Shown here piece after piece: positions 1 through 64,000 of a stretch of DNA of 64,000 bases. The notes under the pieces are model-generated. The model saw only the letters and a program-made list of their open reading frames with translations, ran no database searches and was not told where the DNA came from. The stretch is from Synechococcus sp. UW69 (GTDB lineage Bacteria; Cyanobacteriota; Cyanobacteriia; PCC-6307; Cyanobiaceae). Location of the stretch: contig NZ_UCNW01000004.1 of NCBI RefSeq assembly GCF_900474185.1, positions 62,001 through 126,000 on the forward strand. Reading direction: 5' to 3'. The stretch's first letter is position 1, and each line of letters begins with the position of its first letter. Both the position numbers and the translations under genes were made by a program.

Positions 1-170
1 CGATGGAGAAGGTGGTGGCGGCCATCGATGCACCAGCGAGCCAACCGTTGAGACGACGGCCGGCCACGAAATAATCCTCTTCGCCGCTGTTGCGGCGCGA
101 GAGCCACAACCCCAGCATCAGGGTGAGGGCGAGGTAGGCACCAAGAAGCAGCCAGTCGATTGCTGTCATT
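1..170 (-). CDS. Sodium:solute symporter family protein, N-terminus only
   Basis: The window edge cuts this gene, leaving the first 56 codons from an ATG at 168-170. The visible part reads as a hydrophobic first helix (about residues 4-24) followed by EEDYFVAGRRL and the start of a second helix. The EDYFxAGR pattern after helix 1 is the usual N-terminal signature of the solute:sodium symporter (SSS) family, inner-membrane carriers that couple Na+ entry to uptake of small solutes such as amino acids, urea or proline. The substrate cannot be told from this fragment. It lies 65 bases downstream of rlmN on the same strand and may be read through from it. Confidence 0.75.
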
Positions 171-235
171 CGAAGACCCTGTTCAGCAGCAGTCTGCTGA
201 TGAACACGCCATCAGCCCACCGTTCGTCCCAACGT

Positions 236-7542
<7,307 letters not shown>

Positions 7543-7584
7543 TTATGGAAGAAGGAGCGGGGAATCGGTTCGTTCGTTGATCCG

Positions 7585-10500
7585 TCAGTCCTCGTCGTAA
7601 TCCGCGACGCCGAGGGATTCGTAGGTGGGCCTGCTGGGGGTGCTGCGACGCGGGTTCACGTCCTGCATCAGATCCACTTCCTTGCCTTCATCGGTATAGA
7701 CGGCGATGTCCAGACCAAGAGACTGAAGCTCACGCATCAGCACCTTGAAGGATTCCGGCGTACCTGGACGGGGGATCGGCTTGCCCTTGACGATTGCGTT
7801 GAGGGCCTCGTTGCGGCCCTGCATGTCATCGGACTTGACCGTGAGCAGTTCCTGCAGGGTGTAAGCGGCGCCATAGGCCTCAAGTGCCCAAACTTCCATC
7901 TCACCAAGACGCTGGCCGCCTTGCTGTGCCTTACCACCCAGAGGCTGCTGGGTGACCAAGGAGTAGGGGCCGGTGGAACGAGCGTGGATCTTGTCGTCCA
8001 CCAGGTGGACCAGCTTGAGGAAGTGGGAATAGCCCACGGCCACGGGCTGGTCGAAGGGCAGTCCAGTGCGCCCATCACGCAGCTGGAGCTTGCCAGGATC
8101 TGCAGGGTCGTACACCCAACCCTTGCCGGGCTGCTTGGCGGCTTCCTTGAGGAAGGTCTCCACAGTCTGCTGAGACTTTTCAGCCCCATACATCTCATCG
8201 AAGGGAACGATGCGTACGCGGCAGTCCAAGTTGGACGCCGCCCAACCCATCAGCAGCTCAAACACCTGACCGACATTCATCCGGCTCGGCACACCCAGGG
8301 GGTTGAGCACGATGTCGACAGGGGTGCCGTCGGGGAGATAAGGCATGTCCTCCCGGGGAAGGATGCGGCTGATGATGCCCTTATTGCCATGGCGGCCTGC
8401 CATCTTGTCGCCGACCTGGATCTTGCGGCGCTGAGCCACATAAACCCTGACCACCATGTTGGCGCCAGGCGGCAGCTCATCACCCTGTTCACGGGTGTAG
8501 ATGCGCACATCCACAACGCGGCCGCGCTCAGTGCCAGGCACGCGCAGGGAGTTATCGCGAACATCGCGAGCCTTTTCACCGAAGATCGCGCGGAGCAGCT
8601 TCTCCTCCGGCGGCTGATCGGATTCGCCCTTGGGCGTCACCTTGCCCACCAGGATGTCGCCGCTTTCGACGAAAGCACCCACGCGAATGATGCCCATCTC
8701 GTCGAGGTTGCCGAGGCTTTCCTCAGCGACGTTGGGAATCTCTCGGGTGATCTCCTCGGGGCCGAGCTTGGTCTGCCGCGCTTCGATCTCATACTTCTCG
8801 ATGTGCACCGAGGTGTAGAGGTCGTCGGTAACCAGACGTTCGCTGACCAGCAGCGCGTCCTCGTAGTTGTAGCCCTCCCAAGGCATGTAAGCGATCAGAA
8901 CGTTCTGTCCGAGGGCGATCTCACCACCTTCACAGGCCGAGCCATCCGCCATCACCTGGCCGACGATCACGGGATCGCCACATCGGACGATCGGACGCTG
9001 GTTCAGACAGGTGTCCTGGTTGGAGCGCTGGTACTTCTGCAAGAAGTGGGTGTGCTCATTACCGTCCTCGTCCTGAACAACGATGGCGTTGGCATCCACA
9101 TAAGTGACGGTGCCATTCACCCGGGAGATCGGCACCATGCCGGAGTCGCGGGCCACTTGGGTCTCGAGACCGGTGCCCACCAGAGCACGCTCGGGGCGCA
9201 GCAGCGGCACAGCCTGACGCTGCATGTTGGAGCCCATCAGGGCCCGGTTGGCGTCATCGTGCTCCAAGAAGGGGATCAGGGACGTTGCCACGGAGATCAC
9301 CTGAACCGGCGATAGGGCGACGTAGTCGACCTGCTCGGGGGGGACCTTCTCAAAATCCTGGCGATAACGCACAGGAATCAGATCCGCCGTGATCCGACCG
9401 TCGCCCTCGGTGGCCACGTCACCTGGGGCAACGCGCACTTCGTCTTCACGGTCCGCGGACAGATAGATCGGGTCACCTTCCTTGATGACGACACCGTTCT
9501 CCACCTTCCAGAACGGGGTTTCGATGAAGCCGTATTCGTTGACCCTGGCATGGGTCGCCAGGGAGTTGATCAGACCGGCATTGGGACCTTCCGGCGTCTC
9601 AATCGGACAGAGGCGGCCGTAGTGGGAGGGGTGAATATCGCGGACGGCAAAGCCAGCACGCTCACGGGTGAGACCTCCAGGTCCCAGGGCCGAGATACGG
9701 CGCTTGTGGGTCAGCTCAGCCAGGGGGTTGGTCTGATCCATGAACTGGCTCAGCTGGCTGGAGCCAAAGAACTCCTTGATCGCCGCCACCAGAGGTTTGG
9801 GATTCACCAACTGCGCTGGAGTCAGCGAATCGGTTTCACCGACGGTCATCCGTTCCTTGATGATCCGCTCCAGGCGGTTGAGACCGACCCGAACCTGGTT
9901 TTGCAGCAGTTCACCGACGGAACGCACCCGGCGGTTGCCGAGATGATCAATGTCATCGAGGGTGGCTCCGCCAACATCCAGCTCCAGGTTGATCAAGTAA
10001 TCAAGGGTGGAAAGCACGTCCTCATGGGTGAGGGTGCGCACCGTGTCGGGGATGGTGAGGCGCAGCTTTTTGTTGATCTTGTAGCGACCGACCCTCCCGA
10101 GGTCGTAACGCTTTGGATCAAAGAAACGGGTCTGCAGCAGCTGCTGACCGCCGCTCACCGAGGGGGGTTCACCCGGACGAAGTTTCTTGTAAAGCTCTAG
10201 CAGTGCCTGGTCTTCCGAACTGATGCCCTCGTCATTAGCGGCATCGATCGACTTTTTATAGAACTCGGGATGACGCAGCTTGTCGAGCACGTCGTTGTCG
10301 GACAGCCCCATGGCACGCATGAGCACGTGCGCATTGATCTTGCGGGTCTTGTCCACACGGACGTGCAGCAAGTCGTTCTTGTCGGTCTCAAACTTCAGCC
10401 AGGCCCCCCGGTTGGGGATGACGCTGGCGTTGTATGTGCGCCGACCGTTCTTGTCCATTTCATCCTTGAAATAGACACCGGGGCTCCGCACGATCTGATT

Positions 10501-10878
10501 CACGATCACGCGCTCAGCACCGTTGATGATGAACGTGCCTCGCTCGGTCATCAGCGGCAATTCGCCGATAAAGACCTCCTGCTCTTTGATCTCACCGGTC
10601 TCCTTATTGACCAGACGGCAGGTGACATACATCTGCGAAGCAAAGGTCGCATCGCGACGCTTCGCCTCTTCCACATCGTGGCGGGGGCGCTTTAGGCGGT
10701 ACTCGCTACCAATGAAGTGCAGCTCCAGCTTGCCGGTGTAATCCGTGATCGGAGAGAAGCTTTCCAGCTCCTCAATCAGACCTTGATCCAAAAACCACTT
10801 AAAGCTGGCCCGCTGCACCTCCACCAGATCAGGGAGGTAGGTGGCGGTCTTGGCGACCTGAATCGCGCTGCTGCTCAT
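7585..10878 (-). CDS. rpoB: RNA polymerase subunit beta
   Basis: The 1097-residue beta subunit, which with the beta-prime halves forms the catalytic cleft of RNA polymerase. Recognisable conserved blocks include [20 protein letters not shown] and [20 protein letters not shown] in the rifampicin-binding region, the central [12 protein letters not shown] block, and the C-terminal [20 protein letters not shown]. Length fits cyanobacterial RpoB. It is preceded by 281 bases without a recognised gene, which probably hold its own promoter and leader, and is followed by rpoC1. Confidence 0.98.
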
Positions 10879-11159
10879 GCGGGGACCGGCAGAGAGGACG
10901 AAGGGACTGGGCAGGACTGGGTTGGCGGCAAAAGCTCACCCGACAGGACGATTCGCCACAACAGCGGCACCGACGGTTTCCAGGAAGGAACCGACAGAGC
11001 CGCTGCTGCTGTTCAGAAATCGCGGGTCAGATCAGCTGACGACGACAAGTGCACCGGAAGGAAATGGACGCTTCAGGCACCACGCACAAGAACGAATCCC
11101 ACGCATGGCCAGGCCAATACAACATCTTACATATGGAGTCGACACTCTTGGAAGAGCAG
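10879..11159. other. Intergenic region upstream of rpoB
   Basis: 281 bases between the tatD stop and the rpoB start, both on the minus strand. It is the longest spacer in the rpsT-tatD-rpoB-rpoC1-rpoC2 run, so it is the likely site of a dedicated rpoB promoter and 5-prime leader. Reading the minus strand, a TAAGAT element lies near 11125-11135 in a locally AT-richer patch, but no convincing -35 partner is seen. Short open frames across it look like chance. No RNA gene is recognised. Confidence 0.4.
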
Positions 11160-11948
11160 TTAAGGGAGTCCAAACAAACGTCGGGCGTTGGCGGTGCTGC
11201 TGCAAGCCACGCTCTCGAGATCCACACCCCGCAGCTCAGCCACACGCGTCGCGACAGAGGCCACAAAGGCCGGCTCATTGCGCTTGCCGCGACGAGGCAC
11301 GGGAGCCAAGAAGGGGCAATCGGTTTCCACCAAAAACCGATCTTCAGGCACCTGACGGGCGCAGTCGTGGGTGGGCTCAGCTTTGGGGAAGGTCACGGTG
11401 CCACTGAAGCTGATATACATCCCGAGCTCCAGGAACTGCTGCATTTCATCGGGAGTGCCGCCCCAGCAATGCATGACCCCCGCGGGACAACGGCCCTCCG
11501 CCTGACGGGCCCGAAGTTCAACCAGCATCGGCTCGGCGGCATCACGACAGTGAATGATCACCGGCAGGTTCAGCTCCACCGCCAGATCCAGCTGCGGACG
11601 CAGCACAGCAAGCTGCTCCTCCAGGTTCTTGTCGCGGAAGAGATCGAGCCCGAGTTCACCGATAGCGACCACCCGGTCATCCTCCAAAGCCGCCCGACGC
11701 AGCACCGCCACCGTGTCATCAGCCCAATGCTGGGTATCTAAAGGATGAACTCCAACTGAATACCGCATTTCAGGGAACCGATCAGCCAGTGCCCGGATCG
11801 CAGGAATTTCGGAAGGTTCAACGCAGGCATGCAACAGAGCGCCGACACCGGCCTCGCGCCAACGTGAGGCCACCTCGTCGAGGTCCTCGTCAAAATTGCG
11901 AAAGACGATGTGACAGTGACTGTCGATCAGCGTCGGAGTGGGAGACAC
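11160..11948 (-). CDS. tatD: TatD-family metal-dependent hydrolase
   Basis: A 262-residue member of the amidohydrolase-fold TatD family, which includes 3-prime to 5-prime DNases and repair-associated exonucleases. All metal-site signatures are present: IDSHCH at the N-terminus, IGELGLDL in the middle, then IIHCRDA, GVMHCWGG and the late VETDCPFLAP. Length is normal. It sits between rpsT and rpoB on the same strand, a neighbourhood I recall as recurrent in cyanobacteria. The biochemical substrate in this organism is not shown by the sequence. Confidence 0.9.
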   Translation of the reverse strand: MSPTPTLIDSHCHIVFRNFDEDLDEVASRWREAGVGALLHACVEPSEIPAIRALADRFPEMRYSVGVHPLDTQHWADDTVAVLRRAALEDDRVVAIGELGLDLFRDKNLEEQLAVLRPQLDLAVELNLPVIIHCRDAAEPMLVELRARQAEGRCPAGVMHCWGGTPDEMQQFLELGMYISFSGTVTFPKAEPTHDCARQVPEDRFLVETDCPFLAPVPRRGKRNEPAFVASVATRVAELRGVDLESVACSSTANARRLFGLP

Positions 11949-11996
11949 AGCTGGGCCGAAACGCGCTTTCGGCCCATTCTGCCGGTTGAAACCGAA

Positions 11997-13700
<1,704 letters not shown>

Positions 13701-13708
<8 letters not shown>

Positions 13709-14420
13709 GGCGCTTCTCCAGGCTGCGGACCCCCGCCACGCCATCAGCGATCTCGCCCACCAACACCTCATCGGTGATGTTGACGAACAATCCGTTTTCC
13801 AGCACTCCTGGGATGTTGTTGATGGTCTGCTCCAGGGCCACCGGATCGGTGATGCCTCCATTGAGCTTGGCGTCCAACACCAAATTGCCCTGATCCGTGA
13901 CCACGGGGCCGGCCTTGCGCTGGGCCATCCGCAGTTCAGCAGTACCCCCCAGGGCTTCCAGCTGCTGCTTCACCTGGCGCCAGGCGCCCGGAAGAACTTC
14001 AACAGGCAGCAGAAAACTGAGGTTGAGACGATCCACAAGTTTCGTGGAATCCACCACCACCACAAAACGATCGGCCCGTGCCGCTACGAGTTTTTCCTGC
14101 ACATGGCAAGCACCACCGCCCTTGATCAGCTGGAAGCCAGGATCGACTTCATCAGCACCGTCTATGGCCAGATCAATGCGGTTGACGGCATTGAGGCTGA
14201 GCAAAGGGATGTTCAGCTCTGCGGCCAGCACCTCTCCCTGGAAGGAGGTGGTGACACCAACGATGTCTTTGAGTTGGCCGCTGGCGAGCTTGGCACCCAG
14301 GCCTTGAATCATTAGTGCGGCAGTCGACCCAGATCCCAGCCCCAGCACCATGCCGTCTTTGATCTGTTCAACAGCGGCATCGGCCACTGCCTGCTTCATC
14401 TGGGTCTGAAGATCAGCCAT
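13701..14420 (-). CDS. rpiA: Ribose-5-phosphate isomerase A
   Basis: Interconverts ribose 5-phosphate and ribulose 5-phosphate, a step shared by the Calvin cycle and the pentose phosphate pathway, and so important in a photoautotroph. The 239-residue protein has the phosphate-binding GLGSGSTA near residue 28, AIDGADEVD with the active-site Asp residues, and [14 protein letters not shown] with the catalytic lysine. The 3-prime end overlaps that of hisD; the htrA-like gene lies 37 bases upstream on the same strand. Confidence 0.97.
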
Positions 14421-14457
14421 CAGGTCTCGTCCTTTGGGCGCGACCGTAGCAAGGGTT

Positions 14458-15585
<1,128 letters not shown>

Positions 15586-15707
15586 TTATCGGATCCAGCC
15601 GGGGAAGCGGGCGTTGGTCCCGATCGATCGCAATCTCAGAACGCCCATTGCAATTGGAGGACAAGCCTAAAAAATCCAGCTAAGAATCAAGCAAACGCAG
15701 TTTTCGC

Positions 15708-16568
15708 ATGCGTGCATTTCTGGCTCCAGCGGCAGCGCTGCTTGCCCTGGCTGGTCCAGTTGCCCTGACTCCACAAGCCTCCGCGGAAAGCACAACGCTT
15801 AAGGCGGTGATTTTTGAGGAAGTCAAGCCGCTGTATCAAAAAACCGACACCGGCTACGAAGGCCTCGGGGTTGATGTTCTCGAACAGATCCGGATTCAGG
15901 CCAACCGCCGCAACGTGACTTACCGAGTCGCGTCTTCCGTCAATGACGGCATTGGTGCCGTCATCACCGGCAAGGCCGACATCGCCTGTGGTGTGGCCTT
16001 CACCTGGGGCCGCTCCACTCAGGTCACTTACAGCCTTCCCTTCGGCGTCGGTGGCACACGGCTGCTGATGGCCAGAGATACCAGCATCGATGGAACCCCT
16101 GACTCGTTGGCAGGAGAAACCATCGGCGTGGTCAAGGACACCGCCTCCGCCAAGGTTCTGAAGAGCGTGGTGCCCGGCGCCACACTGAAAAACTTCGACA
16201 CCCCTAAGGAAGCGTTGGATGCCTTCTACACGGGTGACGTTCCGATCCTCGGTGGTGGAACCCTCTGGTTGGCCGCCAACAGCCGAATCGACAAAACGGC
16301 TCTACTGCCCTTCCGCCCCTACGGCCGCTCGGGCATCAGCTGCATCGTCAAGCAGGACAACGGCAAGCTGCTCTCGTCCACCAACATCGCGTTGGGACAA
16401 ATGATGCAGGCCTACATGGATGGTGATGCCGGAACGCGCCGCATGATCAACCGTTGGATTGGTCCCGGCAGCGATGTGGGCCTGAGCCAGGAAACAATTC
16501 GGTCTCTTTACGGCCTGATCCTCAGCATCACAGCAGAAATCAACACCCCAGCGACACCGGGAATCTGA
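15708..16568 (+). CDS. grrP: Orphan extracellular substrate-binding-like protein of the GRR cassette (GrrP-like)
   Basis: A 286-residue protein with a clear signal peptide (residues 1-26, ending TPQASA) and a family 3 periplasmic binding protein fold: GLGVDVLEQI, then GIGAVITGKADIACG, and the hinge-like TYSLPFGVGGTRLLMA. Family 3 proteins normally feed amino acids to an ABC transporter, but no permease or ATPase lies nearby. The gene stands 40 bases before the glycine-rich precursor and its radical SAM enzyme, the arrangement for which the GrrP name is used. Family knowledge supports the assignment; its ligand and role in peptide maturation or export are unknown. Confidence 0.8.
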   Translation: MRAFLAPAAALLALAGPVALTPQASAESTTLKAVIFEEVKPLYQKTDTGYEGLGVDVLEQIRIQANRRNVTYRVASSVNDGIGAVITGKADIACGVAFTWGRSTQVTYSLPFGVGGTRLLMARDTSIDGTPDSLAGETIGVVKDTASAKVLKSVVPGATLKNFDTPKEALDAFYTGDVPILGGGTLWLAANSRIDKTALLPFRPYGRSGISCIVKQDNGKLLSSTNIALGQMMQAYMDGDAGTRRMINRWIGPGSDVGLSQETIRSLYGLILSITAEINTPATPGI

Positions 16569-16608
16569 CTGTTCCGCGATTGCTTTCCTTCTTTATCAAT
16601 CAACAGCC

Positions 16609-17010
16609 ATGAAGCGTTCTCTCATTGCCTTTCAAGCACTGCTGGCCTCCAGCGCCGTGCTGTGCCAAACCGCCCAAGCCAGCTCCAGCTACAGCGCGCC
16701 TGAGCAACTCAACGGTCAGGCCAAAGCCAACAGCATCGAAGCCCGAATCGAAGCGGTGCGGAACACCGACTGGGGCAGCCTGCTCAAGGATCCTGAAATC
16801 GAAGGTGAGCTTGTTGCCAAGAGCAAATGGAAAAACGGCAAGGGCAAAAAGTTCGGCAACAGCCGTGGAAAAGGCAAGTGGGGCAACGGAAAGAGCGGCA
16901 ACAAGTGGGGCAATAGCCGCCGCACCTGGGGCAACGGTGGCTACGGCGGTGGCTGGCGCAACGGTGGCGGTGGCTGGAAGAACGGTGGCGGCGGATTCGT
17001 GAACTGGTGA
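16609..17010 (+). CDS. grrA: Glycine-rich repeat RiPP precursor with aromatic-X-Asn motifs (GrrA/OscA-like)
   Basis: A 133-residue precursor. Residues 1-24 are a signal peptide ending TAQA. Residues 25-70 form a leader with charged, helical-looking sequence (ANSIEARIEAVR). From residue 71 the protein is almost only Gly, Asn, Lys, Arg, Ser and aromatics, with eight aromatic-X-Asn tripeptides: WKN 74, FGN 82, WGN 91, WGN 100, WGN 107, WRN 116, WKN 123 and FVN 130, plus YGG at 112. In the OscA/GrrM class these tripeptides are the sites where the radical SAM enzyme joins the aromatic ring to the Asn beta-carbon, giving three-residue cyclophanes. The last codons overlap the maturase start (GTGA). 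The modification itself is inferred. Confidence 0.88.
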   Translation: MKRSLIAFQALLASSAVLCQTAQASSSYSAPEQLNGQAKANSIEARIEAVRNTDWGSLLKDPEIEGELVAKSKWKNGKGKKFGNSRGKGKWGNGKSGNKWGNSRRTWGNGGYGGGWRNGGGGWKNGGGGFVNW

Positions 17011-18194
17011 TTGTTTCTTCCCCAAATGTCAGGCCCGACCTCAACCGGTTCGGGCCCATCGGCCTCGTGGTTGTGCAGTCGACATCGCTGTGCAACCTCG
17101 ATTGCTCCTATTGCTATCTGCCGGATCGGCAGAAGAAGCGGGTTTTCGACCTCGATCTACTGCCTCTGTTGATCCAGCGGATTCTGGAAAGCCCCTATGC
17201 CGGGCCGGAGTTCGGACTTGTATGGCATGCCGGGGAACCGCTCACCCTGCCCACCAGTTGGTACGACGAGGCAACGGCGATCCTGCATCGCAGCCTCGAG
17301 CAGTTCAACGCCCAGGGGCTGGACTTCACCCAGCACGTTCAGACCAACGCAACGTTGATCAACGATGCGTGGTGCGACTGCTTCCGGCGCAACCGCATCG
17401 TGGTGGGGATCAGTGTGGATGGCCCAGAGGACATCCACGACGCCCACCGGCGCTTCCGCAATGGACGTGGCTCCCACGCCATGGCGATGAAAGGGATTGA
17501 AGCCCTGCATCGCAACGATGTGCCCTTCCACTGCATCTCGGTGGTCACCGCTGATGCCATGGAGCAACCGGAGCGGATGTATCGCTTCTTCCGGGACAAC
17601 GGCATCACCGATGTGGGCTTCAACGTTGAGGAACAGGAGGGCATTCACACCAGCTCCTCGATGCAAGGCTCAGTCATGGAGGAGAAATATCGCGACTTCC
17701 TCCGGGCTTTCTGGCGCCTTAGCGAGCAAGACGGTCATCCCGTCGTGCTGCGGGAATTCGAGCAGGTGATCAGCCTGATTCAAGGCAACGAACGGATGAC
17801 CCAGAACGAGCTCAATCGCCCGTTCTCGATTCTCAGCGTTGATTCGGATGGAAATTTCTCCACTTTCGACCCCGAGCTGCTGTCGGTTGCCAGCGACCGC
17901 TACGGCACCTTCAACCTCGGCAACCTGCGTGATCTGTCGTTGGTGGAGTCCACCAAAACCGATCAGTTCCGTCGCCTCCTGGCTGACATGAGCAGCGGTG
18001 TCGACACCTGCCACAAGGGCTGCGAATACTTCGGGCTCTGTGGTGGGGGCACCGGCAGCAACAAGTTCTGGGAGCACGGCAGCCTGGCAGCCAGCGAAAC
18101 CAATGCCTGTCGCTTCGGCACCCAGATTCCTGTTCAGGTATTGCTGGAGCGGTTCGAAGAGGGTCCTCCCCTGACTCCCATCACACCCAATTGA
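17007..18194 (+). CDS. grrM: Radical SAM/SPASM cyclophane-forming peptide maturase (GrrM/OscB-like)
   Basis: A 395-residue maturase. The N-terminal CNLDCSYC gives the CxxxCxxC cluster site (Cys29, Cys33, Cys36); a radical SAM barrel follows, with HAGEPL and a GISVDGPEDIHD block. The C-terminal SPASM region contains CHKGCEYFGLCGG (Cys335, Cys339, Cys345) and Cys368, which would bind auxiliary iron-sulfur clusters. The GTG start overlaps the precursor stop, indicating coupled translation. Enzymes of this group are known to form a carbon-carbon bond between an aromatic ring and the third residue of an aromatic-X-Asn motif; the adjacent precursor is the obvious substrate. The specific product is inferred. 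Confidence 0.92.
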   Translation: MIVSSPNVRPDLNRFGPIGLVVVQSTSLCNLDCSYCYLPDRQKKRVFDLDLLPLLIQRILESPYAGPEFGLVWHAGEPLTLPTSWYDEATAILHRSLEQFNAQGLDFTQHVQTNATLINDAWCDCFRRNRIVVGISVDGPEDIHDAHRRFRNGRGSHAMAMKGIEALHRNDVPFHCISVVTADAMEQPERMYRFFRDNGITDVGFNVEEQEGIHTSSSMQGSVMEEKYRDFLRAFWRLSEQDGHPVVLREFEQVISLIQGNERMTQNELNRPFSILSVDSDGNFSTFDPELLSVASDRYGTFNLGNLRDLSLVESTKTDQFRRLLADMSSGVDTCHKGCEYFGLCGGGTGSNKFWEHGSLAASETNACRFGTQIPVQVLLERFEEGPPLTPITPN

Positions 18195-18205
18195 TCTGGT
18201 TCTCC

Positions 18206-18667
18206 ATGCGGTCCATCGCTGTCCTGCCTGTCCTAGGCCTGCTGCTCATTCCGATGCAGGCCAGTGCCGCCTGCACCTTTCTGACTCCGGTGGGCGGCGG
18301 CGAGCCCATTGTGAAAAAAAAGGTGGAGCGTCCCAAAGGGCTCATCGGTAAAGCCGTCGGCCGCACCAACTGGAACACCGATTTCGTGGTGGATCAGCCC
18401 TACCGCAGTTTCAAGCTGTTTTTCACCGCCGATTCCAGCGACCCCAGCAGTTATCCCATTCAGGCCTTCCTCAAATTCAGCGATGGAAGCAACAGCAAGG
18501 TGGCCGATGAACAACTGCAGCCCCCAGTGGGCACCGGCCGCATGTTTGGGCCCTTCCAGCAGGTCTCAGGCAAGAGCATCAGCCAGGTGAATTTCCGGAT
18601 CGGGGCCAACAGCGACCCGCAAGCCACTGGATTCAGCTACCGCATTTCCGTACAGGGCTGCCACTGA
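18206..18667 (+). CDS. Secreted protein of unknown function, fourth gene of the GRR cassette
   Basis: I do not recognise a family. From the ATG at 18206 the protein is 153 residues with a signal peptide (MRSIAVLPVLG to about MQASA) and a mature part starting ACTF. The longer frame from a TTG at 18191 would put six residues before the signal, so the ATG is preferred. The mature chain has a lysine-rich segment (VKKKVERPK), then alternating hydrophobic and polar residues suggesting beta strands, and two cysteines (ACTF at the N-terminus, QGCH at the C-terminus) that could form a disulfide. It starts 11 bases after the maturase stop, so it probably shares its transcript and acts outside the cytoplasm. 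Confidence 0.8.
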   Translation: MRSIAVLPVLGLLLIPMQASAACTFLTPVGGGEPIVKKKVERPKGLIGKAVGRTNWNTDFVVDQPYRSFKLFFTADSSDPSSYPIQAFLKFSDGSNSKVADEQLQPPVGTGRMFGPFQQVSGKSISQVNFRIGANSDPQATGFSYRISVQGCH

Positions 18668-18725
18668 TCGCACTGCGGCTCTTCAACCTTCTGCCTAGCT
18701 TCGGGCCAATTTGTGATCTTCAGCC

Positions 18726-18983
18726 TTGAGCGAATCCGCTGATTCACAACGATGTCAGATCTGCCAGGTCGTCATCGAGTCCTCCCCAGGACTACCGGAC
18801 ACTGTGCAGTTCAGCAATGGCCCCAAGGGCAGCCGCAGCAAACTTTGGAGTCGCGTCTGTCAGTACGTGACTGATCCGGACCGTCAGCGCATTTGCATCA
18901 ATCAGGATTCCGAAGGTCGCGGCACCGAACAGGCTGGCGACGCTTTCCCCGATGCACCGCCCATCGATCTAGGCAAAACCTGA
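18726..18983 (+). CDS. Small hypothetical protein with CxxC and paired Cys
   Basis: An 85-residue frame from a TTG start. It has CQIC at residues 10-13, RVCQY around 44 and a further cysteine in RICINQD near 58, so it could bind a metal through four cysteines. The central SNGPKGSRSKLWSRVCQY segment looks like a conserved block, and I recall similar short proteins in marine picocyanobacteria, though I cannot verify this. No ATG lies in frame near the start. It sits between the GRR cassette and rimP on the same strand; it is not clearly part of either operon. Confidence 0.65.
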   Translation: MSESADSQRCQICQVVIESSPGLPDTVQFSNGPKGSRSKLWSRVCQYVTDPDRQRICINQDSEGRGTEQAGDAFPDAPPIDLGKT

Positions 18984-19092
18984 CGGATGGCAGGCAGTCC
19001 CCTACATTGAAGGTGTGTCCGACGGGCATCTCCCTGCGGAGATCGGTCACAACTGAAATGCACGTCGGACCGACGTCCGCCCTCAGTTCGCG

Positions 19093-19560
19093 TTGCCTCA
19101 TCCTCTGCTTCCGGATCTCGAAACGCTGGCCACCGACGTGGCCGCCCGCAAAGGCTTTGACCTTTGCGGCATCCAGCTGCTTACTCATATGAGCCCGATG
19201 ACCCTGGAAGTGCAGATCCGCCACAGCAGTGGAGCGGATGTGAGCCTCGACGACTGCGCGGGTTTCAGCGGAATGCTTGGGGATGCCCTTGAGGCCTCCA
19301 CCCTGCTCACTGACGCGTATGTTCTGGAGATCAGCAGTCCCGGAATCGGCGAGCAGCTGTCCAGCGATCGCGATTTTCAAACCTTCCGCGGCTTTCCCAT
19401 CGAGGTCCATCACCGCGACAAGGGCGAGACCGAGCAACGCCTTGAAGGCCTCTTGCTTGAACGCGACGCCGACACGCTGCAGATCAACATTCGCGGGCGA
19501 GTTAAACGAATTCCCCGCGATTGCGTGATCGGTGTCCGCCTCACCAGTCCAAGCAGCTGA
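19093..19560 (+). CDS. rimP: Ribosome maturation factor RimP
   Basis: A 155-residue protein needed for 30S subunit maturation. The two-domain pattern is visible: an N-terminal alpha/beta domain with LEVQIRHSSGADVSLDDC, then the strongly conserved YVLEISSPGIG, and a C-terminal SH3-like domain. The chosen start is a TTG at 19093. It opens the rimP-nusA-ylxR-infB run, the classical bacterial order, so the identity is supported by context as well as sequence. Confidence 0.95.
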   Translation: MPHPLLPDLETLATDVAARKGFDLCGIQLLTHMSPMTLEVQIRHSSGADVSLDDCAGFSGMLGDALEASTLLTDAYVLEISSPGIGEQLSSDRDFQTFRGFPIEVHHRDKGETEQRLEGLLLERDADTLQINIRGRVKRIPRDCVIGVRLTSPSS

Positions 19561-19612
19561 ACCCAGCGTTCACCCCCCTCCAACCGCTCAACCCTTCCCT
19601 TAAACCAACGCG

Positions 19613-21064
19613 ATGGCTCTCGTTCTTCTTCCAGGTCTCACCAATCTGATCGACGACATCAGTGAAGAGAAGAAGCTGCCACCTCAGGTTGTGGAAGCAG
19701 CCCTGCGGGAGGCCCTACTGAAGGGCTATGAGCGCTACCGGCGCACCCTTTACCTCGGGATCAGCGAAGACCCCTTTGACGAGGAGTACTTCAGCAACTT
19801 CGACGTCGGCCTTGACCTGGAAGAGGAGGGATACCGGGTTCTCGCCAGCAAAATCATTGTTGATGAGGTGGAAAGCGAAGACCACCAGATCGCCATTGCC
19901 GAGGTGATGCAGGTGGCTGATGATGCCCAGGTGGGCGACACGGTGGTGCTGGATGTCACCCCGGAGAAGGAGGATTTCGGCCGGATGGCCGCCGCCACCA
20001 CCAAACAGGTGCTGGCCCAGAAACTGCGGGATCAACAGCGCCGCATGATCCAGGAGGAGTTCGCCGATCTGGAGGATCCGGTGCTGACCGCACGGGTGAT
20101 CCGCTTCGAGCGCCAGTCAGTGATCATGGCGGTCAGCTCAGGCCTGGGGCGTCCGGAAGTCGAGGCGGAACTCCCCCGTCGCGATCAGCTGCCCAACGAC
20201 AACTACCGCGCCAACGCCACCTTCAAGGTGTTCCTCAAAGAGGTCAGCGAAGTTCCCCGGCGGGGACCACAGCTTTTCGTCAGCCGCTCCAATGCCGGTT
20301 TGGTGGTCTACCTATTTGAGAACGAAGTTCCCGAAATTCAGGAGGGATCCGTACGGATCGTGGCCGTGGCCCGCGAGGCCAATCCACCCTCCCGTTCGGT
20401 GGGACCCCGCACCAAGGTGGCCGTCGACAGTATCGAGCGTGAAGTCGATCCCGTTGGTGCCTGCATCGGAGCCCGCGGCTCCCGCATTCAGCAGGTGGTG
20501 AACGAACTGCGTGGCGAAAAAATCGACGTCATCCGCTGGTCTCAGGATCCAGGTCAGTACATCGCCAATTCCCTCAGCCCCGCCAGGGTGGACATGGTGC
20601 GCCTCGTTGATCCGATGGGGCAGCATGCCCACGTGCTGGTTCCCCCCGATCAGTTGAGCCTGGCCATCGGCCGTGAAGGCCAGAACGTGCGCCTGGCCGC
20701 CCGACTCACCGGCTGGAAGATCGACATCAAGAACTCCACGGAGTACGACCAGGAAGCTGAGGATGCCGTAGTGGCTGAGTTGATCTCCCAGCGCGAGGAA
20801 GAGGAGGCCCTCCAGCAACAAGCTGAGGAACGCCTGGCCGCCGAACAGGCTGCTCGGGCAGAAGAAGATGCACGCCTGCGGGAGCTGTACCCGCTGCCCG
20901 AGGACGAGGAGGAGTACGGCGAAGAGCAGGCCGAGCAGGAATTCACGGAAGAGGAGCCCGCCGCGGTTGAAGCCGACACTGAAATCGACGCTGAGCCAGA
21001 AGCTGATGCCACGGAGGCTGAGGCTGAGGTGGACGCCGATGCCGACCAGGAGCAGGTCCGGTGA
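19613..21064 (+). CDS. nusA: Transcription elongation/termination factor NusA
   Basis: A 483-residue RNA-polymerase-binding factor controlling pausing, termination and antitermination. Order of domains: N-terminal polymerase-binding domain (residues 1-125), S1 domain (about 130-200), and tandem KH domains marked by CIGARGSRIQQVV and AIGREGQNVRLAARLTGWKIDI (to about 375). The tail from about 385 is a Glu/Ala/Gln-rich, very acidic low-complexity stretch in place of the acidic repeats seen in some bacteria. Its final bases overlap the ylxR start (GTGA). Confidence 0.97.
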   Translation: MALVLLPGLTNLIDDISEEKKLPPQVVEAALREALLKGYERYRRTLYLGISEDPFDEEYFSNFDVGLDLEEEGYRVLASKIIVDEVESEDHQIAIAEVMQVADDAQVGDTVVLDVTPEKEDFGRMAAATTKQVLAQKLRDQQRRMIQEEFADLEDPVLTARVIRFERQSVIMAVSSGLGRPEVEAELPRRDQLPNDNYRANATFKVFLKEVSEVPRRGPQLFVSRSNAGLVVYLFENEVPEIQEGSVRIVAVAREANPPSRSVGPRTKVAVDSIEREVDPVGACIGARGSRIQQVVNELRGEKIDVIRWSQDPGQYIANSLSPARVDMVRLVDPMGQHAHVLVPPDQLSLAIGREGQNVRLAARLTGWKIDIKNSTEYDQEAEDAVVAELISQREEEEALQQQAEERLAAEQAARAEEDARLRELYPLPEDEEEYGEEQAEQEFTEEEPAAVEADTEIDAEPEADATEAEAEVDADADQEQVR

Positions 21065-21339
21065 GTGAGCGCCCCGTCCTGCGTCGCTGCGTGGCCTGCC
21101 GCCAGCTCTTGGATCGCCGCCAACTCTGGAGGGTGATCCGCGACCATCAGGACGGAGTTCTCCTCGATGCAGGGATGGGCCGATCGGCCTATCTCTGTCC
21201 CGAGGAAAACTGCCTTGAGGAGGCAACCCGTCGCAAACGCCTACAGAAAGCCCTGCGTTGTCAGGTGCCCGAAACAGTGCTTGCGGTGTTGAAACAGCGG
21301 CTTATCCAGACCCCTGGTGAATCCGCTGAGGCAGACTGA
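21061..21339 (+). CDS. YlxR family RNA-binding-like protein
   Basis: A 92-residue protein beginning at a GTG that overlaps the nusA stop. RRCVACRQLLDRRQLWRVIR near the N-terminus is the YlxR (DUF448) signature, followed by GRSAYLCPEENCLEEATRRKRLQKAL. The family is found between nusA and infB in most bacteria and is thought to bind nucleic acid; some members have been reported as nucleoid-associated regulators. The position between nusA and infB is exactly as expected. Confidence 0.93.
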   Translation: MSERPVLRRCVACRQLLDRRQLWRVIRDHQDGVLLDAGMGRSAYLCPEENCLEEATRRKRLQKALRCQVPETVLAVLKQRLIQTPGESAEAD

Positions 21340-21408
21340 ACATTGGCCCCACTGTGTGAGTGGCCACCGCGGCATTCCATGCCCGGACCGATCGGAGACC
21401 CGAACTGA

Positions 21409-24400
21409 ATGACCAGCAGCGGCAAAGTCAGAATTTACGAGCTGTCCAAGGACCTCGGCCTTGAGAACAAGGACGTGTTGGACGCGGCTGAAAAGCTGTC
21501 GATCGCTGCGAAGAGCCACAGCAGCTCGATCAGCGACGCTGAAGCCGGCAAGATTCGTTCACTCCTCGTCAAGGGCGGGAACGGTGCGAAGCCCGCTGCT
21601 GCTGCGCCTGCCAAGCCCGCACCAGGGAAAGCAATCCTGTCGGTGAAAAAGGCAGCCCCTGCCGCACCAAGCAAGCCCACACCGGCCGTGAGCAAGCCTG
21701 TGGCAGCCAAGCCTCAGGTGGCTCCCACGCCGCAAGCACCCCCGAAACCACCGGCAGCCACAACGCCGAAACCGATCATCAGCAAGCCCACGCCGGCCCC
21801 CGCAAAAGCGTCGGCGCCCCCGGCACGGCCTGCTGCCCCTCAAAAACCGCCGGCAGCGCCTTCGCGACCCACGGCTTCAAAGCCCGTGCCTCGGCCTGCA
21901 GCCTCACCCGCGCCGCGAGCAGCCTCAAAGCCCCAGCCCGTCAGCAAACCGCCAGCGACCAAACCGGAGCTGGTGAGCAAGCCCAAGGCTGCCGCCAAAC
22001 CAACAGCACCCACCCCGGCTCGGCCAACGCCCCGTCCCGCTGGGGCTGGAAGTCCCGCGCGCCCCACCCCAGGCCAGGGCCAGCAAAAACCACAGATCAT
22101 CCGCGCAGGAGCCCCGACACGACCGGGTGCACCAACCCGTGCTGGAGCCCCCAGCAAGCCCGGAGCCCCATCACGCCCCACCCCCAAGCCCGAACTGGTG
22201 GGTAAACCCGTGCCGCGTCGCCCTGCTGGCACCGGCGTTCCCCAACGCCAGGGGGGACCGAGCAGACCGGGAACCCCCACCCGACAAAGTCGACCAGGGA
22301 TGCCCCCACGCAGTGGCAACACCCTGGAACTGGTTGGGAAACCGATTCGTCGCGACGGCAGCACTACCGGCAGCGGACGTCCGGGTGCTCCCACCCGTCC
22401 AGGAGCTCCTGGGCGTCCAGGAATGCCCGCTGGAATGCGCAAACCGGTGGCTCCCGGTGAGCTCATGCAGCTGCAGAAGCCGGTCGGCCGACCGACGGCA
22501 CCGGCCCCCCGCCGTCCCGACGCACCGACCAAAGCCGGTGCAGGGACAGCCACACCCCCCGTGGCACGTCCGACCGCTCCATCGGCACCACGTCGTCCGA
22601 GCTTCCGTCCTGGCGGTCCTGGTGGCCAGCGACGTCCCGGTCGGCCGGATTGGGATGACAGCGCCAAGCTGGAAGCCCTGCGCAGCCGCTCGCCGCAGAA
22701 GCAGCGCCAGAAGGTCCACATCATCGGAGAAAACGATGATTCGCTAGCGGCACAGACCGGCGGCTTCGCCGGGGAACAGGAGAACATGGTTCTCTCGGCG
22801 AGCCTGGCTCGTCCCTCAAAACCCAAATTGCAGCAGCGCACGGCACCCAAGCCGGTAGCGGCGATGCGCAAGCGCAAGAAGGAAACCGCCCGTCAGCGCC
22901 AGCGTCGGCGTGCCATGGAGCTGCGGGCAGCCCGGGAAGCCAAGCAGGTGCGGCCCGAAATGATCGTGGTGCCGGAGGACAACCTCACGGTGCAGGAACT
23001 GGCCGACATGCTGAGCGTCGAAAGCTCGGAGATCATCAAATCCCTGTTCTTCAAGGGGGTCATCGCCACGGTCACCCAGACCCTGGATATGCCGACGATC
23101 GAGGCCGTGGCCGAGGAATTCGGTGTGCCAGTGCTCCAGGACGACGTGGAGGAGGCTGCCAAGAAGACCGTCGAAATGATCGAGGAAGCCGACAAGGCTC
23201 ATCTGATCCGACGTCCTCCCGTGGTGACGGTCATGGGCCATGTCGACCACGGCAAAACCAGCCTGCTGGATGCCATCCGCCAGGCCCGCGTCGCTGCGGG
23301 AGAGGCCGGAGGCATCACCCAGCACATCGGTGCTTATCAGGTTGAGGTTGAGCACAACAACGAGCCGCGAAAACTCACCTTCCTGGACACCCCGGGCCAC
23401 GCAGCGTTCACCGCCATGCGGGCTCGCGGCACCAAGGTGACGGATGTGGCTGTGCTGGTGGTGGCTGCTGATGACGGCGTCCGCCCTCAAACCCTTGAAG
23501 CCATCAGCCATGCACGGGCTGCTGAAGTGCCGATCGTGGTGGCGATCAACAAAATCGACAAAGAGGGTTCATCTCCCGAGCGGGTCAAACAGGAGCTGTC
23601 CGAACAAAACCTGCTGGCGGAAGACTGGGGCGGCGATGTGGTGATGGTGCCGGTGAGCGCCATCAAGGGCGAGAACATCGACAAACTGCTGGAGATGCTG
23701 CTGCTGGTTACCGAAGTGGAAGACCTGCAGGCCAATCCAGATCGTCTGGCCCGCGGCACCGTGATCGAGGCACACCTCGACAAAGCGAAAGGCCCCGTGG
23801 CCACGCTGCTGGTACAGAACGGCACCCTCAAGACCGGCGACGTGGTCGCCGCTGGTCCGGTGCTTGGCAAGGTGCGCGCCATGGTGGACGACAACCGTCA
23901 ACGGCTGAAGTCGGCCGGTCCCTCCTTCGCCGTGGAGGCCCTGGGCTTCAGCGAGGTCCCCACAGCCGGTGATGAGTTTGAGGTATATCCAGACGAGAAG
24001 TCGGCCCGGGCTGTTGTGGGCGATCGTGCCTCCGATGCCCGTGCCACACGTCTCGCCCAACAGATGGCATCGCGACGGGTCTCGCTCACGGCCATGTCCG
24101 GTCAAGCGAATGACGGCGAGCTCAAGGAACTCAACCTGATTCTCAAGGCAGATGTTCAGGGCTCTGTGGAAGCCATCCTCGGATCGCTCGAACAGCTGCC
24201 CAAAGATGAGGTTCAGGTGCGTGTGCTCCTGTCTGCACCCGGTGAGATCACAGAAACAGACGTGGATCTGGCCGCCGCATCCGGCGCTGTGATCGTGGGC
24301 TTCAACACCTCCATGGCCTCCGGAGCCAAGAAGGCCGCAGATGCCACCGGGGTGGACGTCCGCGATTACGACGTGATCTACAAGCTTCTGGAGGACATCC

Positions 24401-24738
24401 AGATGGCAATGGAAGGTCTACTGGAGCCGGAGCTGGTGGAAGAAGCCCTGGGCGAAGCCGAGGTGCGCGCTGTGTTCACCATCGGCAAAAGTGCCGTTGC
24501 CGGTTGTTATGTCAACACTGGCAAGCTGCATCGCAACTGCCGGGTGCGGGTACATCGCGGGAAACAGGTGGTCTACGAGGGCGACCTCGACTCCCTGCGT
24601 CGCAACAAGGACGACGTCAAGGAAGTGGCCACAGGCTTCGAATGCGGTGTCGGCACCGATCGGTTCGCCAATTGGGAAGAAGGCGATCGCATTGAAGCCT
24701 TCAAGATGGTCACCCAACGTCGCAAACTCACCACCTGA
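21409..24738 (+). CDS. infB: Translation initiation factor IF-2
   Basis: The 1109-residue GTPase that places initiator tRNA on the ribosome. The C-terminal half is canonical: GHVDHGKT at residue 610 (G1), DTPGHAAF (G3), NKID (G4) and SAIKGEN (G5), then domains II-IV. Residues about 60-420 are a very long Pro/Ala/Lys/Arg/Gly-rich linker with repeating SKPxxP and RPGxPxR units and recurring ELVGKP blocks, typical of cyanobacterial IF-2 but at the long end. An N-terminal IF2_N-like segment ([19 protein letters not shown]) starts the protein. Confidence 0.97.
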
Positions 24739-24752
24739 CCCCGCAAGCGATC

Positions 24753-26192
24753 GTGCAGCCCCGCAGCGAGCCACTGCTCTGGCTTCAGTGCCTGGCTCTT
24801 GGAGCCATCCCACTGGAACTGCTGGTGATCCGCCTGGTTCTAGCCGGCGCGGATCCGGGACCTGTGCCTGGTGTGGAGCGATTTCTGATCTGGGGCGTCG
24901 GGGTGCTGGCTCCGACTGTGGCGTTATGGCGGCGCCCCGCCGACTGGGGATCACTGCTGCTGGTGCGTCAGCCGCTGGCCAGCCGCAGCAGCGATCAACT
25001 CCGCATCAGTGCATCGCAAAGCGGTCTCAGCAGCCGCATTGCTGTAGTAGTGGCGGCGGTCATCCTGCTGCCCACCCTCTGGTGGCTCGATGATTCAGCA
25101 GTGCTGGTGAATGAATTTTCTCCGGTTTCGGGCCAGTCCCGCCTCGTCAGCCTGTTGCTTGTCAGTCCGCTGCTGGCGCTGATCGTCTGGCAGTTGCAGC
25201 AGTTGGTTCAAGCCGCAGCGGTCTTGGTTGGTTCGGCAACAACAATTGCGGCTGCTGATTCAACCTTCCGGGCTGAAGCTGTTGCAACGCAACGCACCAG
25301 CCTTGGCCTGCAGCTGCTCAACCTCCCCGCCCTGGACTGGCCGGAGGCTCAGGTAGACCCAAGCACTGAAGGCATTGTTGAGGAGGCGGACGTCGACGCG
25401 CCAGCCGTTGCTGAAGACAGCCAAGACCAGGACAAAGGCGAAACCGATCCGTCCAACAACGAGATTCCCGACAAAACCATCGACACGGACCCCGCGGAGC
25501 CGGAGACGAATGACGGCGCTGAAAACAAGAGCACCGAACAAGAGAGCACAGACATCAACCGGGGGATTCATCAGGACTCTGTTGAAACCGAAGCCAACGA
25601 CACGGATCAAGCCGTTGAGGTGGCGGACGTCGACGCATCAGCCAGTGATGGCGTCGACCGAGACATCGACGCATCTGAAACGGAAATCGATCAACCAAAC
25701 AACGAGATTCCCGACGAAGCCATCGACGCGGAACCCGCGGAGCCGGAGACGGATGACGGCGCTGAAAATGAGACCACCGTTCAAGACAGCACAGACATCA
25801 ACCGGGGGATGCCTGAGGACTCTGATGAGCTTGAGGCTGAAGAGCTGAAGCTCGACAACGACGACATGAACGACAGCAGCAACTCCGCCCTGGATATCGA
25901 CAGTGCTGAAGAAGAGGCTGCTGAAGACGACGTTGAGAGTGAAGCCGGTTCAGAAGAGAACGCCAACCCATCGGCTTCGCCTGAATCAGTCACCACTGCT
26001 GCCGCTCCTGTCCCGGTCGAACCAGAGCAGCCCGGTGAAGAGGAGGAGGGCACCGCCTTGGATCCCGAAATCAGCCAATTCGACACTGTCGCCAGCGGAA
26101 GCACGGAAGGCCATCGTGAACAGGCCGAGCCCAGCGGAGGCAAAGAGAGCGAACCAGAGCAGTCGTCGGAGCCCCCGCCAGGGAGTCTGTGA
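24753..26192 (+). CDS. Low-complexity-tail membrane protein
   Basis: A 479-residue protein from a GTG start 15 bases after infB. Residues 1-160 hold several hydrophobic segments (about 9-30, 42-60, 92-110, 122-150), consistent with an integral membrane domain. From about residue 205 the chain is a highly acidic Asp/Glu/Pro/Ser/Thr tail, partly built from a tandem duplication of about 80 residues. The NCBI name low-complexity tail membrane protein fits the architecture, but function is unknown. The last 207 bases are antisense to a DUF3493 gene, so the true extent of the tail deserves doubt. Confidence 0.7.
   Translation: MQPRSEPLLWLQCLALGAIPLELLVIRLVLAGADPGPVPGVERFLIWGVGVLAPTVALWRRPADWGSLLLVRQPLASRSSDQLRISASQSGLSSRIAVVVAAVILLPTLWWLDDSAVLVNEFSPVSGQSRLVSLLLVSPLLALIVWQLQQLVQAAAVLVGSATTIAAADSTFRAEAVATQRTSLGLQLLNLPALDWPEAQVDPSTEGIVEEADVDAPAVAEDSQDQDKGETDPSNNEIPDKTIDTDPAEPETNDGAENKSTEQESTDINRGIHQDSVETEANDTDQAVEVADVDASASDGVDRDIDASETEIDQPNNEIPDEAIDAEPAEPETDDGAENETTVQDSTDINRGMPEDSDELEAEELKLDNDDMNDSSNSALDIDSAEEEAAEDDVESEAGSEENANPSASPESVTTAAAPVPVEPEQPGEEEEGTALDPEISQFDTVASGSTEGHREQAEPSGGKESEPEQSSEPPPGSL
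25381..25857 (+). repeat. Imperfect tandem duplication of about 240 bp inside the acidic tail gene
   Basis: Two adjacent, similar copies lie at about 25381-25620 and 25621-25857. Anchors are GCGGACGTCGACGC at 25386 and again at 25623, and AACAACGAGATTCCCGAC at 25455 and again at 25698, giving offsets of 237 and 243 bases. Both units encode the same order of blocks: a DVDA segment, NNEIPD, then PAEPETxDGAEN, then STDINRG. The copies keep frame but differ by substitutions and small in-frame indels. Confidence 0.85.
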
Positions 26193-26258
26193 CTCTTTGA
26201 GCAATCGCTCCCGCAAAGCGGGATCCAGGCTGGATTTTGAGCGCTGATTGTCGGACAA
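25986..26258 (-). CDS. DUF3493 family small membrane protein
   Basis: A 90-residue frame read opposite to the 3-prime end of the low-complexity-tail gene. The sequence has LDPALRERLLKESQTPWRGL followed by two membrane segments (about residues 34-53 and 64-79) and ends LLWFDRDR, matching what I know of the cyanobacterial and plastid DUF3493 family. The start is a TTG at 26256-26258. A protein-like composition, two clean helices and a family match make it unlikely to be a shadow of the opposite strand. Function is not established. Confidence 0.75.
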   Translation of the reverse strand: MSDNQRSKSSLDPALRERLLKESQTPWRGLRRLLWFALFASAGLGLFTMAFRASAGDSVELADFGIQGGALLLFTGLLWFDRDRSGSSGD

Positions 26259-26299
26259 ACGTCCCCGTGGGAATCAGAGCAAATGTTAAATTGCTGATG

Positions 26300-26374
<75 letters not shown>

Positions 26375-26406
26375 TCACTTCATGTTCACAGTGGTTTAAG
26401 CACTGG

Positions 26407-26436
26407 TTGACGTCGATTCTTTATTGGCTCTCTAAT
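26407..26436 (+). promoter_or_regulatory. Candidate sigma-70-type promoter
   Basis: TTGACG (26407-26412) and TCTAAT (26431-26436) lie 18 bases apart in an AT-rich stretch just after tRNA-Thr. Each differs from consensus by one base. It could serve the bestrophin-sdhCAB run, leaving a leader of about 180 bases, or a small RNA. This is pattern matching only. Confidence 0.35.
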
Positions 26437-26623
26437 AATTTGAGCCCATGAAATGGTCACAACACAACAGAATGCGTAGCCTCACGAACTAATTAGTAAT
26501 TACAAAGTGAAGTAAGGGTTGCAATAACAAGCTGATTACAAGCACCGTTGCCACCAATGGGATCAACCAGCGAATACGACGGGACGAGACGCGCACGTCC
26601 GGCTTCCTAGAACTCCACGCAAG
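26437..26623 (+). other. AT-rich leader region before the bestrophin gene
   Basis: About 190 bases, visibly AT-richer than the surroundings, between the candidate promoter and the bestrophin ATG. It contains a 14-codon open frame (26448-26492, starting MKWSQHNRM) and the near-palindromic AATTAGTAATT after it. No riboswitch or RNA family is recognised. Confidence 0.3.
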
Positions 26624-27613
26624 ATGGCAACGTCAATACTTGAAAACCAGCGCTGTGCACGTTCTGTGATGCTTCCCTCAAGAGGCGTGGTCTTCGAAAC
26701 AGGCAGCTACGGGGACCCGGCCGCTACCAACCAACGCGACTACTGGCGGGTGGCGTTCCAACTCGTGAAACGGGCGAAATTCGATCTGGGGATGCTGGTG
26801 CTGATGAGTGCTGTGCTGATCCCGCTCGACATTCACCTCAAAGATTGGTTGCTGAGCACGAAGGCCGTGGCTGTTCTCGGCATCGCCATGTCGATCTTCA
26901 TCGGTTTCCGCAACACCCAAGCCATCAGCCGTTGGTGGGAGGCGCGAACACTGTGGGGATCCGTTGTGAACAAAAGCCGCTGTTGGGCCGACGGCCTACG
27001 CGGATTGCTAAGTAAGCAGCAATGGCAAAGTGCACGAACACAGCACTTGGTGCAGCTTCAGGTCGCCATTGCCTGGCAACTGAACTTTGAATTGCGCAAC
27101 TTCTGGCACCCTGATCTCCAGTTGATGCGCCAACAGCTGCTGCATCAGCTCGCTCTCCCCGTCAACAGCACAGTTCGGAGCCTGTCGGCTCAACGGGCGA
27201 TGGCCATTCAGCAGCTGGCTGAGGAGCAGTGGATTAGCGAGCGGGGTCGCATTCATTTGCTGGAGATCAGTGATGCCATGACCGATGCCGTTGGTGGTCT
27301 CGAACGGATCCGCAACACCCCGATTCCACCGCCTTACGACCTCTTCGTTCGTGTGATCAATTGGGTGTTCGGAACGCAGCTGCTGCTCTCATTCGAAAGC
27401 CAAGGTTCACCGATTACCGGAATCCTGCTCTTTTTCGGCTTCTTGATTGCTGAGCGGATTGGCGCCTACGTGGAAGGGCCTTTTGATCAAGATGGCAGCA
27501 GCTTTTCGATGCCGCTGAATACGATCTGTGTGGGAATCAGTGAAGACTTGATGCCTAGTGAACTCGACTACGGCAGGTATCGTCCCAGCCGGAATCCTGT
27601 GTTTTGGAACTGA
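26624..27613 (+). CDS. Bestrophin-family ion channel protein
   Basis: A 329-residue bestrophin-like (UPF0187) membrane protein. The N-terminal RDYWRVAFQLVKRAKFDLG leads into the helical region; IFIGFRNTQAISRWWEARTLWG is the conserved pore-side segment of the family, and the C-terminal ERIGAYVEGPFDQDG resembles the conserved acidic gate region. Bacterial and chloroplast bestrophins form pentameric anion or cation channels; the ion here is not known. In algae and plants, relatives act at the thylakoid, which suggests but does not prove a role in ion balance or inorganic carbon supply. Its stop overlaps the sdhC start. Confidence 0.88.
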   Translation: MATSILENQRCARSVMLPSRGVVFETGSYGDPAATNQRDYWRVAFQLVKRAKFDLGMLVLMSAVLIPLDIHLKDWLLSTKAVAVLGIAMSIFIGFRNTQAISRWWEARTLWGSVVNKSRCWADGLRGLLSKQQWQSARTQHLVQLQVAIAWQLNFELRNFWHPDLQLMRQQLLHQLALPVNSTVRSLSAQRAMAIQQLAEEQWISERGRIHLLEISDAMTDAVGGLERIRNTPIPPPYDLFVRVINWVFGTQLLLSFESQGSPITGILLFFGFLIAERIGAYVEGPFDQDGSSFSMPLNTICVGISEDLMPSELDYGRYRPSRNPVFWN

Positions 27614-28239
27614 TGCAGGCCCCCAACCCGATGCGTATCGGATCAGCCCTGAGTGGGTTGCTGCTGGTGCTGTTTCTGGTCGTGCATCTGGCCGGTTTGT
27701 TGCCAGCGCTGATCGCACCGGTGCAGTTCAAGAACTACGCCACGGCCCTGCATCACCAGCCATGGCTGCCGGTGTTGGAGGCCGGCCTGGCCGCCACCGC
27801 AGCCGTGCATCTGAGCTTCACCATCGTCAAAACGCTGCGAAATCGAGGTGCTGGAAATACAGCTGCGCTGCGCAGCCGTCGTGGTCGACCGCTCGCGGCT
27901 CTCGCCAGCCGCAGCAAAGTCGCTGCAGGAATCATCACGCTGGGATTCCTAACCCTGCACCTGCAGCAATTGCGTTGGCCCCGTCCTGCAGACGGATTGG
28001 AGAGAGAGGCATTGCTGCAGGTGCTGCAGCAACCGATCAGCCTGATTGTTTATGCCGCCGGAAGCCTGGCCATCGGGCTGCACCTTCTGCACGGTGCTGA
28101 GGCAGCACATCGCAACCTGGGGCTGCTGACCCCGGTTAATGGCCCCAGCATCCGCTGGGGGGGGCGCCTGCTGGCGTCTGTCATCGGAGGAGGCTTCCTG
28201 CTGATCAGCCTGGGACTGGCCCTCGGAGGATTGGCATGA
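27613..28239 (+). CDS. sdhC: Succinate dehydrogenase cytochrome b subunit
   Basis: Membrane anchor of succinate dehydrogenase, of the Bacillus/epsilon-proteobacterial kind: one larger polypeptide of 208 residues with five hydrophobic helices. The heme-ligand-like histidines lie in VVHLAG, VHLSFT, LTLHLQQ and [10 protein letters not shown]. The frame is open to a TTG at 27604, but the ATG at 27613 that overlaps the bestrophin TGA (TGATG) is the better start. It is followed with a 4-base overlap by sdhA. A di-heme b558-type anchor usually pairs with menaquinone-linked enzymes; the quinone here would be plastoquinone, by inference. Confidence 0.88.
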
Positions 28240-30155
28240 GCAGTGGTTGGCCTGACCCCAGGATTCCCTCCGGTCCCCTCGCCGATGCCTGGCGAAGGAC
28301 CCGGGAGGGACTGCCGCTGATCAGCCCCTTACGCAAAGGGCAGCTGGATGTACTCGTGGTGGGGACCGGCCTGGCAGGCGCTTCAGCGGCGGCAACCCTG
28401 GCGCAGCAGGGCTACCGGGTCACGGTGCTCAGCTTTCACGACAGCCCGCGACGTGCCCATTCGGTGGCGGCCCAGGGGGGCATCAATGCCGCACGTTCTG
28501 TAGCGGTGGATGGCGACAGCGTCAGCCGCCTGTTCGCTGACACCCTCAAGGGAGGCGACTTCCGCGCCCGCGAATCAGGCTGCCAGCGACTGGCGGAAAT
28601 CAGCAGCGGCATCATCGATCAATGCGTCGCCCAGGGGGTGCCGTTCGCTCGCGAATACGGCGGCAGCCTGGCCACCCGCAGTTTTGGCGGAGCGCTGGTG
28701 AGCCGCACCTTCTATGCCCGGGGGCAGACCGGCCAGCAATTGCTCTATGGCGCCTACCAGGCCTTGATGCGCCAGGTGGAGCTGGGCCGCGTTCAACTGC
28801 TCACCCGCCGGGACGTGCTGGAGCTGATCACCGTGGATGGGGTCGCACGCGGTGTGGTGGCGCGCCATCTGCTGAGCGGTGAGCTGGAGGTGCACACCGC
28901 CCGCACTGTCCTGCTCTGCACCGGTGGCTACAGCAACGTCTACTTCCTCTCCACCAATGCGCTCAAGTCCAACACCAGTGCGATCTGGCGAGCCCACTGC
29001 AAAGGGGCCCTCTTCGCCAATCCCTGCTTCACCCAGATTCATCCCACCTGCATTCCTAGTGGCGATGTCTTCCAGAGCAAGCTGACACTGATGAGCGAAA
29101 GCCTGCGCAACGACGGGCGGGTCTGGCTGCCCAAAAACCCGGACGAGACACGATCTCCCGATGCGATTCCTGAAGAGGAGCGCGACTACTTCTTGGAGAG
29201 GCTTTATCCCACCTACGGCAACATGACGCCGCGGGACGTCGCCTCCAGGCGAGCCAGGGAGCTTTGCAACGCCGGGCGTGGCGTCGGCCCGGGGGGGCGA
29301 TCGGTCTACCTCGACCTCACCGATGCCATCAAAGCCGAAGGTCGCGGCGCCATTGCTGCGCGCTACGGCAACTTGATGACGATGTACGAGCGGATCAGCG
29401 GCGACGACCCCTACAGCAAGCCGATGCGGATCTATCCCGCCCCCCACTACACAATGGGCGGCCTCTGGGTCGACTACCACCTGATGAGTTCGGTCCCAGG
29501 CCTCTTTGTGCTCGGGGAAGCGAACTACTCCGAGCATGGCGCCAACCGACTCGGGGCCAGCGCCTTGATGCAAGGGCTTGCCGATGGCTACTTCATCGCG
29601 CCGTCCACGGTCACGGCCTGGCTGGCGAGCACACCGGCCGAGGATCTCTCCACCGACCACCCGGCCTGCCGCGAGGCCCTGGAGAGCACACACACCCGGA
29701 TCAGCCAATTGCTCAACAACAAGGGCAACACCCCGGTGGACAGCTTCCATCGCGAGCTAGGAAGCGTGATGATCGACCGCTGCGGCATCAGCCGCCATGC
29801 CAATGGCCTGCAGGAGGGGCTGCAGCAGGTGCGATCCCTGGAACAGCGCTTCGACACTGAAGTGCGGGTGCCCGGCGACGCCAGCGGTCCCAATGCCGAG
29901 CTGGAGAAAGCTCTGCGGGTTAAAGACTTCTTCGGGCTTGCCCAATTGATGCTGCGGGATGCCCTAGCCCGAGAGGAGTCTTGCGGCGCCCACTTCCGCG
30001 AGGAACACCAGAGTGAAGATGGTGAAGCTCGTCGCGACGATGCCAACTTCGCCCACATCGCGGCCTGGGAGCACAACACAGACGGAGAGCCGATCCGCCA
30101 CAGCGAACCGCTGCAGTTCACCACGTTGCAACCCAGCACCCGGAGCTACAAATGA
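28236..30155 (+). CDS. sdhA: Succinate dehydrogenase flavoprotein subunit
   Basis: The 639-residue catalytic subunit oxidising succinate to fumarate. The FAD-binding [20 protein letters not shown] is near residue 47, and [15 protein letters not shown] contains His75, at the position that carries covalent FAD. The substrate-binding and active-site part includes [20 protein letters not shown] and [10 protein letters not shown], and the second FAD block is [16 protein letters not shown]. It overlaps sdhC and sdhB by 4 bases on each side, so the three are one operon. Confidence 0.96.
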
Positions 30156-30880
30156 AACTCACCCTGCGCATCTGGCGCCAGAGCAGCGCCGATCAACCCG
30201 GGACACATCAGAGCTATCTACTGGAGAACGTCTCCCCCGATCTCTCCCTGCTTGAAGCACTTGATCAGCTCAATGAACAACTGATCAGCTCCGGAGAACG
30301 GCCCGTGAGCTTCGAGCACGACTGCCGCGAAGGGATCTGCGGCAGCTGCGGCTTCCTCGTGAATGGCCAGGCCCATGGACCTCGGACCGCCACATCGGTG
30401 TGCCAGCTGTATCTGCGGGAGTTCAGCGATGGCACGGTGCTGACCCTGGAGCCCTGGAGCGCACGAGCCTTCCCTCCAATCCAGGACCTGATGGTGGACC
30501 GCTCCGCCTTCGACCGCCTTATCGCCGCCGGGGGCTACTGCTCCACAGGCACTGGTCAGGCCCCGGATGGCAACGCCTTGCCGGTGGGGCGAGAGCAAGC
30601 CACTAGCGCCTTCAGCACAGCGACCTGCATCGGTTGTGGCGCCTGCGTCGCCAGCTGCCGCAATGCCTCAGCCAGCCTGTTCGTGGCCGCCAAACTGGCG
30701 CATTTGGGTCAGCTCCCGCAGGGGCAACCGGAACGGGCCCGCCGTGCCGATGCCATGCAACGCCAGATGGAGGAGGAGGGCTTCGGCAGCTGCAGCAGCA
30801 ACCTCGAATGCGAGGCGGTGTGTCCGCAGGAGATTTCCGCGGACTGGATCAGCTGGATGCACAGAGAAGTAAGGAGCTAA
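30152..30880 (+). CDS. sdhB: Succinate dehydrogenase iron-sulfur subunit
   Basis: The 242-residue electron-transfer subunit. All three clusters are visible: the [2Fe-2S] site [15 protein letters not shown], the [4Fe-4S] site [11 protein letters not shown], and the [3Fe-4S] site built from [11 protein letters not shown] with the Cys of CRNAS. It passes electrons from SdhA to the membrane quinone. Cyanobacterial SDH is a respiratory entry into the thylakoid plastoquinone pool. The stop codon is preceded by AAGGAG, which fits as a ribosome site for the next short frame. Confidence 0.96.
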
Positions 30881-30884
30881 TTCA

Positions 30885-30977
30885 ATGAACGGCAAGCTCC
30901 TCGTTGCAGGCATTGTTGGTTTCTTCCTTCTGTTCTTTGTGATGGAGTCCTGGTTGATGAGGGGCCTTCCCCACTGA
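30885..30977 (+). CDS. 30-residue single-helix membrane peptide after sdhB
   Basis: The frame starts at ATG 30885 with AAGGAG (30871-30876) eight bases upstream, one of the best ribosome sites in the window, and lies 4 bases after the sdhB stop. The product is a short Lys-containing start, a hydrophobic stretch of about 16 residues (LLVAGIVGFFLLFFVM), then ESWLMRGLPH. That is the shape of a small membrane subunit. I do not recognise a family. A link to the SDH complex is suggested only by position. Confidence 0.55.
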   Translation: MNGKLLVAGIVGFFLLFFVMESWLMRGLPH

Positions 30978-31151
30978 TCTTCAGGAGCACAAACGATCCA
31001 GACCTACACCAAACAACAGAACTGACCCACACTGCTCATCAACGAAGCAACAAAAATTGCAGCAGACCCAGCCCAGAAATCCCCAGAATATTTTTTCATC
31101 ACAACCAACAAGGGATCACTAATATTTTAATTATCGATTCACGCCATCATC

Positions 31152-31931
31152 ATGCAATCCAAGGGCCAACCAGAGCAGATCACAAAAACAGTGGTCGGCA
31201 TCACGACGGTCTTCATTGGTGGCATCGCCCTCTTATCGACTGTTTTCGTTGTTCCCGCTGGCGAAGTTGGCGTTGTCACAACCCTGGGGAAAGTCTCCGA
31301 CACCCCGCGGGAACCAGGCTTGAACTTAAAACTCCCTTTTATTCAGTCAACCCATAACTTCAGCGTAAGAACGCAGGTCATCCCCGAAAAATTTTCGACA
31401 CTCACCAAGGATTTACAGGTAATCGAAGCAACAGCAACGGTGAAATACGCCGTCAAACCTGGGGAGGCGCCAAGGATTTACAGCACCATTGCCACCGACG
31501 ATTCTGCAATCTATGCAAGGGTGATTCAGCCATCACTGCTGAAGTCTCTGAAGTCGGTGTTCTCGAAGTATGAACTCGACACCATCGCAACTGACTGGAA
31601 CAACATCTCCACCCTTGTGCAAGAAAGCGTCTCAAACGAACTGAGCAAATTCGACTATGTGGCCGTGAAGGGCCTCGATATCACTGGCCTCAAGATCGCC
31701 GAAGAATACAGAGCAGCAATTGAACAAAAACAAATTGCTCAACAGCAGCTTCTACGCGCAAAAACAGAGGTTCAAATTGCAGAGCAAGAAGCCCTTAAGT
31801 TTCAAACATTGACCAAGTCGCTTAATGACAGTGTCCTCTACAAGCTCTTTCTCGATAAGTGGGACGGCAAAACCAAGGTGGTACCGCCCATCCGCGGGGG
31901 AAGCACAACACCGGTCATTGTTGGTCAATGA
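31152..31931 (+). CDS. Prohibitin-like SPFH (band 7) protein
   Basis: A 259-residue protein with one N-terminal membrane helix (about residues 14-34), an SPFH domain beginning VPAGEVGVVTTLGKV, and a C-terminal coiled coil (EYRAAIEQKQIAQQQLLRAKTE). Prohibitins form large membrane rings that organise membrane proteins and modulate FtsH-type proteases. The gene and its 170-base upstream spacer are AT-richer than their neighbours. The stop codon lies within the first unit of a 16-base tandem repeat. Nothing adjacent indicates a partner protease. Confidence 0.9.
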   Translation: MQSKGQPEQITKTVVGITTVFIGGIALLSTVFVVPAGEVGVVTTLGKVSDTPREPGLNLKLPFIQSTHNFSVRTQVIPEKFSTLTKDLQVIEATATVKYAVKPGEAPRIYSTIATDDSAIYARVIQPSLLKSLKSVFSKYELDTIATDWNNISTLVQESVSNELSKFDYVAVKGLDITGLKIAEEYRAAIEQKQIAQQQLLRAKTEVQIAEQEALKFQTLTKSLNDSVLYKLFLDKWDGKTKVVPPIRGGSTTPVIVGQ

Positions 31932-31968
31932 CCGGGTTGGTCAATGGCCGGGTTGGTCAATGGCCGGA
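31921..31968 (+). repeat. Three-copy 16-base tandem repeat
   Basis: Three direct units of TTGGTCAATGRCCGGR follow one another without gaps. The first unit contains the TGA stop of the prohibitin gene. The copies differ only at the two R positions. Each unit also contains the inverted-repeat-like core GGTCAATGACC or GGTCAATGGCC. Confidence 0.9.
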
Positions 31969-32003
31969 CGTGGGAGAAACACATCGGCGACCAGGCTCTC
32001 GCT

Positions 32004-32315
32004 TCAGAGCCCAGCGCAGCCGCGGGTTGCAGCCTGCAGATCCACAACGGCCTGAGCACCGCGGCCAGCCTTCAGTTGCTGCATGATCAAATCGGCCTGG
32101 ACGCCCAGCAACAACGTCTGACAGGGGTACGCACTGCGAGCCGATGCCCGTCGCTGAAGGGCCTCCGCCTCAAGCAGGGCCTGTTGACAGAGCTGGTGGT
32201 GACCCGCTTCAAGGCAGCGCTGAGCTCGGGCCTGAAAGGCAGTCAGGGACGAGGCCAGCGCTGCCGGGGCCACCATGCCGAAAGCGAGCAGGACTGTGAC
32301 GGAGCGCGTGAGCAG
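32004..32315 (-). CDS. Small secreted protein with an unusual start
   Basis: Read from a CTG at 32313-32315 the frame gives 103 residues with a good signal peptide (LLTRSVTVLLAFG to about AALA) and a helical, Ala/Gln-rich mature part with four cysteines (RCLEAG, LCQQA, PCQTL, GCAGL). The first ATG (32274-32276) would cut the signal peptide in half, and an in-frame TGA stands two codons before the CTG, so no normal start serves the complete signal. Either CTG is used, or the 5-prime end has been altered. I do not recognise the family. Confidence 0.6.
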   Translation of the reverse strand: MLTRSVTVLLAFGMVAPAALASSLTAFQARAQRCLEAGHHQLCQQALLEAEALQRRASARSAYPCQTLLLGVQADLIMQQLKAGRGAQAVVDLQAATRGCAGL

Positions 32316-32371
32316 GGCTCAGGGGGACGATTTACTGAGATGATGCCGCAACAACGATCAATCACACCGCC

Positions 32372-32491
32372 GTGTACACAGACTGGACCGCCCTTGCTCT
32401 GCTGCTGTTCACTGCGGTGCCTCTGTTGATCGTGGTGGCGACGGTGACCTATTTCGTGATCCAGAACAACCAAAAAGCTCCCCTGAGCTGA
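32372..32491 (+). CDS. 39-residue single-helix membrane peptide
   Basis: GTG start, then TDWTALALLLF and a continuous hydrophobic helix to about residue 30, ending QNNQKAPLS. The layout (short N-terminus, one helix, short polar tail) resembles small photosystem or cytochrome complex subunits, but it matches none that I can name. It is divergent from the secreted protein ending at 32315. No strong ribosome site is seen, so confidence is limited. Confidence 0.45.
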   Translation: MYTDWTALALLLFTAVPLLIVVATVTYFVIQNNQKAPLS

Positions 32492-32509
32492 GATTCAGCC
32501 CACCGAAGC

Positions 32510-32698
32510 TCAGGCCATCGGCCGGGTCGGACAACTGAGTTTGGCCAGGCCAGGCGCGTTGATCGGCTGGTGGTTCAACGGTGCGGACTGCACGGCTGAA
32601 CTGAGCTGACCAGTCCCAAGACAGACAATGCATGTTCGGAAGCGATCACCCGAAACACGCTGCATTCCACTGCCCCCACAAACGGTGCAAGTGCACAT
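32510..32698 (-). CDS. Mini zinc-finger protein with DnaJ-type CxxCxGxG motifs
   Basis: A 62-residue protein. CTVCGGSG (Cys4, Cys7) and CIVCLGTG (Cys23, Cys26) are two copies of the CxxCxGxG unit that in DnaJ occurs four times; two units would bind one zinc. The part between them (MQRVSGDRFRT) is short, and the C-terminal half is without a recognised domain. It lies 66 bases upstream of gluQ's stop on the same strand. A role in protein folding or assembly is only an analogy. Confidence 0.65.
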   Translation of the reverse strand: MCTCTVCGGSGMQRVSGDRFRTCIVCLGTGQLSSAVQSAPLNHQPINAPGLAKLSCPTRPMA

Positions 32699-32764
32699 GA
32701 TCCCAAGGATCAGAAGATGAATTCAGTTTGAGGCGAAATCCCTCGAGCGATCCCGAAGTGATCC

Positions 32765-33646
32765 TTAAGAAATCACTGCATTGATCTCCTGATGCGTCAA
32801 GTCTTCGAGCAACTCTGTTGCGCTGAGCCGTGCATCGGGGTCCACCAGCTGGAGGCCCGAGGCCAAGCGTCCGACAACCATGGCCGCATCCATCCCCGCG
32901 GCACGGAGCGATGCCAAGCCTGAACTAGCGACTCGCTTGGAGAGTTTTTGTCCTTGGGCATCGCGCAGCAGCGGGCCATGCCGAAACAGGGGCGGTTGTT
33001 GACCCAAGGCATCAAACAAGCTGCGCTGGGCCGGCAACGCTTCCCGTAGATCGGCACCACGCACCACATCGGTGATGCCAAAACTGAGTTCGTCGATCAC
33101 GGTGGCGAGCTGATATGCGATGAACCCGTCGGCCCGGCGCAGCACAACATCACCACTGCCGTGGGGGTCATCATCTGCGACCCGCAAGCGCCAACTGGGG
33201 AGCCGCTGCTGCTGCCAGCCCCAGGCGTGCCCAGCCTGCCGGCACATCCCTGGATAGATCGGTTGATCGGCCAGCTCCCGCCGGGAACAGCGACAGGCAA
33301 AAAGACGACCGGAACGGCGCAACCACGACAACCAGGAGTGATAGATGCCACGCCGTTCGCTCTGCAGCACAGGGGGGCCATCCCAAGACAGACCCAGCCA
33401 GACCAAATCCCTTTGGATCGACTCAATTGCACCGGCGCGATTGCGCGGCGTATCGAGGTCATCAATGCGCAGCAACCAAGCACCACCGGCCTGACGTGCC
33501 GCCAACCACGACAGCAGAGCCGTCTGCAGATTGCCGAGATGGAGGGCCCCAGTGGGCGACGGGGCAAAACGACCGCGATAGCCACCACCAGCCCACAGGG
33601 CTCGGCCCGCCTCCAGATGCTGCTGCAGATGCTCCGGAACAGACAT
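32765..33646 (-). CDS. gluQ: Glutamyl-Q tRNA(Asp) synthetase
   Basis: A truncated glutamyl-tRNA synthetase paralogue (293 residues, no anticodon domain) that attaches glutamate to queuosine at the wobble base of tRNA-Asp. The class I signatures are GRFAPSPTGALHLGNLQTAL (HIGH-like HLGN) and KLSKR (KMSKS-like). A zinc-binding CRCSRRE ... Y ... C set lies around residue 115. The ATG directly follows the T-run of the hup terminator. Confidence 0.94.
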   Translation of the reverse strand: MSVPEHLQQHLEAGRALWAGGGYRGRFAPSPTGALHLGNLQTALLSWLAARQAGGAWLLRIDDLDTPRNRAGAIESIQRDLVWLGLSWDGPPVLQSERRGIYHSWLSWLRRSGRLFACRCSRRELADQPIYPGMCRQAGHAWGWQQQRLPSWRLRVADDDPHGSGDVVLRRADGFIAYQLATVIDELSFGITDVVRGADLREALPAQRSLFDALGQQPPLFRHGPLLRDAQGQKLSKRVASSGLASLRAAGMDAAMVVGRLASGLQLVDPDARLSATELLEDLTHQEINAVIS

Positions 33647-33672
33647 AAAAAAGGCGACCCATCGGGCCGCCT
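33647..33672 (-). terminator. Intrinsic terminator of the hup gene
   Basis: On the minus strand a 9-bp stem, AGGCGGCCC pairing with GGGTCGCCT around a GAT loop (one G-T wobble), is followed by six Ts. It begins 24 bases after the hup stop codon, and the T-run directly touches the gluQ ATG. It is the clearest intrinsic terminator seen in the window. Confidence 0.85.
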
Positions 33673-33696
33673 GGGGAACGAAAGATGAACCGTGGA

Positions 33697-33972
33697 TCAG
33701 CCCTGAACGCGATCTTTGAACATCTTGCCGGCGGTGAAGGCGGGAACACGCTTGGCAGGAATCGCGATCTTCTCTCCGGTCTTGGGGTTCAGACCCTGAC
33801 GGGCAGAACGCTCACGGGGCTCAAACGAACCGAAACCCAGGATGGAAACTTTCTTGCCTTCAACCACAGAGTCGATGATCGTGTCGATGGCGGCGTCGAC
33901 AACCATGGAGACGTCGGTCTTGGTGAGCTCGGTGCGAGCAGCCACCAGATTCACCAGATCAGCTTTGTTCAT
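33697..33972 (-). CDS. hup: HU-family DNA-binding protein
   Basis: A 91-residue nucleoid protein. MNKADLVNLVAARTELTK opens it, KVSILGFGSFEPRERSARQG is the conserved beta region, and GEKIAIPAKRVPAFTAGK is the DNA-binding arm and C-terminal segment. HU bends and compacts DNA as a dimer. A strong terminator follows it, so it is probably a single-gene transcript with its promoter in the 133 bases upstream. Confidence 0.96.
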   Translation of the reverse strand: MNKADLVNLVAARTELTKTDVSMVVDAAIDTIIDSVVEGKKVSILGFGSFEPRERSARQGLNPKTGEKIAIPAKRVPAFTAGKMFKDRVQG

Positions 33973-34105
33973 TGGTTAGAGAGAGTCGGGGGGCGGGAGA
34001 CGGCTCAAAAACGGCGTAGTGGTCTCGCCGCTGCCTTCCCCAAGCGGCCCAATCGTATGGAGAGCAACCGGTTGCTGCAAGCGAAAAGTCCTGTGCCGCA
34101 ATGCT

Positions 34106-34777
34106 TTAGCAGTTCTGCGCAACATCACGCCACCCACTAAAGGGCACAAGACGCTCCCCACGCAGGGCACCGAGTGCAGCCCCAGACAACAGATGGGGAC
34201 TGGCATCTGGGGGAATCCAACCCTTGAGTTTGGCCAGACTGTTGAGCTGTCTGGACCAGTGAAAAGTCCGGGCATGGCGCATGGGTGCGAGCTGCCCTGG
34301 AGCCCATGGCGTCAGCAAACGCCCGCAGAACAACAGCTCATTTGGTGCCGGTGCGAACACCACACAGCTTCCCGGCGTCGGACCCGGCGTCCACAACAGC
34401 CGCACTCCAGCGACGGTGGTGTGCTGCTCAACGAAGGTCTCCAACGGCTGAACATTGGGCAATAGATAAGCCTCCTGTTCTTGCACCAGCACCGGCCAGC
34501 CCAAACGCTCCTGCAGGCGACGCAGGCGCCCATGCCCTTCACGACTGGTCAGCAAGATCCTTGGGATGCGCGTTCCCGCCAGCTGACGCAGGGCGGTGAG
34601 GCTGGCCTCCGTCAACGGCGGACAGTCCACCAATACCGGCTCGGGATCCAGATCCAGCCACCAGGCGCTGCCGCCCTGACTGTCGCGGTTGGGCGGAAAC
34701 AACCAGAGGTTGTCGCGCAGCTGCTGCGGCGGCCGACCGGCCTCAAGTGTGGTGGTCATCGCCATCGCTTCACACAA
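34106..34777 (-). CDS. Metallo-beta-lactamase-fold protein with degenerate metal site
   Basis: A 223-residue protein with the overall MBL fold pattern: VLVDCPPLTEAS near residue 49, a strand ending LLTSREGHG (77-83), LLWTPGPTPGSCVVF, and FCGRLLTPWAPG. The usual HxHxDH motif should fall at LLTSREGHG but is replaced; Ser78 and Glu80 stand where histidines are expected, and only His82 remains. GPTPGS in place of GHTPGS also loses a histidine. It therefore probably is not a standard zinc hydrolase. Start codons at 34775, 34763 and 34757 are all possible. Confidence 0.7.
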   Translation of the reverse strand: MCEAMAMTTTLEAGRPPQQLRDNLWLFPPNRDSQGGSAWWLDLDPEPVLVDCPPLTEASLTALRQLAGTRIPRILLTSREGHGRLRRLQERLGWPVLVQEQEAYLLPNVQPLETFVEQHTTVAGVRLLWTPGPTPGSCVVFAPAPNELLFCGRLLTPWAPGQLAPMRHARTFHWSRQLNSLAKLKGWIPPDASPHLLSGAALGALRGERLVPFSGWRDVAQNC

Positions 34778-34819
34778 CGGACCAAACCACTAGTTTGAAG
34801 TCGAGATGCCCCAGCAGCC

Positions 34820-36898
34820 TTGAGTGGCATTCACACCGGTTCTCCCTGGCCCCTTGGCAGCAGCATTACCACCAGGGGTGTGAACTTCGTGTTGGCGGCC
34901 CCCGGAGCCGACCGCATCGAATTGCTGCTTTACGGCAACGGCAATGACCGCAGTCCGAAGCGGGTGATCGAACTGGATAGTCGACGTCACCGCTCCGGCG
35001 ACTACTGGCATGTGGAGGTGGAAAGTCTCGGCGAGGGCTGCTGTTACGGCTACCGCGTCTTTGGGCCTCTGGCGGCCGGGGAGCACGGCTTCCGCCCCTC
35101 CAAGGTGCTGTTAGACCCCGCCGCGCGCGCCATCAGCGGCTGGGATGTCTACGACCGGGTGCTGGCCACCGGCCCCTCGCCCAACGCCCATGCCTGCCTT
35201 AAGGGGGTGGTCTGCGAACGAGATTTGTTCGATTTTCAGGCCCATCCCCGACCGCGCCACAACTGGCAACGCACGGTGATCTATGAGCTACATGTGGGCG
35301 GCTTCACCCGCCGGGAGGATGCAGGGGTCGCCGTTGAACACCGTGGCACCTACCTCGGACTGATCGAAAAGCTGCCCTACCTCACGGAGCTAGGCATCAC
35401 GGCGGTTGAGCTGCTGCCGGTGTTCTGCTTCGACCCTGCAGATGCTCCCCCCGGGCGCGACAACGTGTGGGGCTACAGCCCCTTGAGTTGGTTCACACCG
35501 CACCACGGCTACTGCAGCAGTGGCGATCCGCTCCAGGCCCGTCATGAAGTGCGCCAACTGGTGGCCGCCTGCCATGACGCCGGCATCGAGGTGCTGCTGG
35601 ATGTGGTTTACAACCACACCACGGAGGGCAACCGCCATGGCCCCACCCTGAGCTGGCGCGGCTGTGCGGACAACGTCTACTACCACCAAAACGAAGACGG
35701 CGACTACCAGGACGTGAGCGGCTGCGGCAACTCGATCGCCGCCAATGCACCAATCAGCACCCAGCTGATCCTCGATTCGATGCGCTGCTGGGCCCTGGAG
35801 CTGGGGGTGGATGGCTTCCGCTTCGACCTGGGCATCGCCATGAGCCGCGGCGATCAACTCAAACCCCTGGACGAACCACCCCTGTTCGCGGCGATGGAGG
35901 CCGATCCGCATCTAAGCGATCTCAAGCTGGTGAGTGAACCGTGGGACTGCGGCGGTCTGTATCGGCTGGAGGATTTCCCTGCCAAGCGGATCGGCACCTG
36001 GAACGGCCATTTCCGCGACGGGGTGCGGCGGTTCTGGAAAGGAGACGAGCACAGCACCTGGACCCTGGCCCAGCGGTTCAAGGGCAGCCCTGATCTCTAT
36101 GACGGCAAGCCCGTGGCCCTAGGGCGTTCGGTGAACTTAATCACCGCCCATGACGGCTTCACCCTGGCGGATCTGGTGAGCTACAACCGCAAACACAACC
36201 TGGCCAACGGCGAAGACAACCGCGACGGCGAGAACCACAACAACAGCTGGAACCATGGCATTGAAGGCCCCAGCAGCAATCCTCTGGTGCAAACCCTGCG
36301 TCGGCGTCAGCAACGCAACCTGCTCAGCTCACTGCTGTTGGCCCGTGGCGTGCCGATGCTGCTAATGGGCGATGAAGTGGGCCGCAGCCAGGGGGGCAAC
36401 AACAACAGCTGGTGCCAGAACAGCCCGCTTGGCTGGATGGTCTGGGATGAAGACCACTGCGACCTGGAACTCAAGCAATTTCTGCAACGCCTACTGCGCC
36501 TGCGCCAGGCCCTGCCGCAGCTGTTTAACCCTCTGGTGCCGCCGCGGGAGAGCAACCGCAAATCAGCTCAACAACAGAGCGATCTTTGGCGTCAATGGCA
36601 CGGAGTAAGCCTGGCCAAACCCGACTGGGCGGCCTGGAGCCGCACCACGGCCACCAGCCTCCACAGCGGCAGCCGCGGCGCACTTCTATGGATGGGCTTC
36701 AACGCCTACAAGGAAAGTCTCAGTTTTGAGTTGCCGATTCCGGCCTCCCCTTGGAAGCGGGTGATCGACACGTCGTTACCCAGTCCCAAAGATTTTCCGG
36801 CAGAACCGGCCAGCTTCAGCGGTGTAGAGATTCCGCTGCAGAGCAGAAGCTTCGTGCTGCTGCTCGCCGATGAGGAGACAACCGACCTTCGGTTGTGA
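34820..36898 (+). CDS. glgX: Glycogen debranching enzyme (isoamylase type)
   Basis: A 692-residue GH13 enzyme cleaving alpha-1,6 branches of glycogen. An N-terminal CBM48-like domain (RGVNFVLAAPGADRIELLLYG) precedes the catalytic barrel. Catalytic residues are visible: Asp336 in DGFRFDLG (nucleophile), Glu373 in SEPWDCG (acid/base) and Asp445 in AHDGFTL. DVVYNHT and NSWNHG are further GH13 blocks. The start is a TTG, with no ATG nearby in frame. It probably feeds maltodextrins to night-time respiration. Followed on the opposite strand by tRNA-Gly. Confidence 0.94.
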   Translation: MSGIHTGSPWPLGSSITTRGVNFVLAAPGADRIELLLYGNGNDRSPKRVIELDSRRHRSGDYWHVEVESLGEGCCYGYRVFGPLAAGEHGFRPSKVLLDPAARAISGWDVYDRVLATGPSPNAHACLKGVVCERDLFDFQAHPRPRHNWQRTVIYELHVGGFTRREDAGVAVEHRGTYLGLIEKLPYLTELGITAVELLPVFCFDPADAPPGRDNVWGYSPLSWFTPHHGYCSSGDPLQARHEVRQLVAACHDAGIEVLLDVVYNHTTEGNRHGPTLSWRGCADNVYYHQNEDGDYQDVSGCGNSIAANAPISTQLILDSMRCWALELGVDGFRFDLGIAMSRGDQLKPLDEPPLFAAMEADPHLSDLKLVSEPWDCGGLYRLEDFPAKRIGTWNGHFRDGVRRFWKGDEHSTWTLAQRFKGSPDLYDGKPVALGRSVNLITAHDGFTLADLVSYNRKHNLANGEDNRDGENHNNSWNHGIEGPSSNPLVQTLRRRQQRNLLSSLLLARGVPMLLMGDEVGRSQGGNNNSWCQNSPLGWMVWDEDHCDLELKQFLQRLLRLRQALPQLFNPLVPPRESNRKSAQQQSDLWRQWHGVSLAKPDWAAWSRTTATSLHSGSRGALLWMGFNAYKESLSFELPIPASPWKRVIDTSLPSPKDFPAEPASFSGVEIPLQSRSFVLLLADEETTDLRL

Positions 36899-36902
36899 AC
36901 AG

Positions 36903-36973
36903 AGCGGGTGACGGGAATCGAACCCGTGTCATCAGCTTGGAAGGCTGAGGTCTTACCATTACACAACACCCGC
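36903..36973 (-). tRNA. tRNA-Gly (anticodon TCC)
   Basis: A 71-base cloverleaf on the minus strand. The acceptor GCGGGTG pairs with CACCCGC, the anticodon loop CTTCCAA carries TCC (reads GGA and GGG), and the T-loop has GGTTCGATTCC. CCA is not encoded. It begins 4 bases past the glgX stop on the opposite strand. Confidence 0.97.
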
Positions 36974-37058
36974 ATAGTACAAACGAACCAGTGCCGCAGG
37001 GCTGGTGGTGCCGTAAGTACGCGTCCATTATGGCAATTCGCCTGCCCGAAGCCTCCGA

Positions 37059-38432
37059 GTGACACCGACCGACGCATCCCTGCAGGGGTCTCGCCGCAGG
37101 CTGATGCTCGCCTACGGCCTGGGCGATGCCGGTACTGGACTTGCCGCAACCCAGCTGGGCTTCTATCTCTTCCCCTTTTTCATCTGCGCCGCAGGCCTAC
37201 CGGCTTACATCGCCGGCTCCCTGCTCACGGTGAGCAAAGTCTGGGACGCACTGAATGACCCGATGATCGGCTGGCTGAGCGATCACACCCGCAGCCGATG
37301 GGGGCCGCGACTGCCCTGGATGCTGACCGCAGCCCTACCGCTGGGCATCAGCCTGGCAGCGATGTGGTGGGTCCCCCCCGGGGATACCTGGCAACGCACG
37401 GGCTACTACGCGGTAATGGCGATCCTTTTAATGACCGCCTATACGAGCGTCAACCTCCCCTACGCCGCGCTCAGCACCGAACTAACGCCGGACACCGCCA
37501 TTCGCACCCGCCTCAATGCGGCGCGATTCACCGGATCGATCCTGGCTGGCCTGAGTGGACTCGTCGTGGCATCGGTGGTGTTGACCGATGGCGGCGGGGG
37601 CTACCTGGCGATGGGCCGCATCACGGGCAGCATCGCCGCCATCGCCACGCTGCTCTGCTGCTGGGGACTCGCCCCTTACGCCAAACGGGCCCAGCGCCCC
37701 GTAGCCACCAGCGAAGCACCGATGCAGCAACTGAAACGGGTGCTGGCCAACCCCCGTTTCCGCCAAGTGCTGGGGCTGTACGTCCTGCTCTGGTTCGGCC
37801 TGCAACTGATGCAGGTAGTGGCCTTGATCTGGCTGGTGCAAGTGGTGCATGTGCCCGCCAACCTGTCCACCTGGATCCTGCTGCCCTTCCAGATCGCCGC
37901 CCTGCTGGGCCTTCAGCTCTGGAGCGCCCTCAGCAATCGCAACGGCAGGGTGGCCGCCCTGCGCTGGGGCGCATGGCTTTGGATCACGGCCTGCATGCTC
38001 TCGATGGTGTTCCCACCCCTGCCGGCAGATCCCGGCCTGCTGCAACTGCTGCCGCTGGTCGGCCTGATTTCCCTGGTGGGAGTGGGGGCCGCCACCGCCT
38101 ATCTGATCCCCTGGTCGCTGCTTCCCGATGCCATCGACGCCGACCCGAACAAACCCGCCGGGCTCTACACCGCCTGGATGGTGTTCGGCCAAAAGCTGAT
38201 CATCGGCCTAACCATGTCGGTGTTCGGCAGCCTGCTCTCGCTCACGGGTTACATCTCCGCCAAAGGGGGCGACTGCAGTGGGGCCCTGAGTTTCATCGAA
38301 CAACCGTTTTCAGCCCTGCTGGCGATCCGCATTTGCATGGGCCTGCTGCCAGCCATTCTTGTGCTCTGCGGCCTTGCAGTGATGCGAGGCTGGCCTGACC
38401 GTGGAGCCCATCTACAAAAGGCCGCCGGATGA
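37059..38432 (+). CDS. GPH-type (glycoside/pentoside/hexuronide) MFS transporter
   Basis: A 457-residue inner-membrane carrier with 11-12 hydrophobic helices. YGLGDAGTGLAATQLGFYLFPFF at the start and SKVWDALNDPMIGWLSDHTRSRWGPRLPWML (the DxxxDPxxGxxSDRTxxxxGRxRP-like motif) place it in the GPH:cation symporter family (MFS_2). The family imports disaccharides and other solutes with Na+ or H+, and some members move lysolipids. Its stop overlaps the start of the MlaE-like permease, so a lipid-related substrate is possible, but this is inference. Confidence 0.85.
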   Translation: MTPTDASLQGSRRRLMLAYGLGDAGTGLAATQLGFYLFPFFICAAGLPAYIAGSLLTVSKVWDALNDPMIGWLSDHTRSRWGPRLPWMLTAALPLGISLAAMWWVPPGDTWQRTGYYAVMAILLMTAYTSVNLPYAALSTELTPDTAIRTRLNAARFTGSILAGLSGLVVASVVLTDGGGGYLAMGRITGSIAAIATLLCCWGLAPYAKRAQRPVATSEAPMQQLKRVLANPRFRQVLGLYVLLWFGLQLMQVVALIWLVQVVHVPANLSTWILLPFQIAALLGLQLWSALSNRNGRVAALRWGAWLWITACMLSMVFPPLPADPGLLQLLPLVGLISLVGVGAATAYLIPWSLLPDAIDADPNKPAGLYTAWMVFGQKLIIGLTMSVFGSLLSLTGYISAKGGDCSGALSFIEQPFSALLAIRICMGLLPAILVLCGLAVMRGWPDRGAHLQKAAG

Positions 38433-39178
38433 AGACGCCCCGTTCGATCAAACGCTTGGGATCCAGCCTGCTGATCGGGGGGCAGTCCGTGGCAGCCACC
38501 CTGCGCGGACGCATCGATCGGGGGGAGCTGTTCGATCAACTTTTGGAAGCCGGCCCCGGCAGCGTGCTGATCGTGCTGATCATCTCCATAGCTGCCGGCT
38601 CGGTGTTCAACATTCAGGTCGCCGCCGAACTCACCCGCCAGGGAGCGGGATCGACGGTGGGCGGCATCCTCGCGATCGGCCTGGCCCGGGAAATCGCTCC
38701 CCTGCTCACCTCCTGCCTGCTGGCCGGGAAGGTGGCTACTGCCTACGCAGCCCAGCTGGGCACCATGAAAGTGACGGAACAGATTGACGCCATCACGATG
38801 CTGCGAACCGATCCGGTGGAGTACTTGGTGGTGCCCCGAATGATCGCCATGGTGGTGATGGCACCGGTGCAGTGCTTCTTCTTCTTCCTCGTCGCGGTGT
38901 GGTCGGGCCAACTCACCAGCACGGCGCTCTACAACATCCCACCGGCGGTGTTCTGGACGTCGGTGCGCACCTGGATGGACCCCCTTGACCTGCCATTCAT
39001 GCTGGTGAAGGCTTTGGTTTTCGGGCTGATCATCGCGACGGTGGCCTGCGGCTGGGGGCTGACCACCCGCGGCGGCCCCAAGGAAGTGGGCACCAGCACC
39101 ACCGGCGCGGTGGTCATGATTCTGATCCTGGTGGCCCTGATGGATGTCGTTCTTACCCAGGTGCTATTCGGAACATGA
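38429..39178 (+). CDS. MlaE-family ABC transporter permease
   Basis: A 249-residue MlaE/TGD1-like permease with five or six helices. GSVFNIQVAAELTRQGAG, GLAREIAPLLTSCLLAGKVA and AAQLGTMKVTEQIDA are typical conserved blocks. Family members move phospholipids between membranes together with an MCE-domain protein and an ATPase; neither partner is in this window. The gene overlaps the MFS transporter upstream and the DUF3119 gene downstream by 4 bases, and plsY follows in the same run, pointing to membrane-lipid work. Confidence 0.9.
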   Translation: MKTPRSIKRLGSSLLIGGQSVAATLRGRIDRGELFDQLLEAGPGSVLIVLIISIAAGSVFNIQVAAELTRQGAGSTVGGILAIGLAREIAPLLTSCLLAGKVATAYAAQLGTMKVTEQIDAITMLRTDPVEYLVVPRMIAMVVMAPVQCFFFFLVAVWSGQLTSTALYNIPPAVFWTSVRTWMDPLDLPFMLVKALVFGLIIATVACGWGLTTRGGPKEVGTSTTGAVVMILILVALMDVVLTQVLFGT

Positions 39179-39582
39179 GTTCAACCCCCACCCCCGTCAC
39201 CCTCAAGCCGGACGTGCGGCTGCCGCTGCTGGTGGTGGGCCTCGGACTGGCACTGCTGCCGTTACCGCTAACCCCATGGCCCACGTTGGTCGTGGCGCTG
39301 TTCGGACTATTTCTGCTGATCCAGAGCGCCAGCCTGCGCCTGGAATTTAAGGAGGAGGCTCTGATCGTCTGGCAGAACGGCCGCGAGCTGCGCCGATTCC
39401 CCTACGACCAATGGCTGAGTTGGCGGCTGTTCGCCCCCTGGCTGCCAGGCCTGTTCTATTTCCGCGAAACCCAGAGCATTCACTTTCTGCCAATCCTGTT
39501 CAGCCCAAAGGAGCTGCGCGAACAGCTGGAACTGAGGGTTGGATCCCGGGAAGTGCCCAACGACGACACGAGCACGCCCTAG
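39175..39582 (+). CDS. DUF3119 family protein
   Basis: A 135-residue cyanobacterial protein. Two hydrophobic helices at about residues 14-31 and 33-48 resemble a membrane hairpin; the rest (LRLEFKEEALIVWQNGRELRRFPYDQWLSWRLF) is a soluble, PH-like beta-rich domain ending with a helix. It overlaps the MlaE-like permease gene by 4 bases. The family is conserved in cyanobacteria and plastid-bearing eukaryotes, to my knowledge without an assigned function; the neighbourhood suggests a lipid-transport accessory. Confidence 0.8.
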   Translation: MSSTPTPVTLKPDVRLPLLVVGLGLALLPLPLTPWPTLVVALFGLFLLIQSASLRLEFKEEALIVWQNGRELRRFPYDQWLSWRLFAPWLPGLFYFRETQSIHFLPILFSPKELREQLELRVGSREVPNDDTSTP

Positions 39583-39695
39583 CCTCAGCACGGTTTCGCG
39601 TCGAAATAGTGAATAAATCGAATCAATATCGTGCACCAACAGCACAGTTGTGATGCCGACTTTTTTTCTGCGGCCCCTTCGGCTGGAATAGAGGG

Positions 39696-40703
39696 ATGGA
39701 GAGCACGGCAGCTGACGCAATGCCCGACGACACCGACCTGACCAGCCAGGCGCCTGAAACGGAGCAAGCCTCTACGGAATCAACAGGTGACCCCACCAGC
39801 GCAACCAGCTGCGAGCCAGACGCGGCGGAGACCAACCCCGTAATGGAGTTGGCTCTCAAGGACCTGCAAATCCGCCGCGATGCGCTGGAGGCGGAAATCA
39901 CCGCCCTAACCAGCCGTAAAGAGCAGCTCGAAACCGAGCTCAAGGCCAACTTCGCCGGCCAATCCGACGCCATCGCCCGCCGCGTGAAGGGCTTCCAGGA
40001 CTACCTGGGCGGCGCCCTGCAGGATCTGGTGCAGAGCGTGGAAAACCTGGAGCTGGTGGTGCAGCCGATGGTGGTGAAGCCATCGCCCCTGGATCAGACC
40101 GCAGACAGCACTGCGGCGCCAGATAGCAGCGGTGAAAGCACACCGCCTCCGGCGGTGGCGGACACCTTCCGACCCGACGAAGAGCTGATCCGCCAGACCC
40201 TGGAGCGGTTCCTCAAACAGCCCGACGTCTACGCCGATCCCTGGACTCTGCGGCGCAGCATCGACGCCCGCGACACGGCCCTACTTGAAGACTGGTTTTT
40301 CAATCAAGGCGGACGCGGCGCCCAGCCCAGCCGCGGCACCCGGCCCCGCAACATCCTGGTGAGTGCCGCCCTGATCGCGGTGATCGGCGAGCTCTACGGC
40401 GATCAGTTCCAGTGCCTGGTGCTGGCCGGCGGCCCCGAACGTCTCGGCGAATGGCGGCGGGGCCTGCAAGATGCCCTCGGCCTGGGCCGGGAAGACTTCG
40501 GTCCCAGCAGTGGCATCGTGCTGTTCGAACGCCCCGAAGCCCTGGTGGAACGGGCCGACCGACTGGAGGAGCGGGGGGAAGTGCCGCTGATCCTCATCGA
40601 TGCTGCCGAGCGCAGCGTCGACATCCCCGTGCTTCAGTTCCCCCTCTGGCTGGCCTTCGCGGCCGGACCGGGTGAACGCCTCGACGACGACGATCTGCTG
40701 TGA
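39696..40703 (+). CDS. DUF3086 domain protein
   Basis: A 335-residue soluble protein. Residues 1-45 are a low-complexity acidic Thr/Ser/Glu stretch. A coiled coil follows (about 46-110: ALEAEITALTSRKEQLETEL). The C-terminal domain (about 165-335: SGIVLFERPEALVERADRL, PLLILIDAAERSVDI-like) matches DUF3086 as I know it, a cyanobacterial family of unknown role. It overlaps plsY by 4 bases, so the two are likely co-translated. Confidence 0.8.
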   Translation: MESTAADAMPDDTDLTSQAPETEQASTESTGDPTSATSCEPDAAETNPVMELALKDLQIRRDALEAEITALTSRKEQLETELKANFAGQSDAIARRVKGFQDYLGGALQDLVQSVENLELVVQPMVVKPSPLDQTADSTAAPDSSGESTPPPAVADTFRPDEELIRQTLERFLKQPDVYADPWTLRRSIDARDTALLEDWFFNQGGRGAQPSRGTRPRNILVSAALIAVIGELYGDQFQCLVLAGGPERLGEWRRGLQDALGLGREDFGPSSGIVLFERPEALVERADRLEERGEVPLILIDAAERSVDIPVLQFPLWLAFAAGPGERLDDDDLL

Positions 40704-41296
40704 TCCTCACTGCTCTGCTGCTCCTGGCCATCGGCTACCTGCTGGGAGCCACCCCCAGTGGATACCTCGCCGGCCGCTGGCTCAAAGGCATCGACCTGCG
40801 CGACTGCGGCTCCGGCAGCACCGGCGCCACCAACGTGCTGCGCAATGTGGGCAAAGGCCCTGCTCTGGTGGTGTTCTTGCTGGATGTGGGAAAGGGCGCC
40901 CTAGCGGTGCTGCTGGCCAAAAGCGTTGGACTTAACGACTGGGTGCAGGTGCTCGCGGGCCTGGCCGCCTTGGCCGGTCACATCTGGCCGGTGTGGCTGG
41001 GCTGGAAGGGCGGCAAGGCGGTGGCCACCGGCTTCGGCATGTTTCTCGGCCTGGCCTGGCCCGTGGGGCTTGCCTGCTTTGGCTTGTTCATGGCCACGAT
41101 CAGCCTGAGCCGAATCGTGTCGCTCTCCAGCGTGGTGGCCGCCATCGGCCTGCCGGTGCTGATGGTTCTCTCCGGTGGCAGCAGCGCTTATGTGGTGGTG
41201 TCGTTGGTGGCCAGCCTGATGGTGCTGTGGCGGCACCGCAGCAACATCGAGCGACTGCTGGCGGGCACCGAACCCAAAATCGGGCAGAAAGCCTGA
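40700..41296 (+). CDS. plsY: Acyl-phosphate:glycerol-3-phosphate acyltransferase
   Basis: The 198-residue membrane enzyme that makes lysophosphatidic acid from acyl-phosphate and glycerol 3-phosphate. It has five or six helices with the three conserved loops: GSGSTGATNVLRNVGKG (about residue 37), GHIWPVWLGWKGGKAVATG (about 93), and the late SNIERLLAGTE. It starts with GTG overlapping the DUF3086 stop (GTGA). It converges with pyrF, 9 bases apart. Confidence 0.95.
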   Translation: MILTALLLLAIGYLLGATPSGYLAGRWLKGIDLRDCGSGSTGATNVLRNVGKGPALVVFLLDVGKGALAVLLAKSVGLNDWVQVLAGLAALAGHIWPVWLGWKGGKAVATGFGMFLGLAWPVGLACFGLFMATISLSRIVSLSSVVAAIGLPVLMVLSGGSSAYVVVSLVASLMVLWRHRSNIERLLAGTEPKIGQKA

Positions 41297-41305
41297 GCTT
41301 CAAGT

Positions 41306-42031
41306 TCAAAGCGCCCCGCAACACTGCGCAAACGCGGCGCTGGGGTCATCGGCTTTGGTGATCGGCCGGCCGATCACCAATTGGCTGGCCCCGGCTTTAA
41401 TCGCCTCGGCGGGCCCCATCACCCGGGCTTGATCACCGACTGCGGAGCCTTTGGGGCGAATTCCAGGGGTGACCAACGCGAACGGTTCCGGGTGCTGCGC
41501 CCGCAGCGCCGCGGCCTCCAAGGGTGAACAGACGCAGCCGCCGATGCCGGCAGTTGCCGACAGCTGCGCCAACGCCGGCACCCGTTCGGCAATGCCCTGG
41601 GCAATGGCGAGTTCCCGTTGCAACCGTTGCTCCTCCCAACTGGTGAGCACCGTCACCGCCAGCAGCGTTGGAACGGGTTGCCCAGCCCTTTGGGCTCCTT
41701 CCACCGCCGCAGCCTGGGCCGCCTTGAGCGCTTCGCTGCCAGCACAGGCATGCACCGTGATCAACTCCGCCCCCAGCGCCGCCCCCCGCCGGCAAGCCCC
41801 CGCCATCGTGGCCGGGATGTCGTGAAATTTGAGGTCGAGGAACACCCGCAGACCCTGATCCCGAAGTTGCGCCACCACCTCAGGGCCAGCCTGTACGAAC
41901 AGCTCCAGGCCCACCTTCACCCAGCGCAGCCCCGCCACCTGGGCGGCAAAGCGCAGCGCTTGATCAGGCGCCAAGCCATCGAGGGCCACGATGATCCGAT
42001 CGGCGGGGTCAGCGGAGAGCGACGGAGCCAA
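41306..42031 (-). CDS. pyrF: Orotidine 5-phosphate decarboxylase
   Basis: A 241-residue enzyme completing UMP synthesis. The catalytic block [13 protein letters not shown] contains the Asp-x-Lys-x-x-Asp set; IIVALDG at the start and [18 protein letters not shown] near the C-terminus are the other OMP decarboxylase signatures. Length is normal. It ends 9 bases from the plsY stop on the other strand. Confidence 0.96.
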
Positions 42032-42090
42032 GGCAAGCGATTGATCCGGAGTCCATCCTGTCGCGCCGGCAGATCCATCTCAACCAGGGT

Positions 42091-43104
42091 TCAGGCTGAG
42101 GGCGACAGCGTGAGGCCTGTCGTTTGCTCAATGAAACTCAGATAGTCGCGCTGCGATTCAGGCTTTCGCATGAATTCGAGGCCAACACCAGTGGCACCGG
42201 CAATGAAGACTCCGAAGAGGTGAAACACACGAAAGGCCTGGATGTGCTCGTGATTTAGAGGCCTGATGGATTGATAAGCCTTGAGAACCCCATCCATGAT
42301 CTGATCCCACAAATGAGGCGACATCGTCGGATCAATCTGGCGCGCGAAAATCAGATAATCATTCATCGTATGAGCCAGATCCACAGCGGGATCAGAAATA
42401 GAAAACCACCAATCCAGAACCCCTGAGACAGCGCCACTATCAAACATCACATTATTCCCGTGATAGTCACCATGAATCACGGCGAGATCCCTCCCATCAA
42501 GAGGCAAATGAGTGCGCAACCAACCAATCAATTCAGAAGCCCATGGGTGTGCCTCTTCCAAAGAATCCAACGCCTTTTGATGACTAATTGGACTCAAATA
42601 CAGCTCATCAGGGACATCAGACTGCCTGAAGGCTTCAACGATGGGCCTCACATCCATCTCGTGCAAGGTGGCCATCGACTCACCCAAGACCTTGGCATGA
42701 AGCTCTGGAGCCAGCTCAAACACAGTTCGGCCGGGCAAGAGATCCATGACCGCAAAGACCCCACCCAAAATAGATTTATCTCCACAAACATGATGAATCA
42801 CAGGAATCTTGAGACCCTGCTGATTCAGGGTCTGATACACAAACTGTTGATACAGAAGCTCCTCCTCTTTGCGCTCAGGACGCTGAATGCGGAGGACCCG
42901 TGGCTCCTGATCAACAAGCTGGTAGCGATACAGCCGAGCATCGAAGCCTCCAGTCAGTCGCGTCGGCTCCACCTCATACGCGACAGGATCCTCAAAGTCC
43001 GATTGCAGGTAAGACAAGAAATCAGCAGCAATTTGCTGATCGGATTTGCATTCAGCCTCAAGACATGGCGCTGTCATTGTTCGTCGCTCGGATGAACTCA
43101 CCAT
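42091..43104 (-). CDS. APH-fold phosphotransferase family protein
   Basis: A 337-residue kinase-like protein. VIHGDYHGNNVMF contains the catalytic Asp213 and Asn218, and VLDWWFS holds the metal-binding Asp231, as in the aminoglycoside/choline phosphotransferase (APH) superfamily. The nucleotide-binding N-lobe includes GGFDARLYRYQL and the lysine/arginine strand RVLRIQRP. The gene is visibly AT-richer than pyrF and tyrS on each side and uses more AT-ending codons, which suggests later acquisition. Substrate is unknown; antibiotic resistance should not be assumed. Confidence 0.82.
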   Translation of the reverse strand: MVSSSERRTMTAPCLEAECKSDQQIAADFLSYLQSDFEDPVAYEVEPTRLTGGFDARLYRYQLVDQEPRVLRIQRPERKEEELLYQQFVYQTLNQQGLKIPVIHHVCGDKSILGGVFAVMDLLPGRTVFELAPELHAKVLGESMATLHEMDVRPIVEAFRQSDVPDELYLSPISHQKALDSLEEAHPWASELIGWLRTHLPLDGRDLAVIHGDYHGNNVMFDSGAVSGVLDWWFSISDPAVDLAHTMNDYLIFARQIDPTMSPHLWDQIMDGVLKAYQSIRPLNHEHIQAFRVFHLFGVFIAGATGVGLEFMRKPESQRDYLSFIEQTTGLTLSPSA

Positions 43105-43154
43105 CGCGCCAGTTCTCTCTTGGCGGATCCCCCAAAAGGGGGATTACTGGCAGC

Positions 43155-44402
43155 TCAAGCCGTCAGCCTCCGGAAGGTTTTCTTGCCCAGCTGCAGCACC
43201 TTGCCCTCCAGCTCCGATGCCGACGCAAACTCCTGGTTGGGGTCGGTAATCTTCTCCCCATCTAGGCGCGCCGCACCCCCTTTGATCTGACGGCGGGCCT
43301 CACTGCTGCTGGCGCAGATGCCCACGACACTGAACAAATAGAAGGCCTTGGCCGGGAAGTTCACCTCTGCAAGCGAGGCCTCGGGCACATCGGCACCGGC
43401 ATCACCGCTGCCACCCACCAAGGTGGCGGCATCACTCTGCGCCTTCTCCGCCGCCGCCAGACCATGGCGGCTGGCGGTCACCGCCAGGGCCATCGCCTTC
43501 TGCTTCTCGCGCGGGTTCTCCGGCAAGGAGGCCAGATCCAGGTCAGTCAGCAACGTGACGTAGTCGTTGATCGCCCCATCGCCGACTTTCTCCAGCTTGG
43601 AGTACATCGAGAGCGGATCCTCTTCCAGCCCCACCACGTTGCCCAGGCTCTTGCTCATCTTCTGAACCCCGTCGAGCCCCACCAGGATCGGCAGCAGCAG
43701 GCCGAACTGGGTGCCCTTGTCGAAATGGCGCTGCAGATCACGGCCCATGGCCACATTGAACTTCTGATCGGTGCCCCCCAGCTCCACATCAGCATTCACC
43801 GCCACCGAGTCATAGCCCTGCAGCAGCGGGTAGAGGAATTCATGCAGGGCGATAGGGGTGCCACTGCCATAACGCTTGGAGAAGTCGTCCTTGGCCAGCA
43901 TCTGGCCCACGGTGCCGGTGCCGAGCAGCCCAATCACAGCCGGCAGGTCCATTCCCTCCAACCACTCGCTGTTGTATCGCACCTCTAGGCGTCCAGGCGT
44001 TTCGAAATCGAGCAGTGCCGTCTCCTTGGGCTGGTCCTGCCCAAGCTGGCGCAGATAGGTGGAGGCGTTGGCAGCCACCTGCTCCTTGCTGAGCTGCACC
44101 CGGGTGGCGCTCTTGCCAGTGGGATCGCCGATCCGCGCGGTGAAATCGCCGATGATCAACACCGCCGTATGGCCTGCGTCCTGGAAAGCCCGCAACTTGC
44201 GGAACAGGATGCTGTGACCGAGATGAATGTTGCTGCCGGTGGGGTCAATGCCCAGCTTCACCCTCAGCGGCCTGCCCTCCTTCTCGGCTTGCACCAGCCG
44301 TGCCGCCAGGGCCTGATCAGCATCGCTCGGGTCGCCGGCCGGGAACAAATCGGCCATGCCCCGAGACAGCCAATTCGGCAGCGACGGGGTTGAGTCCGAC
44401 AT
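43155..44402 (-). CDS. tyrS: Tyrosyl-tRNA synthetase
   Basis: A 415-residue class I synthetase. The HIGH-type motif is HLGHS (in [15 protein letters not shown]) and the KMSKS loop is KMSKSLGN. An S4-like RNA-binding segment is at the C-terminus ([16 protein letters not shown]). [14 protein letters not shown] is typical of the TyrZ-like group. It stands alone, about 44 bases downstream of the DUF1825 gene on the same strand. Confidence 0.96.
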
Positions 44403-44446
44403 GGGGTGCGCAACGAGCGGGCGCTGGCGATCGTACGAGTGCTGGT

Positions 44447-44776
44447 TCAGCTCGGCGAGGGAGGCTCGATCTGGGCCTTCATCCGCTCGAGGGTGGAATT
44501 CATCTGTTCGAACATTTGCTCGGGGGTGATCCCGAACTGACTGAGCTGGGTGCGCAGCTGCTCCACCGTGAGCTTGGCCTGGAAATCTTCCGAGAGCTCG
44601 AAGCGCTTCATGAACACCCGGTAGCGGCCCATCAGCTCTTCCATCGTCTCGATGAACTTCTTCTTGCCCTCTCGGTCGAACTTCCCGTACTCACTGCCCA
44701 GCTGCATCAGCTGCTGGTAATCGCTGAACAGCCGCTTTGCTTCGTCCTGAACGATGTCGGAATCGAAGAAGGCCAT
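44447..44776 (-). CDS. DUF1825 family protein
   Basis: A 109-residue helical protein beginning [20 protein letters not shown]. The frame extends upstream to 44938, but the extra residues are not like a protein domain, and the family starts at this ATG (44774-44776). The sequence is charged and predicted all-helical ([22 protein letters not shown]). The family is widespread in cyanobacteria without a known function, as far as I know. Divergent from the LuxR regulator with 169 bases between. Confidence 0.88.
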
Positions 44777-44945
44777 GTCGAGTCGCGCTGGGCACAGGCA
44801 ATTCTGCCAAGAACAATCGACTTGCTTGAGGGGTAATCGCCGCACCTTGCCGAGGCCTGAGGCGGGATTTTTGTACGGTCTTCCTGACCAGCACCGCCCG
44901 CAGGCGGCATGGGATTCATGGTGAGTTTCGGGCTGCATTCAGGAT

Positions 44946-45674
44946 GTGAACTTCACCGCTCAGCTGGCCGCGATGCGTGAGCTGCCCCAGCGCAACCGGC
45001 CCCTGCTGGAGGGGCGTCGTCTGGTGGTCGCTTCGGCCGATCGGGTTTTGGTCAGCGGCCTGCTGCACAGCCTCGATGGCATCGGCTCCATCGTGGGGGC
45101 TGCCAGCACCGAAGCGGAAGCCCTGGCCTGCCTCAGCAGTACGGCCGCCGATCTGCTGATCTGCAGCGACAGGCTCGAACGTGGCAGCGGCCCCTCCCTG
45201 GTGGCAGCAGCCAAGGCCCACCAGCCCTCGCTGCGCTGCCTGATGCTGATCCAACGCCCCTTGCTCAGCACCATTCGTGCCGCTGCAGCGGCTGATTGCG
45301 ACGGTCTCTGCAGCCATGAGCGCATTGGCGACGGCGGCTTGCTCAGCGTCTTGCGCGCCATGGAAAGCGATGGCAGCCACATGGATCCGGTGATTGCCGG
45401 CGTGGCCCATCACGACCGCAGCTTGGCAGGGGTGGGGCATCCGATCAGCGACGTGCTGAGCCTGCGGGAAGAAGACGTCCTGCGTGGCCTCTGCCGCGGC
45501 CTGAGCAATCAGGAGATTGCGGATCAACTCCACATCTCGATTGAAACCACCAAGCACTGCATCACAGGGCTGCTGCGCAAACTGAATGCCAGGAACCGCA
45601 CCCAGGCTGTGCTGATGGCCTTTCAACACAATCTGGTGGATCCACCGATGCCGATTCCCCGCTGGACCCCTTAG
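44946..45674 (+). CDS. LuxR/NarL-type response regulator with atypical receiver
   Basis: A 242-residue protein. Residues 24-140 resemble a receiver domain, but the phosphoacceptor strand reads LLICSDRLERGSG, with Ser74 where Asp is expected, and the usual acidic pair after strand 1 is reduced to Asp32. Residues about 167-222 are a LuxR helix-turn-helix: SLREEDVLRGLCRGLSNQEI then ADQLHISIETTKHCITGLLR. It therefore probably works without normal phosphorylation. The start is GTG. Target genes are unknown; no sensor kinase is adjacent. Confidence 0.82.
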   Translation: MNFTAQLAAMRELPQRNRPLLEGRRLVVASADRVLVSGLLHSLDGIGSIVGAASTEAEALACLSSTAADLLICSDRLERGSGPSLVAAAKAHQPSLRCLMLIQRPLLSTIRAAAAADCDGLCSHERIGDGGLLSVLRAMESDGSHMDPVIAGVAHHDRSLAGVGHPISDVLSLREEDVLRGLCRGLSNQEIADQLHISIETTKHCITGLLRKLNARNRTQAVLMAFQHNLVDPPMPIPRWTP

Positions 45675-45718
45675 CCCCAAAGGGACCATCCTGAGAGGAG
45701 TTGAACGGTCTTGACGCC

Positions 45719-46033
45719 ATGGTCCGACGCGCCGCCACCGCAGCCCTGGTCGTTCTCAGCGTCAGCAGCCTCGGGATGCCAGCGGTGAATGCCGCAAGCG
45801 AGCGCACGACCGCCCTGGTGACCATCGCCGAGGCCAATGCCCGCTGTCTGATCGAAACCAAACGGATGAAAGCTGGCCAGGCCCGCGACATCGCCAACCG
45901 GTTTCTGCTCAGCAAAGGGGTCAGCGCCGCCGAGCGCGAGGAGGTGCAAAGCGCTCCCGGTTACGACGACCTGATGCGCCGCTACATCGACGAACAGGGG
46001 GGCTGCGAGGGTCTTGTGCGCGCCCTGCGCTGA
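45719..46033 (+). CDS. Small secreted protein, unknown function
   Basis: From the ATG at 45719 the product is 104 residues with a signal peptide (MVRRAATAALVV to about AVNA). The frame is open to a TTG at 45701, but that would lengthen the signal unnecessarily. The mature part is Ala/Arg/Glu-rich and helical, with two cysteines (ARCLIETK and GGCEGL) that could form one disulfide. I do not recognise a family. It lies 45 bases after the LuxR-type regulator on the same strand. Confidence 0.75.
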   Translation: MVRRAATAALVVLSVSSLGMPAVNAASERTTALVTIAEANARCLIETKRMKAGQARDIANRFLLSKGVSAAEREEVQSAPGYDDLMRRYIDEQGGCEGLVRALR

Positions 46034-46081
46034 CGCAACCCCACCACCCTCGTTAATGTCGGCCCATCTCTGCTGAGCAGC

Positions 46082-46651
46082 ATGCCCCGCAGCCACTGGT
46101 TGGATCCCCTGGCCAGGCGGGTGCTGCAGGCCACCGGGCAGCTGCCAACACCGCCCCGTCCAGCGCCACTACAGCCATTAGCGATCGAGGCCGAGCCTCC
46201 AGCCTGGGTGATGGATGTGAATCGGGCCAGCCGCGATGAGTGGCTTCAACTGCCCGGCTGCAGCCAGGACATGGCCGATCTGCTGGTGCGCCTGCAACAG
46301 GGGGGCGTGCAATTCGCCTGCGCTGATGATTTGTTCCGGCTGCTGGAGCTGCCCATCGATCTGAGCAGGCTCTGGACACCGCATCTCGTCTTCCATTGGC
46401 ATGGCGATGCTCCGTTGCAGCCGCAGGCCACTCCCCTTGACCTGAACAACGCCAGCGCCGATCAACTCGAGCTGCTCTGCTGGCCAGAGCAACGGCTGGC
46501 CAGCCTGCTGCGGGAGCGACGCAGCTCCGGTTTCAAAGATCTGGCTGACCTGCAGGAACGGCTCTGCCTTCCTGCCAGCACCGTGGAAAACCTGATCGGC
46601 CGGGTGAGTTTCGGCATCCGCCGCGCCGGACCCAGCCTGCCCCTTCACTGA
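46082..46651 (+). CDS. Helix-hairpin-helix domain protein
   Basis: A 189-residue protein with two helix-hairpin-helix-like segments: MDVNRASRDEWLQLPGCSQD (about residues 43-62) and LDLNNASADQLELLCWPEQR (about 119-138). The pattern VNRAS/LNNAS followed by L..LPG resembles ComEA-type HhH domains, which bind DNA. No signal peptide is present, unlike ComEA. Its stop shares a base with the start of the next gene, so the two are coupled. Confidence 0.78.
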   Translation: MPRSHWLDPLARRVLQATGQLPTPPRPAPLQPLAIEAEPPAWVMDVNRASRDEWLQLPGCSQDMADLLVRLQQGGVQFACADDLFRLLELPIDLSRLWTPHLVFHWHGDAPLQPQATPLDLNNASADQLELLCWPEQRLASLLRERRSSGFKDLADLQERLCLPASTVENLIGRVSFGIRRAGPSLPLH

Positions 46652-47223
46652 TGCAGGGAGATCTGTTCTCCACCGGTGCGCTGGCCTTCAGCAATGGGCC
46701 TGAGCTGCCCCTGCAACGGGAGCAGCTGATCGCCTGGCAACAGCGCCTGCATGACCATCAAGCGCCGCTGTTCCGCGGAGAAACAGCTCAGGCCGCCCAA
46801 GGGGATCTGTTCGGCTCCTCCCCTGATGACGCTGCCGCGGCCCTGGATCCGCTGACGCTGACCCCCCTGGCGATGAGTTTCTGGCGCTGGCCGGAACCGT
46901 CCCATCGGGGTGCCGCGATCTACCTGGTGATGGATCGGCCGACCCAACTGGAGCAGCCACTTCTGCTCTATGTGGGAGAAACGCTCGCCGCAGAGCGCCG
47001 CTGGAAAGGCGATCACGACTGCAAGGCCTACCTCGCCGCCTACGGCGAAGCCCTTCAGCGCTGCGAACTCAGTGCCCAGCTGAGCATCCGCTTCAGCTGC
47101 GATGTACCTCAGGCCACCCGCGCACGGAGGGCCCTGGAACAACAGCTGATTCAACGCTGGTGGCCGCCCTTCAACAAGGAAACCCGCCAACGATGGGGCA
47201 CCCCCTTCAACGCCGACTTGTGA
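46651..47223 (+). CDS. GIY-YIG-like nuclease domain protein, probable
   Basis: A 190-residue protein. The central part AIYLVMD ... LLLYVGET ... ERRWKGDHDC resembles the GIY-YIG pattern (two strands, then a conserved Arg and His) and is followed by TRARRALEQQLIQRWWPPFN, which matches the conserved Glu/Asn end of such domains. The first 85 residues are unlike any domain I know. It is the second gene of an HhH-GIY pair, which fits a DNA-processing role, but family placement is only moderate. Confidence 0.6.
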   Translation: MQGDLFSTGALAFSNGPELPLQREQLIAWQQRLHDHQAPLFRGETAQAAQGDLFGSSPDDAAAALDPLTLTPLAMSFWRWPEPSHRGAAIYLVMDRPTQLEQPLLLYVGETLAAERRWKGDHDCKAYLAAYGEALQRCELSAQLSIRFSCDVPQATRARRALEQQLIQRWWPPFNKETRQRWGTPFNADL

Positions 47224-47662
47224 CCGCAACCCAAACGGCCCTTGCTCTGCTGCTACTGGCCCTGCCGGCCACCGCTGCCGACCTCGCACAGCTGCAGCGA
47301 AGCCTGCTGCGGCATGGCTTCACGCTTGAAGAACGGCAGCCCCGGGGCAGGCCTACGGACGCTTCATCCCGGCGGAGAAACGACTGGAGATTTCGCCCCT
47401 GGTGCGGGAGCTCGGCATCACCCGGGCCGTGCTGCTGCATGAAGCGGTGCATGCCGCCCAGAGCTGTCCCAACGGAGCGCTCTCGCTGATCGGTTTGCAA
47501 CGCAAGGTTGATCCAGCGGTGGTGAGCCGGATCCGCTATCTGCTGCACAACCACTACAAGTCCAACAACACTGCACTCGAGCAGGAAGCCTTCGTAATCC
47601 AGAGCCAACCGGATGCCGAGCAGCTGATCATCACCGCCCTGAACCAGCGCTGTTCGCCCTGA
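47220..47662 (+). pseudogene. Secreted HExxH putative metallopeptidase, interrupted by a frameshift
   Basis: Two frames together make one protein. The first begins at GTG 47220, overlapping the upstream TGA (GTGA), and encodes a signal peptide (TALALLLLALPATAA) and LAQLQRSLLRHGFTLEERQP. At the CCCCGGGG run (47340-47347) the frame must step back one base (as if one C or G had been lost) to continue as AYGRFIPAEKRLEISPLVRE and LLHEAVHAAQSCPNG, where HEAVH is an HExxH zinc motif, and on to the stop at 47660-47662. The joined protein would be about 147 residues. Sequencing error, real loss or programmed slippage are all possible. Confidence 0.72.
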
Positions 47663-47725
47663 TCAGCAAGGTGCAAAGGCGTCGCGCAGGATCGCTACGC
47701 TCGTTCTTTGCCGATGCGTCCATCC

Positions 47726-49195
47726 ATGCGCTTCTCCCTGTCCTCCAACGGTCTGCAGGAGTGGAACGGCAATGTGCTGGCGGTGGGGCTACCCCAGGGC
47801 GATGCCGATACAACCGCAACGGCCTTGGAACAGCGCTTTGCGGGGATCACCGACGCCCTGAAACAGCAGGAGTTCAAGGGGAAGCCGGGTGATCAACTGG
47901 TGATCACGCCCCTGGGTGCTGGCCCAGAGCGCCTGGTGGTGCTGGGCCTGGGCGACGCCGATGGAATCGACATCGACCGCCTGCGCGGCGCCGCTGCCCG
48001 TGCAGCCAAGGCCGCGATCGGCTGTGGAGGCACTCTGGGACTGCAGTTGCCATGGCATGGAACCGATGCCACCGAAGCGGCCCGCATCAGTGCTGAAGCC
48101 GTGCGGCTCTGCCTTTACAAAGACCAGCGCTTCCGCAAGGAGGCGGAACCACGCCGGATCCCCGAAGCTCTTGAGCTGATCGACCTCGACCCGGCCGCCG
48201 CCAGCGGCTTTATGGCGGTCAACGCCACATGTGCCGGCGTGGAGCTGGCCAGGGAGCTGGTGGCCGCCCCCCCCAATGTGGTTACCCCGGGCGCCCTGGC
48301 GGAAACAGCCGCCGGCATCGCCAGCGACCACGGCCTTGAGCTCAAGGTGCTGGAGCGCGGCGACTGCGAAGCCAAAGGCATGGGCGCCTTTCTGGCCGTG
48401 AGCCAGGGCTCCGATCTACCGCCCAAATTCATTCACCTGATTTACCGACCCGAGGGCGAAGTGAAACGCCGCGTCGCCCTGGTGGGCAAGGGCCTCACCT
48501 TCGATTCCGGCGGTTACAACCTCAAGGTGGGCGCGGCGCAGATCGACATGATGAAGTTCGACATGGGCGGCAGCGCCGCTGTGCTGGGCGCCATGCGCAG
48601 CATCGCTGAACTCAAGCCAGCCGGCGTTGAGGTGCACATGGTGGTGGCCTCCTGCGAAAACATGGTGAACGGCTCTGCCGTCCACCCCGGTGACATCGTC
48701 ACGGCCGCCAACGGCATGACGATCGAGATCAACAACACCGACGCTGAAGGCCGGTTGACCCTCGCCGATGCCCTGCTCTACGCCTGTGAGCAGGATCCCG
48801 ATGCCGTTGTGGATTTGGCCACCCTCACCGGAGCCTGCGTCATTGCCCTTGGCGATGAGATGGCCGGGTTGTGGTCCAACAACGACGACCTGGCGGAAGC
48901 CCTCGATGCCGCCGCCCATTCCGGCGGTGAAGGCCTGTGGCGCATGCCCCTGCGGCAGTCCTACAAGGATGGGCTGAAGTCATTGTTGGCCGACATGAAG
49001 AACACCGGTCCGCGGCCAGGGGGCTCGATCACCGCTGCCCTCTTCCTCAAGGAATTCGTGGCCAAGGACACCGCCTGGGCCCACATCGACATCGCCGGGC
49101 CGGTCTGGAGTGACAAGGGCAAAGGCGTCAATCCAGCCGGTGCGACTGGCTACGGCGTGCGCACCCTGGTGAACTGGGTGCTAGCCCAGTCATGA
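47726..49195 (+). CDS. pepA: Leucyl aminopeptidase (M17)
   Basis: A 489-residue hexameric manganese/zinc aminopeptidase for peptide turnover. The signature NTDAEGRLTLADALLYA is present, and VGKGLTFDSGGYNLK and KFDMGGSAAV supply the metal and bicarbonate-site residues. Frames are open to TTG 47708 and ATG 47714, but MRFSLSSNGLQEWNGNVLAV begins the family-like N-terminus, so ATG 47726 is chosen. It overlaps the next small gene by 4 bases. Confidence 0.95.
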   Translation: MRFSLSSNGLQEWNGNVLAVGLPQGDADTTATALEQRFAGITDALKQQEFKGKPGDQLVITPLGAGPERLVVLGLGDADGIDIDRLRGAAARAAKAAIGCGGTLGLQLPWHGTDATEAARISAEAVRLCLYKDQRFRKEAEPRRIPEALELIDLDPAAASGFMAVNATCAGVELARELVAAPPNVVTPGALAETAAGIASDHGLELKVLERGDCEAKGMGAFLAVSQGSDLPPKFIHLIYRPEGEVKRRVALVGKGLTFDSGGYNLKVGAAQIDMMKFDMGGSAAVLGAMRSIAELKPAGVEVHMVVASCENMVNGSAVHPGDIVTAANGMTIEINNTDAEGRLTLADALLYACEQDPDAVVDLATLTGACVIALGDEMAGLWSNNDDLAEALDAAAHSGGEGLWRMPLRQSYKDGLKSLLADMKNTGPRPGGSITAALFLKEFVAKDTAWAHIDIAGPVWSDKGKGVNPAGATGYGVRTLVNWVLAQS

Positions 49196-49428
49196 GTCGA
49201 TCCCCGGTGCGCTGGTACATCAAGGCTCAGCTGGGGGTGCTTCTGCTCCCGGTGGGCCTCTGCCTGTTCGGCGAAGCGATCAGCCGCAAGGTCGTTCAAA
49301 TGCTGGGCAATGACGGTGGCCCCTGGTTCTGGTACGGAACCCTCAGCCTGATCTGTATCAATGCCGGTATTGGACTGATGATTGACAGCGGTCTCACCCG
49401 TGGCTTTCCAGGGCGACGTCAGGGCTGA
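49192..49428 (+). CDS. Small two-helix membrane protein
   Basis: A 78-residue protein overlapping the pepA stop by 4 bases (ATGA). Two hydrophobic helices (about residues 12-27 and 45-62) are joined by a charged loop (SRKVVQMLGNDGG). Positively charged residues before the first helix suggest an N-in orientation. I do not recognise the family. Tight coupling to pepA argues that it is a real gene. Confidence 0.75.
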   Translation: MSRSPVRWYIKAQLGVLLLPVGLCLFGEAISRKVVQMLGNDGGPWFWYGTLSLICINAGIGLMIDSGLTRGFPGRRQG

Positions 49429-49443
49429 TCAGGACGCAACTGC

Positions 49444-49626
49444 TCAAGACGCAACAGCTTGAAGTTCCAGGGAGCGGCTTGGTGTTTCGAGCGCGTGGAT
49501 CTGCCACCGTGCTCGCTCAGAGCAAGTTTCCAACACACGATCAAGGTCGTCCGACGCATGCTTCGGCGACGGATAGGGACCGATGTGACGGGTGCCAAGA
49601 CCATCCTTAATGGTCAGCAGATACAT
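49444..49626 (-). CDS. Hypothetical 60-residue protein
   Basis: The frame is open from a GTG at 49638, but GGAGG lies five bases before the ATG at 49624-49626, so translation more likely starts there (MYLLTIKDGLGTRHIGPYPS). The product is a compact alpha/beta-like sequence with HASDDLDRVLETC and RWQIHALETP. No domain is recognised. It is convergent with the small membrane protein gene, 15 bases away. Confidence 0.62.
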   Translation of the reverse strand: MYLLTIKDGLGTRHIGPYPSPKHASDDLDRVLETCSERARWQIHALETPSRSLELQAVAS

Positions 49627-49792
49627 ACATTCCTCCACTTACCGACTGATCGTAAGCATGGCCGCAAGCCTGGTCGATAGCTGGAAACCCGTCTGTTCAC
49701 TGAGAACTTGCTGAATCAATCAGGTTGCGGCGCTTAATCTTTTCAACAGGTTGATTGTCTATTTCTTAAGGAAGTTGACCGAATTCAGTGGT

Positions 49793-50413
49793 TTAACGCC
49801 ATGGCTGACCGGTTCGCGCCTCAGCACCCCACACCGCATCCAGGCGACGGTCGCGACCGCAACTGAACCGATAAAAGTTGTATTTGAGGGAATTGTTCTC
49901 TGCGTAGTTCTGGTGGTAACCCTCGGCAGGCCAAAACCGAGCCGCTTCCCTAAGCTCCACTTTCAGTGCGGCCCGCGGTTGCGACAGCTCGCGGGCCGCC
50001 GCCTCGGCACTGGCCTCAGCAGCCTGGGCTTGAGCGGCATCGGCCGTAAAGATCACCGGCCTGTAGGAATCGCCGCGGTCGCAGAACTGACCACCGTCAT
50101 CGAGGGGGTCCACATTGCGCCAATAGCTGCGCAGTAGCTCGGCGTAACTGATTTGCTCAGGGTCAAAACGCACCTGCACCGCTTCTTGATGGCCAGTGCT
50201 CTCGCTGCTGACCTGGCGGTAGGTGGGTCGCTCCACATGCCCGCCGCTGTAGCCGCTCACGGCATCACGCACCCCGGGCAGGTCCTCCAGGTCGTGCTCC
50301 AAACACCAAAAACAACCACCGGCGAAGACGGCTGTCTCCAGTTCGGCCATGGCGCTCTGGGGCCAGCAGAACAGCATCAAGCAGGTAGACAGCAGCAGCA
50401 GCGTTCGTTTCAT
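49793..50413 (-). CDS. msrA: Peptide methionine (S)-S-oxide reductase, secreted form
   Basis: Repairs oxidised methionine residues. Residues 1-23 are a signal peptide (ending SAMA), so this copy works outside the cytoplasm. [17 protein letters not shown] contains the catalytic Cys34. [19 protein letters not shown] and the C-terminal AEGYHQNY complete the MsrA pattern. It is the last gene of the lpx/bam run, overlapping lpxB by 4 bases. Confidence 0.93.
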
Positions 50414-51591
50414 CCGATCACCTGATCAAAAATGGCTGTAGCAGCCCGTCCGGTCACTCCGGGTGCACCAAGGGTGGCCCGCAACCGCTCATACCCTTCC
50501 AGCATCGCCCGGCGCTGCGGTGTGGCGGTCAACAGGGGTAAAGCCCTCTCCACCAAAGCTTCTGCGGTGAGCTCGTCCTGCAGCAGCTCCGGCACCAACC
50601 GCTGCTTGAGCAACAGATTCACCGGCGAGATGTGGTCCACCTGGAACCGCAGAACATGGCGTGCGACCCACGCCGTCAGTCGGCTCACGCGATATCCCAC
50701 CACCTGAGGAACCCCCTGCAAAGCCAGTTCCAGATTCACCGTGCCGGATTTTCCCAGGGCGAGATCCGCCGCCGCACAAAGGGTGGTCTTAAGAGCATCC
50801 GCTTCAGCGGCAGGAATCACCCGGGCATGGCGCACACCGGCCTCCTCAAGCGCAACAGCTAGGGGGTGTTCGAACTGCTCCAGCCCGGCGGGAAGCAACA
50901 CCTGAAGATCAGGGTGACGCTGCTGCAGCAGGGCCGCCGCCTGGGCCAACGGTGGCATCAGGTAGCGCAACTCCTGGGGCCGGGATGCCGGCAACAGCAG
51001 CAACACCGGCGCCTCGGGATCCAAGCCCAATTGGCGTCGGGAGCTGGCGCGGTCGGGCAAATTCTGGAAGCTGTCCAACAGCGGATGACCCACCCAGCTC
51101 ACATCCGCACCGCGGGCCGCATAGAACTCGGCCTCCGCCGGGAAGATCGCCAGGATTTTGTCGGTGAACTCCAGCAGACGGGTGGTGCTGCCATCGCCGA
51201 AGCGCCAGGCCCATTCCTGGGGGGCGATGTAATACGTGATCGGCAGGTAGGGCCGTTGCTTCCGCAGCCGTGTGCCCAGCCGCACATTGGCTCCGACGTA
51301 GTCGATGAGCACCACCCCATCGAGGGGCCGTTCCTCAAGCAGCGCATCCACCCGGGCCTGCAGCCGCAGCGTGGGAAGAATCAACGGGACGGCCTCCCAC
51401 AGACCGATCGCCCCCATCGGCGCGGTATCAGCGATCAACGAAGCCCCCGCCGCCTCCATGCGCGGTCCACCAAGGGCCATCACTTCGAGCTCAAGGCCCC
51501 TCCGTTCCGCCTCCAACCGCAGGGCCCGAATCAACAGGCTGCCCTGAAGATCACCGGAGACTTCACCGGTGCTGATCAGCAGCCGAACCAT
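50410..51591 (-). CDS. lpxB: Lipid-A-disaccharide synthase
   Basis: A 393-residue GT19 glycosyltransferase joining UDP-diacylglucosamine and lipid X. Conserved blocks are [15 protein letters not shown] at the start, [31 protein letters not shown], and late [15 protein letters not shown] with QVVGYR. It shares one base with lpxA and overlaps msrA by 4. Presence of lpxA, lpxB and lpxC here supports lipid A synthesis; lpxD and lpxK are not in the window. Confidence 0.95.
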
Positions 51592-52424
51592 CAGCGGCCC
51601 TGCAATGGCATCGGACCCCGTCTCCCCTGACCAGTGGATGCCTCGAGGAACCGGCAGAGGTGCTCGGCGGCCGGCAGCAACGCCTGGACTCGAGCCTGCT
51701 TGAGCGCATCGGCAATCACCAGATCGGAGCGATACATCAGGGTCCAGATCTCCTGAAGCTGCTTGAGTTCAGCGCCGTCGTGATTGCCGGCCATGCCACT
51801 GCGACGCAGGCCCACCCGGTTGAGACCCCGCACACGACCCGGATGGCCTTCCACCAGGCAGTACGGCGGAACATCCCGATCCACGCGGGTCATCCCGCCC
51901 ACCATCGCCATCCCACCGATATGGACGAACTGGTGAATACCCAAACAGCCACCAATCACGGCACGGTCTTCGATCACAACGTGGCCCGCCACCTGAATGG
52001 CATTGGACATCACGATGTTGTTGCCGAGATCGCAGTTATGCCCCAGATGGCAGTAAGCCATCAACAGGTTGCCGTTGCCAATACGGGTCACCTCGCCCTC
52101 TTCGGTGGCCCGGTTGATCGTCACGCATTCCCGCAGCGTGTTTCCATCCCCAATCAGCACCTCGGTTTCAGCACCGCGGTACTTGAGATCCTGCGGCGGC
52201 AGTCCGAGGCAGGCACCCGGGAACACCTTGTTGTCACGCCCTAGGGTCAGCCGACCGTCCAACACGGCATGGGGACCGATCCAGGTGTTCTCCCCGATCA
52301 CCACCTGAGGGCCGACCACTGCACCAGGGCCAATGACCACCCCCGAGGCCAGCTCGGCCTTCGGGTCCACCACTGCCGTGGGGTGAATCTGCTGTGACGC
52401 CGTTTGCTGCGACATCGCGCTCAA
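51591..52424 (-). CDS. lpxA: UDP-N-acetylglucosamine acyltransferase
   Basis: First enzyme of lipid A synthesis, 277 residues. The N-terminal two thirds are left-handed beta-helix hexapeptide repeats ([20 protein letters not shown]). The catalytic His lies in [20 protein letters not shown]. The C-terminal part is helical, as in LpxA. It overlaps fabZ by 4 bases. The standard fabZ-lpxA-lpxB gene order is kept. Confidence 0.96.
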
Positions 52425-52876
52425 TCCACCAGGGAGAACATCAATTCGCCGGAGCAGGCCAGATCTCCGTCCACCGTGGCCTCGGCCTTGACCTTGCCGA
52501 AGCGCTTGCGCTTAAGGCTGAGCAGTTCACAGCGGATCACCAGCTGATCTCCAGGAACCACAGGGCGCCGGAAGCGTACCCCGTCGATGCCGGCAAAAAC
52601 GAACAGTCCTTTGGGCAGATCGGGCATCTGGGTCACGATCAACCCGCCCACCTGCGCCATGGCTTCCACAATCAGCACCCCAGGCATCAGCGGGCGCTCT
52701 GGGAAATGCCCCTGGAACTGGGGCTCGTTCATCGTCACGTTCTTGATCGCCGTGGCCGAAACCCCGGGCTCATGGGCAATGACCCGATCCACCAGAGCAA
52801 AGGGGTAACGGTGCGGAAGCAAACCGGCGATCTGCTCGCTGGTAAGCACGATGTCTGGGGTGGTGGATTCAGTCAC
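52421..52876 (-). CDS. fabZ: 3-hydroxyacyl-[acyl-carrier-protein] dehydratase FabZ
   Basis: A 151-residue hotdog-fold enzyme dehydrating 3-hydroxyacyl-ACP in fatty-acid elongation. [14 protein letters not shown] and [20 protein letters not shown] give the catalytic His and Glu. Lying between lpxC and lpxA, with 4-base overlaps on both sides, it balances 3-hydroxyacyl-ACP between lipid A and fatty-acid synthesis. Confidence 0.96.
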
Positions 52877-53700
52877 AAAGCGGCTGCGAGATCGGTGTGA
52901 AGACCATGGGATCCCCTGTACACAAGAACCTGTGCCTGGGGAAAACCGACGAGGGCCAGGTCGCCGATCAGATCCAAGAGCTTATGGCGCACCGGTTCAT
53001 CCTCGAACCGCAGCGGAGGATTCATCCACTGATCGCCGTCACAGACCAGGGCGTTGTCCAGGGCTCCGCCCTGGATCAAGCCGGCCGCGCGCAGCTGCTC
53101 CACCTGCTCCCGGAAGCCAAATGTGCGTGCCGGAGCAATCTCATCCACGAACCGCTGGGGCGTGAGTTCCAAGGCGAACTGCTGACGGCCGATGGCCTGC
53201 TGAGGAAAATCGATCATTCCCACGACAGCGAAGCGGTCCGCCGGGGTGGCCGTGATCACACTGCTGCCGCGATGACGCATGAGTGGTTGGTCCAACTGGG
53301 GTGGAGCCGGCCTGGGGGTTGCCGCAGACACCAAACCCGCTGCAGCGATGGCCTCCACCCAAACCAGCGCTGAGCCATCCAGCAGGGGGACTTCCTGACC
53401 GCTGACCACGATCTCGACATGACTGAGGCCGCAACCCGCCAGGGCCGCCAACAGATGTTCAACGGTGGCCACCTTGCTGGGGCCAAGATCCAGCGTGGTG
53501 CACAACGGGCTGTCACGCACCTGATCCGGCCGTAGCTGGATCGGTTGCTCCATCCCCGGCAAGCGCATGTGGAATCCCGGCTGATCCGTCGGGCAAAGCT
53601 GCACTGTGGCCTCAGCTCCACTGTGGAGACCGACGCCGGAGCATGTTGTCTCAGCCGCCAGGGTCCAGGCAGCTGAGTAGTCCTGAGGCCAGCTGGTCAC
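52873..53700 (-). CDS. lpxC: UDP-3-O-acyl-N-acetylglucosamine deacetylase
   Basis: The zinc deacetylase that commits precursors to lipid A, 275 residues. [18 protein letters not shown] carries the first zinc His, and [15 protein letters not shown] the second His and the Asp of the HKxxDxxGD motif. [12 protein letters not shown] is another conserved block. The GTG start shares one base with the bamA stop (TAGTG). Confidence 0.95.
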
Positions 53701-55910
53701 TAAAACTTCCAGCCCACTCCCAGATTGAAGCGCCAGTCGGAGGCGAAGTCCTTGCTGGCCACCTCAAGTCGGATCGGACCGACCGGCGTGGTGACAATCA
53801 CGCCGGTACCCAGCGAAACACCGGAGCCATCCTTATCGAGCAGCAGGCCCGGCTTGCCTGGCACATCCTTCTGAGTGCCGAAATCGGTACCGGCATCCAT
53901 GAACACCTCACCAGAGAAGATGCTGATCAGGGGGAAGCGGTACTCGATTGTGAGTTCACTGAAGGCCTTGGACACAGCCAGGTCGCAGTCGTACCAACCG
54001 CGAATCGAGTTGGATCCACCCATGCAGAACGCTTCGTATGGAGGCGCTTCACCCATGATGGCGCCACCCTTGATCTGCACACCGATGGCTTGCGGGCAAT
54101 CGGCCTCTTCGCCGGGCTTGGGACGGCAACCCTTATGAAGCTTCAGCCAGTCCACCGGGAAGAACTGGGTGTAGCTGGCCCGAAGTCTGTTGAAGGTGGG
54201 CGAATCGTTATTGATGCCGACGAACTGCTCAGTTCCGGCGGTGAAGAAGTTTCCGCTAGTGGGATTTCGAGAATTGTTGAAATTGTTGTAGGTGGTGGCG
54301 ACACGCATCCCTACAAGGGTGTTGCTGTCAGCACAGTTGTACGACACGCAAATGATGTCGTCGTTTTTAACTTTCTTGCCCAAGTTATTTGTGGAGACGC
54401 CGTAGGGCCTTGAGTCACCGGCAAAGTTGATTGGCCGCACCTCAGCGAAGGACATGCCAGCAAGCACATTCCACTTGGCATCTTTGTAAGGATCACCGCC
54501 GTTCAGGGGGCGGGCAAAGGAAAAGCTGCCGCCGGTCTTGCGCAGCACCACCGTGTCTCCCTCGTAGTCAAACCAACTGCGGTTGGGATATTCGTCCTCA
54601 GCCTTGTTGATGTTGCCCGGAGCATCACCATCAGTGAAGCCGTAATTGCGGCCTGTCCGGTAGGCCTTGTTGGTGTTGTTGTCGACGTAGTCCTTGGCCG
54701 TGCGGATGTTGCCGTTGTCTTCGCTCTGGAAGACCTGAGGCACCTGCTGGCTCAAGAACAAAGATGTTCGGAAGCTGGTGCGGTGGTTGTCGCCGTAGAT
54801 CCAGGGATCCGAGAAGTTGAGGTTGGCCAGACCGCCGTACTGGCCGTAGGTGATGTTGGTACCGAGAGTCCAAGCACGTCCAAAGAGATTGGTCTCCTGG
54901 ACCTGCACCTGACCGAACACACCCTGGCTCTGGCTGTAGCCAAGGCCGCCAGAAAGCTGACCGGTGGACTGCTCAACGATGCCGAGAACAATGAACACAT
55001 CGCCTGGCACCTCGGGCACAGGCCGCAGCGTCACCTTCACATCACTGAAGAGCTGGGTTCCGTATAACCGCTTGATATCCCTCTCAAGCTTGTTGCGGTT
55101 GAAGGGATCTCCAGGCTGAATCGAGACCTCCCGGGTGATCACCCACTCTTTGGTCTTACCGCCAATGGGATTTCCATTCTCATCGGTGTCATCCCCCTCC
55201 TTGTTGAGGAATTTGACTTCGACGCCAGCCACGCTGCCATGAAGCAGTTTCAGCGTGACCACCCCATCGGGACTGACCCGTTCAGGACCAGACACCCGAG
55301 CCAGGGAGTAGCCCTCCTTGGCCATCCAGCTCTGCAGGGCCTTCATCCGCTGCTGCAGGTCGTTGAGGTTGAGCGTGCGGCCGTAATCCGACGCAAACGT
55401 CTCTTCCACCACAGCATCGGGCAGAAGATCCTCGTCATCGGCGTTGATCTCCACTGCACTGAGCGAAGGGAAGGGCGCCACCTGAACGATCACCTGCACA
55501 CCGAGCGGTCCGTTCTGGGGAACGATCCGCACATCCGAGAACCAGCCCGTGGCCTGAATGCCATTCAAATCGTTCTGAAGCTCCTCCCGTGTGACACGCA
55601 TCCCCGGACGCACCTGCATCGCGTCGTAAGTGGAGATCTGAAGGCGTTCCTCCTCCGGGTGACCCTCAATGCCCTCAATCACCACCTCGGAGATCAGAAC
55701 CCTGGGCTGCTCGACAACGGGCGGCTCAATAACTGTCTCTTCAACAACGGTCTCCTCAACAACCGTCTCCTCCACCTCGACCGTGTCGGCGGCAGTCGGC
55801 GGGGACTCCTGGGCCAGCACCGGCTGGGCAACCAGGGGCATCCCCAGCATCAGACCCAACACCGTGCGACGAACAGCAACCGAGGAGCGGCGAGACGAAC
55901 GGCGTGTCAT
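53700..55910 (-). CDS. bamA: Outer-membrane assembly protein of the BamA/Omp85 family
   Basis: A 736-residue outer-membrane protein. Residues 1-33 are a signal peptide (ending VLAQ). Residues about 42-70 are a low-complexity acidic Val/Glu repeat. POTRA domains follow (VLISEVVIEGIEGHPEEERL is the first), and the C-terminal half is a beta-barrel ending RFNLGVGWKF with a terminal Phe. The barrel contains the conserved GGSNSIRGW block. It inserts outer-membrane proteins and stands immediately before lpxC. Confidence 0.93.
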   Translation of the reverse strand: MTRRSSRRSSVAVRRTVLGLMLGMPLVAQPVLAQESPPTAADTVEVEETVVEETVVEETVIEPPVVEQPRVLISEVVIEGIEGHPEEERLQISTYDAMQVRPGMRVTREELQNDLNGIQATGWFSDVRIVPQNGPLGVQVIVQVAPFPSLSAVEINADDEDLLPDAVVEETFASDYGRTLNLNDLQQRMKALQSWMAKEGYSLARVSGPERVSPDGVVTLKLLHGSVAGVEVKFLNKEGDDTDENGNPIGGKTKEWVITREVSIQPGDPFNRNKLERDIKRLYGTQLFSDVKVTLRPVPEVPGDVFIVLGIVEQSTGQLSGGLGYSQSQGVFGQVQVQETNLFGRAWTLGTNITYGQYGGLANLNFSDPWIYGDNHRTSFRTSLFLSQQVPQVFQSEDNGNIRTAKDYVDNNTNKAYRTGRNYGFTDGDAPGNINKAEDEYPNRSWFDYEGDTVVLRKTGGSFSFARPLNGGDPYKDAKWNVLAGMSFAEVRPINFAGDSRPYGVSTNNLGKKVKNDDIICVSYNCADSNTLVGMRVATTYNNFNNSRNPTSGNFFTAGTEQFVGINNDSPTFNRLRASYTQFFPVDWLKLHKGCRPKPGEEADCPQAIGVQIKGGAIMGEAPPYEAFCMGGSNSIRGWYDCDLAVSKAFSELTIEYRFPLISIFSGEVFMDAGTDFGTQKDVPGKPGLLLDKDGSGVSLGTGVIVTTPVGPIRLEVASKDFASDWRFNLGVGWKF

Positions 55911-55953
55911 CGAGGCGCAGGCTGGGCCGAAGCCACAAAAAGGTGCGCCGACC

Positions 55954-56706
55954 TTACAGGCAGTTGCGGGGGTTCGCGCAGGTGCCTTGGACCCGTTTGA
56001 GGACCTCCCCGTAGGCCTCCATCACCCCGCCGAGATCCTTGCGGAAGCGATCCTTGTCCAAAATCCGGTCCTCGGCGTTGCTGTTGCGGCGGTCCCAGAG
56101 CCTGCAGGTGTCAGGGCTGATCTCATCAGCAAGCAGAAGTGTTCCATCGGACGCCAGCCCCAACTCCAACTTGAAATCCACCAGCTGCAGATCAATTTCT
56201 TCAAAAAAAGGCCGCAGCACCCCATTCACCCTGCGGGCAAGTTGTTCAATTGCTGACAGTTGCGCTGGGTCCGCCACACCCAGCAGATGCACGCGGGCCT
56301 CGGTCAACAGCGGATCCCCAAGGGCGTCGTCCTTGTAATACAAATCCAACAGGGCTGGATCGATGGGTGTGCCCTCGGCGATTGGGGTCTGACGGCAGAG
56401 CGATCCTGTGGCGGTGTTGCGGAGAACCACCTCCAAGGGAATGATCTCCACCCGTCGCACCTGCATCCAGGTCTCCCCGGCCAGACCGCAGTAATGGGTC
56501 GGCACCCCCTCGCGCTCCAGCAGCTCGAACAACCGTGCTGAAATCTGACAATTCAGCCGACCTTTGTTCTCCAGCTGGGCTTTTTTCTGGGCATTGAAGG
56601 CCGTGGCGTCGTTTTTGAACTCCACCAGCACCCGGTCGGGATCCGCGCTCGCGAACACCCGCTTCGCCTTGCCCTCGTAAAGCAGCTCTCCGTGATCGGG
56701 CGTCAT
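55954..56706 (-). CDS. purC: SAICAR synthetase
   Basis: A 250-residue enzyme of purine synthesis joining CAIR and aspartate. [13 protein letters not shown] is the N-terminal nucleotide site, [15 protein letters not shown] and [20 protein letters not shown] are the two PurC signatures. It overlaps the upstream secreted-protein gene by 4 bases and is followed by bamA after 43 bases. Confidence 0.96.
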
Positions 56707-57596
56707 GGCGACGGTGCAACGGCAGAAGGACTTACATCAGCATGGCCTCCGGGGTCCCGCGGTGAACGCAGCAGGGGATCGGGGTCGTTCTCCGGCTGCA
56801 GTTGCTGGAGGGCATAGCGGTCGTCAAGGACAGTGGCCAACCGTTCCATCCGCTGCCGCGGCCGAGCGCCATCGCCCCCTGCAGCCAACTGCAGTTGCAG
56901 CTGCTGACGCAACAGCTCCATCGCCAATCCCCAGGCCTCTGCCGCCGCCGCCTGATCCAAGGCGGTTTCCAGAAGTTGATCCGCTTGCTCAAACTGATCG
57001 GCATCGAGCCATTGCGCCGCTCGCGCCATTCGCCTCGCCCCCTGCACACCCGACAGATCCGCCATCAGCTGCACCTCCACAGCCACAGCGTTTCGGCCCT
57101 GGGCTGCCTCGTGCAACGCCAACTGATCCAGGCCATTGACCTGACCCGGCAACAGCGGAGCGTTCAGGGCGGTCAGGTTGCCGACCACCAAACGTCGTAG
57201 GGCCAAGGCCGCCTGGCGGTGATCCAGGGCTGCTGCTGCTGCTCGCCAGCGCAGCAATAGCCACCTCCGCCGTTCATCTCCAGCCCTTGGGCTGTAGCGA
57301 TTGAGCACCACCGCCGCAGCTTCGGGTGCGCCACAGCTCATCAAGGCTTCGGCGTTCTCCAACACCAAGTCCAACGAATCGATGACGGGATGCAGCGCCA
57401 AAAGTCGATCGCGCAAGTCCTGGCGACGGCGATCGGTATCAGCGATCAGCGGGTCCAGACAGGCCTGCTCCGCAGCGGACACATCCATCTCAACGAGAAC
57501 GGTCTGAAAGCGTTCCTCGCTCATCACCTGCGGATCGGGTGCCGCCGTGACAGCAGCTAGAAGGGTGAGAGCGAAGGGGAAAAGGGGAGTCCCCAT
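56703..57596 (-). CDS. Secreted alpha-helical repeat protein, unknown
   Basis: A 297-residue protein with a signal peptide ([20 protein letters not shown]). The mature part is Ala/Leu/Gln/Arg-rich and all helical; spaced units such as [37 protein letters not shown] and MELLRQQ resemble TPR-like repeats. Two cysteines (QACLDP and MSCGAP) could pair. The C-terminus is Pro/Ser/Asp-rich. I do not recognise a specific family. It leads the long minus-strand run into purC. Confidence 0.8.
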
Positions 57597-57654
57597 GACG
57601 GGCTGCGGTCTACAAAGGAAAACCTACGAGGCCCAAACCGTTCCTTCCGAAACC

Positions 57655-58962
57655 ATGGCCATCTCGTCCACCCGTCCCAGCACGCTGCCCACGCTCCAAC
57701 GTGCCCTCGTCGTCGGCAGCGGCGGCAGGGAACAGTCCCTGGCCTGGGCCCTGAGCCGTTGCCCCGGTCTGGATACGGTCTGGATCACCCCAGGTAATGG
57801 AGGCGATGAAGGCAGCGCCCTGGCCGTGGCCGAAACCGATAGCGCTGGGTTGATTGCCCTCTGCCAGCAGAACGCCGTTGATCTGGTGGTGGTAGGGCCG
57901 GAAGCTCCTCTGGCCGCTGGCGTGGCCGATGCCCTGCGCGATGCAGGCTTCTCCGTGTTCGGCCCAGGAGCAGAGGGCGCCCAACTGGAGGCCAGCAAGG
58001 CCTGGGCCAAACAGCTGATGCAGGAGGCCGGGGTCCCCACGGCAGGCCACTGGGCGGTGGCCAATGAGGCGGAAGCGCTCGCGGTCTTGCGGGAGGTGCA
58101 ACGTCCACTGGTGGTCAAAGCTGATGGCTTGGCCGCCGGCAAGGGCGTCACGGTGGCGAACACAGTGGAGGAGTCGGAAGTCGCCATCCGCGAGGCCTTC
58201 GAAGGGCGGTTCGGTGCTGCGGGCTCTCAGCTGGTGCTGGAAGAGCGGATGGAGGGTCCTGAAGTGTCGGTGTTCGCCCTGTGCGATGGGGAGCGGATGG
58301 TGCTGTTGCCACCAGCGCAGGACCACAAGCGGCTCAATGAAGGCGATCGCGGTCCGAACACCGGTGGCATGGGCGCCTATGCCCCCGCCCCGCTTCTGGA
58401 TGCCGACGGGCTCGACGCCGTGCGCCACCTCGTGCTCGAGCCCACATTGGAGGCCCTACGACGTCGCGGTATCGATTACCGCGGGGTGATCTATGCAGGC
58501 CTGATGCTCACGGCCGATGGCCCCCAGGTCATTGAATTCAACTGTCGCTTCGGTGATCCCGAATGCCAGACGTTGATGCCCCTACTGGGCCCCGAGATCG
58601 CCGCCGTGCTTCAGGCCTGTGCCCTGGGCCGCCTTGATTTGGCCCCGCAGCTAAGCATCACCGACCGTTGCAGTGCTTGCGTTGTGGCCGCAGCGGAGGG
58701 CTACCCAGAAGCACCCCGCAAAGGCGATGCCATCCGCATCGACCTCCCCCCAAGCCCCGACCATCAGCTGTTCCACGCCGGCACCCGCCGCGAAAGCACC
58801 GGGGAACTGCTTACCGCAGGGGGCCGGGTGCTGGCCGTGGTAGCCCAGGGCGATGACTTCGATGCGGCGTTTGCAGGGGCCTACAACGGTCTGAACCAAC
58901 TGGATTACGCCGGAATCACCTACCGTCGCGATATAGGTCATCAAGTGCGCTCGGGCGGATGA
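57655..58962 (+). CDS. purD: Phosphoribosylamine-glycine ligase
   Basis: An ATP-grasp ligase making GAR in purine synthesis, 435 residues from the ATG at 57655 (MAISSTRPST). The frame is open further upstream, but those residues are unlike PurD. VVGSGGREQSLAWALSR opens the protein; VVKADGLAAGKGV is the ATP-grasp lysine loop, and IEFNCRFGDPECQ the metal site. It overlaps nblS by 4 bases. Confidence 0.95.
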   Translation: MAISSTRPSTLPTLQRALVVGSGGREQSLAWALSRCPGLDTVWITPGNGGDEGSALAVAETDSAGLIALCQQNAVDLVVVGPEAPLAAGVADALRDAGFSVFGPGAEGAQLEASKAWAKQLMQEAGVPTAGHWAVANEAEALAVLREVQRPLVVKADGLAAGKGVTVANTVEESEVAIREAFEGRFGAAGSQLVLEERMEGPEVSVFALCDGERMVLLPPAQDHKRLNEGDRGPNTGGMGAYAPAPLLDADGLDAVRHLVLEPTLEALRRRGIDYRGVIYAGLMLTADGPQVIEFNCRFGDPECQTLMPLLGPEIAAVLQACALGRLDLAPQLSITDRCSACVVAAAEGYPEAPRKGDAIRIDLPPSPDHQLFHAGTRRESTGELLTAGGRVLAVVAQGDDFDAAFAGAYNGLNQLDYAGITYRRDIGHQVRSGG

Positions 58963-61025
58963 GCAGCAGCAGCGGAGCCACGATCGCTGATTGGGCTCTT
59001 CCCCCCCACGGCAAACCCCCGGGGGAAGACCAGAACCTGTGGGACCGCATCACCGCCTGGTGGGCGGAATTCACCCTCCAGACCAAGCTGCTGGCAATCG
59101 CCACACTGGTGGTGAGTTTGATGATGACGGGAATCACATTTTTCGCGCTGAATGGAATTCAGCGCGATGCAGTGATGAGCGACACGCGCTATGCCAGGGA
59201 TCTTGGCTTGCTGCTGGCCGGAAATGTCACCGAACTGGTGGCCCAGGGGCAGGACCGTGAGCTCGCCAACGTCGCCGAAAAGTTCTGGCGCTCGAGTCGC
59301 AGCGTTCGCTACATCTTCTTCGCCGATCCCGAAGGCGTCGTTTATTTGGGGATCCCCATCAGCGCCACCCCCAGCAATGGCGATGGGGAACTGCGTCTGA
59401 ATCGCCGGCTGGAACTGCCTGACGAGCTGCGCCGACGCCCCCAGAACCCCTTGGTTCGGCAACACTTGACGCCCCAAGGGGCCGTCACAGACGTGTTTGT
59501 CCCCCTGATTCGGGGAGGTCAGTACTACGGCGTGCTCGGCCTCGGTGTGAACCCGAATGAAACCGCCCTGGCCAGTGCAGCCCTCACCCGCGAAGTCACG
59601 GTGGCGGTCTTCATCTCGATCTGGGTGCTGGTGATTCTTGGAGCCGTGTTCAATGCCCTCACCATCACCCGTCCGGTCAAGGAACTGCTGCGGGGGGTTC
59701 GCTCCGTCGCCTCAGGCAACTTCGGAACTCGTGTTGACCTGCCGGTGGGAGGGGAACTGGGAGAGTTACTGAACGGCTTCAACGCCATGGCCTCTCAGCT
59801 CGAGGCCTATGACGAAGCCAACATCGAGGAACTCACGGCCGCCCAGGTCAAGCAGCAATCGTTGATCGCCACCATGGCGGACGGGGCGATGCTGCTGGAT
59901 GCCGACGGCAGGATCGTGCTGGCGAATCCCACAGCGAGGCGCCTGTTCCGCTGGGAAGGGCGCAGCCTGGAAGGCCAGGAGCTGGTGGGAGAACTACCCG
60001 AACTGCTGGCGATGGAACTGCATAGTCCCCTTGATGCACTGCTTGGTGGTGCCTCTGACAGTGAAGATCTGCGCTGCAGCGTGGGGGAACCAGCCCGCAC
60101 CCTGCGCATCGTTCTGCAGGCCGTGCGTGATGCCAGCGGAGAAAGCCTCAAAGGCATCGCCGTCACCATCCAAGACCTCACCCGCGAGGTGGAGCTGAAT
60201 GCAGCCCAGAGCCGTTTCATTAGCAACGTCTCCCACGAATTGCGCACCCCGCTGTTCAACATCAAGAGCTACGTCGAAACCCTGCACGACCTCGGCGATC
60301 AGCTCAGCCCTGAAGAACACAAGGAGTTTCTCGGGGTTGCCAACGACGAAACCGATCGACTCACCCGATTGGTGAACGATGTGCTGGACCTCTCCCGGTT
60401 GGAGTCGGGTCGAACACTGCAGTTCGAACCGATCAGCATGCGCCCGGCCATGGAGCAAACCTTGCGTACCTACAGGCTGAATGCCGAGGATCGCCAGGTT
60501 GAGCTGGTGCTGGATGTTCCGGAAGACTTGCCTGAAGTGCTGGGTAACTGGGACCTTCTGCTCCAGGTGCTCGACAACCTGATGGGCAATGCCCTCAAGT
60601 TCAGCCGCGCCGGTGGCCCCCTCGCGCTGAGGGCCTATGCCTGGCCCGACGCCTGTTCTGTGGAGGGAACAGCGATCACGGGAAGTGATGGACCCACCTG
60701 CGCCCTCACCTCACCGCTGCCCAAGCTCAGGGTAGAAATCGCCGACACGGGATGCGGGATCAGTAATGCCGATCAGGAACGCATCTTCGATCGCTTCTTC
60801 CGGGTCGAAAATGCCGTTCACACTGAAGTGGGCACCGGGCTGGGCCTCTCAATCGTGCAGGGCATCCTCGAGAAACACGGGGCTCAAATTCAGATGGTGA
60901 GTGAGCCTGAAGTCGGAACCACCTTCTGGTTCGAGCTGCCGTTAGCGGTAGCCGACAAAGATGAGTTGCAACTACAAGCAGAGCGTCGCAGTCGCAACTC
61001 CATCGCCGAGGCCGTCGAGCTTTAG
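58959..61025 (+). CDS. nblS: Sensor histidine kinase NblS
   Basis: A 688-residue membrane kinase. A first membrane helix (about residues 45-66), an extracytoplasmic sensor part, a second helix (about 206-227), a HAMP domain (RPVKELLRGVRSVASGNFGT), a PAS domain and a HisKA domain follow. The phosphoacceptor is His426 in SHELRTPLFN; the ATPase part has NLMGNALKFS, EIADTGCGI and GTGLGLSIVQG. NblS (Hik33/DspA) is the central, conserved kinase for high-light and nutrient stress in cyanobacteria and controls hli genes. It converges with kaiC, with a single base between the stops. Confidence 0.93.
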   Translation: MSSSSGATIADWALPPHGKPPGEDQNLWDRITAWWAEFTLQTKLLAIATLVVSLMMTGITFFALNGIQRDAVMSDTRYARDLGLLLAGNVTELVAQGQDRELANVAEKFWRSSRSVRYIFFADPEGVVYLGIPISATPSNGDGELRLNRRLELPDELRRRPQNPLVRQHLTPQGAVTDVFVPLIRGGQYYGVLGLGVNPNETALASAALTREVTVAVFISIWVLVILGAVFNALTITRPVKELLRGVRSVASGNFGTRVDLPVGGELGELLNGFNAMASQLEAYDEANIEELTAAQVKQQSLIATMADGAMLLDADGRIVLANPTARRLFRWEGRSLEGQELVGELPELLAMELHSPLDALLGGASDSEDLRCSVGEPARTLRIVLQAVRDASGESLKGIAVTIQDLTREVELNAAQSRFISNVSHELRTPLFNIKSYVETLHDLGDQLSPEEHKEFLGVANDETDRLTRLVNDVLDLSRLESGRTLQFEPISMRPAMEQTLRTYRLNAEDRQVELVLDVPEDLPEVLGNWDLLLQVLDNLMGNALKFSRAGGPLALRAYAWPDACSVEGTAITGSDGPTCALTSPLPKLRVEIADTGCGISNADQERIFDRFFRVENAVHTEVGTGLGLSIVQGILEKHGAQIQMVSEPEVGTTFWFELPLAVADKDELQLQAERRSRNSIAEAVEL

Positions 61026-61026
61026 A

Positions 61027-62565
61027 TCAATCCTCGCTGGAGACGCCCCGGGCGATGCGCGACAACTCGCTGCGCTCATCCGATGTCACCCGATGAGGCA
61101 CACCGGAGATGATCCGCTCGAAGTTGGAGAAGGAGTCCTTGATCTGTGGACCATTGCCCGTGATCACGAATTCACGGATGCCCTTGTCGTGCCAGGAACC
61201 ACGCATCTTGAACACATTCAAGGCACGGGCCATCTCACCGCGGATCTCGACGTACTGCAGCAGCAGGATCGTGTCGGTGATGGTGGAGATGTGGGAATCA
61301 GTGATCGAGTGGCTGCCCATGAACTCCTCGGAGGTGTTCGTGAAGAAGCCAGCGATCTCCTCCTGCTTCGCATATCCGGTCACCCCGATCACGAACTGAC
61401 GGAAGGCGTTATGGCTCACACCGCGCGCCAGGGCTGAGAGGGAGTCGATCGCCATCCGCGACGGCTTGAACTGACTGATCTCCGTTTTGATGATCTGCAA
61501 ATGATCTTCAAGACCCGTGGATTCGGGGTAGGCGCAGATGATCTTGAGCAGTCCGTCCTGCTCCATCTGTTCAAAATCGATGCCCCAGCTGGTGCCATTG
61601 CGGAGCAACTGAGCGCGCGATTCCTCATAGGCGAAGAGGATGGCGCGTTCCTTGTTACGGCAGGCATCTTCAATGAATTTGGAGACGAGCATCGTCTTGC
61701 CCGTGCCCGTGGCACCGGTGGCCAAAATGATCGAATCCTTGAAGAAGCCGCCACCGCACATGTCGTCGAGGCGAGGCACACCAGAACTCACCCGAACATT
61801 CGACGACCGTTGGGTGAGGCGCATGGCCCCAAGCGGGAAGATGCTGATGCCGTGGGTTCCCATGGTGAAGGGGAACTCACCCTTCATGTGGGTCGTGCCC
61901 CGCAGCTTGAGAATTTCAACAGTGCGCCGGCGCCGCTCTCCCTCAAGCACGTTGCGGAGGATCACCACATTGTCGGAGACGAATTCCTCAACGCCATAGC
62001 GGGCGATAGGGCCGTACTCGTCGATGCGCTCGGTGGTCATCACCGTGGTGACGCCAATTTCCTTGAGCCGGGCGATCAAGCGAAAAATCTCACGGCGCAC
62101 CACAAAGACTGCGTCGTATTGCTGGAACACCGCCGTGATCGAATCAATAGCAACACGCTTGGCTTTGTACTTACGGATGGCGTAGTTAATCCGCTCGATC
62201 AGACCCGAGAGATCAAAACTTCCGGCCACATCCTGACCATCGGGATCCGGTGAGGCATCAAGGATGAACAGCTTGTCCTGCTCGACCATCTCCTGCAGGT
62301 TCCAGCCGAAGCTGGCGGCATTGCGCAGGATGTCGAGGGGCGACTCCTCGAAGGTGACGAAGATGCCGGGTTCGTCGAAATCCTTGATGCCGTTGTGGAG
62401 GAAGTGCAGCGAGAACACCGTCTTCCCGGTGCCGGACGTACCGCTAATCAGCGTGCTACGGCCGATCGGTAGGCCGCCCTGGCAGACATCATCAAAGCCC
62501 TCGATCCCTGTCGGGAGCTTTTGAACCTGCATCTGAGGCTGACCGCTGGTCGGAGGGAACTGCAT
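61027..62565 (-). CDS. kaiC: Circadian clock protein KaiC
   Basis: A 512-residue hexameric ATPase/autokinase at the core of the circadian oscillator. It has two RecA-like domains with Walker A motifs SGTSGTGKT (CI) and ATGATGTGKT (CII), catalytic Glu pairs (TFEESPL and FAYEESR), and the phosphorylation pair in TDSHISTITD (Ser427 and Thr428 in this numbering, equal to Ser431/Thr432 of S. elongatus). The frame is open to GTG 62574, but the ATG at 62563-62565 gives the normal N-terminus and has AGG upstream. Confidence 0.97.
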   Translation of the reverse strand: MQFPPTSGQPQMQVQKLPTGIEGFDDVCQGGLPIGRSTLISGTSGTGKTVFSLHFLHNGIKDFDEPGIFVTFEESPLDILRNAASFGWNLQEMVEQDKLFILDASPDPDGQDVAGSFDLSGLIERINYAIRKYKAKRVAIDSITAVFQQYDAVFVVRREIFRLIARLKEIGVTTVMTTERIDEYGPIARYGVEEFVSDNVVILRNVLEGERRRRTVEILKLRGTTHMKGEFPFTMGTHGISIFPLGAMRLTQRSSNVRVSSGVPRLDDMCGGGFFKDSIILATGATGTGKTMLVSKFIEDACRNKERAILFAYEESRAQLLRNGTSWGIDFEQMEQDGLLKIICAYPESTGLEDHLQIIKTEISQFKPSRMAIDSLSALARGVSHNAFRQFVIGVTGYAKQEEIAGFFTNTSEEFMGSHSITDSHISTITDTILLLQYVEIRGEMARALNVFKMRGSWHDKGIREFVITGNGPQIKDSFSNFERIISGVPHRVTSDERSELSRIARGVSSED

Positions 62566-62630
62566 GGCGAACACCTATGACTTGACCGTAGTGAGCAGGA
62601 GTTGAACCGTGCTGGAGCGCACCATGTCGC

Positions 62631-62996
62631 TTAAGGATCCGACGTGATCGTCGTGTCGGTCTCCTCATCGACAGCGTCGATCACACTTGAGTTAAGAGCC
62701 GTGTCGGACAGCTCGTCGTACAGAAGATCGAGACCGATCAGAACCCGCTCCCGATCAGAGAGATCACCGATGATGCGGCGCACCGGCGGGGGAAGAATCT
62801 TGGACAACGTCGGCGTTGCGAGAATTTTGTCCTCCTCCGCCAGTTGCGGATTTTTGAGCACATCAATCACCTTGAGGGCATAGACACCCCTGAATTCGGT
62901 TTCAAGGATGTTGCGCAAGGTTTTCAGCGCCCGCATCGAATTGGGCGTGTTGCCCGCCACGTAGAGCTTGAGGATGTAGGTCTTGCGGGGACTCAT
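62631..62996 (-). CDS. kaiB: Circadian clock protein KaiB
   Basis: A 121-residue fold-switching protein that binds the KaiC CI ring and sequesters Kai[22 protein letters not shown] and [21 protein letters not shown] are the diagnostic blocks. The C-terminal part after the conserved domain (about residues 95-121) is acidic, as in other marine Synechococcus. Its start overlaps the kaiA stop by 4 bases; kaiC follows after 65 bases. Confidence 0.97.
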
Positions 62997-63877
62997 GACG
63001 ACTCCTCCGAGGCATCGAGCTGATCCATCGGGCGACGTACACGGCTGGAGGCCGTGCCCGATAAAGGAAGATCCGGCGGAATGGAACGCCGGTACATCTC
63101 ACACAGATGGGCCATCACGTCGAGAAGCGCAAGGCGGTAATCCTGAAGAAAGTCATGTTTGTGGCCCTCCAAACTCAGCTGTTTCCAGAATTCATCGATG
63201 AGATCCACGTGAATCTCAACGGTTCGCGTGATCGGCAGATCACTGAAAAAAGCTGTATTCACAAAGCTTTCCAGGGCCTGGCTGGACGCTGCCGGATCAC
63301 TGAAATAACTCGCGAGTAAGTCCCGATAGGTGCGTTGCAGCGAAAGGAGCAAATCCCGGCGCTCTTCAGGAGCCAAGCTCCCTAAAAATCGAGACGGATC
63401 ACGTTTGTAGAAAACCCCGAGATAACCGAGTCGTTCCTGTAGACGTTCGGAGAGGTTGTCAACGGCTTTGCTTCGGCTGGCGGGGTCTTCTTGGCGGCCA
63501 TCGGCGCGGCCCTGCCGCAGAAAGCGGGAAATTGCCGCGTCAACGTTGTATCCCAGCTGGGCCAGCTGGTCGTCGGGCAGATGCAGCTCCTCGGGGTGGT
63601 AATCCACATGGCCCTTCACTTCCCCAACGATCACGGCCGGGAAGAGCAGACCAGCAGAGAGCAGCTGCTCCCTGACCTCAGCGTCCAGAAGAGTCTGCTC
63701 AAGCACCACGGCATCGAAGTCGTCCTGCCTGGGCCCGAGGACGGCCGTCAGGGCCTCTCCAGCTTCAACACTTAGGACAACAGACTCATAGCGATTGGAC
63801 GGCAGCCACTGGCGACAGGATTCCACCAGAGAAGGACTGTCGAGGACGAGAGCAACAGTGAGGGCCGGCCTGGCCAT
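62993..63877 (-). CDS. kaiA: Circadian clock protein KaiA
   Basis: A 294-residue activator of KaiC autophosphorylation. The N-terminal part (about 1-165) is a pseudo-receiver domain without a phosphoacceptor, and the C-terminal part (about 180-290) is the four-helix KaiC-binding domain; [16 protein letters not shown] and [14 protein letters not shown] are characteristic. The intact full-length gene separates this organism from Prochlorococcus, which lost kaiA. It is first in the kaiA-kaiB-kaiC run and overlaps kaiB. Confidence 0.95.
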
Positions 63878-64000
63878 CCGTTCAGCCGAATCATTGAAGT
63901 ATCTGAATCTTGACGAGGGGGCGCGTCAGAGACGAAGATCTTTGTTTGTCTTTCGATTGCGGATCAGGCCTGAATCGGTTCGCCGAGCCTGAACGCGTCT
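63878..64000. other. Upstream region of kaiA to the window end
   Basis: 123 bases that must hold the kaiA promoter (minus strand). A 12-codon open frame enters from the window edge on the minus strand and stops at 63964-63966; it is too short to assign. In marine Synechococcus rplU is known to lie next to kaiA, but no part of rplU is recognised here. Confidence 0.3.

Follow-up and report, generated by a model that had tools for sequence, protein, structure and literature searches.

What do the four genes at the grr locus of Synechococcus sp. UW69 make up, and to which partner does an exported binding protein without a transporter belong? The locus lies in the window, the whole 64,000-nucleotide stretch of DNA analysed here, and a preliminary description had read it as a complete cassette of four co-directional genes for a cross-linked, glycine-rich peptide. 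The coordinates, strand and spacings that it gave were all reproduced (Table 1): 40 bases separate grrP from grrA, the grrA stop codon and the GTG start of grrM overlap as GTGA, and 11 bases lie between grrM and the fourth gene. The first three proteins score above the NCBIfam cut-offs of 190 bits (TIGR04262, GrrP), 31 bits (TIGR04260, GrrA/OscA1) and 310 bits (TIGR04261, GrrM/OscB, with 363 of 363 positions covered), and their genes are the GrrP/GrrA/GrrM set of the GRR system, already named and represented by a curated family. The cassette itself is thus not novel, a curation that the preliminary description had overlooked. Purifying selection acts on each of the four genes, with dN/dS against close relatives of 0.07 for grrM, 0.08-0.13 for grrP, 0.09-0.12 for the fourth gene and 0.11-0.21 for grrA, and the base composition of the cassette is the same as that of its surroundings. 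No NtcA or Pho box was found upstream of grrP (15401-15760), and sigma-70 and terminator scans gave results near chance. A block, GGTCC-AATCGATCGCAATCTCA (15616-15638), in the htrA-grrP interval is conserved among close relatives and could be part of the promoter of either gene.

Table 1 Features of the grr locus (positions in the window)
Feature	Position	Strand	Description	Basis or conservation
grrP	15708..16568	+	exported substrate-binding-protein-like, orphan	TIGR04262 339.3 bits; Pfam SBP_bac_3
grrA	16609..17010	+	precursor: Sec-type signal peptide, leader helix NSIEARIEAVRNTDW, Gly-rich core	TIGR04260 79.6 bits
motif 1 WKN	16828..16836	+	residues 74-76	aromatic and Asn invariant, X = G/K
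motif 2 FGN	16852..16860	+	residues 82-84	aromatic F/W, Asn invariant, X = G/S/K
motif 3 WGN	16879..16887	+	residues 91-93	orthologue alignment
motif 4 WGN	16906..16914	+	residues 100-102	aromatic W/F, Asn invariant, X = G/S
motif 5 WGN	16927..16935	+	residues 107-109	orthologue alignment
motif 6 WRN	16954..16962	+	residues 116-118	orthologue alignment
motif 7 WKN	16975..16983	+	residues 123-125	X = G/K/R
motif 8 FVN	16996..17004	+	residues 130-132, C-terminal Trp next	orthologue alignment
grrM	17007..18194	+	radical SAM/SPASM cyclophane-forming maturase, GTG start	TIGR04261 588.6 bits
fourth gene	18206..18667	+	ATG start, small secreted protein	Pfam/NCBIfam: none

The precursor carries exactly eight [WFY]xN triplets, the number counted in the preliminary description, compared with 1.5 expected from shuffles of its own residues (z 6.3). 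An alignment was made of 17 distinct GrrA sequences of the type seen in the window, 16 of them intact and one, a duplicate at L110, frameshifted. Among the intact orthologues, positions i and i+2 are each conserved in 128 of 128 instances over all eight motifs, with no changes at these cross-link positions other than W-F exchanges. X, in contrast, can be G, K, S, R, V or A; the mean entropy across all 17 sequences is 0.45 for the aromatic position, 1.03 for X and 0.28 for Asn. Fixed outer positions around a variable X are what a bond between i and i+2 would lead one to expect, as in three-residue cyclophanes, and repeated aromatic-X-partner triplets constrained in this way characterize GrrA as a triceptide precursor. 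Precursors next to GrrM in cyanobacteria have 5-11 aromatic-X-Asn motifs against 1-3 expected. The frameshifted sequence (L110:3791-4159, genome G174) is a second grrA copy, and the grrP accompanying it is open.

GrrM contains CNLDCSYC, and its nearest solved structures are an anaerobic sulfatase-maturating enzyme and ChlB. OscB is reported to link Trp (through C7) or Phe (through C4) to the C-beta of an Asn or Asp two positions further along (PMC11002830), and the family assignment and motif conservation agree with the earlier expectation of OscB-type chemistry at the eight motifs. A maturase conserved without aromatic-X-Asn motifs, which the preliminary description had set against its own reading, was not seen: 107 of 113 GrrM matches have GrrA immediately upstream, two more have it about 5 kb upstream, and the other four are on draft contigs, mostly close to a contig end. 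In Roseobacter (L070-L072), GrrM-like enzymes adjoin Gly-poor precursors with terminal WNNWSNWSNLWNNWNNWANW-type repeats.

Comparison across the 251 genomes of the family separated the fourth gene from the other three. GrrM, GrrP and GrrA were each found in 106 genomes; the GrrP and GrrM genome sets mismatch in four fragmented drafts only (G144, G221, G103 and G236), GrrA was undetected in G107 and G144, and all three are absent from the small-genome lineages. The fourth gene is present in 143 genomes, often in several copies, and 41 of these have no GrrM. Of the 102 genomes that have both it and grrM, at least 16 have the two less than 1 kb apart, a lower bound as adjacency was counted from the listed best places, and all of these 16 belong to the window's genus or to genus g34. 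Beside grrM it is absent in G061 and G234, frameshifted at L026/L031 and, in G004, split by an island of about 10.5 kb with a 13-base direct repeat, with grrP, grrA and grrM intact throughout; in G156 it occupies the site between htrA and rimP, the grr genes being on another contig. A single functional operon, with GrrA as substrate or partner of the fourth protein, would fit the shared direction, the 11-base spacing in the window and the adjacency in those genomes, but this distribution and these disruptions make it highly improbable. The part of the preliminary description that named a GrrP-GrrA-GrrM cassette therefore stands, whereas membership of the fourth gene is rejected on its distribution; it is a neighbour, not a GRR component.

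The fourth protein is a small secreted member of an undescribed Cyanobiaceae family with invariant Cys23 and Cys152 and an RTNWNTDF motif. Its model is a beta-sandwich (pLDDT 81), for which the best Foldseek E-value was 6e-4 and query TM-scores were below 0.5 among the matches listed. The G004 insert (L169:5016-15575) is flanked by the repeat TCGGCAAAGCCGT and has genes resembling those for a multicopper oxidase, RND efflux, an HlyD-type protein and a two-component regulator; no tRNA was found at it. Two congeneric genomes, G048 and G108, have a fourth-gene homologue convergent with a stand-alone grrP-grrA pair (L120:3794-5406 and L121:2892-4518).

The new observation is that GrrP accompanies the precursor gene and not the maturase gene. 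In the family, 125 of 128 GrrP matches have GrrA downstream on the same strand, no more than 900 bases away, and the three exceptions are two at contig ends (G155:C29 and G236:C456) and one in a fragmented draft (G107). GrrA matches have GrrP upstream in 127 of 133 cases, but GrrM downstream in only 109. Within GrrM-containing genomes, 22 GrrAs are separated from grrM, and 18 of these have a GrrP of their own. The same independence is seen in tandem grrP-grrA-grrP-grrA-grrM arrays (L032, L034, L111-L115), in stand-alone grrP-grrA pairs (L117-L121), in pairs elsewhere in the phylum without grrM in the fetched stretch (L177-L180, L184, L185) and in G264, where grrM is more than 2 Mb from the GrrP-GrrA pair. 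From these counts and the GrrAs unlinked from grrM, we infer that the partner of GrrP is the precursor or its product and that GrrM probably acts in trans.

Some loci speak against GrrP as the partner of GrrA. Four unlinked GrrAs have no adjoining GrrP: the second grrA copy of the genome that holds the window (L159:4188-4550; on the minus strand beyond the window, at G000:C4:214190-214543), which has eight motifs and neither GrrP nor GrrM beside it, and its orthologues in G242, G207 and G004, while the orthologues in G131 and G186 have GrrP alongside. Outside the family, four proteins scoring above the TIGR04262 cut-off (L189-L192) have no GRR-like open reading frame nearby, in genomes without a detected GrrM, and are perhaps a separate subfamily; at L181 and L182, grrP is divergent from grrA-grrM.

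What GrrP binds was approached through its fold. The AlphaFold model (pLDDT 88) matched glutamine- and arginine-binding proteins in Foldseek (E 4e-17; query TM 0.67 and target TM 0.79 for the best match), which agrees with the earlier description of a binding protein without a transporter: no permease or ATPase gene was recognised among the open reading frames of the cassette and its flanks, as ABC uptake would call for. All 32 GrrPs compared have C94, W100, R102 and C212, and R102, compared by eye with motifs of known family 3 proteins, appears to correspond to their carboxylate-binding Arg. Where family 3 proteins have the Asp that binds the amino group, most GrrPs have Asp and those of the window's clade have Gly. 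Several GrrPs have a lipobox-like N-terminus, which is absent from that of the window. On this fold, the invariant Arg and the Asp of most GrrPs, GrrP could be an ordinary amino-acid scavenger that borrows the permease of another uptake system, its adjacency to grrA reflecting co-regulation only. We regard this as rather unlikely, as GrrP is found together with GrrA and GrrM across the family and is duplicated along with grrA, and as the window's clade has Gly instead of the Asp. We suggest tentatively, as a possibility well short of probable, that GrrP is instead a dedicated periplasmic receptor or chaperone for a cross-linked, ribosomally made protein of the same cell, one GrrM serving scattered GrrP-GrrA pairs in trans. 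Arg102 would then possibly grip the carboxylate of the conserved C-terminal aromatic residue of the RiPP, and, if this is true, the fold of a nutrient-binding protein has been recruited to hold a RiPP; against it, a GrrP that retains the carboxylate-binding Arg may simply bind an amino acid. In G242 (L170:2488-3298 and L027), grrP is broken across two frames in an otherwise intact cassette, through either sequencing error or early decay.

In most of the related loci of marine Synechococcus type, the cassette is at one site, between htrA and rimP-nusA, with nblD before rimP in some. Five genomes of the same genus have no grrP, grrA or grrM, and four of them have remnants at this site: an open reading frame joining the start of grrP to the end of grrM (G112), a decayed grrP (G162), the start of grrP fused to the end of the fourth gene (G197) and the last 23 or so codons of the fourth gene (G089). 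G225 has no remnant there. The remnants end at different places, which indicates several independent deletions and hence a cassette that is ancestral at the site and dispensable as a unit; we read it as vertically inherited and repeatedly lost. Horizontal transfer was rejected on the native composition, the htrA / rimP-nusA site shared by most related loci and the scars in lineages lacking the cassette, and phage-borne copies were rejected as well, a scan of viral contigs giving distant radical SAM proteins only (23-27% identity). Downstream of the cassette, a gene at 18726-18983 (+) matches NblD at 75.7 bits, slightly below the cut-off of 80; its place is between cassette and rimP here, other relatives have it between htrA and grrP, and G225 and G162 lack it.

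We hold with considerable confidence that the locus is a vertically inherited, GRR-type triceptide cassette in which GrrA is cross-linked by GrrM, exported and, as proposed below, received by GrrP. This reading builds on the observed gene content, families, motif conservation, pairing, unlinked precursors, losses and non-membership of the fourth gene, and takes its bond chemistry from the published OscB work. GrrA would be made in the cytosol and recognised by GrrM, probably via the conserved leader helix. In up to eight core triplets, GrrM would then form a bond between the ring of the aromatic residue i and the beta-carbon of Asn i+2, with a mass loss of 2 Da per triplet, about 16 Da in total. 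The modified GrrA would be exported by its Sec signal peptide, with cleavage near AQA|SSS, and we propose that the mature protein is received in the periplasm by GrrP, the substrate-binding protein without a transporter. The number of modified motifs, the order of modification and export, and the binding of GrrA by GrrP are what we infer here.

The papers searched gave nothing useful on the function of the GRR system in marine Synechococcus. GrrA may be a structural glycine-rich protein, secreted or in the cell envelope, that is stiffened by cyclophanes and carried or chaperoned through the periplasm by GrrP, rather than a diffusible bioactive product; this is quite possible, if a little short of probable, given the roughly 110 residues left after the signal peptide, slow evolution under purifying selection, and a cassette without an immunity gene, dedicated exporter or protease. 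Release of GrrA into the medium as an antibacterial or signalling RiPP has a precedent in darobactin, an antibiotic among the radical-SAM cross-linked RiPPs (PMC9055067), but appears improbable for a precursor with a Sec signal in a cassette that has no immunity or export gene and has undergone repeated loss; nor is a resistance gene evident at the site. The findings narrow the gene set to three and make the pairing of GrrP with the precursor, rather than with the enzyme, the point worth following in a cassette that is ordinary in kind: the direct question is whether GrrP binds modified GrrA. Natural relatives in the same genus that lack grr genes and have visible scars can be used for physiological comparison.

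Compared with the GRR system of cyanobacteria, the locus has the same three proteins above curated cut-offs in the usual gene order and nothing different in kind, the window's clade adding a gene for a small secreted protein directly downstream. With the OscA1/OscB triceptides it shares the NCBIfam maturase family and aromatic-X-Asn motifs of the kind cross-linked by OscB (PMC11002830), the difference being the eight motifs here; a product of this organism was not found in the papers searched. XncB, MscB, YhhB, AmcB and DynA are, like GrrM, radical SAM/SPASM RiPP maturases, but their motifs are other than those of the GrrM system, and the AmcB, YhhB and DynA models match GrrM well below their own cut-offs. 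The family 3 amino-acid-binding proteins GlnH, ArtJ and LAO have the fold and the carboxylate-binding Arg in common with GrrP, whereas GrrP has no adjoining permease or ATPase gene, has invariant Cys94 and Cys212 and, in the window's clade, has Gly in place of the Asp that binds the amino group.
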